Source: Geosiphon pyriformis (taxonomy: Eukaryota; Glomeromycota; Glomeromycetes; Archaeosporales; Geosiphonaceae). Taken from it: DNA of 64,000 bases. The DNA lies in contig JAAOMT010000672.1 of NCBI GenBank assembly GCA_016748015.1, positions 443,094-507,093 on the forward strand, in the 5' to 3' direction. This document shows positions 1 through 64,000 of the stretch, piece by piece (position 1 is the first letter of the stretch; each line of letters opens with the position of its first letter). Below the pieces are notes generated by a model that made no database searches, had not been told where the DNA came from, and saw only the letters and a program-made list of their open reading frames with translations. A program made the translations under genes and the position numbers.

Positions 1-678
1 ATTTTAACTTCTTATCTCACGATCTCAGTAGCTTATTGAAATGTTGGAATTTTTAATGTTGGAATTTTTACAAATTTTAGCAGCAAGATCGTCATATTTT
101 GCTAGTGATTCGGTTAAAGACAAAATGATGCTATTGTTTTCCCTAAAACCAACATCTTTGTAGTGGCTTATATGTTTCTTTTGTATGGAATATTTTATTC
201 ACACTATTCAATTTTTCGCTTTTTTTTTATAGATATATTTACATTGATAAAATTTAAATGATCCTTTTTTATGATTGTATCATTAATTTAGTTCCTGAAT
301 TATGAGTCATAATATTTCCTAAAACATTTGCAAAACATATTTTTTAAAGAATCATACTTAAAAACATGGAGGCATAATTTTATTATTAACAGAAGCTTAA
401 AACATTGATCAAAAAATTATTATAAAAAGCAATAGAGTTATCAATAATCAATTATAAAAATCTATAAATATTTTTCTAAAACAAAAATGTTATTTATTTT
501 ACACAAATAATAAGTTAATCTGTTCAAATATTTATAATTGAAATCAATTAAAAACCTCCCGATTAAATTAGAAAATTTCGAAGATCCCCTTTATAAAAAA
601 AAACAGGAAAGCGATGTCAACTAAAACTCTTTTAGTTATTTAGAAGGCATTGTTAATTCTGGATATTCTTTTCTTTTT

Positions 679-718
679 GCTTATACTTGATTCATTTTGC
701 TTATACTTGATTCGTTTT
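679..718. repeat. Two-copy 20-bp tandem repeat
   Basis: Two consecutive 20-bp units (gcttatacttgattcatttt and a copy with one substitution). The mirrored copy lies in the right arm near 2775-2814. Confidence 0.85.
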
Positions 719-890
719 GCTGGAGTGAGTTGAACTGGAAGAACATTTATATGATCATTGTTTAATGAATTTTTATTCATCCTTTTGGCAGTTAAGAATA
801 CATCGGTCTATATATTAAAGGTAAAATTTTTTTAATAGTGAAACATTATAAATATTAATACTTATTAATTCTTACCTCAAAATTCATCAA

Positions 891-1377
891 TTAAATTAAA
901 TCTTTAGCAAAAGTTTCAAAATCTTCAAAACAAATTGGTATCTTCATAGAAAGGAATTCATCAAGTAAGTAAATTGATGGAAGTGGTCGGATTAAGTATT
1001 TGATATTAATGTAGCCATCTATAATCAAAAAATATATAAATGTAAGTAAAAATATTATTATTTGATTATTTGATTNNNNNNNNNNNNNNNNNNNNATAAA
1101 TTAAAAAATAAATTAAAAATGATAAATTAGAAAATAAATTAAGAACGATAAATTAAAATATAAATTAAAAATAAATTAAAAACGAAATTAAAGATAAGTT
1201 AAAAAATAAATATATAATACTTACCAATGAGTAAAAATTTGTATGATCTTAATAAAAGTAAGGATCAAACCTCCACTTATAAATGATTTGCGAACAAGAG
1301 TTAGAATTTGGTTTCTATTACTCGCTGCTTTAGTAAATTGACTGATATATTGTCGAAATTTGTTCGTTTGATTCCAT
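891..1377 (-). pseudogene. Left-arm mirror of the unknown gene at 1550-2602
   Basis: This is the reverse-complement copy of the gene in the right arm, reading away from the palindrome centre, with its middle lost in the N gap. Its start region (ATG at 1377-1375) has an extra A relative to the right copy, which shifts the frame after three codons. The last exon (near 891-1020) is identical to that of the right copy. Confidence 0.5.
1076..1095. other. Assembly gap (20 N)
   Basis: Twenty N bases in the left arm of the inverted repeat. From the arm arithmetic the missing sequence should be about 587 bp and match the reverse complement of 1831-2417. Confidence 0.98.
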
Positions 1378-1549
1378 AATTGTCTTTTGAATATATCACT
1401 TAACCAATAATTTTGATCAAGATCAAAATTTGAATTAATTGTTTTTTTTATTTCTCTATTAAAAATATCAATTTCTTTCTTTTCGTTGATACTCTTTCAG
1501 GAATTCAAATAATTTTCACTTTCATTCTCACTATTACTTTTGTTCAAGT

Positions 1550-2602
1550 ATGGAATCAACGAACGAATTTCGACAATATATCAGTCAATTTACTAAAGCA
1601 GCGAGTAATAGAAACCAAATTCTAACTCTTGTTCGCAAATCATTTATAAGTGGAGGTTTGATCCTTACTTTTATTAAGATCATACAAATTTTTACTCATT
1701 GGTAAGTATTATATATTTATTTTTTAACTTATCTTTAATTTCGTTTTTAATTTATTTTTAATTTATATTTTAATTTATCGTTCTTAATTTATTTTCTAAT
1801 TTATCATTTTTAATTTATTTTTTAATTTATCGTTTTTAATTTATTTTTTGCTTTATCATTTTTATATTATTTTTAAATTTATTATTTTTAATTTATTGTT
1901 TTTCTAATTTAATTATAGTTTATTTTTTGATTTATTGTTTTTAATTTATTTAATTTTTAATTTTAATTTTTCTTTTAGCTCGGTTCGATTAGAAGCTCCT
2001 ATAGCCTATGAAGCAGAGTATTATAATTTGGAGAGTACATTTGCAATCGATACGATTATCTATATTATGACACGTTTATTTCATATGCATATGAATCTTT
2101 TGGATATTGGATAATAATTTTAAATTAATGTTTATTTATTTATTTATATTTTATTTAGGATTGAATTAATGACATCAAATACAAGAAAACACAAATTTGA
2201 TGGAATATTAAAAGTAATAAAAACAAAAAAGAATAATCAAGTAATTATTCTGTTTGAATTTTCTAAAGGAAGAAAACGACAGCAAGAAAAGAAAAGGAAG
2301 ATTCTATTAAATTATCCAGAAATGCGATGAGAATTTCAAAAAAAATGTTAAAGACCATTCCTAAAGAACAAGCGATGGTTTATATGATACAATCAGTCAG
2401 TAAGTATTAAAATTATTAATCAAATAATCAAATAATAATATTTTTACTTACATTTATATATTTTTTGATTATAGATGGCTACATTAATATCAAATACTTA
2501 ATCCGACCACTTCCATCAATTTACTTACTTGATGAATTCCTTTCTATGAAGATACCAATTTGTTTTGAAGATTTTGAAACTTTTGCTAAAGATTTAATTT
2601 AA
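1550..2602 (+). pseudogene. Decayed multi-exon gene, unknown family
   Basis: I do not recognise the family. Coding-like pieces in order are: an ATG at 1550 opening about 50 codons (start MESTNEFRQYISQF) to a clean GTAAGT donor near 1701; a second exon from about 1980 (contains RLEAPIAYEAEYYNLES); a third from about 2160 (MTSNTRKHKFDGILKVIK) rich in Lys/Arg; a fourth ending at a GTAAGT donor near 2400; and a last exon from about 2476 (GYINIKYLIRPLPSIYLLDE) to the TAA at 2600-2602. Two lesions are visible. The expected donor after the second exon reads GATAAT instead of GTAAT, so the frame runs into a stop. A one-base shift with an in-frame TGA occurs near 2325. It is part of the inverted repeat, with a mirror copy to the left. 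Confidence 0.5.
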
Positions 2603-3492
2603 TTGATGAATTTTGAGGTAAGAATTAATAAGTATTAATATTTATAATGTTTCACTATTAAAAAAATTTTACCTTTAATATATAGACCGATGTATTCTTA
2701 ACTGCCAAAAGGATGAATAAAAATTCATTAAACAATGATCATATAAATGTTCTTCCAGTTCAACTCACTCCAGCAAAACGAATCAAGTATAAGCAAAATG
2801 AATCAAGTATAAGCAAAAAGAAAAGAATATCCAGAATTAACAATGCCTTCTAAATAACTAAAAGAGTTTTAGTTGACATCGCTTTCCTGTTTTTTTTTAT
2901 AAAGGGGATCTTCGAAATTTTCTAATTTAATCGGGAGGTTTTTAATTGATTTCAATTATAAATATTTGAACAGATTAACTTATTATTTGTGTAAAATAAA
3001 TAACATTTTTGTTTTAGAAAAATATTTATAGATTTTTATAATTGATTATTGATAACTCTATTGCTTTTTATAATAATTTTTTGATCAATGTTTTAAGCTT
3101 CTGTTAATAATAAAATTATGCCTCCATGTTTTTAAGTATGATTCTTTAAAAAATATGTTTTGCAAATGTTTTAGGAAATATTATGACTCATAATTCAGGA
3201 ACTAAATTAATGATACAATCATAAAAAAGGATCATTTAAATTTTATCAATGTAAATATATCTATAAAAAAAAAGCGAAAAATTGAATAGTGTGAATAAAA
3301 TATTCCATACAAAAGAAACATATAAGCCACTACAAAGATGTTGGTTTTAGGGAAAACAATAGCATCATTTTGTCTTTAACCGAATCACTAGCAAAATATG
3401 ACGATCTTGCTGCTAAAATTTGTAAAAATTCCAACATTAAAAATTCCAACATTTCAATAAGCTACTGAGATCGTGAGATAAGAAGTTAAAAT

Positions 3493-4290
3493 ATTGATAA
3501 TTTAAAATATATTTTGGACAAAACCACTTGAATTTTATACAAATATTTATATTGTAAAATAGTATCTGCTCCTTAACTTGGGTTATTTTATCCAGGAAAG
3601 CTAGAGAATTTGCAAAGATTATTTCTCAAAAGAAATAGTTTTATCATTATTAAATATTATTTGAGACCAATTGAATTGGAAGGCAAAATTTTAAACTTAT
3701 ATTAATCTATGAATTAACCATAAAGAATCCCTTAAAAATGTTATTAAATAATAGACGCATATTATGTTATTAGTTAATTGTAATTTTTTAATAAAATGTT
3801 TATAATTTTGTAAAGTTTGAGGATTTTCAAAAAGTTTTTATTTATTTTCTTGAAAAGCTTTGAAAAAAAATTGGAAAATGTAAAATTGTTTTTAAAAATT
3901 TTTATTACAAGTCGAAATTCTTAAGCATAACAAAATCTTGATTAGCATATGAATATTAATTAAATAGAAATTCAAGTATAAAATTTTTAATCATTGATTA
4001 CAAAAAAATATTATATATTAATGCATTTTTTCATATCAAATTTAGATTTATATAAAATAAAATATTAATTTTAGGCAAAAGACAAATTATTGCATAAGAT
4101 AAAAAAATATAATTTTATTATTACATATTTTATTTTTTATAAAAAAAAGTGATTATTAAATTATTACTATTTATGTTCAATACTAATTATTTTTTTATTC
4201 AACTTTTATTCTTGATATTATTATTTTGTATATTGTTAAATTATCGAAAAAAACTAGACAATGAAAAATTTATAAAAATGATAACTTTAG
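3493..4290. other. No gene seen
   Basis: AT-rich sequence to the right of the palindrome with no open frame of note, no splice-consistent exon and no repeat that I recognise. Confidence 0.6.
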
Positions 4291-4299
4291 CACATACAA

Positions 4300-5340
4300 C
4301 ATTTCAAAGTTAACAACTAGGAGATTATGGCAAAATTATGATAAAATCTATACCTGAAGCATGTAAAAGCAAAATGAGAGGACTAACTTTATCTATAGTT
4401 GATTGATTTAATCAATGTGAACCCTTTATTTAGCAAAGAAATTTAAATTTTTATGATTTGATTAAAACATTCTTTGAAAAGAACAGTTGTCAATATTTTA
4501 CTTTTGGAAAAATTTATTCAAGTCAACCTTGAAATACACCAACTTGACATTTCAAAATTTCGAATAAATTCTTATTACATTATTGGCCTAAATTATTGAA
4601 ATGGTCAAAAATTTTTTAAAAAAATGATCGTTTAAAAAAAGATGACACCGGAAATATCCAAAAAAACGGGACAAAGACATCCATTCCATTCACAAAAAGA
4701 ACTATATTAGATCAGTCAACTATTTCAAAGACATTTGAAAGTATTTAGCCATAAAAAAACCTTATTAGTTACCCCCAACGTTTAAAGAAAACAAAGAAAA
4801 CGAGTTGAAGGGGTATAGAAAACATCGAAATGATGGAAAGATTTTGCCACTAAAAGAACAACATGTTTGTTTTGTTTTTGGAAGGATAATGACAGGTATT
4901 TATTATGTAAAAATTCTATGAAAAAGCCTTCCAAAAGTTAAAAATGATAGGCACTCCAACAAGATAATTACTGTAAACACACCTGTGGTGATGCCAAGAA
5001 ATTCTTTCAAGAGAATGTTCCTGAACTCATAAACTGGTCATAGAATTGTCCTGATTTAAACCTATTTTTAGATTTGTGGAGGTTTCTATACTAGACGTTT
5101 TAAGGCTATAATGGAGAACATATGAATTTTCCGGCTGTTATAATTGAGCTATTGAGGTTGTAGAGTTATAATGAATTCATAATTCCAATTATTTCTTATA
5201 CAATTAAATAATCTGAGCATATTTGAAATTTTTGAATTGTATAAAGCTCCACCTCATGATTATTTTTAACGACGTATTAATTAAACAATTAATAGCCGTC
5301 TTTCAGAAAAGATGAAAAAAATCATGGAATCCATATCTCA
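4300..5340 (+). pseudogene. Tc1/mariner transposase relic
   Basis: The C-terminal catalytic part is recognisable at 4954-5083. It reads LQQDNYCKHTCGDAKKFF, then ENVPELINW, a TAG, and NCPDLN, matching the Tc1 pattern QQDN.PKH...WP..SPDLNPIE. The Asp of QQDN (4963-4965) is a DDE catalytic residue. Near 5287-5330 a segment reading INSRLSEKMKKIMES resembles the extreme C-terminus of these transposases. The upstream part to about 4300 is interrupted by several stops and frameshifts and only loosely resembles the DNA-binding half. I could not find terminal inverted repeats, so the ends are approximate. Confidence 0.7.
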
Positions 5341-5628
5341 CTGTCCCTCATTATTTTTAAAACAATAAAAAAAATTTCACAAGACAAAGAATAATTAATT
5401 TAACACTGACACTTATGACTAGATAATGGGATGAAAAGTTTTACGATGGGGAAATTATTTTCATTGAACGGATGATTACAGTTTTCTCAATAACAATCAC
5501 AAAACTCTATGCAGTGATATCATTCATGATTACATACATATATATATAATGAAACAGATTGTGAATATTCGAATATGCATCTTAATAATCTTTAAACATT
5601 TTGATTTTCATCTAGAACCATTTTTAAT

Positions 5629-5926
5629 AATGAATAAAAAAACATCCTTATCATCTTTACCATCTTTTGATCACAATTGAAAAGTGGCTTTTGATTTACA
5701 TGAATTTGTTAATGATTCTATTAAAACAAACATTAGGCAAATGTCACAGCAAACAGATGTTTTAGAATTTTCATTGGCGATTGAAGAATGTGCTAACTTT
5801 TAAATAGTGACAAGGGTCATTGTAAATTTTTAATTTTAAAATTGGCTTGTGAAAACTCTCTTTCATAAAAACTATTGTAAAAACATATTTTCCAACGAAA
5901 TTTCATTATATAATAACAATCAAAAA

Positions 5927-5964
<38 letters not shown>

Positions 5965-6172
5965 TTTTCCATTATAGTGAATTTTATTTTCTATCATCTA
6001 TTTTTTGATTATTGAACCGGATCTAATCGTAATCATTGATGGTAAGGCTTATCAATCGGATGATCCAAAAAACCTCAATAAAACGAAGGCAAATTTTTTT
6101 TCTCAATGAATTATGAAAAGAAAACGAACTTATATTGATTACACCATAGGAAGAAGAAAAATAAAAAGGTAT
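5629..6172 (+). pseudogene. Fragments of an unknown decayed gene
   Basis: A frame from ATG 5629 reads as protein-like sequence (DLHEFVNDSIKTNIRQMSQQ) broken by one TGA and ending at 5802. A second piece near 6020-6170 (PDLIVIIDGKAYQSDDPKN) continues after an AAT microsatellite with a further TGA. The family is not recognised. Codon use is more gene-like than in the flanks, but the two pieces may not belong together. Confidence 0.3.
5931..5962. repeat. (AAT)n microsatellite
   Basis: About ten perfect AAT units. Confidence 0.95.
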
Positions 6173-6199
6173 TTTTTACCCACGCTTTGGAAATTTTTA

Positions 6200-8531
6200 C
6201 TTTAATCTTTAAAAGCTAATAGCTTTTTCGGTGCTCCGCTTAGGTTTATTATATTTGATGGTAAAATATTTACAAGAGATTTATCATAAATAACGGAAAA
6301 TATATTTTACCCAAGGTAATTTTCCTTAACTTTTTGAACATTAATGAACGAAATTTTAGAAGGAACGAATGAACGAAAATCTGATGTGACTTTTTTCATA
6401 ATTATTCTTCACAGAATTAGCAATGAATAGGTTTGAAATACATAGGCAGCTTACTGCCTTGTTTACTCTACTCTCTGCTGAGGTTAGAGAGTTGAATATT
6501 AGTCGTATTTTATTCAAGATTTTCCGAAACTGATAATTCAGTTTGAGTTTGATTTTGCGAGAATTATTCCGCTTTTTTAACGTATTTTGATTTCATAACA
6601 TGTGGTTAGTAGTTAAACGAAGGAATTAATTTCCATGTAAATATAAATTTTTAAAATTAATATGATGAATATATTTAGAAAAACAAATATATTTTAGTCA
6701 CGTTTAATTGATACTTATGAGAAATTGAAACTTTTTAAAGTTTTTAAAAGAGTTTTTCATATGCAAATATATATAAAGAAAAAGACGGATTGAATATATA
6801 TTTAATTAAAATTTCAAATGGAAAAATTACAACTATTTTAAGCGTTTGTCTGTTCATTATAAAAAATATAAAGCTTTCTAAGAAATGATATTTTTTTTTT
6901 TTACAAGAGAACTTTAGTATTGATCAAAAATGATAATTAGCTTAGCCATAATTAGTGGAGGTGATCATGAGAGGGAGTCTAATTCCCACAAAATCATAAA
7001 TATAATAACCAATTGAAAACCTTTCCCCTTTCTCTGCTGCTGCTGCTGCTGCTTGACATAAACAAAAATGGGAAATTCTAGAAAGTGTAAATCACATCTC
7101 TATTAATATATTATCGTTATTTAACTCTCAAAAGCAATAAGTAATCAACAATATTAAATAGAATTAAACTTTGATAAATGTTATCAAGTTTTAAGCATGA
7201 TTTGGGATTAAGATTAAGATTACTTGTTTTATGATTCATTCATCTAGTGTTTGATGAGAGATAAATTAGAGGTGTAATGTAAAATTTTTTTTGGTCATTA
7301 GCCAAGTTAAACAAAACGGAATTAAGCTTATCAGTGAGAAAATTTATTTATGAGCTCTTTTGTTTATATCTTTGTTCTCCCAGTCTAAGATACAGTATAC
7401 AAACAAGGATCAGCGAATTTCTTCGTGTGTGAAATACCCCAAACTTTTTTTTCCCAAAGGGTAAATTCTTGGATTTTGGGATCTTTTTAATAAAAAAAAC
7501 CTGAAAAAGTGTTTAGACAAGAATTTAACCAAAATTTTTTTCAAATAAAAGAGATTTTACTCAAATGAAATTTTTTATAAAGTTGTCATATGATTATGGA
7601 AAGGTCATAAACAAGTGTTTTTGCATAAAGTGATGCATCAAATTTTTTAACCAAGGCACCATCAGTTTTTAGTAATATCTCAAGTACGATCAAATGAATG
7701 TGATCAGTATTAAACTTGACTCTTCATGAAATGAGTCCAAGGCAAAAAAGAATTCAACGGAAAAGAATATTTTTATAATTTTGCGAATAAATCAACTCGC
7801 TTTAAAATATCGAGGTGGTTTTTTTAAAACTTGTGATTTAATTAGTAGTAGCAATTAGACTAGAAATTAAATTTAGTAATCGAAACTAGTTTTATCCCCA
7901 TTAATTATTCAAACTATGTCTGCGATTTTTAAAATAGATTAGGGGTATTTGTTATTCTTAAACTCCGTTTTGATTTCGGATAAAAATAGTCAAGATTCCT
8001 TTTTGCAAAGCTTTAACATTTTAGCTTTGATTAAAATAATACACACGCAAACCATTTAACATCATATATTTTATTTCAAAAATAAGGATGAATAAGTCAC
8101 ATAATTTTAATTCCAATTATATTAATTCGTTCAGGGGCCTTTTTTTAACGGGTTTAATTCGTTAATCAAGCTTCTATGTTTAACTGTTGTTCTCAAGTTT
8201 TCATTGGCTAAATTTAGTAGAATTTTTTTGTGTTCAAGAATTACGACAGAATTAGAACAAGGAGTTGGTTTCAAAATTTTTTAAAAATAATAATTTTTGA
8301 CCTATTTATTCGAAATTTTCAGACATATCTTTTTAATTATAAAATTGTTTTGGAATTTATACATTTTTCAATCCTATAAAATCTTTTTTTGGGTAATATA
8401 TATATATATATATTTGTTAATTTTAGTTATTTGAAGAAAAAAAAAAACAAATTCCCTATTTAAATTTTGAAAAAAACTGTCTTCAAATATATTCATTCAT
8501 CTATCCCAAATATAATTTTATGTGCTTGTTT
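6200..8531. other. No gene seen; short CTG repeat inside
   Basis: AT-rich intergenic DNA without recognisable exons. The only distinct feature is a run of six CTG units at 7034-7053. Confidence 0.6.
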
Positions 8532-9350
8532 TTATTTTTCTAACCTGTATTTCATTTCCAATTCTGTGATCAATTCCCCAACCTCATGTTGAAATCGTTG
8601 TCGAAAATATACGATACGATCACGCGAAGCAATAATAACATTTGCCATCTTTTCTTTTTTAGCCTCTTCACAAGCTCTATTCCCGACATCAATCATAATA
8701 TCTGTTCGATTCAATTCACGCCTTAAAGTCCAAAGAAGTCTCCGGTTCTTGTCTTGAATCGCCATATATTCCGCTGCATCATCATCGATCCCAGGAAGCC
8801 AATATCTTCTCCCACTTGCAGAGTCAAATAGTCGAGGTATTCCCATATATGACATGGTTCGTAAAAGTTTTTCTGAATATGCCCATTTCACTTTTAATTC
8901 AGCCTCGCTATGTTTAAAATATTTCTTGAATTGTATCAGTATTATCAAAATTTCATGAAAGGTACAATTTCAATTGAAATTCGTTTACCTTATTGTTCTC
9001 TCGTTTATACAGGGTTCACAGGATCTAACTTGAAATTCCCAATAAACTTTAACATGTTGACGATTCTTTTCTTTGCAAAACTGACAGCCATTTTCCAGAT
9101 TTGCTAATTGTACATATGATCTTTCATTCATATTTGGAGGTGGTGGTAGTTGTAGGTCTGGCAACATGATCAAACGTGATGCACGCCATATAGCTTCACT
9201 CGATGAAGAGTCAAAAGTGCATAAAAAACCTCGAAACCGACGATTTACTTGTGAGAGACTGACCAGGTCTATTGGAGATAAATTTTTACATGTTTCAACG
9301 AACAATTCTGGCGGCATCGTTACGATGCTTGCTCGATTTTCATCTGCCAT
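8532..9350 (-). CDS. F-box-like protein with CxxC...CxxC motif (copy A)
   Basis: Two exons: 9350-8989 and 8907-8532, joined by an 81-nt GT-AG intron (phase checks; 245 aa). Residues about 11-60 (MPPELFVETCKNLSPIDLVS...VNRRFR) fit an F-box: Pro-Leu start, LV.LSQVNR core and a Trp near residue 55. F-box proteins normally dock on Skp1 in SCF ubiquitin ligases. A proline run (LQLPPPPN) follows, then C89-x2-C92 and C111-x2-C114 flanking WEFQVRSC, a likely zinc site seen in fungal F-box proteins of this type. The second exon is helical and charged; its substrate role is unknown. It is paralogous to the gene at 11973-12882, which points the other way 2.6 kb off. The acceptor at 8908-8909 was chosen because it restores the frame and aligns with copy B. 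Confidence 0.8.
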
Positions 9351-10191
9351 GATTTTGTCTTGATAAAAATTATGAACTTTGATGTGATGATAGTTTTAAA
9401 AATATCTGATTTCAGCGAAAATTTTTAGCTTGGATGAATCCAATCAAAAAAAAATTAAAATCAATCAATCAATCACCAAAGGAATATGAAGGAAAAAAGT
9501 TCAAAAAAAAATTTTAAACAAAAAATTTTCAAAAAGAGAAAGGCTCAATATTTGTATCTCACACAATAATTAAAAACGAAATCTCTCAAACAGTCAGCCA
9601 CTTTCGGAATTCAGTCCAGACTCGAGAGGCTGTACAATTGTATCGTCATCTCCCATGCAACTGATCATACAAAGAAATTCGATATTGTTGCAGGGTCACA
9701 TTTTTGTCTCAGAGACTAAAGAATACAAATCAACACGCATTTTTTTTTTTCAATTGTTCCAATTTGGTGTTAATCGTCCGAAGAGCAAGATCATGAACAG
9801 AAACTTGACTGTAATACTTTTTATTGACCGTTATACTTTTTATTGACCGTTTATAATTGTGTGTGCTATAGCACATCAAACCACTTTTGATTCACTTGCC
9901 AACTCCTGATTTTACAGCATTTCGGCCATTACCTTTTCTTAATAAATTCCATTGAAATAAACTTTTGCTAAAGTTTTATGCATTCGTTTTTAATGTTTTT
10001 TAGCAAAAAAAAAATCAAAAGTCTTTCTCGACTTTTGTTCTTAAGTATGATCTCATTGAAATAATAATAAAGAAAATATTTTGATAAAAAATTATTATTT
10101 CCTATAAATTAAAGATGATGAGGGGGGTGTTGATGCATCCAAGTATATCTATGAAAAGGGTTCATTATGATTAATTTGCGCATTCAAAATG

Positions 10192-10193
10192 AA

Positions 10194-10228
<35 letters not shown>
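10192..10228. repeat. (AAAT)n microsatellite
   Basis: About nine tetranucleotide units. Confidence 0.95.
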
Positions 10229-10229
<1 letters not shown>

Positions 10230-10545
10230 CAATGATTTTTAGAGAGAATGAAAATATAAAAATTATAAAAAATATACAAGGACATGCATTTATTCCAAAG
10301 ATTTTTTGATGCATTTCCATACTTTAAGTGGTTTCACAACTTTTATAATGTATCAAGTAAACTTCAAATAACAAGAACTTAACTTTTTCTCAAGCTATAA
10401 AAAAGTTAAATATCTGAGATAAAAAATATTTTAACCCTTTCATTATAAGAGAATTGGAAATTTTTATTCAGAAATTGGTAATGACCCGTCAATTCCTGAA
10501 ATTCACATTATAAATATATTAGGTATCTCCGAAGAATTCGGATTG

Positions 10546-10574
<29 letters not shown>
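10546..10574. repeat. Poly(A) run of 29
   Basis: Uninterrupted A homopolymer in the divergent intergenic region; length may be affected by sequencing. Confidence 0.9.
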
Positions 10575-10576
<2 letters not shown>

Positions 10577-11972
10577 ACTTCAAAGTATTTATTACTGTAC
10601 ACATTTGAATAAAAATTTAAAAATGATTTTATCAAAAGTTTCCGCGCGTATCAAATGAAAAAAGTACACTAAAAACTTAATTATTCCATTCGTGCATAAG
10701 ATTGTCCAAAAATTTTATCCCAGCCTCTCATTTTATGCAACTTTCCGTGAAAGTAGTAGAGCCTAATGATTTAGCCAATCTGCAGTGTTCTACCCATACA
10801 GAATCTAGAAACTAGCATAAACTTACATTGCATTGAATTTCGCTCTTACTTTCAAAATGTTGCAATGTGAAAAAAAAAAAAAAAAAAATAGTTAAATTTG
10901 ACTGATGATTTCTTTTTGGCCTATAATGGCAATGGAATTCCTTATACCACAGTACTAAAGGGTACTTGTGTATTCTTAATCTTATGCAGGAGAGGTAAAT
11001 CGGGATAAATGAAATCGCCGTTTATATAATTATGATTTCATTTTCCCCGTTTTTTTTTTTTTTTTTAAGGATTTCTAAAATTTCAAAGTAAAATCGTAAT
11101 CTTTTTATATGCTGATAAAAGTTATTAGTTTGGAGCAATCTCTTTTTCTGAATCTCTAAAATGTTTTTACGTGATGTTTTTCATGAAGGATTTCATCTTG
11201 ACTCCTTTGAATTTATTTCTGACTTGAACTTTTTTTTTTAAAATCTACAAGTTATTAAATCTTTAAACCTAAGCTTTTCTTTATTCATCCTTACCAAATC
11301 CGCTTAAAATGTTATTGGTATCATTTATTCATCGTGTTTTGAGAGATTTAAAATAGATGTGATGAGCTTTTTGATTTAAGTAAGAACTGTGTATATAAAA
11401 AATTTGATTTATTATTTGTATACTTAATGCTTGAGCTCTCTATGTCAAATAAACTGTTTTATATATCGGGAGGTTCACCTTGGGCAGCTTTTAATAATTT
11501 ATTCTTATATTGAATGCTATAGGCAAAACTTTCAAAGTTCCCAGGTGGAAAGTATTAATATCTAAATCATGATAATTTATCTTAAATAAATAAAATGAAT
11601 TCAAAATTTTCAAGCATAGGTAAAAAGTAGAAAGTCTTTTAATTATCTACATATTTCTAATAAAAAAAAAACTGTTTTTTTTTTTTGATTTTGCAGACTT
11701 GCTAAAGTAGTCGCATTTAGATTTTTGTCACTTTCTCATCAAAAAGCCGATGATGCTAAAATGACGATATTGACCTTATTATTATTTTCATGATGGCATC
11801 AGGTGGCATCATACCATATGGTGGTGATCCTGAAATAATTTTAACTATCAATAAAGACGTCATAAATTGTTTATTGTTTATAAAGTCAAATTTTATAATA
11901 TTAATAAGCTTGGTGCAAGTATTAAATTAATTTTTACTCTAAAAAAAATCCAAAGTTCCTCTCATTAAAGAA

Positions 11973-12882
11973 ATGTTATCCAAAAGTAAGATTCGTCTTG
12001 ACACAATTCCGCTCAATTTATTCCAAGAAATTTGCAAATTCTTGTCAGGCGATGATCTTTTGGTTCTATCACAAGTGAACAAAGCATTTCAAAAAATTCT
12101 ATGTAACGAAGATGAATCACCATTGTTTGAGGCTATTTGGAAAGAAAATAGATTAAACTTTTTACCACATCTTAAACTACCGCCACCCCCCAATTTGAAT
12201 GAAAAAGTCTACGTGAATTTGGGACGATTAGATCGAGGTTGCCAATTTTGTCAAAAATCTGAAGGGGTAAAAATTCATTGGGAATTTCAAGTACGATGTT
12301 GCAAAACATGTTTTGCAATGTTGACTACTAAGTAAGCCAAATTTTGAGTAAATATTTACGATTCAGTTTTTTCGATTCACTAATATTCTAATCCTTAAAT
12401 CAATTTTTTATTGTGCTAATAGTTTCTTTGAACAGCAAAAAATATATGGCAAAGATTCACCTGAAGTCAAAGCGATACGAGAAATTTGTAAAATTCTTCC
12501 TCATCAATATAGCCCAAAATCAAATGATAAACGTTGGTGGATTCCTGACATCAATTCAGCTAAGTTTGAACTCGAGAAATTGAAAAGTAAAAATCAATTT
12601 GAACTCTGGAAATTACTTCGATTGCTGAACTCCTCAGATCGAATGATTGATGTCGCCTATCGCTCATTAGAAGCAGATGAGAGAAACTTTGACAATGAAA
12701 TAAATTTCGGAGAATCACTTTCGGGGAATAAATCGATTGATAAAAAGCAAGGTGCAGAAAATCAATCACTAAATGAACAAAAAGCCCAGAAAAATCGATC
12801 AATCGAATTGAAAATAATGCAAATACATCATTATAAAAGAATGAAGATTCATACTTTGAAGCGTATTCAAGATTTGTTTTAA
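11973..12882 (+). CDS. F-box-like protein with CxxC...CxxC motif (copy B)
   Basis: Exons 11973-12331 and 12423-12882 with a 91-nt GT-AG intron (272 aa). The N-terminus (residues 11-60, IPLNLFQEICKFLSGDDLLV...VNKAF) is F-box-like. A proline run (LKLPPPPN) and the cysteine pairs C90-x2-C93 and C110-x2-C113 around WEFQVRCC repeat the plan of copy A, and the intron falls at the same place. After the intron the two align around W(L/I)P...LW.L.R.LN..D.MIDV. Copy B then has an acidic/basic low-complexity stretch (about residues 205-250) absent from A. The acceptor at 12421-12422 was preferred to a later AG because only it keeps the long frame open. It may be a substrate adaptor of an SCF ligase; the target is unknown. 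Confidence 0.8.
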
Positions 12883-15443
12883 AAAGTAAGGCTATCGTGA
12901 TGCAACAGATATTATATTTTACTCGCTGTAGGAACAAAAGAAAAAACATTTTCAGTATAAAATTTCATTGTTAAATAGTTTCGAAATAATTGACTGAGAA
13001 AAAATATTATTAGAAAAATGAAGAATGAGAAATTAATGTGTATATATTTAAACAATAGTTCAATGCATTAAATAAATGAATCAATAAATTTTAGAGAGAT
13101 AAATAAAAAATACAAAACTAGATTTTTATATACTCTTTTCAATATATAAAAAATTTGGTTAAAGACAATCTTAAAAGCAAAGAGATAAAATCTATATTAG
13201 AGCCTTTCAATCCATTGAATATAGTGAAGTAAATTTTTTAAAATTTTTTCTCCCCTGAAAATATTTTTGATCCAATAATATGAACTTTTATTATTTTAAT
13301 TTAAATAATATTTCATGATTTTTATTGTAGATTTAAAAATAAGATTTAATAAATGAAACAATCAATATAAAAGATAAAAAATATTCAAAGTATTAAATGA
13401 AAGCACAAATAAAAATTAAACTTGTTGTATTTTCTAAAACCAATTATTTATTTAATAAATTTTAATATGATTAACAATCTAAAATCATTTTCAAATATTA
13501 ACATACAAATATGAAAAGAAAAAAAAATCTTGTTATTAAGATCATGTAATAAAAATTTGGAGAATTTTTTGTATAAATTAAATTTTCTATTTAAAAGTTC
13601 AATTTTATTTACATATTATATATATTTGTCAGGATTCAACACATTCTTGAAACATATATTTTTTTTTACATTTTTTGTCGACAATTGAATACGTATCCTT
13701 TTAAAAGCCAATTTTATGAAAATTTAGCTACCTCAATCTTTTTTTAAAAAGATGATATAACCATATATAGTTAAACGAATAATGATAAATAGGTTTAATT
13801 TTATTTAATTCTGGTTTTTAAATAAATATCAAAAAACGATAATTTCAAATTCTGATTACAAAAAAAGAAAATACAAAGATATTAAATTCATATCACAAAA
13901 AACAACAACAATATGAATGAGTTTTAAAAATCAAAAAAAAAGAAAAAGAAAATCATTTACTAACAATTAATAATTCAAAAATACGTACACCTATCCAAAT
14001 CACCAGTGTTCATAATTTAAAGTTAAAATTAGTAAATTTTTAAACTGCTTACTAGTCACCATAACACAAATAAACAAGTATAATTTTAATTATTAAATTT
14101 TAGTTAAAGTAAAAAAAAAAAACTAAATAAAACTTAAATTTAAAAATTGAATTGAATAAGATTTTTGTTAAGCTTTTTTTTTTATAATTTTAAAGTTTTG
14201 CATCTAATCTATTCAAAAGTCAAATCATCTTAAAAATTTATACTTTTTACTTATAATATCAACATGAATTTCAATTTAAAAAACTCATATTTTGGTAAAA
14301 AATATTTTCAAATAGGAAAAGTAATTAATATAAAAAATAATTCAAATAAAATAATTTATTATTTCTGTTTTTAGTATTTTTTAATCCGAGCTTCTTGAAA
14401 TCTAAACAAGAGCAAAGTTTTGCTGTTCTTGGTAAATGAAACTGTTTTAGTATTCTTTGTTTGTTTTTAAGGAGTTACGATTTTTAAAATTTTTTAATTC
14501 AATATTTAAAATTTTTACTATTTTTTCAAAAATCTATATCACGCGAGGGGGCGTATAACGCACACCTATTAATTCTTTCCAGTTTAGATCTTGCACGACT
14601 TTTAAGAAAATTCCCGTTTCTTTTATAGACTTTCAAACAAGTTGTTTAAAGATTATCATGCATAATTAGATGCTAACCTGATAATAACTTGACTAAAAAA
14701 CCTTTATTCCTCAAAGAATAAAACACTGCTCTCTTAAGACTTTTATAGTTTTATCCGTAGAGATTTTCATTATACTCTTTAAATGCGTTGTACCTATGAC
14801 GCATTCTATCAAAAGCAATTTATGAATAGTAAAAGTCTTTATCTAACTACCATAAAATAGTTTAAAACACTTTTGAGTAATCCATTAACAAAATTTTTAT
14901 CTAGCTATTGATTATTTTTACTTTTATTTTAATTATTATTTTAATTATTATTTCTTGTCATTTCACCTCATTCTGCAGTTTCTGAAACATAAGTATCAAC
15001 AAATAAAGTTAACTTTGGTTGAAAAACAAGATCTGGAAATGGGAATACCGGACTTTGTTTCCATTAAAAGCATGAGATTTCGGAGTTTTGTTAAATGAAC
15101 CCTGATTAATCTATAATAGATTGACAATTTATCAAATTAATAATTAGGTTTCAATATGTGGTCCAAAAATCTAGGAAACTGCAGAAAATAATGCCTTTTG
15201 GGGTAAATGATTATATTTTAAAAACACCGGCGTGCGAACGTTTAAAGCTTCTGACGACATTGAAGGAAAATTATTCATTCATAAACATTTTTGGGGTATT
15301 TCGTAATTGGTCATCAACGTTACATTAATTGTGGAAGAAATGTTTAAAAATAACTCAATCCTGAAAGATTTTTTTTCCATACATGCTTGATACTTTGAAT
15401 TCTTATTCAAATTATAGAATTCTTTTACAACTGCATATCCAAA
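12883..15443. other. No gene seen
   Basis: Very AT-rich intergenic DNA between F-box copy B and the P450 start. Open frames here are short and low in complexity, and I saw no splice-consistent exon. Confidence 0.6.
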
Positions 15444-17858
15444 ATGATTCTTATAATTTTTGTTTTTTTGTTTTTTTTGGCGGTTTTTCTTCTCAGCAGT
15501 CACAAAGAGCCAAGGCTCAAGGTAGCTATTAAAGTCTCAAAAATTTGAGTGAATTTCCTGAAATTAAAATTCTATAAAAATATTTCAATAAAACCTCAGA
15601 ATGAGCCACCATTTGTTCCTTACACAATTCCTATAATTGGTCATACTATTGATTTCTCGCTAAATCCTCATTCATTTTTGAGGAAATGCAAAAAAAAGGT
15701 ATGTCATCACAACTTTTAATCTTCACGATAAAATATTTTTGAATCAACTTACATTCTTGAAAATCTTTGTTTTAGTACGGAGAGATATTTACAATATATG
15801 TTTACGGTGAATTAATCACCGTAACTGGTGAGAAACACGCGTCGGATGTTTTTTTATCCCATGGGTTTTTTACAAACAAACTTGTCGATGAAGTGAGTTG
15901 ATAAAAAGTTTTTCCATATCACTGAATGTTTGGTTCAATTTTGAACGAATCTTTAACCTTTTAACTTTTAACTTTTCTTAAACTTTTTCAGTATTTACAA
16001 TTGAGCGATTTTTTAGGCTATGAAAAAAATGAAATTAATAAAGCGGCCTATGAACTAATGACAAATATAACACGACAATATTTTTATAAACCGAATGATT
16101 CCGAAATTTATGGAAACCGATTAGAAGCTATATTTAAAAAAAAAATCGATCTATTGATTGGGGATTGTAAAGGTTAGCTTAATAATAACAAAAAACTGAG
16201 ATTACTTTCTCAAAATCAACTTTTTTATATCAACAAATCGAAAATAACTTTTATTAATCATTTGGTTATTTTCAAGTCCCTAAAACAATTGAGCCAACAA
16301 AGGTATTTGAAGAGATTTTTTTTGAATCCACGTTAAATCTTTTCTATGGGATGGTAAGTAGCTGGTTAAATCTTTATTGCTGTTTATTTAAAGCAAACTT
16401 ATCGATTTTTTTAATTCATCTCGTTTCCATTAGGAAATATCTTCGTTAGACCCAGAATTGCTAAAAGTTTTAACAGACTTCTCTAAACCAAGTGGCATTG
16501 ATAAAGCAATTCCATATTATCTACGGCTCATAAATCCACGTCTCAGTAGATTTTGGTTTAAGTGAGTCATATTTATTTGACATGAATTGATAAAAAAAAA
16601 AATAGTTTCACTTTTCTAATTTCTCATGAAAAATCTTGTCAGCTGTATTCATAATCCAGGCAATAGGGCTAAAGAAGTTTTCATTCAGAAATTTAAACTC
16701 CTAATGTCGAAAAAATCAACTGAAAAAAGAGTATATTTCAAATCGGAAAGTTTTCTTTTAAAATTTCTCATTTTGATTAACTGTGATTCGATTCCTTTTT
16801 TTTTTTTTTTTTTGAAAAGGATGTGAATCTACTCGAGGCAATGATAAATTCCGAAGAAAAGTGCCCTGATTACGAAGTAATATCACATGCGATATTAACC
16901 CTTTTGGTCACAATTTGTTATTCTTCAGTTTTACATACGGTCAACATTTTACTAGGTTCGTATTTTCACGTTTTTGAATTTTATTGACTATTATTTGTGC
17001 GTTTCACATTTTCATCGGTATTAATTCTCTTTGGGCTGTAGATTTAGGAGGCAGAGAGTCATATTTGGAAGAACTATTCAAAGAACAAAAAAAGATTATT
17101 AGCACATATGGCCCAGATTTATCTCAAAATAATTGTTTGAAAATGGAAAAGTTGGATAGTTTTATAAAAGAATCGATGCGGCTGATAGGAGAAATATGTG
17201 AGTTTTGAGTTTGATTTTATGAAAAGAATTTGTTCTCGTTGCAATCATTGATAATTTATTCGTTGAGGAATTATTTTTAGTGGGCATTGATCATATACCT
17301 CAGCTCGAACCATTCACATTCAAAAATAAAATGCAAGTCCCAAAAGGTAGTACATATCATTTATTTTCGCTCGATAAAATTTTGAAATAGTTTCTGCAGT
17401 CAATTGAATGCTCCAAATGATTGAAGTTTCATCTTTGCTTATTCACACAGGACGAAGAATATCAGTAAATATGGTAGATGTTCATCACAATGTTGAAATA
17501 TATGGGGAAAATGCTGACAAATTTGACGGTTTTAGATTTGTCAATAAAAATTCCCTAACAACGTCAATTACAAGGGATTTTTTTATTTTTGGGGTTGGAA
17601 GGCATGCGTGTCCGGGGCGTTTTTTAGCCATACACACAATTAAGGTCAGTATTCTTTTTAAAATATTGAAACTTAAAATTTACTCAAATATTAAATTTTT
17701 TAAGGTTTTTATAGCAAAATATTGCATATATCATACGAAAGTACAAATTTACAACACTCTCAAAGGAAAGACCTCGAAACCACGTTTTCCTTGGAAGGGC
17801 ACAACCTCCCAACGAGCCTTTAGTATTTATAAATCGAGATTCTAATGAATATCAATAA
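15444..17858 (+). CDS. Cytochrome P450 (12 exons), frameshifted near the C-terminus
   Basis: Heme-thiolate monooxygenase, probably ER-anchored. Exons that I could join: 15444-15521, 15600-15698, 15776-15892, 15992-16172, 16277-16353, 16434-16561, 16643-16730, 16820-16955, 17042-17197, 17281-17346, 17451-17644, 17705-17858. Exon 1 encodes a signal anchor (MILIIFVFLFFLAVFLL), exon 2 the proline-rich hinge (NEPPFVPYTIPIIGH). The K-helix ExxR is ESMR in exon 9. The heme loop FGVGRHACPGRF, with its Cys ligand, is in exon 11. The I-helix (ILTLLVTICYSSVLHTVNIL) lacks the usual A/GGx(D/E)T(T/S). In the last exon the P450 ending PPNEPLVFINRD is one frame away from the upstream frame. The shift lies near 17795-17808; the conserved frame stops at 17856-17858, the unshifted frame at 17843-17845. 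The gene may be slightly damaged or the base call wrong. Length (about 490 aa) is normal. Substrate is unknown. Confidence 0.85.
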
Positions 17859-18213
17859 AACTGCTTGTAATGGGCGCTCTCCATCAAGATTACCTTAGAT
17901 TACATTTATGAGTTCACTTTCTTATTAACTTCAAGATACCACATGATATCAAAAGCTATCACATATATATATATAATCTGAACAAAATTTTATTTTTAAA
18001 AGCTCCTAATGCTAAATTTCTCAAATAATTATATTGTTATTATTATTAATAAATATTCCCATCTTTTGCACCATCTCAAGTTTCTGTTTAAATCACCCAT
18101 TGATTGGGCAAGGAAAGAATATTCAATTTGTAAGGAAATCGAATATATATTGACCAAGATACAATTCACGTTCTAGTACAGTATAAAGATCGACATCGCA
18201 ACTTACCAAATAT
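17859..18213. other. Convergent intergenic region
   Basis: About 355 bp between the P450 (plus) and the GCR1-like gene (minus), presumably holding both 3' ends. It contains a TA-rich stretch; no gene is seen. Confidence 0.6.
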
Positions 18214-19089
18214 TCATCTTTTACATCCTTTAATAACTCGATCAATCAAGAAATTTAATCCTTTACCATCCCTCATTATTTCCAAAGACTCAATGGCAAC
18301 ATCTCTGCCGAAAATCTTTTCGCGTCTTTCAATCTCAAATATAAGACGCTGACGTCTTTCCAGTCGATGTCTGTTCGCAAATCTCCATTTTTGGCCATAA
18401 GCATTTAGTAGGCTTTTAATAGAAGGATTTCCACTCAATCCTGTGTACCATTCATGATAAGCTTCATTGACGCTATGAATTTCACCCAAGACTGGAAGAA
18501 TATAGAAGGGAATAAGCTGCTGGCTAGTCTGAGGAGGAGAACAAGTGTTCGTTTGGGATTCACTTGAGACCCAAGTATTTTGTGAGGCACTAATAGATGA
18601 TATTGGTCTTTGGGAGACCAGATAGGGAAATTTAGACTGTAATTGACTTGCTTCGTTCCATGGTAGTTTGAACCAATTTTCGGCGTTTACTTGTACTATT
18701 TCCCCTATTTCAGTTAAAATGTAATTATTTTCAGTTTCATTCCCAAGACTGCTGCCACTTTTACCATTCTCACCATTCAATATTTTTTCACTATCATTAT
18801 TCATTTCAAAGTTTGAATCATGATTGAATGATACTTCAAAGTTATTACGAATTTCATAAATTTTTTTTGAATCATACACAAATGGAGGGACTGTAAGATT
18901 GGGTTGATTGCTTTTATTATTAAAACCAAAGCTGATGGAGTCATCACTTATAGGGGGAACCTCAACCTCGCGGTGAGGCTTTCGAGCAATTTTGGGGCTA
19001 TTGGAGTGTTTTTTACTTTGAATAAAACTTGGTATTCTACGATGCCAACGGTAGAATTCTCGGAGGGAACCATCAGCTTCTCGTTGCAT
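18214..19089 (-). CDS. Protein with probable GCR1-like DNA-binding domain
   Basis: A single open frame of 291 aa. Residues about 200-260 (from ILPVLGEIHSVNEAYHEWY through GNPSIKSLLNAYGQKWR to the Arg-rich helix RHRLERRQRLIFEIERR) fit the GCR1_C-type domain: a W.EW..GL.GNPS..LE..YG..WR core followed by a basic helix. In yeast this domain binds DNA in the glycolytic activator Gcr1 and in Msn1/Hot1. Residues 40-190 are Ser/Asn/Glu-rich and probably disordered. The N-terminus is basic (REFYRWHRR). The start at 19089 is the first ATG of the frame; an acceptor-like AG lies just upstream, so a further 5' exon is possible. A role as a transcription factor is inferred from the domain only. Confidence 0.6.
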   Translation of the reverse strand: MQREADGSLREFYRWHRRIPSFIQSKKHSNSPKIARKPHREVEVPPISDDSISFGFNNKSNQPNLTVPPFVYDSKKIYEIRNNFEVSFNHDSNFEMNNDSEKILNGENGKSGSSLGNETENNYILTEIGEIVQVNAENWFKLPWNEASQLQSKFPYLVSQRPISSISASQNTWVSSESQTNTCSPPQTSQQLIPFYILPVLGEIHSVNEAYHEWYTGLSGNPSIKSLLNAYGQKWRFANRHRLERRQRLIFEIERREKIFGRDVAIESLEIMRDGKGLNFLIDRVIKGCKR

Positions 19090-20354
19090 GCTTCTTGGGA
19101 ATATATAAAAATTAGATCAGGTAAAGAAAATAAGATATTTAATTTGAGAAGGCAATTGGTCCTGTCGTGAATAAAGTACAAGCTTTTGTGAGATTTTTAT
19201 TCGTCTTTGTGAAAGATAATTCAAATAAATAAGCAAGACTAATTAAAATTTTCTTTGAGGAAGCTTCCTCCTATTTATGCTAATTCGCTCCTCTAAAAAG
19301 ATTCCTCATCGCGACGTAATCGCATCAGCTTATCTCAGATCAAAAACCCTCGCTCTTTGATGTAATAATCAAAGATTTTTCACCGTGACATCATATATTA
19401 GGGTCTTTTAATCAGTTGGGTAACCTTTATAACATGTATATATGCGTCAAAAGAAAAGTTTAGATGTCAATTGTATTTAAAGCTTGACGATTTTTCAAAA
19501 AATGGGCAAGTTACATAATAAATTAGAATTAAAATAGCGAAATTTATTTTAAAAATTAATATTTCAATTTTTTTATCCTTGATTTTTTGTCATCTCAATT
19601 CATTTTTTATTTTATTCATTCTAATTATCAATTAATTAAATGCACAAGTTTATTGATAATATTATGGTTCATAATTGAATTTTTTACTTTTAAAATTTTT
19701 TCTAACCAAATATTTAGCATGTATCCGATACTCCTGAATAAATAAAAAGTGGCAGCTTTTTGTAAGTCATATCGTGAATTTAAGTCCGAATAATATTTCA
19801 CCCTTGGCTTTAACATTATTTTTATAGTCGTATTTTTCAAAAGTGGTTACATTTGCTTTTCCTCTTTGTGTGACCAACATTTTCTAAAATGTTTACCATG
19901 TTTCATCCTCGTCGACAAGTTTTTGAATTCAAAAGATCTTTAATCTGACTAAATTTCTTGAAAATCCACAATTAAAAAGTTTCAGTTACCACAAATTTTA
20001 CTTTTTAATTGCTTTATCAAAATACACCTTATGAAACGAAGTAAAATTACTTCATTTTGTTCTTGGTTCTTTGACAATACATTTCAATTCGAGTTTCATT
20101 AAATTTACCCATCTTTTTCTCCGTTTACTATTTATAGAAGAAAATGGTTCTGTATGAATATCTCAATACCTCTTTAACTTTTGGTCAACTAGAATTCGAC
20201 ATTTAATGTGATTGATGTTTTCAAAGTTTTTAGAGCAACCATTATTAGAACATATAATCCACTTAAAACACTTTCCGGAACTAAGAATTAAAATATTCAA
20301 TAGCCATCAAATATATAATGATTATCTTTCCATTCATCCACTCACTGAAACACT
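19090..20354. other. No gene seen
   Basis: AT-rich DNA upstream of the GCR1-like gene and downstream of the methyltransferase. A 70-codon minus frame at 19628-19840 looks like chance. Confidence 0.55.
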
Positions 20355-21447
20355 TTAATAATCAACTCGCCGTCTCTGTCCTCTCACCAAGAAAAAATCG
20401 AATGGATGTTCTTTACCTTCACTCTCCACCATATTAATATGGAACGCTTTCCTAATTTTGACATTTTCTAATAACCCAGTTTTCTCAAATGCTTCGACTA
20501 ACTCTCCTTCACTAAACCCTCCTGGGTATTTCACAGTATGGGAAGATTGATGATTATGGAATTTATATGAATAATCAGGATTGAGTGCCAAATCAACTAC
20601 AACAAGATGACCACCGGGTTTAAGATAACTGGCGAGAATCAGGGTGGCAGGTTGAATGTCAGGTAGATGGTGGTATGATGAGGCACACTTATTTAGGATA
20701 AAAGAAGTGGACATTAATTTTAGAATTCAAATACAACCTAATTCAAATGTATGAGAACTCACATACCACAATAACATCGAACTTTCGACCTTTTAAAGGA
20801 TCATTTTCTCTCGACATTACTACACCATTCTTAATTTCCGGGATTCCTATCTCAAACAAATCGACACATACAGCCTGCATCTCATTTGAGGATAGTCCTT
20901 GCTGCCAGCATTTTTGATTGTAAATTTCTGTCATCTTTTCTGACGTGTCAACACCAAGAATTGAGTGTACATATGGACATAGCTGTTGTGAAATTAAACC
21001 TGTAAATGAATGATTAATTATTAATAACCTCACAAAAAAAAATTCCCCATTTTTCGAAACTTGATTTTATACGAGATATCGCATACCTGTTCCAGAAGCA
21101 AAATCCAACAATTCAGTAGTATCTTCATCCAACTTTCCAATCACAACGTCAGGACCACTTAACCTCTCGCTGTCTACATCATGAATATGAGAGCAACCTC
21201 CGATAGTGCCTAAATTTCTTGCACTTTCCCCATCTTCACTATTGGTATTGATCAAATCTCGATTTTCCTCATAGATTCCAAATTCTTCCAGGATAGCTTG
21301 TGCACATCTTTGTGCCACCTTTTTACGTTCGACATTGTCATATGTATGAGCGGTGGTGTTGAAGTGTTGACGATTACGATCTGTTAAACTAGAAGCTATA
21401 TGGTCGGTTTCTGAAACTAGAACGGGTAACTCTTTAGATGAAGTCAT
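20355..21447 (-). CDS. SAM-dependent class I methyltransferase
   Basis: Three exons (21447-21087, 20999-20767, 20687-20355) with GT-AG introns of 87 and 79 nt give 308 aa in continuous frame. The N-terminus (RNRQHFNTTAHTYDNVERKK) is the usual lead-in of this fungal family. Motif I is LLDFASGTGLISQQL (split by intron 1), followed by the acidic ILGVDTSEKM (motif II, ribose-binding Asp), FDVIVVCASSYHH (motif IV, split by intron 2), then LKPGGHLVVVDLALN and a C-terminal FDFFLVRGQRR strand. These are the SAM-binding Rossmann elements. A hydrophilic, probably flexible stretch (residues about 58-98) separates the N-terminus from motif I. The substrate (small molecule or protein) cannot be told. The gene lies downstream of no obvious partner. 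Confidence 0.85.
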
Positions 21448-23610
21448 GGAATTGATTGGGATTAATTTTGAAAGTAATGAGTAATTGTATTTATCATGAA
21501 ACTGAATTATTAATCACCATCATGTCCTCCCACTTACGTTTCTGTATCTCAAATAAGCCCAATCAGTGTAACAATCCAAAATGGGTGATCAGAATTGTTA
21601 TATATCGTTGTTTCTCTTTATAGTACCGCATATAACCAAAAATAAGAAACCTTATTTTCGAAAAAAAATTCTTATTCTATTATTTGAGATGCAATTTAAC
21701 GAATTAAAAATTAATAATCAAACATAGATATAGTAAAATTAAAAAAATAAAGATATTATTTTTAATAATAAATAATAAATAATAATAATAATAAATAGGT
21801 TTTTAAAAAAAATTAAAGGTTTCATATTTTTCAAACTTAATATTATTTTATAATTTTTTTCTAAACTAAAAGTTTCTTATACCTATTTTCTGTCATAAAC
21901 GATATATGACAAAAGTCAAACTATTTTCTACACTATAAAGAGAAATCCAAAAAAAAGATATCTCATCTTATAGTGAATTTATTATTATATTATATAATAT
22001 ACATTATATGTATATTTAGTAAAATTATCAATCAGTTAATATTATTTGATTCTATTTAGCTTTAAAGTTGATATTTACATTAACTTACCGTAAATATCTC
22101 ATTACGGGTGGCTGGTCATTTGTAGACAAAGCGTGATTCACGTTTACTTTTTTCAATTCTTCCAAAACATCTATTTGTTATTATTGATAGTTCTAATTCT
22201 TTAGAATTTTCGGATTTTTGAATTCTTTACTAGTCACTAATTTAAAATTTTTATTTGTTACAATTAAAGAATTTAAATTTTTTGATAATTATTTAATAAA
22301 GTTATATAAGTTTATTTTAATTTATTATTATTAGCAAGAGTAAAATTTACAGTGTATAATTATTGTTATTAGTTAAGATTTAAAAAAAAAGAAGTATCCT
22401 CGCACAATGCCAACAAATTTGAATTGTAATTCAGATTACAAATTTCTAAGCAATAACGGAGAATACAATTTCACTTGAAAGTCAAAAAATTAAACACAAG
22501 ATCTTTAGATTTTAAAAGCTTTATAAACTTTAATTGATGGCTTATAATGTCCATGCTGAGACCTCTTTCCATTATATTAACTTTTTATTGCAAATATGAT
22601 AATTTCCATTTTTATAACATATACTAACAAACTTACTTATGATAATTTTTTATTTTTTTAATTAAACAATATACATGAAAAATTACCAATATGTTAATAA
22701 CTTTTTAGTCAACCAACTATTTCAAAATTGGAGTATTATAAATTGTTTTTCTTACTTGCAAAATTGTGTACTGTTTTTTTAATAGTAAAAATAATATACT
22801 TGCATAAAAATTTTATAATATTATCAAGTCTGCTGTCATATATGCTAAAGCAAGAATAAAATTGTTAAATTATACAAAAATGCCAAAAACTTATTTCAAA
22901 AAATTGTAAGGCAGTAATTAGTTATAACTATTTATACAGCATATGTTTATTATATAGCTAACCTTAACTTTATTGTTTTATAAAAGAAAAATGATTAAAA
23001 AATATATAAAAGTGTAAAATATTGATTATAAATTTAAACCAAAGTCAACCAATTAATTCAAATAAGTTAGAGTCAATATATTATTAATATATAAAATAAA
23101 TCTCAAGCAAATTTTAATTATTATTAAAGCCAAGAAAAGAATATTAAATGAAAAAGAAATATGGACTTTTATTATTTTGTGATAAAACAAAAAATTCTAA
23201 AAAGTATTTAAAACTAACAGATTAAAATAAGCTGATTAGTAAAAAGGTATTATTTTGGCTTTGAAATTGTTTAACTGTTAATTTCTGGTAAAAAATACTA
23301 TATTTAGTTAATATTGTATTTTTAAAAAGAAAATTTGGTGTCTTACAATAAATATAAGAAAAATTTTAAATCAAACAATATAGTTTCAAAAAAGGGAAAA
23401 CCAATATTGAATTGGATTTGAATATAAGAAAATGTTTTTTAAAATTTTAAAATTTTTTGTTTATATAGTAATTTTTCCTTAATTGCTAAAATGGAAGGGA
23501 TAAAAAATGCTTGTTGACCAAGTTGAAAAGAAGTAAGCTTTCTTCTGAAAATTTTAAGCTGCTTAATAACTTTTACTATCTAAAAAAGAAGTCATGCCAG
23601 TCATAATTTC
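21448..23610. other. AT-rich intergenic region
   Basis: It begins with the methyltransferase 5' region. The rest is AT-rich with a TAA/AAT-rich stretch near 21765-21800. No gene is seen. The motif at 22105-22137 is listed separately. Confidence 0.55.
22105..22137. repeat. Motif shared with 52735-52767
   Basis: A relatively GC-rich block in AT-rich DNA. It starts cgggtggctggt, then after a few variable bases gacaaagcgtga. The same layout and spacing recurs at 52735-52767 with a few substitutions. It is probably part of a dispersed repeat; its identity is unknown. Confidence 0.55.
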
Positions 23611-23826
23611 TCACAGTATTAAAAAATTTGCCAACTTAAAGAATTGGATCTTTAGTAGCATGCTTTCTGCTGTCAAACAACTATTCTCAAGCTCATTGAG
23701 TGCCTTTTGAGAAATTCTAATGTCAAGCTTGTTAGAGCGAGCATATTCTCTTTTTGAAATTCTGTTTACCAGCTGCTCGAGATATCTTGAGTTGTTATTT
23801 GTACCAAGAATATAAGCCTGTATCAC
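23611..23826 (-). CDS. Short protein-like ORF, unknown
   Basis: 71 aa (AYILGTNNNSRYLEQLVNRI, then SKREYARSNKLDIRISQ and a Leu-rich tail). The composition is more like real protein than chance frames in this AT-rich DNA, but I recognise no family. It may be an exon or relic of a larger gene. No matching exons were found next to it. Confidence 0.35.
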   Translation of the reverse strand: MIQAYILGTNNNSRYLEQLVNRISKREYARSNKLDIRISQKALNELENSCLTAESMLLKIQFFKLANFLIL

Positions 23827-24306
23827 AGGAAGTTATTTCTGTTAATAAACCTTACGATTTCTGCTCTTGTTATTTGTAGTCAAGAACTAAGCAGAACCAG
23901 TAAAAAGAAGTGGTCAAAAACCACAATACTTCCAGTTTTTGGAAGTAAAAAGTTCCTGGAAAATATTGTGTTTGGGCTGTGTAGAAAAGGGTTATTTAAG
24001 TCAATTCTCAATGAGTAAGCAGAGAACTTGGTGAAAGTAGATGGAAAGAAGATAATGTTTATGCAAGCAACAAATAATTTTTTTATTAAAAATAACTATT
24101 TCCCTATAAAAGACTAATAAAAAAAGCAGTAGCATTTATATTCTGCTTAAGATCCAGAAAAAACTATCCTTGCTCTTTGGAGGAAGGTGTTCAAATAGGG
24201 ATAAATCTATCCTCTTAAACAAAAATAAAATAATAATAATTACTTTTCTCTTAAAATCAATATTTCATAACCATTTTTGCAATTTCAACTCTTTCTTGCG
24301 GCGTCT

Positions 24307-24615
24307 TCATATATCTTTAATATCCTCAAGCTCGCTAATACCTTTACAAATCTTTTTAGTTGCTTTGGCTATCATTGGAGCGCCTGAATTTAGAGTGCCA
24401 GCAGATAAACCATCAACGGCAACACCAACAGTAAATTCTTGAAACCACTTTCCGACTTTTTTAACATCATCATCAGTAGCATGGCCAATAATTTCTGTTG
24501 TCGCACTAGCAGCAACTCCAACAACTGTCAATGAACCAGTTATAGCAACTGCTGGAGTAAAATTACTAGCCGTTAAAACCGCAGAACCAATTTTTTGGAG
24601 AAATTCTCCACGCAT
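24307..24615 (-). CDS. Small Ala/Val/Gly-rich hypothetical protein
   Basis: 102 aa starting MRGEFLQKIGSAVLTAS. The middle (AVAITGSLTVVGVAASATTE) is hydrophobic and small-residue-rich, like a membrane-associating or glycine-zipper segment. It is followed by a soluble stretch (GHATDDDVKKVGKWFQEF) and a second small-residue segment, then the charged end ISELEDIKDI. The local sequence is clearly less AT-rich than its flanks, which favours coding. I know no family with confidence. It stands alone, with decayed coding fragments on the other strand just beyond it. Confidence 0.5.
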   Translation of the reverse strand: MRGEFLQKIGSAVLTASNFTPAVAITGSLTVVGVAASATTEIIGHATDDDVKKVGKWFQEFTVGVAVDGLSAGTLNSGAPMIAKATKKICKGISELEDIKDI

Positions 24616-24817
24616 ATCGTCTCAAAAACTCATTTTTCTAAAAAAAAGCTTTTTTTTTAATAAAAAGGTATATTTATAAGAGTTATTTTTTGACCAAGCA
24701 GTCAGAGATATAAACACACCACAAATATTTTTTCATATATCAAACTCGTACCCTTTTTAACAATACTCTTTAATCAGTCTCATTAGTTTTCTATCAACAT
24801 TCAGTAGCTGCTAGTAA

Positions 24818-25172
24818 TCTAGCAAACAAGAAAGTGATAAATCTAGCTTATATGACTATGAAGAAATCAGCACCAACAAAGGCTCGCAGCATACAATTAG
24901 GTCTTTGTCTAAACCTGAGTTTTATAAAACCCTAAAAAAAATCAGCCTGGCAGGAGGAGTGTTTTTGGACGATATTTTATAAATAAGCTTGACTGAGTAT
25001 CAGAAGAAGCGAAGTAAAAAAGAGAAAATGAGTAAACAACCAACTGACTCCCAAGTCAACCCAACAATCAGTTAGGGTTAACAAGCGACCACTTCCAGAA
25101 GACACACCCGGCCACCATTTCAGAGCAATAAAAGACGGAGAAACGATGATTAAAAATCTTGAGCATCCTTAG
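24818..25172 (+). pseudogene. Decayed coding fragment, unknown family
   Basis: An open stretch from 24818 reads SSKQESDKSSLYDYEEISTN, continues through SKPEFYKTLKKISLAGGVFLD, meets a TAA, continues in frame as SLTEYQKKRSKKEKMSKQPT and stops at 25075. In another frame RVNKRPLPEDTPGHHFRAIK runs to a TAG at 25170-25172. The pieces look like one protein with a stop and a frameshift. No domain is recognised. Confidence 0.35.
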
Positions 25173-26357
25173 GAAGGAACACGTGAACTAGGCTATATTC
25201 AAAACCTTTTCAATTACTGATATTTAGGAAGACCTTTATGCTGTTTTGCTGGGATATTCAGCAATCATAATTTGTTAAAGTCAAGGTAAGATGTAAAGCC
25301 TGCTCAATTTTCTTCATTATTTTTATATCCAATTCCCTTATCAATTGTGCATATCTGGTCGAAAAGAATAAATCTTATTTAATTGACTAGTTAAAGATAA
25401 GATAGTAATCAAAGGACTGAATTTGTTTTGTTCGTCATTAAAGATTACCAGCCCCGGATGTGTGCCTTGCAATTCACGAATATATTTTCTTTCTGATTTA
25501 TCAACAAAAAGGTAAATTTACTCAATAGACTTCTCGTTGACTATTATTATTTAACTCTTGGTTTCTTTGCAGCATTTTTATTATTTCGTAAGTCAACAGT
25601 CCTCAATTTCGGCTCTTTCTCACAACTTTGCTTCCTCTAATAAATTGGGGTTGTTAGTATATCTCCTAGACAACTTGCTTCTTCTAATTTCTCCTTCAAT
25701 AATTCATTAATAAACCTACTAATTTTCCCTTTACCAACTTTGTTTAATAACTTCTGATATAAATAAATTGGCAAATGTCCTTATTAGTTCTAAAAGTAAT
25801 TGTTAAGTCACATATGTATATTTTAGAAGGCATATTTGTTTTTACAAAACAGCATTTCTTTAAAAAAGAACTGTTTGTTTTTCCACATTTTTTGATATTT
25901 TAACACTTTTTGAAACCAAGCTTATTATTCTTGAAATTATTAATTGAGCAAATTATCCTTAAATTCATAAATTTGCATCATTTGCTTGGTCAAAATTGTT
26001 CTTTTTCTTTTAAAATTAGCAATATGCTAATTTAATTTTTTTGTGATATACTGTTTAAAGCGGAACTTGATAAGTGCCATTCAATTAAATCTTAACATTG
26101 AATAATATTTTTGTTAAGGGATCGCTATCTTTTGGGAAAACTGAATAATCTTTGAGTCGAGATTTTAAATAGCATAATCAAAATTATAAAAATACAGCGG
26201 TGTTTTTTAAATAAATATTTTATACAAAAACAAAATGTCCTTTAAGAAATAAATTTGATGTACAATTTTTATAGAATTCTTGAAGATTCAAGTGTTTACG
26301 GGGAGACTAAATATATGGAAACTTATTTTAGCCAAAAATAGTAATTTTATTGAAATT
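25173..26357. other. No gene seen
   Basis: AT-rich DNA downstream of the kinase gene, without recognisable exons. Confidence 0.5.
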
Positions 26358-29300
26358 TTAAAACTTAAATTCTTTACCTGATGAAGACGTGAATTGCATT
26401 TGAATCCGTTTTGATCGATTCTCTATGCGTTCAAACCATTTGTTAGGAACAGATGTTGTGAGGCAAATTCTCTAGTTCTTTCATTACATAAAGTTACTTA
26501 CGCGATTTTTTTGACTTTGCTGACTTGCTTTTCTTTTTCGACGCTAAATACCAATTAAATCCTTGAGGTCAAAATATAGGAGAAAGCAAGGTGAAATCAT
26601 CATTCGCAGGCTTACCTCTAGAATTCTCGCTTGAAATCACCCTAGGGTCTACCTGAACTGATATTAATCGGCTAACAAATACCGCTTCAGCATGTTGGAT
26701 ATTTAATCCACCATTTTCCTTGCGATCTAAATTTCCAATACGTGTTTTTTCGGCCATTTCAAACTGTTTCTGAATTTCCTCATTTCCATTTTCCAACCAC
26801 CCGGTAAACGTATGTATTAAATCTCGGGCTGTTGGCCGAATCTCGGTAGGAACCCCCCAACATGTTCGTATAAGATTAGCAAAAATCGGGGGCACTTCGT
26901 CAGGAATTTCTGGTCTTAAACCTTCACAAATCTTCTTTACGAGATCAGTCTCATGAGGTACATCACCAAAAGGTAATCTGCCCGTGGCTATCTCATACAT
27001 GATGCTGCCAAAACTGTATATATCAGATGCTTTAGAGTACTGATCACCTCCTAACACTTCTGGAGGTATATATGGAAGTACACCATAAATCTGATGTTTC
27101 TTTTTTACTTCCACAAAGCGCGACAATCCAAGATCACAAATTTTTAGTGATCCAGTTTCCCATAAAATGTTACCACAGTGTAAATCTTGATGTACCATCC
27201 CCGACTCGTGTATCGTCCAAAGAATCCATGTAAGATCTAAAAGCATCTCAACTTTGGCAGTCCATGTAAATTCTGAAAATCTTTTTTGAACGTAATCCCG
27301 TAGATTACATTCAATGAGTTCCATCACAAGGATAAAATCAGACGTGACCGGATCTCGAGTAATTCCAAACCACGTTGGCATATCTGATGTTACTACGTCC
27401 CATTGGCTTTTTAGCTATGCAAAAATTTTCACAGAATTAAGATTTTGAAAATAATCTCAGACACACACCGAAAAATTCTGACAATTACCTCATAAAGAAA
27501 AGACGCGTCCATTCTTTGAGAATTATGTAGGCGTTTAAGGCCGACAGAATGATCGCCATATCTAGTCCAGGTCATCATTTGATCATTCCATACACGAATA
27601 CGACCACCTTTCCAAGTTGCTTTATCTACTGTGCTGTAACCTCCTTTACCAATCAGCTTAAATTCTTCAAATTGATTAAAAGGAATCCATTCAACTATTT
27701 TAATAGAACTTTCAGCCTCAAGTTGAACTTCCCTAATAAAATTGTCAATAGATTCAATCCCACTACTCCATTTCGGAAATTCTTCGGTGAAATGACTAGA
27801 ATTGCAACTTTTGCACCAATCGACACCAGTATTGGCACGACCACACTTTTTACAAGTCCCAAGGTGTGTCAGATCAAAGGTCCAAGAATCTTCACTATGA
27901 GATGTTCGTTTGCTAAGAGGTATACTACGAGTTGTACGTGATTCTTTACCCGTGGATATAATGGAAGTAGTTTGACTTTGGTTACGTGAATGAATTCGTT
28001 TTAAACCAACTTGATCTTTGGAAATGTAATTTTCGAAATTAGGAGATAAAGGTCGTTCATTGCCAGCACTATATCGTCTGAATTTTGAATTCTTCACCAG
28101 CGATAACTCACTTCGACGCCTTTTATTAAAGCTGCTTTCAGATAACGGAAGTTCCTTGTTTTGCGAAATTTTCCCTATTTCAGGCTCAGGGGTTTGCTGT
28201 TTCGTAAAATATTCCTCTGAAGAGACATATTGTTCAAGTGCCACCGTTAACTGTTGTTCCATTCGATCATTGAACGAATTATTCTCGATATTTTCTTCTC
28301 TTAAAGTTGCCAGAGTTTCACGTTTTGTGGTTCGTATTCTTTCTAAAGTTGGACCTTCATCGCTGCCACGTCTACTTGTACGATAAACACTGGGAGGTGG
28401 AGTTTTAATCAAGGAAGTTTCATTCGCTAAACTTTTCTCAAATTCAGAAAGACCAAATTGAATAAAATCGTTCTCGTCATCAACGACAGGAATTGGCCAA
28501 GGTCCATCAGAAATCTCCACCATTTCATTTAATTGATCTAAGTCTTTTATGAACCCATTTTTTAAATTTGAATTCAATAAATCATTGGCAAATTTTTCAT
28601 CGGCTTTCTCCAGAAGAGCAATTTCTTCAGGGGAAAATCTAAACTGTTGATTTGCCTGTGGACTTGAATCAACTGTAAGACGATGATGAAAATGGGTATC
28701 GTCATTGATAAATTCGGGTGAATTTGATGTAATGATCGACTGACGTGAAGAAGATTTATTATTATTCAGTATGCTTGATTTGGCTGAATTTCCCAGGTAT
28801 TCACTCTCGTACGAGCCGACTGGGCTATTCTCGATGCTCCGACTTTCTTTTCTTGCTATTCTTTTATGTGCACCAATTTGAGAATCTGGTCGATTTTTCT
28901 CTTTCTTTAGATGAGCCTTTACTCCAATCTTTGTAGATTTTTGAACTTCGACTACGACATTATCATTATCTCTTCCTTTTGGTTTTGTGGAGACCTGTTT
29001 TTCTTGTTTGACGTTGTTAAAATTTTCCCTGAGAAAGTTTTTTTTCACCAGTTCCCCAAGACCTTGCCCTTTTGGTATTAAAAATTCTTTAAATTTTGGA
29101 AATTGGATTTCATTTTGAGGAGATGGCAAATTTTTTTCCAATACGGTTCCCGTATCATCAGCCAAAGTTTGTTCACGAGTTTTTTTGCTGGAAAGCTGCT
29201 GACTATCCAATGAGCTGTATTCAAATTGTTGAGCTTTATTCCCAATATTAACGCTTTGTTCGTCATTATTGAAATTCGTAGTTATTGATATTTGGTCCGA

Positions 29301-30104
29301 ATTTTCTAAATCATTATTTTGTCCTAGTTGGTCACCATTTTCCATGAATTTTATTTCCTGATTATCCCCGAAATTTCCAGGATCTTGTTCTTCTTTTAGA
29401 CCGTTAGGAACTATATCAAATTCTAAAAATTTTGATTTTTCATGCTTTCCATCGTGAGCCACAATTTTTTGGACTTTTCCTGTTACAGGAAACTTTTCTT
29501 GATTTAAGGACGAGGACAGCTTTTTGGGATAATATAGCTTGTCAAGATTTTTGTTTGCCTCTGATTCTAAGTTTGAAGAAAGGTTCCCACCATACGAGGA
29601 TTCCAATTCACAAATTTCTTTGATACCAACTTCGTCAATGGTTTGAGGGATCTGCATCGGTTGGGAAGGACCGGCCAAACTTGAACCTTCATTCAGACTT
29701 GGAAGCAAACTTCTGGTAAGAGATTTATCGACTGCTTTTTTAGACAATAGTTTCGATTGATCTTGACTTGGCCCTTCACTGAAATCCTCAATCTCTTTTT
29801 CATTTTCTTGAATAGAAATCTTGGAAAGATGATTGACTATGAAATCTCTGTTTTGGTTCTTTTCTTTATTCGTTGTTTTGAAAGAAGGGAAATTTGTTTT
29901 GTCCACAAATTTTTTTATTTCTTTCCAAAATTTTTTCGGAGCTGATTTCGGTTTTCCTTTAACGGCTTCCTTATCTTGAGTCTCATCAGATATTTCTGAC
30001 TTAATTGGAAGATCGAACTGGGAGGTATTTTTATCATGTAATTTTTGCTCTATATTTTGTTCCTTTGAACCAAACTCAAGGGTTTTGCTCGAATTACAAC
30101 CCAT
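26358..30104 (-). CDS. Protein kinase (TKL-like) with zinc ribbon and long disordered N-terminus
   Basis: Proposed exons 30104-27489, 27414-26616, 26543-26502 and 26422-26358; introns of 74, 72 and 79 nt are GT-AG and phase-consistent (1173 aa). The start chosen, MGCNSSK, is an N-myristoylation/palmitoylation signal, so membrane attachment is likely. Residues 1-750 are Ser/Asn/Lys-rich and probably disordered. Residues about 751-767 form CKKC...CKSC, the zinc ribbon that precedes the kinase in the expanded Glomeromycotina family. The kinase spans about 810-1080: Gly loop GKGGYSTV, Lys in VGLKRL, HQDLHCGN catalytic loop (Asp near 949), DLGLS in place of DFG, PPEVL for APE, then SDIYSFGSIMYEIATG. 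The last two small exons add a Lys/Ser-rich tail (SKKKSKSAKSKKS). If exon 2 is instead read through, the protein ends at 26569 with LLSPIF. Substrate and pathway are unknown. Confidence 0.85.
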
Positions 30105-30112
30105 ACCTTTAA

Positions 30113-30138
30113 TGGTGGTGGTGGTGGTGGTGGTGGTG
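30113..30138. repeat. (GGT)n / (ACC)n microsatellite in kinase 5' region
   Basis: About eight trinucleotide units immediately upstream of the chosen kinase start. An upstream in-frame ATG at 30197 would translate it as a Thr run, which is less likely than an untranslated leader. Confidence 0.9.
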
Positions 30139-32024
30139 TAAGTGTAGTTGAAAAAAAGAAATGTGGAAGAAAAAAAGGATTTTTTGAATGCGAACAAGGT
30201 TTCCTAATTTACAAGTGTTTCAGGGATAATAATATAATGAATAAAGCAATATAATTATTAGCAGTTCATGCTTTGAAGTATCAAGTTAAAATGAATGACA
30301 TATATTAATACAGAGATTTAGAAGTGGACACAAAAAGATATTCAACTCAGAAAAGAGTATTGAATGCTTTGCTCTACAAAATTAAATCTTTTTAGGTTTA
30401 AAAACTTGTTTCGTTGAAAGAAAGCCGAGCAATTGATTCAAGAACAGGTCAAGATACAAGATTTTAACATTAGAGATTGAAAAGTGAATATCTGATTAAA
30501 TAAGTTGAAACAAGTAAAAGATTTCCTTCCTGTTTGGCATATACCTACTTCACCGGCACGACATTACGCATTCGCCAAAGTTGGAAAAACCTGCATTCAT
30601 CTTCAGAATTAGTTTTGTTAATTGGAGGAGGTCTCTCACATGATAGAAATTTTGGGACGCATTTTTTTTTATTGCCCAAGGATCTTGTAGCAAAGTATTC
30701 ATAACTTTAATTTATCTCCAACTATCCCTGAAAAAGTTTTTTTCTGTGAAACGCATGTTTGGGATTTTCTGCTTACTATATATTTTTATTTTTACTTTAA
30801 AAAAAAAATTCATGAATAGAAAAATATTCAAATCTATGAACCACGGTTAACGATGAACAAACAATGACGCTAAAGACATCATGTTGATCAGTAGACACAT
30901 TATGCAAATAATCATGTTTGAATTTGATTATTTCGAAGTTTAAAAAAAGGAGTCATTTGATGAGTATCAGACGGAATCGTATTTCGAGGTGGGAGGTTGT
31001 CCTGCATGATGATTTATCATCATGCCCAAATGTGGGATCATCATAAAGAAGGATTGAACTGTTTAAAAATCTTATTTATGTGCAGGAAAACTCTTGGTAT
31101 CTTGATTCACATAACAAGATTTTTTTTTAAGTAATTAATTGCACGCTCATTTTTTTAATATTGAAAAAAATTAATGAAGCTAATCACATTATTAGCCTTA
31201 TAAACTAATAAAAGTTAAAGGGAGGAGGGCTACGAATAAGTCTGAGAAAAGCTTAACATTTACCTATTTAATGATAATTATTAAATATTTTCTCGGGTGA
31301 ACTTTGTGATATGATTGATTTAATTTGTCGAATTTTAATAATTTTTAAGTTGTAGATTTGTTTTAGTAAGATTTTTACCCTTTTTTTTTTTTTTTTTGAA
31401 GATGGGAGTTTCAAACCAATGATTTATGTTTACAATTTTAGATCAACTTTTAATTTTCTAATTGAAGGAATTATATTAATAAATTTTAGCTTTTTCATCA
31501 ATAGTCTATTCCGCATTCAATATATAATTTGAAGCAAGCAAGCAAGCAAACAAACAGAAAAAAGTTTATTAATCTTTTATTTTGGTGTGAAGCACGAGTT
31601 CATTAATTCAAATAAACCATAGATAGTTTGAATTAATTAATTTACAAATATTTTTTTGGTGGTAACAAATTTCATCAACCCAAACAGCCAATTATAAAAA
31701 ACTTTTTACAAAAATCTCTATTAATAGATCAGGTGATTAATGTTAGAACTTATTTGGGAAGATCAAAGTTCAATTTATATTCCTTCTCACTATATATTAA
31801 TTAAGGACATGATTAAGTTTCGATGATGATAATGAATTATAAAGCTTTCTTAAATTTTAAATTTAGAAAAACTTAATCTGTACAATTTATGTAGGTTTAA
31901 TGTTTTTGCATTTGCATAGTTTCAGTAGTTATATTTGGTTAATATTTAATTTATCTTTTATCATAACTTTATATTTAAATAAAGAAAACAATATTTTCTG
32001 TTTTGAATAGTTTTCAATTAAAAC

Positions 32025-32054
32025 TTTATTTATTTATTTATTTATTTATTTATT
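32025..32054. repeat. (TTTA)n microsatellite
   Basis: About seven tetranucleotide units. Confidence 0.95.
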
Positions 32055-32860
32055 GCTTAAACAAGATTTTAATTTATCTTTATATATTTTTAAAACTAAA
32101 ACTTATTTACCAAAAACCTTCTAGATACTATTTTTTAATCTTTTGTAACAAGCTTTTTCTTTGAATTACTTTACTTGCTATAGAACAGATTTTGTTCTAC
32201 CGTTAAAAAATATTCTTGTTTTTATTTTTTTTTTACCATTTGAAACATTTCTTTAAGCTATAATTTTAGCCATTGAAATTGGCAATAAATGCGGAGAATC
32301 AAAAATTTTTGAAATAAAATACGTAATTAAGCTTTAAAAGGTCAAATGAAAAAATGATTGATCATAGTAAAGAAAACTCAATAGAAACTTTATTTAAAAG
32401 TAAAGAGAGTTATGTGTTCTTTTGTTTCAAATATGAAAAATTTAACAAGCTTTTAACAATAAGTTCTAAAAAGTAAAATAAGGTTTTAAGGGTAACAACT
32501 TGAATGGTATCAAAACCTTTTTTTTTTTAAAAACTATACTTGTTATTAGAATACAATCAATAATTAATCTTTTACCGCGATCACGTTTGATATCTGTCTA
32601 TTATAGTTCATAGACAACAGCAGGAATAAATGAGACAAAAATTTTTTTCTGATGATGAATTTGTATCAATTTACTCTTTACTCACAAAACTAATTCAAAT
32701 CCCAATTAAAAGAATAAAAAGTTTAATAAAGAATATGTAGATATTGAAGTTTCTTAAAGCACAAATTCTAAATGGGTTTTTCAAAGTTGGTAGGTTACAG
32801 GTGATGTTTATCTAAATAGTACAAAAATTTTAGTTTTCTACTATTTGTAACAAAAGAATG

Positions 32861-32897
32861 AGGGAGGGAGGGAGGGAGGGAGGGAGGGGGGGGGGGG
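32861..32897. repeat. (AGGG)n repeat ending in a 12-G run
   Basis: Six to seven AGGG units followed by twelve consecutive G. Strongly GC-skewed in an AT-rich setting, and able in principle to form a G-quadruplex. Confidence 0.95.
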
Positions 32898-33808
32898 TAA
32901 GAATAATTAACTCTTCAGTTTTACTGGTCCCTATTGGAATAACCTTTTACCTGTAATTTTTACATCAAATACGTGCATCATCTCCCCCAACTGATTAGAT
33001 ATTAAGCGATCTGTATGATCGTGTTCTTTGGATTTTTTCATTAGAAAATCAACATTATTTTTCGATTGATTTCCATTTTTTTTTTTAAAAAATGAATAAA
33101 TTTATTAAATTTAAAAATTTGATATTAAACCCAATAATAAGTAAATTTGATTTATATTCAGACTAAAGAAAAAAATAATTACTTTTTACCTATCCAATAT
33201 TTTGTTTTATTCGAATTACAAATTAAAAAATACTTTTCCTACTAGTTTCAAATTTGTTAAATATTTTAAAAGTTCAAATTATCAAAAAGCTATTACCCAA
33301 TTCAAAAGTCGTTTAATTATCTTTCAATTCCAATATTTTAAATTTTTAAAATATCTCAAAGTATTTTATTAGGAATAATTATATTCAACACTAATCAAAT
33401 ATTCAAACATTTCAGTAGGCATAGAAGTAGGGGATGAATGAAATATTATGGCACTAGAGGGAGATATTTATATATAAATTAATTTTGAAATCCTTAGCAA
33501 TGCCTGCGCTCAATGTCTACGGTTGATGGTCTATTTGTTGAACAAGATTCCTCTTCAAGAATGAAACACAATTATTGACCAAAATTAAAAGTGAATCAAC
33601 TTTCAAAAGATCCCAGATGATCAAAGATTTTTAATATAGTAAAAACTTAAAAATTTTTTGGGCCAATGTGAATAGATTATTGACGTTTCAAATCCTTTAG
33701 AAATAGATTCAAGCTTATAAAGTTTTTACTTAGTCCTACATGACTGATTAGTTTAATAAATCTTTTATGCAAAGTTTTACGAACAATCCAGTTTTATACC
33801 GCTAAAGA

Positions 33809-33821
33809 TTTATTTATCTAT

Positions 33822-33860
<39 letters not shown>

Positions 33861-33878
33861 TTCATTCATTTATTTATT
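33809..33878. repeat. Long (TTTA)n microsatellite
   Basis: About seventeen imperfect tetranucleotide units, with TTCA variants toward the end. Confidence 0.95.
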
Positions 33879-34111
33879 CAACCATTTCAAAACTTTAAAA
33901 ATTCTAATATATTATGAGCTAAAACTTTTGATCGGTTGTTGCCGAAAAAAAGTATCGTGAATATAATTTTTTCTTTCATCCATTCTAGTTTGTCTTCAAT
34001 GTCTCCCACGTTTCATCTCATTCCAGACTTCATGATAAAAAAAAATAACATCACGTTAATGACATCATTTCTTGAATAAAGATTGTGTTTATTCGTTTTT
34101 ACTCTTTCAAA

Positions 34112-34309
34112 TTATCCCGGAAAAATGGAAAGTATATAATCTTTTATGGTCTGGACTTTTGAAATAGACCACGAATCTTCAAAGAAATTTTGATTCCGGT
34201 TCTCATTTTTACCATCCACATCATTTTCACTTGTGATAAATGCACTGATTTTCATTGTATAAAGCGGGGGATCCTTGTGCAATGTTAAAGGTACCCGCAG
34301 CACATACAT
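34112..34309 (-). CDS. Short ORF of doubtful status
   Basis: 65 aa; the second half (SENDVDGKNENRNQNFFEDS) has a protein-like polar composition and the DNA is less AT-rich than the flanks. No family, partner exon or conserved motif was found. It may be an exon relic or chance. Confidence 0.2.
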   Translation of the reverse strand: MYVLRVPLTLHKDPPLYTMKISAFITSENDVDGKNENRNQNFFEDSWSISKVQTIKDYILSIFPG

Positions 34310-34697
34310 TTCCCCCCACTTTTATGAAAAGGAATACATTGAGTTTAATTATACGTAGATCCAGAAATTATATCATTAGTTTTAGTATCTTCAATATATC
34401 AGAAACAATTAAATCATCATTCATGAATATTATCTAAAACAAAATTAAATACAATCTACTCTTAATCAAAACAAAAAGTTTTTTAAAATAAAGAATATAT
34501 ATATTTTTAAAAGTATTATTTCTTTTAACTCCAGTGAGAATTGTGCACAGGAAATAAGTCTGTAATTTTCCTTGAGTCTCTGTATATATATATATATGGC
34601 AAGTGGCTGGCCATTTACCAAGATGCAGAGTTTAAAATCGTCAAGATGCATGTTTCAAAGTATTATGTTTTTCCACAATTTCACAAGGAAGCATTTG

Positions 34698-34753
<56 letters not shown>
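34698..34753. repeat. Poly(A) run of 56 followed by five G
   Basis: The longest homopolymer in the window. It could be the tail of a retroposed sequence lying to its left or a slippage-expanded run. No donor gene was recognised upstream. Confidence 0.9.
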
Positions 34754-34756
<3 letters not shown>

Positions 34757-37700
34757 GGCAAATTCTCAGTCCTAAAATAAAAACCACAAATTTTGGAAAG
34801 AAATGATCAGGAATGGAGGAGTTTGAAAGATTTCTTTAACTCATTTGGCAGACAAGAATTGTATCAAGAAATTTCCTCACAAAAAATTACGTTCCTTAAT
34901 AGAAATGAATTAATAAAACGGTGTCAGATAGTTGAGATTAGGTTATTTATTTAAAATTAAAAATTTCTTAGGAATTAAAAATACATGAACTTTATAAAAC
35001 CTGCCCAAATAATTTTGGTCAATGTTTAGTATTTCATTCATTTATAAAACTCTGTTTTCTTTTTTACACGGGCTATTAGTTATCGATTATGATGACCCTT
35101 TCAACAGATTTTATTATTTAAAAAAGTTAATAATTTAATAAAAAAATAAAATTTGAAAATTATAAGTTTAAGAATAATTACTGATTTACCCTAAATTTTA
35201 AAAATCTGGGAATTTCAGATTGAATTATGATATTCTAAAGTTTTCTTTATTGTAGATGGTTATTCCCAATAGATTGAGAATTTTCAAGGAGCAAGTTTCA
35301 ATCAAGACAGAAATCGTAATATAAATCATAGGGAAAATTGTCAATGAGCAATTCTCCTCTATTTTTGATTATCCTAATTTAGATTGAAAATTGACGCAAT
35401 AAATTAATTTGAACAGATATAAGCGTGTAATGATCCCGAATTTTTCGAAAAATTACTAATATTCAAAATAATTAATCATATTATATTTTTCCCAATTTTT
35501 TAGTTCATCTACAAACCATTTATTTTAAATAAAAACCGAATGCGAATAATGACTCTTTCGCATATCAAAAAATTATATCAAAAAATTTAAATTTTAACCG
35601 AAAATATTCTTATTTCTATAAAAATTTTTACAATATTAAGTAATTCAATAAAATAATAAACTTTTAGAAAAATTATTTAAAACTATTTAAATTAATTTTG
35701 GTGTTTTATTTTTTATTTTCAAATTTGAATAATATAATTAAATATTTATTTTATTTACTTTCTAACCTATAAATTAAATAAAACAAATTTTAATCTTGAT
35801 AATATAAAATAAAAACAACAATATTTATCAAAAATATTTTGTATTTAACAGCATTAAAAAATACGCAATTAGATTAAAAAAAATTATTTTTAATTCAAAT
35901 TTTTTTTTATACCAAATTTTTAATTTTTTAATCAAAAAATCTTTCTTCAATGTTAAAATAAAACTAATTAATAGAAAATTATAAAAAAAATTGGTTTTTA
36001 ATATATATTATTATTAATTTTATCTTATTATTCACTCACTTTTGGCTGATAATTAAAAATCTTATTAAAAATAAAGCAACATTGTTTATATTCCAAAATT
36101 AAATAGTATTTGAATAAGCTACAATCACTATAATGGTTAATCATCATATAATTTTAATTCTAAATTATATATAGTAATAATTAGTTTATTTTTTATTTAT
36201 GCTTATAATATTAATCCAGATGTTATTTCAATCTATCTAAACATATAAATGTCCCATATTAAACGCGACCTCATCAAAACCGAATCCAACACCCCTTCGT
36301 TAGAAAATTTTATTTTTATTTTAAATTTAAATTTAAAACTAAATAATAAATTTAAAATTTCTGTATTTATTATGAATATTCAATATATATATCTCTATAT
36401 TAATAAGCTTAGAAATGTTTTTAAAATGATTTAACAAATGAATAATATTTTATTATTTTTTACAATCAATAAATTTGCAATTGTGAACTATATAAAATAA
36501 CTTTAAAAAATACAAATATACCAAAAATTCTGTTTTTGAAAAAGTAATGTTTAAAAAAGAGATAATGTCACCTTTTGCAATTTTTTAACTACTTTAATAA
36601 ATAAATTGTAATGAATTTTTTTTAATATAATACCACTACTTCTAATTATATTATCGTTATTTATAGTTTTATTATTATTTTTTAGCTCATTATTTATTTT
36701 TTTATTTATTACACTAGCCAATTACTCTTTTAGTAAATTTTTTTTTAGTTAATATTATCATATGCTCTTATTTACATCATAATTTGCAATATTTTAATAT
36801 TATATAAAATTATATTTGATATTATTATTATTATTCAAAGTGATCATTATTTAAATTTTGGTTTTCATTTAAAATAATGTTTTAAATAATGAGTTTAATT
36901 AAAAAATATTTTCTTGAGTTTTTAAGTAATGTAAGAATGATAAGAAAATGCTAAAAGTAATATTTTGCATATAATATTATTTATTATTTATTTAAAATTT
37001 TATTTATTTATATAATTAAACAAACTTTAGATGTATTTCCCAATTATTTACTTAATATATATTAGTATTTCTGCATATGTTTAAACTTAAAAAAACATGT
37101 TTTGTTTCATACTTTTTCTTATTACATTATATTTTTATCACTTTTGAAATTATGGCTTAATACAAAATTCACGTTTTTCAAGTTGTTTTAACAATACTTT
37201 TTTATTATAAACTTTGAACATGTCATAAATATTGTGTTTATTTGTAGTTTTCATATTCAGTATAATAATTTTGTAATAATTTTTATGTTTTTTTGAGATC
37301 CACTGTGTATCATTAAGTCATTTTAGATGCATACGCAATTATTTTTTATAATGCTGCTTTCATAAAAATTTTTATTAAAAGTCACTTAATATATTATTGA
37401 ATTATCTATTCAATAAATAAAAAACTGTTTAAATGAGTTCAATAACAACTTATTATTATTATCAAAAATTAACTTTCTGAAATTTATCAATGTATTCATA
37501 AAGTTTTTTAGCTAATTTGTCAAATTTTTATTATCGTCTTAAAAGTTTTTATAAAATCTTTTCAAGAAAAATAATTACCAATAGAGTAATTATTCTTAAT
37601 ATATTTCAACATTTTATATACTTGTTACAATAATTTGCTTTTGACATTATATTAGAAAAATAACATATAATTTTCATTAAAGTTTTATTGAACCTAAACT

Positions 37701-40519
37701 TTATCATTTAATATTCTTAATTTTATCAAATTAATTATTTCTACATTAACTAAAAAAATTTTAATGAAAAATTAATAACAATAAGAAACATTTCATACAT
37801 TTTAAAGCAGTTTTAAGAGAGAAATCTTTATAATAGGAAAATTTTACTTTTACGTTCGTTTTCCATAATAAATATTTAAATATAATTAGACTTTTATGTT
37901 ATTCTATTTTGTATTTTAAAGAACCAAGTAAAATTATTTAATGTAAAAAATTAAAAACTAAAAAAATATTTATTTATTTATTCAAGTATAGCTATATGTT
38001 TAAATTAGAATACTTTAATTATTTTTATTAATTATTATAAATTATGTTTTTGGTATTTTTTCAAAAAGATTTCAACTTATAAAAAAATTAATTAATTTGA
38101 GAAACAATAAAAAAAATATTATTAATAAATTCTATATTGTTGTATAATAGCTATACAGTTTAAATTTGTCTTAAATTCAACATTTTGTTTTAAAATTAAA
38201 ATTTAAAGGTAAATATTGTTTTATATCTATATACCACACACCACATATTTCTGAATTGAATCGTCAAAAATAATTGATTGTCAATGAAGCACTTTTTATG
38301 AGCTCATTAGATCGAAGTCTGCAACTATTCTAAATAAATTTTGGGATCAATTAAGTGAGGTATTATTCATATAATGAATAATTAAAAATTCTCTTTTTAT
38401 TCAATTATTGTAAAGATTTATATTTGAACTTTTGCTTAAAATATACAATTCATGCATAATTTTTTATGCGTTATGTAAAGAGTCGAATTTTTCTGAGTAT
38501 TAAAACTGATCGCATTTATTTAAAAAAAATGTGAACACACATATCCATTATTATTATTATTACAATGACCACAAATTAAAGAATATTACAAAAAACTTGA
38601 TTTATTATGTGTTGTTATAATACTTATAATCTTGATTAATAAAACACCAAAATAAGTTGAATAAAATTATTTAAAGTTTTAGAAAAACATATTTTTTACA
38701 CCTTTCACAAAAAACTATTCAAGAATTTTGCTTACTATTAGAAAACAAATAACATTAAAAAATAAAATTATAGTATATTCTATTATTAATTCACAAAAAC
38801 TGTTATAAAAAGACAATAAATTAGAAAAATACATGATTAAATATATGACTGCTAAAATACTTTTTTCTCATAATGTAATTAAAAAATTTTGTTTATTAAT
38901 ACAATTTTATTATATGAAAAACAACTTCAAATATATAGATAATAATAGAAATTTTAAGTGAAATTTTAAAAGTTTTGATTATTGCAAAACACTTATATAA
39001 AAAATTTGGTCTTGTGAATTCAAAACTTACATTATTAGAGCTATTATACACTTTGCAAATTATTTCATTTTGTCAAAACTTAATCTTTTAAAAAGAATAA
39101 TATTATGATTAAATCTTTTGGTTTTTAGTTTTATTAATTGTTTAATCACATATATTAATTATTAACCTAATTATTAAATGAACTATAATTGTAATTACTA
39201 ATTTGATTATTGATTTTTTTTTTAATAAATTTTCATAAAACTTTTCAATGTCATAAAAAAATATTTTACACAAATTAAGTTTTAAAAACAATTTAATAAT
39301 AATATCAATTTTTTTTAGATTTTTTCAACTTACAAATTATAATATTGAATAAATATTTAGTAAAAAGTACAAATAATATCTGTTATTAAATTCTAAAAAA
39401 GTTAATTTAAGATATAAAATTATAGTAGCTATATTATTCTTTGCTAATAATAAAAAGTATTTTTTTATTTTCAATTTTTTTTTTGGAAAAAATAATGTCT
39501 GAAATATTTATAAAACTGATTCTTTACATTAAATATTTCTACTTTTTTAGCTAAATTTTTTCTTTATTTGTTTTTTATTATATAATAACTATTTTCTTTG
39601 TTATATGTTAAAAATTTATTTCAACCTGTAACAATATTAATAGATATTTTAATTTATAGATTTTTTTATTAATTAAAGCTAAAAAATTTTAAAGTGGTTT
39701 AAAAATTCAAAAATTCAAGAAAATATTAATGTATATATAATAATAAATGCTTTTATTACAAACTATTTTCTAAGTAATAAGCTCTACAACTGTGTATTAA
39801 ATTTATTCGAAAAAATTTCTTGTTAACTTAATTTATTTTGTAAATTTTTTTGAAACATAGAACTAATTTAATTTTATTGTAATTAAAAAACAAAACTTAG
39901 TAACAATAATATTCTTAAAGCTTTTGTTTTTTTTAAAAAAATTATTTATTATTTGTTTAATACAATCTATAAAATTCTGTTAAACTTTATTCTAAAAGTT
40001 AGATAACTTATAAATTGTTTACATAAAAAAATATTATTATTTATATCTGCATTTTTTGTAAGTAAATTTTTAATAATATATTTTTGAATACTGAATTAAT
40101 TTTGTTTACTTGAAAAAAAGAGATAAAATAAATTTTTTTTCAATAGAATAAAAAAAAGTAATATTATTAATACACATATTTTTTCCAAACTTTTTAATAA
40201 AGTCTATTTTATTTTGTTCAATTATTAAAGTTTAGAATTAAATAAATTAGACTCTAATAACTTAAATAATATTAATTAAAATTATTTTTTATTTTTTTAT
40301 AATAATTTTTATATTTAGACTTTGTATTTTTACAAATACCAGCTTTTTAATTTAAGATTTAAAAAGTTTTATATTAGTATAATAATAAGCAATTAAACTT
40401 TAATAAAAAACTTTTTTCTTTCATCAATCCCCTAATCACAATAAAAACTAAGAAGTTGTTAAAAGAAATACAATTTTTTTTTTCCTTTTTTTCCTAGTTT
40501 TTTATAGTTATTTCCTTTA
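34754..40519. other. Extremely AT-rich gene desert
   Basis: Nearly 6 kb of sequence with very high A+T and no exon, tRNA or element that I can support. A small less-AT-rich island near 36255-36305 (start of a 61-codon plus frame) is the only departure and is too short to call. Confidence 0.65.
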
Positions 40520-42490
40520 ACATGACCCCTTTTGTTACTATGGATCCAGTGGGCTTTTTTGCTAGTGGTTCTGGTTCTGCTTTGGCTGGGTTGAGAATCT
40601 AATTCAGCACTAAAAAAAAGCATGCATAGAGAGTGTCTACTCTTGCAGTCCCTTGTACAAAAAATCTAAAAAATCTGATGTTATTAGTAGTGTGGTGAAC
40701 TTGTCAGCTGGACCTATACCTATCAGCATATTATAAACTATCTGTAGTAAATGCAAAGTGTTTTAAAATAGTGAAGTGGAAAGTAAAAAAGCTAGTGTTA
40801 GTGAAATATCCAATGTTGAAAATATAAACAACATGATAGCCAAGAAAACAAGTTACATAGATTCAAATGCTTCTGAAACTGATGATATAGTGGATGACAC
40901 AACTCCGAAAAAAACATGTACAAGAATATTTGTTTTAGATAAGCTGCAAAAATGCTCTCTTTCAAGAATTTGAATGACAATAATGCTGAATTGGTGCTGC
41001 TTGTGCCTAAGTTTTTTGAGTCTCAATTTTTTCTATTGGCTAAATCATAGAATAAGAAAGTTAAGAATTTTAATTCTGCTAAATTATTCACTTTGAATAT
41101 AGAGCTGTTGACAATATTTGAAAAAACTAATAGTAATAAATTAATTGCAATAAAAAAAATTTTCTATCAAATTAATGGTTTTGAAGGAGCTTCCACTCCC
41201 TCAAAATTTTCAAAAATTATTAAATTATTATTTACATCTGAAATAAATTTGAAAAAAACTAGAGAAATGGCAATTAGTGAAAAGATTTTGGTCAATAATA
41301 ATCTTAGGAAAGTAAATAGCTAATCAGATTAGAAAGTGATCATTAAAGAGATCCCAGTTGATCTTCTCAAATCTACTGTGGAATTTGTTTTTTTCTAAGT
41401 TTAGCAAGATTGTATCAATCAAGTTGTAATTAATTGGTTTATGACAAAAGGCTTTGATGAAATATGAATCATCTAAGATAGCTGATTTAGTCACAGCTAA
41501 ATAGTCTGTTTTTATGGGAAAAGATTCTGTTTATATGGCAAAGGTTATTGGTAATAAATAAACATAGGCATCCAGGAATCAGCATCAGGTTTTGTTGTAT
41601 ATGTTTTCAATTAGTACTACTGTTTATGACTTATCTGAATTATTAGTTTTTTATAATAAAAAAACTTGTATTATTGGCCATAATCCGAATTTATATGTGC
41701 ATAATAGGTGTATTGTGATGTGTTTTAAAGATAAAACATCCAAATTGGCTGCTATTGGCTCTATTCCTGTGTTTAAAAATATGAATTTACACTGAACTGG
41801 TCTTTCATTGGCTTGTTGTGCTTGTTATAAATAATTTGGTTATATATCTGTTAATTGTGCAATAGGTGAGAATTCTGGTGGTTATGGTAAGTGAGTGGTA
41901 ACTTTTTAGGATCATGTCTGCTTGGCCAATATTTATAAAAAGAAGCAGACACTTATTGATTGTTCAGTTTTTTTTGGTGGCAAGACTTGAGTCCAGATTG
42001 CTAGTGGTTTTTCCTTTTGTATAATCTTTTCAAATTTTTTTAGTACTGGTTTGTTTTTGGGAAACCCATTTCAATGGTTTTCAATTCTCTTAGTAATTCC
42101 TATCTGGTTGATTGTTTGGCTTCTTTAGAGCACTCTTTGGAGCTTTTGGTGGATCAAGTTTCTGTTATTATAAAAAAACTGAGCTTTGTGGAATTGGTGC
42201 CTTTGGCATCCAAGTCCCATGTATCTTTTTTGGTTATTTCAGCATCTTTAGCTTCTAATTTAAATTCGGATATGATTTTGGATGACATATTAGTGTCTCC
42301 TGCCTTTTTTTTCAATTGTTGTGAATACAGTTGCTGATTTTAGCTCAAATAGCTCTAAGGTTTTGACTACCAAAATAGGTAAGTTAGAATCTAAAATGGT
42401 GGCTTTGGAGGTGTCAGTTGAATCAGTTTTGGAAAGATTGGATTGTTTGTGCTCTGGTTTGAGTTTGTTAGCTCTTTTTATTCCTCAATA
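40520..42490 (+). pseudogene. LINE ORF1 relic
   Basis: Readable pieces include KKASVSEISNVENINNMIAK (40776 on), LIAIKKIFYQINGFEGASTP (41093-41323), an RRM-like stretch (RCIVMCFKDKTSKLAAIGS, 41592-41795) and a Cys-rich piece just after it (LACCACYK), probably the nucleic-acid-binding knuckle. A coiled-coil-like piece (LASLEHSLELLVDQVSVIIK) lies at 42115-42175. Stops separate the pieces, so no full ORF1 remains. Confidence 0.7.
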
Positions 42491-42494
42491 AGTA

Positions 42495-43300
42495 ATATTA
42501 TATGAAAAATTGCTACATGTAATGTTTGTGGTATTAATGTTTCTGCCAAGCAGAAGAACACTATCCATTGACATAAAGATTCTGGAAATTTGGTTTCAAT
42601 AATTATGGAGACAAAGTTGAGATTTGACAGTAGACTATAGGATAAAAATAAATTTAATAATGTTAGAGTTTTTTTATCTGGATTAGACAAAAGATTTCTT
42701 GGTGCTGGGGTGGCAATCATTATAGATGTTTCTCTAACTTATTATATATGTAAGATTTCTAAAGTGTCTGAATGGCTTCTCTCTGTCAGGTTGCTTTTCA
42801 AGAATAAATTTTCTGTTTTGATTCTGGGGCTTTATGCTAGTGCCTTCTTGGCTGCTCATTTTTTTCAGACTAGTAATATTAATTTTTTAATAGCTAAGAC
42901 TGTAAATGAGTCTTTTTTTGTTGTATTAGGTGGGAGTTTTAATGAAAATGGTTTCTACAGATATGTAAGTTTCAAAAAATACTTCAATTTAGAACTGGTC
43001 AATTCTTTGTAAAGAAGTCCAATTGCAAAGAATTCTATGTGAAAAAATTCAAGAGATGTAGAAAAGACAATTGATTACATATTTATTTCTTTAAATTTGG
43101 TTAATGCAGTAGTGAATCATAATGTTGTGGATGTCAGTAAACATTTTGACACCAATTACCAAACAGTTTCTATGTCTGTGAATTTGGATGGGCTTTTGGA
43201 TGCGCAATTAAACTCTATTCACAGACAGACTAATAGGAACTGGTGGAAATTTGATTTTAAGGATGCTGATAATACAAAGTGAAACAATTTTAAAAATGCC
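42495..43300 (+). pseudogene. LINE AP-like endonuclease relic
   Basis: Pieces of the apurinic-like endonuclease in order: CNVCGINVSAKQKN near 42515, METKLRF near 42605, LSGLDKRFLGAGVAIIIDVS (about 42677-42735), a strand reading FSVLILGLYASA, then FVVLGGSFNENG (42917-42955; the family has GGDFNENG, so the Asp is changed), and a C-terminal piece near 43140. The substitution and the interrupting stops suggest an inactive enzyme. Confidence 0.7.
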
Positions 43301-43999
43301 ACAGCAGTTAATACAACAATGTTCTTTAATGAATTTACAGTCTTTATAAAGTTTTCAGATTTGAGTGCAATGTGAGATGTTGTTTACAAGATTATAACTT
43401 TTTTGGCTAATGAAATATTTAAAAAGAAATAGTTTAAGGGCTATGATGATGTTTTCACTAAGGATTCTTCTAAGTTTCATAAACTGGAGCTTTTGGTTTC
43501 AAAGATTGTCAAGGCTTCTCGTGAAGAGAGTCCTGACAGATTTATATTCTTTATGAAATACTAGAATTTTTTGAACAGCAGCAGAGCTTTGGTTATTTAG
43601 GATCTTATGGACTCTGATGTAAATTTTGATCATGTACATTCAGTTCTTTTTAGTGTGAGGAAATTTTATTGTGTATCTAAGCTTGCTGAATTTTTGAGAG
43701 CTAAAAAATTAAGAATTAGGTCAGTTATTAATAAAAAAATAGAAAATTTTGTGATTGATAAGAATTATATAATCAAGAGTGTGTTGAAACGTTCTTTTTG
43801 AAAAATAGTTTTGGACTATTTAGTCATTGAGAATGAACTAATTTTGGAACCCAAACTGGTTAAAGTTAAGGTGAATTTGATCATGGAAGGCTGAACTAAA
43901 AAGCACAAAATGGAGGCTAATTTTTTTGATAAGTGGTTTTATTAATATCAGTCTTTGGAGTACATTTTTAATGATGCTTTCTAGAATGTAATAGGTCTG

Positions 44000-44890
44000 G
44001 TTGGCTTTGATGAGTTATTTAGTGTGGTTTCTAATTTGTCTGATGATAAGACTGCTGGTTTTTCTGGAATTTCAAATGAGCTTTAGAAACATTGTGACAG
44101 GACAATTTTGGATATGCTTTTGGTGCTTTTGAATTCTTGTTTGTCTTGTGAATTGGTGTTTTATACTTAAAAGAAAACTTGGGTCTTAATAATCTCTAAG
44201 TTGTATGAGTGAAAAAACATTCTCACTAATATTTAGCCAATTGTTTTAATTGAGACATTCCATAAAATTCTTTCCAAAATTTTCTCAGACAGAATTTTAT
44301 TGGCATGTAACACTTTTAATATTTTGTGTGAGGACAATTTTTCAGTTTTAAAGAGTACAATAATGCAGCCTCCTATTTTTACTGTTGGTTTGGTCATTGA
44401 AGATGCTCTAAAAAAGAATTATGAACTCTGGTTGGTCTTACAAGACATGTGAAAAGCCTATGACTCTATTGGGTAGAAACATTTTAGAAAAAGCTTAGTT
44501 AGGATGAAAATATATGGCAAGTTTATTAGATTTTTTGGTGGCATTTACAATGATCATGTCAATAAGGTTATAACAGATTTTGGGCTAACAAATAGATATT
44601 GGATGCATGATGGTTTAAACCAGGAAGAAGTGTTCTCACTGTTTCTTTGGCACATATTTTATAATTTACTTCTGTGTGAGGTCAAGAGACAAAAAAGTAT
44701 ATGTGGATACAGGCTAAATTTTTATTATATTGCCAGAATAGATTGTCTAAAATCTCAAGCTAGATTAATGTTTTTTTTGCTGCTGGTGCTTTTGTCAATG
44801 ACACAATCTGAATTGATAGCAGCCAAACTGTGAGCTAATACATTCTCAATGTTACTAGTGAATTTTTTTGAATTAATGACATTTCTATCA
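44000..44890 (+). pseudogene. LINE reverse transcriptase relic
   Basis: RT blocks are visible in order: DDKTAGFSGISNEL (44040), IVLIETFHKILSKIFSDRIL (44243 on), LWLVLQDM-stop-KAYDS (44430-44468, block A), HDGLNQEEVFSLFLWHIFYN (44607 on, block B), and FVNDT (44791-44805). The last is the catalytic FVDDT box with the first Asp changed to Asn. In-frame TGA codons sit in block A and just after the FVNDT box. Inactive. Confidence 0.85.
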
Positions 44891-45060
44891 ATAATAACAA
44901 GACAATAGTCATTCTTATTAATTGCAGAGTTAATTGCCCCAATTTGTCTATCAGTGATTTACCTATTTTTATTGCTAAAAAGGGCAAATCCCATTGTTAC
45001 TTGAGTATTTTTTATTAACTGAGAGTTTGTCAAAGCCTAGTTTGGCTAAGATGTATTCTA

Positions 45061-46310
45061 ATGTCTGTTTTTTTTGCCAATCTTGTTCTGAAAAAGACTG
45101 TTTCTGATAAGCAATTTTTGTATTTGGTGTTAGCAGTTTTTTATCTCATTGTTAACTACAGAATGCAATTCAGCTTTGTTTCCATTAGTGTATACAATAA
45201 ATGGGATGCTTTAATCTATAAAAGATTAAAGTTAAAATCTGGTCTGCCTTTCAATTTTCCCAATGCTGCACTCTGTTATCCTTTGTTGTATGGTTTGAAA
45301 ACTTTTAAGCAAATTCAGGCTGAAAACAAAGTAGCTTCTGTAGTGTGTTTTACAAACTCTGTTGGAATTTTAAGTCATTTGTTTTTATACTGGTCTTATA
45401 ACTTGCAAGTTCTGTTTTGGAGCCCACTATACTCTTTGGTCTCTTCTGCTTATATCAAGATTAGTGCTTCTAATAATTTTTTGACAAGTGTGGTTCATAT
45501 TTTTCTTAGGTGTAGGTTGTCTTTGAATGGTCATATGAACAGTTTTTTCTATCTTTGTGATAGAACTTCTATATTATTAGTTCTTGACAGATCTGAATTT
45601 TTTAAGTTTTTTCCATCCTTTCAGTGCTATGATATTGCTTTCATAAAGCAGCTTTATTATAAGAATAGTTCTGTTTTCGACTAGAAAACATTTAAGCATT
45701 AAAAAAAAATAGATTTACATGGCTCTGTTCCTGACTGGTTTGGGTATTTTATTAACTTCTTTAATGATGTAGTTTCTTCTTTTACTCATTTAGCTTCTTT
45801 GGGTGTTTCTGATTCTTCAAATGTTTTAGAGACTGGTAAATTTAAGCTTGTATGGGATCATTTGCTGAATATTATGACTGATAGTCTTTCTGTCTATACT
45901 AATAGATCTCTGAAAAACTTGGGAAGTGTAGATGTTAGGGCTGGTGCAGCAATCTATTTTAAGAATATTAATCTGGGTTTAGAGGTCAGGGTTTTAAGTC
46001 TTATGTCTTTTATATTAGCAGAACTGCAAGCTGTTGCATTGGCTCTCAAGTGTGTTTCTTTTTTTTAGCTTAGTTTGCCTTTTTACTAACAGTTAGATTG
46101 CTTTGGATGTGTGTAAATTGGATTTAAGTTTAATGCATCTGAATTTTTGGAATTAATTTTGAGTTAAGCATTAGCACATAGTAAACATTGTTCAAAAAAA
46201 GAATTTAAACAATAATTGGCACAAAGTAAATAAGCATTTGGGTGTCTTAGGTAATGTGCATACTGATATGCTTACTAATACAGCTTTTCTTTCTTCTTAG
46301 TGTTTTCCTC
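45061..46310 (+). pseudogene. LINE RT thumb and RNase H relic
   Basis: A 207-codon open piece (45061-45684) covers the thumb/connection. The RNase H domain follows: VYTNRSLKNLG near 45892 (the family has YTDGSL, so the first catalytic Asp is Asn), AELQAVALAL near 46018 with the catalytic Glu kept, and NWHKVNKHLGVLGN near 46205 corresponding to the SWxKVKGHxG loop. Stops follow the Glu motif. Confidence 0.8.
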
Positions 46311-46501
46311 TCCAATTGAATAAACATTACATTATGGTTGAAAGTAGTATTATCTTTGGCAATTTTAGGCATTTTGTTTGTGGAATCTTTCAGTCCATTC
46401 ATTGTATACATTGAGAAGTCAGTTCTGATTCTAAAGTTCTGAATTGTAATTTGCTGTCAGATATTAATTGGTCTAACTAATCTTTGGTATGACATCCTGA
46501 T

Positions 46502-46780
46502 TTGCACATGGCTGCTGGTTTTATTAGTAGGTTGACAGTTAGTGCCTATACATATTTTATAAAGGCTTTATACTATTGGCTGCCAGTTGCTGTTCAGAAA
46601 TGCTTGTATAACAGGTATTACTTCAGTGTATTATGTTTGTATTGTGGTAATATTGAGATCTCAGATCATGCTTTTTCTTGTATAATTAATAATTCTGTTT
46701 ACTGTCAATTGTTGGATACCTATGTGGTTGTTTGGAGTGTGTTTTTAGGTCTTTCTTGCTTCTTTTTTTGTGTGTCTTAA
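46502..46780 (+). pseudogene. LINE C-terminal cysteine-rich segment
   Basis: An open piece reading LHMAAGFISRLTVSAYTYF and, further on, VLCLYCGNIEISDHAFSCII. The C-x2-C...H...C arrangement is typical of the end of such elements. Further fragments continue to the TAG at 47174. Confidence 0.7.
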
Positions 46781-47176
46781 TTGTTATTCTTCTGTATTTC
46801 AAATATAGCAGTATATATGGCTTTTTGCAAAGGTTTTGTTTTTAATGATTGGCTACAAAAGGCTATGTGTGTCTTTGGAGATTCTAAAATTGCTGGTCAG
46901 AAGATTGTGGACTTTGTACATGATTTCTGCTTTGCTTTTAGAGATAAGATTTAAGTTGTTTATTCTAAGCATTATGCATTCATAAAAAGAAATAGACTGA
47001 TACCATGTGATGATTTAGTTCCAGTCTCAGTTTCTGGACTGCTTTCGGTGTTTTCTGTTGGTGTGGTTAGATTGCTTGGTATTGCCAAGGCTTTTGGTAC
47101 TAGTTTTGGGTTTTGTAAATTCTGCTTGTTTTTTTTAAATATTAGAGATTCTATTTCTGTTTATATAGGTGCTTAG

Positions 47177-47855
47177 CATTGTTTTAATCAGCTTAAGTGG
47201 CTGATTATGTGTAGAAAATACATTATTCATGCCTAGTTTAGATTAATTATTTGATATATTGTACTAGATAATATTTGAATCTCACTTGTTAAATGTTAAT
47301 AAAAAAAAGTATAATAATATTTATATTAATATATATATTATTTAACAAAATAAAAATATATTTAAAATATTAAATTATAAAACTTAATTTTAAAGCATAC
47401 TGTTATTTTGTAATTAACATCCAAGTATTTTTTTTATTAATAAAAAAAATAAAGTAATTAATACATTAGAAAATTATATATAATAGGCAAAAATAATAAA
47501 ACATAGATTAATGTTTTTATTATATAAAAATTATATATAATGTTTTTATATATAAATTAAAAAAAAACATATTAAAAATTTATTTAAATTAATATTAATA
47601 TTAAAAAAATTAATTTACAAATTTTTATTCACAATTTTATATATAAAATTTATTATTTAATATAAAAAACCAAAACTTTTTCTATTTCCTATTTTTAAAA
47701 CTATAATCAGAGCAAAAAGTAAAAAAGTTTCAACAAAAAAGAGTTTTTTTATTATTAAAATAACTAAACAAAATATTTTGACAATGTTTTTTTTTAAATA
47801 TTAATAATAAAAAGCTGTTTTTGGTAGCTTCAAAAGCATTTTTTTTACCTTTGGC
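47177..47855. other. AT-rich sequence without gene
   Basis: Very AT-rich stretch between two retroelement relics; nothing recognised. Confidence 0.6.
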
Positions 47856-47859
47856 TGAT

Positions 47860-49290
47860 GGTTTTTTTTCAATCAAAGTTTTTTTTTAAAAGACATATTC
47901 AAATTAATTCTAGTACTGTTTTTACTCTTTTCAAAAGCTTTAAAGTTTTTAACAACAGTCCAGTTAACAAGTTGGTTTTTTTTGTTTTCTAATGTTGTCT
48001 TTAATAGTGTTTGAGAAATAATTTCTAGTCATTAAAAATTCTTTAAATAGATAATATTTATTTTAATATTTGATATAACTTTTAATATTAAATTAAACTT
48101 AGTTAATTCTTTGTTTTATTTGTTGTCTAGTTTTGTTGGATTTAAGTTGGTTTTCAAAAACAATATTGAGTTATTTTGTATAAATTTTGTTTTTAAAGAT
48201 TTTTATTAATGGTTTTTTTAACCAAATTTAAGATTACAAAATTTTTTTATGATGGCTTTTAGTTTTTTTTTTTACTTTTGTAAAATTGAAATCTGCTAAC
48301 TTGTGAGAATATGCTATTATAAATTTTAAAATTTTTTTTTTGCTGTTGTTGTTCTTGTTAACTAGTTTGTACTAATTAAAAAAGACAATATTTGGATTTT
48401 TTTCTTAATTAAAAAGAAATCATTATTTTAAAAATTTTTTTAAGATCAAATTAATTAATTTTTGTCTTTAAAATTAGTGATATAATTTTTTAAGTTGGTA
48501 ACTATACTTATTATAATTCTTATTCTCTTAATTCTTATTATTGTTAATATTTTACTATTGTTATTTTTGAGTCTTGTAAAATATCAAAACTTGCTGTAAT
48601 TAAAACTAGTATTCTATACAAATGTTGTATTTGGTAGAAAATTTTTAGATTATTGCTATTACAAATATTAAAAGTTGAATTATTTATTTGTTAAATACAA
48701 AATGTTTTTATGTTTTTTTCTGTTAATAAAAAGTTTTATGTTAAGGTTTTTGCTTTTTTGGCTTCTTTTTTTGCTGTCTTTTTAGTTATTTTTGCTTTTA
48801 GTTTTGTTGTTAAGTTTATATTAAATTCCTTAAAAATTCAAGTCTCAAGCTTGATTGCTGTAATAAAATTTGTTATTAAGCCTATTATTTTTTTGGTTAT
48901 TTTAATTACTAATCTTCTAATAATAATACTGCCAAGATTTTTTAGATAAAAAAAATCTGCTCTCTATAAAATATGTTGCTAAAAATATTGTTTGTTTTAA
49001 ATTTAAAATTAATTTTGGTGAAATAAATTATAATAGAATATTAGTTGTTAAAAATTTTTTTTTAATTAAAAATACTATTAAATATTTTATAACTTTGTAA
49101 TATATGTTAAGTTCTAATGTTAAAAGTAGTATTGAGTCAATTAAATTGTTTTTTAGTAAGTTTGTTTTTAATTTTAAAAACTTGAATAGTATTATTAAAA
49201 GAATTAGTGGACTGAGTTTACTTTTAGCTTTTTTTGTTTTAATATAATATAACTTTAACTGATTCAAATAGTTGATTATATATAAAGAGT
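47860..49290 (+). mobile_element. T-rich relic of a second retroelement ORF
   Basis: A 79-codon frame at 48710-48949 (contains KIQVSSLIAVIKFVIKPIIF) and a further frame after it (KINFGEINYNRILVVKNFF, then SSNVKSSIESIKLFFSKFVF, up to about 49240) resemble a Ser/Val/Lys-rich ORF of Glomeromycotina retroelements in which many codons have drifted to Phe, Ile, Asn and Lys. That drift is what strong C-to-T and G-to-A decay would give. The assignment rests on memory of such ORFs and is uncertain. Confidence 0.4.
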
Positions 49291-49407
49291 ACATAATTTA
49301 TATATTTAGTTTAGACTACTTAATTTGGTATATTAAATTAAGTTGTATTTGGGCTTTATTTATTAAATATAATAAAAAAAATTCACATAAACAAAAGAAT
49401 TAATATA

Positions 49408-49458
49408 CAGAGAAGCATAAAAAATATTGGACACTTCTATAATATATTATATAAAAAA
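49408..49458 (+). repeat. Left terminal inverted repeat of Tc1 element
   Basis: Aligns with the reverse complement of 50690-50738; outermost bases differ slightly, the inner block from tattggacactt onward is nearly identical. Confidence 0.85.
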
Positions 49459-49659
49459 ACTAATTTATGAATTATTAATTTTTTATTATTATATTAAAAT
49501 TCATGTTAGTAGTTTATTTGCTTAAACTTGATGTGATATAAACTTGATCAAATTATAATAGTAATTTACAGATATTGTATCCTATTTTTCTTTAATCTAC
49601 TGTTCTAATTATACAATATTTTGAGAGTTGTAAATTACTTTGACAAATTTTAACTTCAA

Positions 49660-50520
49660 TATATGACCAAAGATTTTCTATTGGAGTAATATTAGAACTT
49701 TGTGATGGTCAAAGAAATAATTCAATATTTGAAGAAGTAAAAAAAACACGTGACTTTTAATGTATAGATTAATATATTGTCTTCCTGAAAAAAAAAACTA
49801 AAAAAAGTTTTTTTTGCATGAAGTTTTACTGTAGAAATTGCATAATTAGCCAAGATTTCATAATGTATAACTCAAGTAATATGACCAACCAAAGGAAGTA
49901 AAAGACCCAAACCAATTCATGAAAAACATTTCCAAAACATGTAACCAAAGTTTTTTTTAACTGTGGCTGCAATAAAATTCTTATAAAACTTTTGAGAAGG
50001 TTTACACCATACACATCCAAATTTTGTACTTCTAAATTATGTATATATAGATTCATCTAACCAAACAACTCATTTAAAATCTTTTACTGTTCAATTTTTA
50101 TAAGTATGAATCTATTGTAAACATTTTTTTTTATTTAATTTGGAAATTAATGGCTTAAAACAAAAAATGCATAAGCAAAATTTTTTTTGAGCTAATTTAT
50201 TTTGAATAGTTTGTATAAAAATAGATTTGTTGGTATCTTTAATAAAATTCAATTGTATTTGAGAAAGAGTTTAACAGCAGATTTTTTTATTTTCTATTAT
50301 TGAATATTTGAGTTGTTCATATGTGCATTTGTTAAGAATTTGTGGTCAGCCCATTTGTTTTTTAGAAAGTTGTTTTTAGCTCATATGACTTTTATATACA
50401 TATTATAAAAGAATATAAACATCTAATAATCATAGAAATCTCATTGTTTGTATGTCCTAACTTTTTTGCTAAAATAATTTCCTTTTTTGGTATTTAAAAA
50501 GTTCTTTTCCAAGACATATT
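49660..50520 (-). pseudogene. Tc1 transposase relic
   Basis: Reading on the minus strand from the right: a helix-turn-helix start (ILAKKLGHTNNEISMIIRC, about 50405-50475), then KQMG-stop-PQILNKC near 50340-50370, corresponding to the G-R-P box with Arg codon CGA turned into TGA. The core follows (FIAATVKKNFGYMFWKCFS, then VGHIT and IHYEILANYAIS, about 49840-49975). The end is PSQSSNITPIENLW at 49671-49712, where the catalytic Asp of SPDLNPIENLW is Asn. Several stops and frameshifts show that it is inactive. Confidence 0.85.
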
Positions 50521-50689
50521 TGATGTGGTAAATTTTTTCATGACAAGAATATTTGATATTTTATATATATACATATGATCTACTGTTGTGTTTTACAAAG
50601 ACATGATTTATGTTAATTTGTAGATTATAATTATAAGTAATTATAAAAAAAATTATGGCTTAAATTAGTAATAGTATTACAATATATAG

Positions 50690-50738
50690 CTTTTTTTATA
50701 TAATATATTAAGTGTCCAATACTTTTTATACCCCTCTT
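50690..50738 (-). repeat. Right terminal inverted repeat of Tc1 element
   Basis: Reverse complement begins aagaggggtataaaaagtat and continues into the shared block; abuts the TA at 50739-50740. Confidence 0.85.
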
Positions 50739-50740
50739 TA

Positions 50741-51706
50741 TGTATACATATATATATATATACATAAAAACTTACATGTTTTTTATATGCTTTTTAATAT
50801 ATATTGTTTAAATATTATTTATATTTATACATTTAAAATAATCTTGAATCTTTTTTTTTTAATGAAATTATTATTTTGCTATAAAATAATACAAAACTTT
50901 TTATAAAATTCATAGAATTATACAGTAACAAATCAGAAAATACAATTATTTCTTTATTTTTATTTGTGCTTTTTTAACTTTTTTTATACTAGCAAATATA
51001 TATAGTAATTTTATATGTTTTACTTTCTTTGTAAAAAGTCAAATGCTAACAATATTTGATAACAACAATACTTTTAAAACAATTTGACAAATATATTAAT
51101 TATTTTTTTTTTGTATACAACACATCTGATTATATCTATTAAATAATCAATTTTTTTTAGAAAAAAATTGCTTGACACAAAAAAACTAAAACCTAAAACA
51201 CATGTTTATTTATGAAAATTTAGAACTCTCTACCAAAGCAAATTACAACACAAACTTAAGTAATATTAACACAACAAACGAAAAACAGATATAACTTACT
51301 TTGTATAAAAAGTGCCACTATTTAATCTAACAGTTTTAATAACATTAACAGACTTGATATATTCATTAAATAATTAAAACTTCTGTAAAGATATAATAAA
51401 AATCAGTCAGCTAGTGTTTCTTTTTAACACTTATGCACCAAATTATTCTTAATTTAACCTGTATACTGGACTTTATAAATGAATTTTAATCAAAATCTAA
51501 ATCTAAGTTTTCAACTATAATTTTGTTATAAGTCATGAAAAAACATATTTCTTTAAACAATAATTAAAATAAATAAATATTCAATTAATTCGAATTAAAA
51601 AAAAGTCCATAGAGTTATTATGTGAAAAATACTAGACCTCAACTTTCATTTGGCTCAAATAATAATATAATAAAGATTATTACACAATCACAAAGTAATC
51701 CATTTT
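50741..51706. other. AT-rich sequence without gene
   Basis: Contains a TATA-rich stretch near 50745-50762; open frames here are low-complexity Tyr/Ile runs. Nothing recognised. Confidence 0.6.
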
Positions 51707-51859
51707 ATGCTTGCCTATCTTTTGAACGTCTATGATATTAAGAATTCTCTTTTTGCCGTTTTAGAATTCTCCGTAAAAGATTCCTTTTCGGGAGAAAAAT
51801 TAAAAGGATACCAAGAAGCGAAAGAAGCCATTAAGGAAATCATGGTGAATAATTCGTGA
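51707..51859 (+). CDS. Small ORF (50 aa), unknown
   Basis: ATG at 51707 opens 50 codons to a TGA at 51857. The end (SGEKLKGYQEAKEAIKEIMV) has the charged amphipathic look of a real helix, and the DNA here is less AT-rich than its surroundings. It lies 205 bp upstream of the ORF at 52065 on the same strand. It could be a last exon of a gene whose other exons I cannot see, or an independent small ORF. Confidence 0.35.
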   Translation: MLAYLLNVYDIKNSLFAVLEFSVKDSFSGEKLKGYQEAKEAIKEIMVNNS

Positions 51860-52064
51860 AATTTTATTTAAATACGCTGGGTTTTGCGAAGGAATCAGAA
51901 TTTCTCACTACTCTGATAGTTGGTCTTGATAATTCCTAACGCAGAAAAAACAAGCCTTTAAATATTTATTTTAAGTTTTTTGCTACCTTTTCCACAGAAA
52001 AACTTTGAAATAAAACGCAATAGATCTAATTATAAACCTTGTTGAATAATAAATTTAGACAGCT

Positions 52065-52628
52065 ATGAATCAGCAAGTTTTTAACAATTTCGTTGGGAAT
52101 TACCAAACCCCTCCATTCCTTCATTCCAATGAGCAAAACGCTTCTCGCGTAAACCATAATGAAACTTCAAACTATAACAACCTGAATGATGTTAACTCAA
52201 CTTCCGGATTTAACCACCCATCAGTGCTTTCAGAATACCATAATGATTCAAATTGGCTACATGACCCCTCATTTAGCCACTCTCGATACCACCCGTCAGC
52301 GCATTCCGATTCAAACCAAATTGAACCTCAAAGTTCACAACAATATAATTCTCAAATCCATAAAGCTACGGGAAATCATGTTCAACAATTTAATCGAACC
52401 CCAGAGTTCCAACAAAATCCTAATCGTATTTCATTTCAACAATTTTTAAAGGTAAAGGAAGATATTTTAAATAAGGAGCAAGAAAATATTGATAAAAAGC
52501 GAGATATTTTAAATAAAGAGCAAGAAAGTATTGATAAAAAGCGAGATATTTTAAATAATGACCGGTATATTTTTTCCCAAAGGCAAGAATTAGACCAGCT
52601 AGAAATTAATTTTTTTGGTAGAAATTAA
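52065..52628 (+). CDS. Asn/Gln/Ser-rich protein with C-terminal heptad-like repeats
   Basis: 187 aa, single exon, no family recognised. Residues 1-130 are rich in Asn, Ser, His and Gln (starts MNQQVFNNFVGNYQTPPF) and probably disordered. Residues about 133-170 hold 14-residue repeats (DILNKEQENIDKKR, DILNKEQESIDKKR, then a partial third), encoded by a 42-bp tandem repeat and likely forming a coiled coil. The C-terminus is LEINFFGRN. No signal peptide or membrane segment. The plan of a disordered front and a short coiled coil would suit a scaffold or DNA-associated role, but function is unknown. A decayed tandem copy lies at 53833-54360, and both share aaaccttgttgaataa and acagctatgaatca upstream. 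Confidence 0.6.
   Translation: MNQQVFNNFVGNYQTPPFLHSNEQNASRVNHNETSNYNNLNDVNSTSGFNHPSVLSEYHNDSNWLHDPSFSHSRYHPSAHSDSNQIEPQSSQQYNSQIHKATGNHVQQFNRTPEFQQNPNRISFQQFLKVKEDILNKEQENIDKKRDILNKEQESIDKKRDILNNDRYIFSQRQELDQLEINFFGRN
52461..52561 (+). repeat. 42-bp tandem repeat inside the coiled-coil ORF
   Basis: Units at 52461-52502 and 52503-52544 differ by two bases and are followed by a partial third. The unit keeps the frame and encodes 14 residues. Confidence 0.9.
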
Positions 52629-52734
52629 ATATGATACTTCTCCCTTCACTCAACCCTCTAATAAACCTTTAGTTTACTCTTCTGAGAACGCATGTATACA
52701 TATGGTACATTATTCAGAGATCTGTTAACTAACT

Positions 52735-52767
52735 CGGGTGGCTGGTAACGTGTCGACAAAGCATGAG
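52735..52767. repeat. Motif shared with 22105-22137
   Basis: Second copy of the block cgggtggctggt ... gacaaagc(a)tga, in the same orientation, about 30 kb from the first. It lies just downstream of the coiled-coil ORF. Confidence 0.55.
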
Positions 52768-52817
52768 CTGCATCTATTATAAAATGTTTCTGTAGATAGG
52801 GGTTGGACCACGCTTCG

Positions 52818-52875
52818 TTAAGCATTAAAAAAAAAATGAATAGAAAAAACGGGGAAAAATCCCCTTAATGCTTAA
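52818..52875. repeat. Nested hairpin
   Basis: Outer 11-bp stem ttaagcattaa (52818-52828) pairs with 52865-52875. Within it gggga (52851-52855) pairs with tcccc (52860-52864). It sits some 50 bp after the shared motif and may belong to the same dispersed repeat. Confidence 0.6.
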
Positions 52876-53218
52876 GAAAACATCTATTTTTGAGCATAAA
52901 TTTTTTAAATTAAGGGTAAATACTATTTTAAAACATGCAAAATTAAATATTTTAAATTCAAAGTGTAAAATATTTAAGAATAGCAAAATTTATAGTTATA
53001 AAATTAATGTAACAATTTTTCTTAGATGTATTACTTTATTGAAAAGCTCATTAAGATTACTAGATAGGGAATTTTTTCTCGAGCGTCCTAAGCTTTAAAT
53101 ATTAGGTACAAAAGCCTAAATGAAATCCATCAATTTGTAACACTAGGTGATAAAATATTTTAGATAATACACTTTTTTTTTGAAATAAATTCGTCCTTTT
53201 ATATGGGAAATAATTTAA

Positions 53219-53325
53219 ATTTCTTTGCTCGCAAAGCCTTTAAATTCATCAATGACCTTAGCAATACAGCAGTCAAATGTTGTTGCAAGTTTTGTGTTTC
53301 TCAGCTCCTGTTTCAGCCCATACAT
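53219..53325 (-). pseudogene. Short coding fragment, possibly retroelement Gag
   Basis: On the minus strand a 36-codon frame reads YGLKQELRNTKLATTFDC and ends FKGFASKEI. The GLKxELR start recalls the conserved Gag motif of Ty3-type elements, but the piece is too short to be sure and no other Gag or Pol part is seen nearby. Confidence 0.3.
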
Positions 53326-53832
53326 AAATAAATAAACAAATATGTAGTTATTCATTAAAATACTACCATTGAAGATGATTCTTGTTAATAGCCAAGTAGT
53401 TTAATTAATAGTCGTTTAAGAAAGATATGGACTTAAAAATTTAGCAACAACAATATAAAAGTGCCAAATTTTAGCCACACAGAATAATGGCTACTATCAT
53501 AGATCATATCCATGTACAAAGTTTAGTTAACATCAAAAGCAAACTCGTATTTTAAAAATTTCTATGGGGCTTTGGCAAAAACGAAGACTAAACTCTGATT
53601 ATCGACGCTGATTTTACCATCCTCAAACTTGATCAAAAGATCTAAGGTGGTTTGAATCTTTAAAGGCAGAGGAAATTGTAAAATAAATTGGTTGGAAAAA
53701 GTAATTGATCCCAACTTAAAATATCTAATATTAAACCTTGTTGAATAAACAACTTACTCCAATTTTAGGCAAAATCATGGAGAATTTCGTAATCTAAAGT
53801 ATTTATTTCTCTGAGTTTTCAACCAACAGCTA

Positions 53833-54360
53833 TGAATCATCAAGTTTCTAATAATCTTGTTGACAATTATCAAATCCTCGCTTTGAGAAATAATAACATT
53901 GTTCTTTAAATTCTCTGTTCTAATGAGCAAGACATTACTCGTGTGAATGCTAATAGGACTTTATTTATATAGCTTCAATATCATCCGTTGACGCATTTGG
54001 AATTCGAAGTTAATTTAAATCAAATACAAGAACCTTCCAATTCAAATCAAACTTAACCAGGTTTAAATTTAAGAATGATGAATTATTCCCATGATTAAAG
54101 ACCATCATTCAGCACAATAACTTCAATGCTAAATTTAACTCTTTAGCACCAGACAACCAAGCTACCCTATGCAAAAACATATTTCCTGAAATCCAAATTT
54201 ACAACAAAATTCTGGCCCATTTTCCTTGAAAATTGATTAACTTTACAGAAAAATATTTTAAAATATGGAACAAGATATTTTGAATAAAAGTAGAGAGCTT
54301 TTTGATAAAGAATGATATATTTTAAGAAAATTCAAGTATTATTCCAGCTAAACTAATTTC
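53833..54360 (+). pseudogene. Decayed paralog of the 52065 coiled-coil ORF
   Basis: Starts MNHQVSNNLVDNYQILAL, matching the N-terminus of the upstream ORF, then is broken by stops (first near 53909) and frameshifts. A later piece has SNEQDITRVNANRT, matching SNEQNASRVNHNET. Near 54262-54330 traces of the 42-bp repeat remain (NMEQDILNKSRELFDKE). The spacing and direction indicate a tandem duplication followed by loss of one copy. Confidence 0.75.
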
Positions 54361-56545
54361 GCAAAGACAAAATATGATCATTTTAAAATATCTACGAAGC
54401 TATGAGTGTGCTAACCATTCGTTTAAAGGGCTAATGTTTTATATATTTTTATGGATTAAAATATTTATTCTAGAGGAAATGTAATTTAAAATTTCAGTTA
54501 AATAATTAATATGTAAAAAAACTCGAATGTTTAAAATATTTGTCAACTTTAACCTTTGCCAAATGATCGTTTCAAATAAATGCTTTATAATCATTCATCT
54601 CGTTATAAGTGAATTTCCCAGCTACCACAAATCAAATTAAATCAAAAATCATGGGATTTTTATTGTACAAATAATAAACACTATATGCATGTATTTACCC
54701 ACGTTTCAGTAGTATTAGTATTTAAACAATATCATTAATTTTAGTTACTTCTGAATTCTTTGCAAAAAAGAATTTTTCTTGTAAACTTGCCACCTTTTTT
54801 CCTGATCAGCTAGAGATCTTTCAATCAATTCTAGAATTATGAAGCATCATATACCATTCAATCCCAGGTTGTTAAGCATACCGAATTACTCTTGTTTCCA
54901 GACTCGAAGAATTTGTTCTTTTCCTTATGCCATGCAAAAGGTCTAAATTTTGAGTTTAATATAAAAGGAAACTTTATATTTAATTTGAGAATATATAGAA
55001 GTCTTGGGCACTTAAAATGTTCTACATCTCATTATTAAGTATTTACTCTTAAATTAAAAATTTTGATATGAAATAAGTAGAATTATAGCAGCGAAAAGTT
55101 CATAAAAATTATTTTACATGATTATTATACAATATAAGCTTGGATTTAAATCTCTATTGAAGCAATTAAGCTACCATAATTTTTTATTTTCTACTAATAT
55201 TATTCTAGATTTTCTAAAGTTTCTTATCCAAAGCATTAAGTTGAACACTCATCAATATACATTAAAATTTTTATAAGTTTAATTATGAGCTAATAAGCTA
55301 ATGAATAAAAAAATCCAAAAAAAAATTCTAAACTTGTGCATTAGATACAAATTATAAAAGAAATAATAAAATTCAAAATGATAATTTCTCATTTTAAAAA
55401 CTTTTCTAATAATAGAATTTATTATATTTTTCTCAGAACAAAACATTTGAATCCACTTGCTTCTAAAAATATATAACCACTTTCAATATCTACTTTCTTT
55501 TCAAAAGTTGGACAATTAATCAAACAGTTTTAGTTAAAGATTTCAGTTTGTGTGTTTTCATTCATTTAAAATTATATATTTCTTGAACTTTGAAATTCAG
55601 AAAAGCATTAATAAACTACAAATTTCTAGACAAAAATAAAAAATAATCGTTTTTAAAAATTTTTTGTTAAATTCTGATTTGACTTATTGTCATTCACATC
55701 TTCATCAATCTTAATCTGTAAAAGTTATATATTTGAATACCCTTTATATGTGCATATTATAAATATATTAAATTAAACATTATTTAACCTAAAACAGAAA
55801 TTTTAAGATGAAAAGGTTTTTAATTCACTTATCTAACAATTAAATGAAATTTGTAAAAGCTTTACTATTTAAAATAAAAATTAATATAATGATACTAACT
55901 TAGCAAAATTTTTATCTAAATTAAAATATGTTTTAAAGAATTTGATAAAAATAAGTTGTTTATTTCTTTTAACAGTCTATCATTCTCAAATCAAATTAAC
56001 CTTTAAAGATTTATAGGTAGTAATAAGATTTAAATAATATTAACCATGAAGAATAGCAATTACTGAATGCATTGAATCAATAAAAGAACCATTTCAGAAT
56101 ACTAACCTGAGTACTTGCTAAATAATTCAAAATTTTGGAGTTTATTTTCAGTAGTTATATTAATTAATAGATATTTACCTACTAATTAAGACAAAAAATA
56201 CTTGAAATAGTCTGAAGATTCACAAATTCAATATAATCTATAATCTATAATTATTTTGGACTGAAAATCAAGGAAATATTAATGTTTATATAATAATAGG
56301 ATTTTTTTATTATATCAGCTCGTTGAAATCCAAGTTAAACTTTATGCAAAGAAATTATATTAAGCTTGGTATTAAGACATTTTGATAAAGAAAATTTATT
56401 CTTTATTTCTGTAAGAGTGATAAACTTCCTTGATATTACCTACCTTATGCACGATTGTTACTCAATTGCAAAATTGCAGATCGCTCAAAACCTAGCCTTT
56501 TTTTGGTAATATTTTTGCCTATATAAGTTTCATTTTTCTAAATCT
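54361..56545. other. AT-rich sequence without gene
   Basis: No coding region or element recognised over about 2.2 kb. Confidence 0.6.
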
Positions 56546-58560
56546 TTGTCCCTGAACAAACCTTTTTCTAAAATATACCAAAAAACACTCATCGTTTCAA
56601 CTTCAACAATTGAAAATATAACTTCCCCCCTCGACTGGCTTGAAGGAACATTGATTGTCATCAAAGAAAATTTGGCCATTTTTCTAGCTGGTGAATATTC
56701 AAAGGCTGTTCACTTGGTGAAAAATATATTGAAGCCAGTCAGAAACACTATAGAACATTTATTCGATTGCTTGAATAATAGAAGTCAGAGCATTCGACAG
56801 ACTATATTTTGCTCGGTTTTTCTTTAGAACATGAAATTGGAGCTATTCCTAATTTAAAAAAGCATTTTGAGAATCTTAGAAAACAGTGAATGCAGGGGAT
56901 TATTTTGGACACTTCTCCTTAGGTTATTGCTATGATATTAAAGTCGGTCCTTTACAAGATCGAGAAAAAGCAATTGAACTCTATTCAAAGCCAGCAGAGG
57001 TGGGAGATACAAGTGCACAATTTAATCTAGAATTTTCTTAACGAAATTTATTGGGAGCGACGAAAAGTATTTTGAACTCTATTCAAAAGCAGGCGGGAGA
57101 TACAAGTATACAATAAAATCTTGGATTTTGTTATAGAAATCGAGTGGGAACGACGAAAAATCAGGAAAAAGCCTTTTGAAATCTATTCAAAAAGCAGAAG
57201 AGGCATGCAATACAAATGCACCATAAAAACTTCAATTTCGTTATAGAACTCGATTGGGAATAACGAAAGATGAGCAAAAAGCATGTTGAACTTTATTTTA
57301 AAAGCAGAAGAGAGGTGCTGTACAAACGCACCATATAATCTTCGATTTCGTTATAGAACTCGATTGGGAATAACGAAAATTGAGCAAAAGCATTTTGAAC
57401 TCTGCTAAAAGCAGGAGAGACGAGTAATACAAATACAAAATACAATTTTGGGTTTCGCTATAGAAATCGATTGGAAACAAGGAAAAATTAGGAAAAACCA
57501 ATTTGAACTCTATTCTAAAAGCAGCAGAGGCGGGTAAAACAAATGCACAATACAATCTCAAAAGCAGCAGGGGGTATACAGATGCACAATACAATCTTGG
57601 ATTTTGTTATAGAAATCGATTGGGAACAACGAAAAATGAACAAAAAGCATTTTGAACTTTATTTTAAAAGCAGAAGAGGTGTGCGATACAAATGCACCAT
57701 AAAATCTTAAATTTCGTTATAGAAATCGATTGGGAACGACGAAAAAGTTAGTAAGAGGTGGTTACTACAAATGCACCATACAATCTTCGATTTGGTTATA
57801 GAATCGCTTGGGAACAACGAAAGACGAGCAAAAAGCAGCAGAGGCGAGTAATACAAATGCCTAATACTATCTTGGGTATTGTTGTCCAAATCGAATGAAA
57901 TGAGGTATTTTTTTTGAAGTAATATGTGTGATTTTTATTCTCCTTATTTTTTTTAGAAACCAAAAAATGCATTGAAATAGTTTATCGCATCTTGGAAGTG
58001 CATCTTGCAAATATATCTTTGAACGGTCTGGGATAAACAAAGATATTACAACCAATGAACTCATTGGGATTTTACCATTTGTGGGACGCGGCGACTTCAG
58101 TTTTTCTCAAAGTGAACAAAGATACTTTTATTTTGGGAAATGTTTTGTCGTATTTTTTTCAAACCACAAATGGCCTAAGGTTTGTGCATGAATTAGAACC
58201 AGTGCATGGGGGCTTGCATCTAGAAATCAAATCTATAGTCTGACGATATCTTTGGTGTTGTTAAACGCTCAGCGCCCGAACTTTGTAACCCGTCGTCACA
58301 TACCAAATACAGCGATATTCATGGTTGTGCTATCATTTCCTGGAAAAATTTTCAGGAGAAAGACCGTAGAACGATATTAAAACCTTATGTACATTCAATT
58401 AGATTAAATTTAGGGAAAGCGCCCCATAATCGAAAAGCATATATTCAGGAAATGATTTTAAAAAATGGAATGGTAATCCGGATTGCCGTCATACTGCATA
58501 AGAACTTAAACAAAGAGTTATTGCTCCCCGCAACAATTGCAACTTAAACAACTTATCCGT
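56546..58560 (+). pseudogene. Sel1-repeat / protein kinase pseudogene
   Basis: The family joins a kinase domain to Sel1-like repeats and is expanded in these fungi. A 93-codon frame (56546-56827) opens it. Sel1 units follow from about 56898 (GHFSLGYCYDIKVGPLQDRE, KAIELYSKPAEVGDTSAQFN) and recur at about 108-bp spacing to about 57880 (start points near 56977, 57072, 57178, 57288, 57398, 57506, 57654), each broken by frameshifts or stops. At 58010-58540 kinase pieces appear: TNGLRFVHELEPVHGGLH, where the catalytic HGD is HGG; then RSAPELCNPSSHTKYSDI, corresponding to the APE and SDIYSF region; and NPDCRHTA-stop-ELKQRV at the end. The kinase therefore follows the Sel1 array. Confidence 0.8.
56898..57880 (+). 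repeat. Degenerate ~108-bp tandem array (Sel1 units)
   Basis: Eight or so units sharing gaactctattcaaaagcag and tatagaaatcgattgggaac at regular spacing; each unit would encode the 36-residue Sel1 helix pair. One unit has a partial internal duplication near 57530-57600. Confidence 0.85.
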
Positions 58561-60385
58561 GAAAAAAAGACAATTCTGAAGAGACACAAGATGCCACCCA
58601 AGATACAACAATATAATAGAAGCCAATTTATCTAAAATCCTGGATTTTCTATGGATAAACCTTCAAATCCTGGGTTGTGTTATTAGTTATTTCAATTTAT
58701 TTATTGATATTTAATATGAAATGATTTGAAACTGTTAAATAATTTGACCAAAGAATTGGTTGTTTATAATAACATTTTGGCTATAAAAAATTATAATTTA
58801 TAGTTTATATATTTTTTAGTTAAGGAAATTTAAAATGTAGTTATTTAGAATCACTTACTCCATTTTTGAGTGTGAAGGCTATTAACTGTAAAACATTTTC
58901 TTCTCAATGATATTTAAAGTTCTTTTATTTTTTGAATATAATATATTTATTTTTAATATTTTATCCTAAATAATTATTTCAAATTGATTATAATTATGCA
59001 AATTTATTAAAGCATAAAATAGTTTATATATTTCTCAGATGAATATTAGTTAAGAATGTTATTTTAGATTTTTCTAAAAGGGGTTTAATTAAATAAACTC
59101 GTTGTTTTAATGTCATTTATTTGATAATTATTTAGAAATTTTTAATTTTTAAAGAAAGGAGAATTTATTTGAATGCTTCAAATGATATTTTATATATTTA
59201 GCGTCAGAAAATTTTATAAAAACAAATAAAAAATACCATATTTTTGAAAAAATTGATAGTGTTAAAATATTAAATGTCAAAGGAAAATCTGTAATAAAAA
59301 AAATTTAGTTTCATTTACAATATTAAAAATGGAAAGTGTTAACAAACAATTTCTATTAATCTATTGTAATTTCTAATTTCTTCATTTATCATTATTTGGA
59401 CTATTAAAATTGAAAAACACGTAAAAGATTTTTTTATTTCCAACTACAATGTATGCTTCTTAATTAAAATACACTTTGTTGTTTATTTATAAAATGTTTC
59501 ATTTTAAAAAATGATTGAATTTTTATATTAATTAAAAAATATTGTATATAATCCACTTAATAGTGCATTATTTTAAAAATATTTATTGTATAATTATAGT
59601 TATTTAATAAACATTATTATTTAAAAAACACATTAAATTTTGTTGTTTTTTTATCCAATTATTTTTGAAACAAAAAATTGATCTTTAATATTGTCAATTA
59701 ATTAAAATTAAATATGTTACATAAATTTTCTTACTTCAAATAAATTTATTTGTTATTTTTTAATGATAAAAATCAGTGTTTATTCCCAGCTGAAATCCAC
59801 AATGATTAACAATTGCTCACAGAAGAAGCTGAACATGAAAAAAAAGGGATAATTCGAATATCTCGCTGTTAAAGAATTATAAACAGCCAAGAGTAAATAA
59901 AGTAATAAATATTATTTAACGCAATAATTTTCGCTATTATTTAAATAAAAAGTAATAACTCCTAAATGTTTGCCGCGTTCAGTGTATTGTGTCCGATTTG
60001 GAAAAATATTCGAAAAAGAGTTTCTGCTTAATTAGATGCTAGAAGCTACTAAAAAACACATTAAATATTTGAATAACTTAAAATTAGTAAAATATTTATC
60101 TTTCGCAAGGATAATCATGTTTCAAAATAATAATTGGATTTATATGACGGGTTTCAAAATTCATCATATTTTCATTAAAAAGATATAAATGTTTGGTCTC
60201 ATCTTGTTATCTTTTGAATAAATATGTATTCAGACACATGAAGGATGTGATTATCCAAATAATGCAAAAGATCATAATACATATACAAGAAGGATTTCAT
60301 TTTGTTCCAAATTAAAAGAGGATACTAGTTTCAAACCGAAATTTACAACTTTTTAAAATTCATTGTCAAGATTTTTGTTGTTACC
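58561..60385. other. AT-rich sequence without gene
   Basis: Intergenic DNA ahead of the lipase-like gene; promoter elements could not be identified. Confidence 0.6.
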
Positions 60386-61891
60386 ATGTATAAGCGATGT
60401 ATTAACTCTCGTCTAAATTTTAAACATCAATTTGTTACCTTTGGCTTATTAATCTTCTTTTTGATATTTCTCCACATATCATCGTTCAATTTATTTATTT
60501 TGAACATTTCACTCTCAAATCAAAAACCAATATTTCAAAATTCTGTCGTCACAATCAAAAATAAAATTTATTCCAATAAAACCAATTCCTCGTTTTTTCA
60601 CCAGAAATTCTGGAAAAATATTGGACTTGAGCAAAGATCGATTCTTCATCCGCCTAAAAAACCATTCTATTCACAATATATTGGCCAAGTTATAGAGAAA
60701 ATGAATCTAATAGCCAATTATTCTAATCTAGGTTTCTGTTCACGAAAAGACTACTTGAGAGCAGAAGGGCTCGATGAAAGCGAAATCCAAGGTTTGAAAT
60801 TGTAAAATTAAATCCCTTATTTTTCTACAAAATTTTGAAATATTTATTATAATTTTTTAATAGTGTGGTATGATATAATATCTGAAAAATCTATCAATAG
60901 TCTAATTGTAAGTTTTTCAGGTATTTTCTCCAAAAATTTTTGTTTCGAATTATTGAAATTAATTTCCTTCATCATACATTTGTTTAATTTCCTCTTTCTT
61001 TTTTTATAAAATTATAGGACCACAATTGACAAAAGATCAATGGGCAGCCCGAAAAATAGAATTAGTTCCCTTCAAAATCCATGGACTAAAACCAAACAAA
61101 TTAATCCTGGTAGACAAATTTCTTCAGGACAAGTTTTTGCGCGTGAAAAATCAGTTTCATACACAGCTTGCCATAGCTATTGGTACCACAACTCTCAATA
61201 AAATTATTTTTACTGGCTATGGAATTGGTGGTGGTAAGAGATCTTTAATAAAATCGTTTCTTTTACAAAGTTTCTAAAAATTAAAACAGAAATTTTTTAG
61301 CATATGCGGCTTTAAGTGGCCTAACATGGAGAATCGAATCTTATCTTGAAGATCAAGAGACTCCTGATAGCCTGGTTAAATTCTCGAATTTCGAAGTCCA
61401 AGTAATGACTTTCGGAGCTCCCCGGTTGGGAAATGTTGTTTTTGCTCAACTAACAAACAAATTCCTCAAAATTTATCGTGTGACTCATACAAATGATCAT
61501 GTCCCACAATTTCCAAGTCGTAAAATTGGAAATCACATTTTGGAACATCACGAATTAGAATTATGGATTGATTCAGTATCATGTGCATGCTCCCCCGACG
61601 CAGAATATTTTCTTTGGGAATGTCAAGGTTTTAAGCAAATATCAAAATCATGGAACCAAATTAAAATTTCAAATGAAACATTTTTTCCAGATGGTGGAAA
61701 TTCTGGGGAGAATTTGGTTTGTAAAAATTTCTCTTTTTAAGAAATTTTTCGAGGCAGATAGTTTATTTCTGAATTTAATTCTAATTTTTTTTTTAAAGGA
61801 ATGCAATTCAGGACAATCAATTGCTAAAGTTTTAAGCAATTTTATACATACTGGACCTTACTTTGGAGTGAAGATGGGGTACTGTGAGTAA
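60386..61891 (+). CDS. Class 3 lipase-like membrane protein lacking the catalytic serine
   Basis: Five exons (60386-60791, 60864-60920, 61018-61233, 61301-61716, 61799-61891) join in frame through GT-AG introns of 67-97 nt, giving about 395 aa. Residues about 18-45 (FGLLIFFLIFLHISSFNLFI) form a signal anchor, so the catalytic part should face the secretory lumen or outside. The alpha/beta-hydrolase parts are SLIVSFSGPQ (where Lipase_3 has the FRGT strand), TGYGIGGAYAALSGL at the nucleophile elbow, FGAPRLGNVVFAQL, VTHTNDHVPQFP (triad Asp) and HILEHHELELWI (triad His). The elbow normally reads GHSLGGA, so Ser is replaced by Gly. The end GENLECNSGQS...GPYFGVKMGYC with its cysteines is typical of fungal members. 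The frame is intact, which argues against simple decay. It may be a pseudoenzyme, or the family may use another residue. Confidence 0.85.
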
Positions 61892-63060
61892 TAATGATAG
61901 CAAAAACTTTCTCAAATACAGCTTTAGTTTGAATTCCTGAAATATCTCGAAAATTCTAAAAGGTCATTTGTAGATAATTGACTTTTAAAGTAGATTTTCC
62001 GATATTAATCTCATATTTTAACATTTTTGGTCCTGTTTTCACACATCAAAATGAAAAATTTAACAATACTCAAGAACTCAAGTTTTGAGTTCAATTGATC
62101 AATTCTATACATACTTTTATAAAAAAAACTCTCCTTAGAAGACAAAATAAAAAATGTACTAACAACTTTTTTTTGAAATTAGTAAATTGTAACATGTTAA
62201 ATTTTTTCAAAGGTTTACTTCATTAAATTTATAGGTTCAGATTAATTTATAATTTGGCTAAAAACTTTATAAGCTTATTAATTTTTTACTATTCACAACC
62301 AGAAATTCAAAACAAACCTCTAACCCAAACTCAATGTCATAACTAATTAGAATTTCATGAAAAAATAGTGTAATCAGTCGCAACTAATTTTTTATCAGAA
62401 TCATAATCTTTTGCTTTGAAATGGAACCAGTTGAAAATTTTGAAACTTTAAAAATGCCATCTTTATTATAAACATCATTGTAAAAAATTTAAATTTCTTT
62501 ATATATAAATAAAAGATTTGTTTTATTAATAATTCATATGAAAAATAATTTGTTTAGATAAAATATTAAAATTGATTTAGTTTTTTATTTAATTGTCAAA
62601 TTATATCAATTTATAATTTCTTTAAGATTGATTTTAGATATACAAGCTCTTGAAAAAAGTTTAGTAACACTTTTTTTGTAATCAGATAAATCGGCATCCG
62701 CATTAGTATTACATCTATTTTGTTTATCTGAAATAAAAGTTTTAGATTTATGAGTTTTTATTTGGTAAATTTGTTTTGAATAAAAAAATGAAAATAAAAT
62801 GTTGTATAACACAAATCAAATATTTTACATAAAAATTCTTTTCAAATTATTTTCAAAACAATTAGCTATAAATTACAAAAACACTTAAAGGTATAAATTA
62901 ATATTCCTACATAAATAATCATTAAATATTATTTTAAATGTTGTCCTTTGCAATTAAATTAAAAAATTTCGGAGAGATATGAAAAATCAAAAGCATGAAC
63001 AAACTGGGGTTATAAAAGTTGGCTTTAAATGTTTTATCAAAGGCCGAAACATAAATTATA
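61892..63060. other. AT-rich sequence without gene
   Basis: A 68-codon minus frame at 62606-62812 (ends SRACISKINLKEIIN) is the only candidate and lacks support. Confidence 0.55.
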
Positions 63061-63230
63061 TCAATTCAATTGAGGTATTTTTTTTAAGAAATCCGTGTGA
63101 TATTTGTCTTTTCTAACATTAAAACTCTTATCCATATAATTTGTTTCACATCTTCATTGTGCCTATTGCAAATCTATCATTGAATGCTATGAAATTGCAA
63201 AAGACATTATAAATTTCTTAAGCTACAAAG
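63061..63230 (+). pseudogene. Small relic related to the Sel1/kinase pseudogene
   Basis: This stretch parallels 57895-58060. Shared pieces include gaggtatttttttt, a following gtgtgat, catctt...ttgcaaat and ttgaa.g.t, in the same order and spacing. It is therefore a second, more decayed copy of the junction between the Sel1 array and the kinase part. Confidence 0.5.
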
Positions 63231-64000
63231 CCATCGACTGCCGTTGGTATACCTGGGCGATTTAATATAATTAGTAATTTACTAGAAATTTATGGCTTTG
63301 CCTTTGTTTAATTATTAATAGGTAGCTCAAAGTGAAGAACTAACATGTTCTATAAATTTATTTTCCATATAATATTAATTGTTTTATGACCAATTAATAA
63401 AATTAATAAGATTTCAAATAAATTTTTATTTTGATATTGTTAAAACGATTATATTAATTAGAAAATATTTTACAAAATCTATGATTTAAAATTAGTATAT
63501 GTAAATCTTTTCAATATTTTTGCAGAAATTTTATTAAACAAAAACTTACTATTTGTATTTTTCAGGCAAACGATTTTTATTAATTTATTATATAAGAAAA
63601 TCATCACTTGATCAATTTTTAGTATTAAGTCAGAATTTTAATTTTATTGCAATCCAAAAATCACAATGCAACATTTTAATAAAAGTAATATTGTATTCAT
63701 ATAACACATAATGCATAAATCTTGGTTTAAAATTTAACAAACTGAATTATTATTCAAATACAAATTTTGATAATTATAATTTTAAATTATTTATCTGATT
63801 GTGTTTTTAAAACAAATATAAACATATTTACTGAATGTCAATGTGTGGTTTTAGTTTCTTTTTTTGAGTACTTGTGTGATAAGTTTTTTTTAAAACCCTT
63901 AATTTTAAAAGTGCAAATCGGATATTAAAGCAAGAAATTTATTATCACATGATCAATAAAATTTAAAAGAAGCCAAATCCATTAGCTAATTTTTATTTAT
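63231..64000. other. AT-rich sequence without gene
   Basis: Nothing recognised to the window end. Confidence 0.6.

Follow-up and report, generated by a model that had tools for sequence, protein, structure and literature searches.

The window analysed here is a stretch of 64,000 nt of contig JAAOMT010000672.1 (C369:443094-507093), taken from a genome assembly of 124.7 Mb in 406 contigs, and its left end is occupied by a palindrome whose two arms carry inverted copies of one gene. Window coordinates are used throughout; coordinate 0 is the base just before window base 1, and negative coordinates lie upstream. Window base 1 is the edge of the window only, located inside the palindrome and not at its end, and 9,994 upstream bases (L009, C369:433100-443093) were joined to the window for comparison of the arms. 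Other proteins of the window gave matches to F-box, protein kinase, class 3 lipase and GCR1_C in a profile search, and degenerate tandem repeats, about 77-89% alike, are clustered at 56974-57837. Proteins of these kinds, AT-richness and the size of the genome suggest a fungal host, probably a mycorrhizal (Glomeromycotina-like) one.

The palindrome and the gene in its arms

Within the window, the outer parts of the arms (1-1075 and 2418-3492) are 100% complementary, and an inner block of 265 bp (1096-1360 and 1566-1830) is likewise exact, which bears out an earlier note on this DNA that had described these pairs as collinear reverse complements. The same note had placed the palindrome at 1-3492; the palindrome is there, with a greater extent. 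Once the upstream bases are included, BLAST aligns -760..1075 with 4253..2418 at 99.7% identity over 1,836 bp, and the exact arms comprise -737..1075 against 2418..4230 plus the inner block, with -737 (C369:442356) pairing with 4230. The interior that can be compared amounts to 1,813 + 265 = 2,078 bp and contains no difference. Provided that the gap in the left arm mirrors the right arm, each arm is 2,665 bp long, and the spacer that separates the two has 205 bp (Table 1). On the same proviso, that the arms are collinear, the 587 bp which the earlier note assigned to the gap from the coordinate sums 3493 and 2926 are correct, being equal to 1831-2417.

Table 1. Features of the palindrome in window coordinates.
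Feature	Position	Strand	Remarks
Left arm, outer part	1..1075, on to -737 upstream of the window	- (gene orientation)	Exact reverse complement of 2418-4230, including the upstream continuation
20-N assembly gap	1076..1095	.	Predicted to hold 587 bp, the mirror of 1831-2417, given collinear arms
Left arm, inner part	1096..1360	-	265 bp, exact with 1566-1830
Spacer, 205 bp	1361..1565	.	1361-1541 related to, and collinear with, 5′ sequence of C203 and C91 in the orientation of the left copy
Diverged inner edges of both copies	1361-1382 (left), about 1545-1565 (right)	.	Within the spacer
Right arm, inverted duplicate	1566..4230	+	Exact, 2,665 bp, gapless
Diverged outer edge, right copy	4231..4248	+	4231-4245 (15 bp) fully match C203; left copy 12/15
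AT-rich tandem array, about 26-bp units, apparent intron	1703..1968	+	One end of the left-arm gap lies in the mirror of the array
Exon-like open segments, right gene copy (without 5′ part)	1490..2600	+	Left-arm counterparts on the minus strand, except those in the gap

Inverted pairs and runs of N were sought in 150,287 bp, made up of nine sequences (the window with its upstream bases, and eight other loci), each compared with itself. At E 1e-10, this set contained no further inverted pair of 100 bp or more above 89% identity, and a chance origin of the palindrome is therefore excluded. The palindrome is a single case, studied in one assembly. The strong hairpin obtained on single-strand folding of its centre is trivial for any inverted repeat and is given no weight.

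The open segments of the arms resemble exons of one gene separated by AT-rich introns, one of which holds the array of about 26-bp units. This gene belongs to a small family: searches of the genome at E up to 0.01 gave five places for one exon and six for another, both arms counted. The exon with five places has an in-frame stop on both arms, which is absent from the relatives on contigs C203, C91 and C254; as the stop is missing from these relatives, the gene copies in the arms may be decayed. No Pfam match exceeded the cut-off for seven pieces (five from the C369 copies and two from the upstream region in C91) or for five pieces of the C254 paralog; the matches below the cut-off were weak. 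A search of 5.9 kb (L010) against Rfam returned nothing at the gathering score.

Flanks and paralogs

The two arms exit into different flanks. The right arm leaves at 4231 into sequence unlike the left flank, and this right flank (4231-5900) has one match elsewhere, 171 bp at 68%, and is otherwise single copy. In the left flank there is a dispersed repeat, for which 93 matches were listed with 40 out of 1,468 candidates scored. The repeat lies mostly at -2640 to -2260 (in L009) and recurs at at least 40 places in the genome with about 75-84% identity. Two inverted arms with unique flanks, one of the features by which gene-converting palindromes are recognised, are present at the locus, the dispersed repeat lying further out on the left.

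The arm has one-armed paralogs elsewhere in the genome: most of the unit is present on C203, at about 80-87% identity, part of it on C91, and pieces on C11 and C254. Compared in 14 windows of 200 bp, the arm and C203 are 3-20% apart in 13 and 31% apart in the other, and the locus is therefore able to diverge. Both C203 and C91 are collinear with the left arm and then with the spacer, as far as 1516 by BLAST. Further in, 29 of the 32 bases at 1510-1541 agree with C203 and 30 of 32 with C91, scores equalled by none of 300 shuffled queries in either case. The spacer in C369 is without some stretches that are present in the paralogs C203 and C91. On the other side, C203 and C11 track the left flank to -795, beyond the end of the arm. 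Since the left arm and spacer follow the order of C203 and C91, and the left flank that of C203 and C11, the left copy has the older context and the right copy was added. This comparison identifies the left copy as the resident gene and its right counterpart as an inverted duplicate that begins at about 1545 and lacks the 5′ part of the gene.

Some further features of the family were observed. A distant partial relative of the duplicated gene is present at -8848..-8229, 8 kb upstream on the same contig, C369. The C203 (371 kb) and C91 (8 kb) paralogs are 96-98% alike in eight of ten shared windows and far less so in the last two, and a distance of about 0.6 kb separates the C203 copy from its contig end.

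These comparisons bear on two accounts in which the palindrome would have arisen quite differently. Long inverted arms around a short spacer recall a fold-back transposon, or an element with very long terminal inverted repeats. The relatives on C203 and C91, however, are one-armed in the stretches fetched, the four paralog loci fetched (L011-L014) contain no inverted pair of at least 100 bp, and by eye the junction sequences have no obvious target-site duplication; we therefore regard a transposon as extremely improbable. Several two-armed copies, as such an element should have, were not found among C203, C91 and L011-L014.

The other account, a fold-back or scaffolding artefact encompassing the whole palindrome, was one of two origins proposed in the earlier note. 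A scaffold gap does lie inside the palindrome, and erroneous scaffolding is a named source of artificial palindromes in the part of a relevant study that was available (PMC7953838). Against this stand the different flanks, the sequence to the left of the gap having a flank of its own; the gapless run of 1096-64000, which takes in the inner ends of both arms, the spacer between them and the right arm in full, together with its flank; the paralog order of the left arm and spacer; and the derived changes that each arm has at its own edges (see below). We consider such an artefact very unlikely. In a simple fold-back, the path after the fold should repeat the whole sequence, flank included, and the right arm instead exits at 4231 into unlike sequence.

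The assembly contains the two arms, their distinct flanks, a left copy collinear with its paralogs, and an identical interior bounded by diverged edges, and we hold with high confidence that the inverted duplication is real.

Identical interior and diverged edges

The identity of the two copies is very uneven. Eight differences fall within about 40 bp of edge sequence, against none in the 2,078 bp of the interior. Two substitutions and the only indel fall in the inner edge, where 1361-1382 is set against 1565 to about 1545; the earlier note had named one substitution and an indel at the edges of the spacer, and both are present alongside the additional substitution. The other five differences, all substitutions, are confined to 18 bp of the outer edge, at -755 to -738. 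At the rate of the edges, about 400 differences would be expected in the interior (396 with the edges taken as 42 bp). The chance of all eight landing in the edges is about 2e-14 (edges again as 42 bp), a post hoc figure, as the edges are short, were delimited after seeing the data and were set where identity ends.

Homology of the outer edges was assessed in two ways. Over the first 31 outer bp, the left and right sides share 19 ungapped matches, a score that 213 of 200,000 random pairs drawn from the window also attained. This likeness is modest when taken alone, and the homology of the outer edge therefore leans on the match to the paralogs. Of the 15 bp that adjoin the exact arm on its outer side, the right copy shares all 15 with C203 and 14 with C11, and the left copy 12 and 11, respectively; at the three sites where the copies differ, C11 has the state of the right copy.

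The differences were polarised with C203 and C11 for the outer edge and with C203 and C91 for the inner edge. Four changes were assigned to the left copy, three of them in the outer edge (-746, -742, -738) and one in the inner edge, at a site where the right copy has the state of both C203 and C91. The right copy has the derived state in a 1-bp deletion and in two outer substitutions (-755 and -753). The remaining inner site is ambiguous, C203 having the right state and C91 the left. Derived changes are thus found on both arms and at both edges, and the two copies have therefore coexisted for some time. The 1-bp deletion puts an ATG in frame with the first remaining exon of the right copy (1545-1702), and the truncated copy may own a start codon.

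The polarisation also bears on the age of the duplication. The other origin proposed in the earlier note was a recent inverted duplication; the duplication stands, and its recency is doubtful given that the edge differences polarise to both arms. A recent one-step event by inverted template switching would account for the 100% identity of the interior and, if synthesis near the junctions was error-prone, for differences that adjoin them. Copying errors should then have hit the new right copy, whereas four of the differences polarise to the resident left copy, with the right copy keeping the paralog state, and we find this account improbable. An older duplication with a homogenised interior fits better than a recent copy, as judged from the distribution of these changes. 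If the copies are older and their interior is identical, homogenisation is needed, and this was probably brought about by gene conversion or by assembly. The count of none in 2,078 bp against eight in about 40 edge bp is what would be expected if the arms were too similar for the age of their duplication, and identity made in assembly could also give it.

Origin of the identity

The gap at 1076-1095 is the sole run of N in the window. Two more were found in the 150,287 bp scanned, namely one of at least 341 N, possibly a gap as well, with which L046 ends, and one of 20 N at C401:702282-702301 (L048:2282-2301). The latter sits inside a high-copy repeat. Its flanks were used as queries (40 matches listed for each, including self; 40 of about 3,500 candidates scored), and among the matches listed eight relatives (on C138, C235, C253, C325, C330, C346, C366 and C86) have the flanking pieces adjoining, with a spacing of 969-999 bp between them. 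The C401 gap therefore spans about 1 kb, so that 20 N is a placeholder and 587 bp at 1076-1095 would be ordinary. The mirror of the piece missing from the left arm occurs nowhere else at 100% among the six matches to 1970-2417.

The main rival to conversion arises at this gap. The pair would be real, and the left interior would have been filled or collapsed by the assembler with sequence of the right arm; the true left arm would then be more diverged, and conversion would be unneeded. A residual 20-N gap inside the left arm is consistent with this, as are the sharp limits of identity on both sides, from -737 inward and from 1360 inward, which resemble the entry and exit of filler. Conversely, no other copy among the 40 listed resembles the flanks of the C401 gap by more than 94%, so that a habit of pasting is unsupported there, a weak point from one gap, and simple collapse of arms about 20% different would be unusual. 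We judge this rival unlikely, with appreciable weight nonetheless.

We give about an even chance to gene conversion, by which an inverted pair from a small gene family would have drifted at its edges while its interior was kept or made identical from arm to arm. The resident locus would have consisted of the left copy and the spacer. A 2.7-kb piece, comprising the gene without its 5′ exons and with its 3′ flank, would then have been duplicated head to head to the right of the left copy, possibly via inverted template switching or a similar repair event. Thereafter the edges would have drifted, with changes on both arms, and gene conversion would have kept or made the interior identical.

Conversion of this kind has precedents. 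Gene conversion between inverted arms homogenises known palindromes, according to the available part of PMC7953838. The primate Y palindromes (Rozen et al., 2003, cited in PMC7953838) likewise have inverted arms, with a concerted evolution that is attributed there to conversion; here, in contrast, the arms are just 2.7 kb on an unplaced contig, and conversion is proposed from one sequence and not from populations or species. In the same accessible text, palindromes of the parthenogenetic animals Adineta vaga and Folsomia candida resemble the present one in their collinear inverted blocks and are discussed together with conversion and the hazard of scaffolding errors; those are blocks of collinear genes, whereas the present arms hold a single gene around a short spacer. 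Nearby copies are also involved in the rDNA of Rhizophagus irregularis, where, in the portion available, two pairs on the same contigs are more alike than other paralogs, gene conversion was suggested for nearby pairs, and inverted repeat structures were described between neighbouring rDNAs (Maeda et al., 2018; PMC6123716). Those are ribosomal genes with residual heterogeneity, in contrast to the present pair, which comes from an uncharacterised protein gene family and combines an identical interior with diverged edges.

Should the identity prove false, the locus would be a clear case of a gap in one duplicate accompanying spurious identity. Tentatively, and with slightly less than an even chance, it may instead represent a small inverted pair kept 100% identical by conversion that ends a few tens of bp from both ends and leaves readable tract boundaries, in a host that is probably arbuscular-mycorrhizal, where concerted evolution of rDNA has been reported to be relaxed. 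If the identity is real, the palindrome would preserve, in compact natural form, the trace of a conversion between inverted copies whose tract can be seen to end on either side, and would offer a direct test of paralog homogenisation in a lineage for whose nearby rDNA pairs conversion was suggested by Maeda et al.
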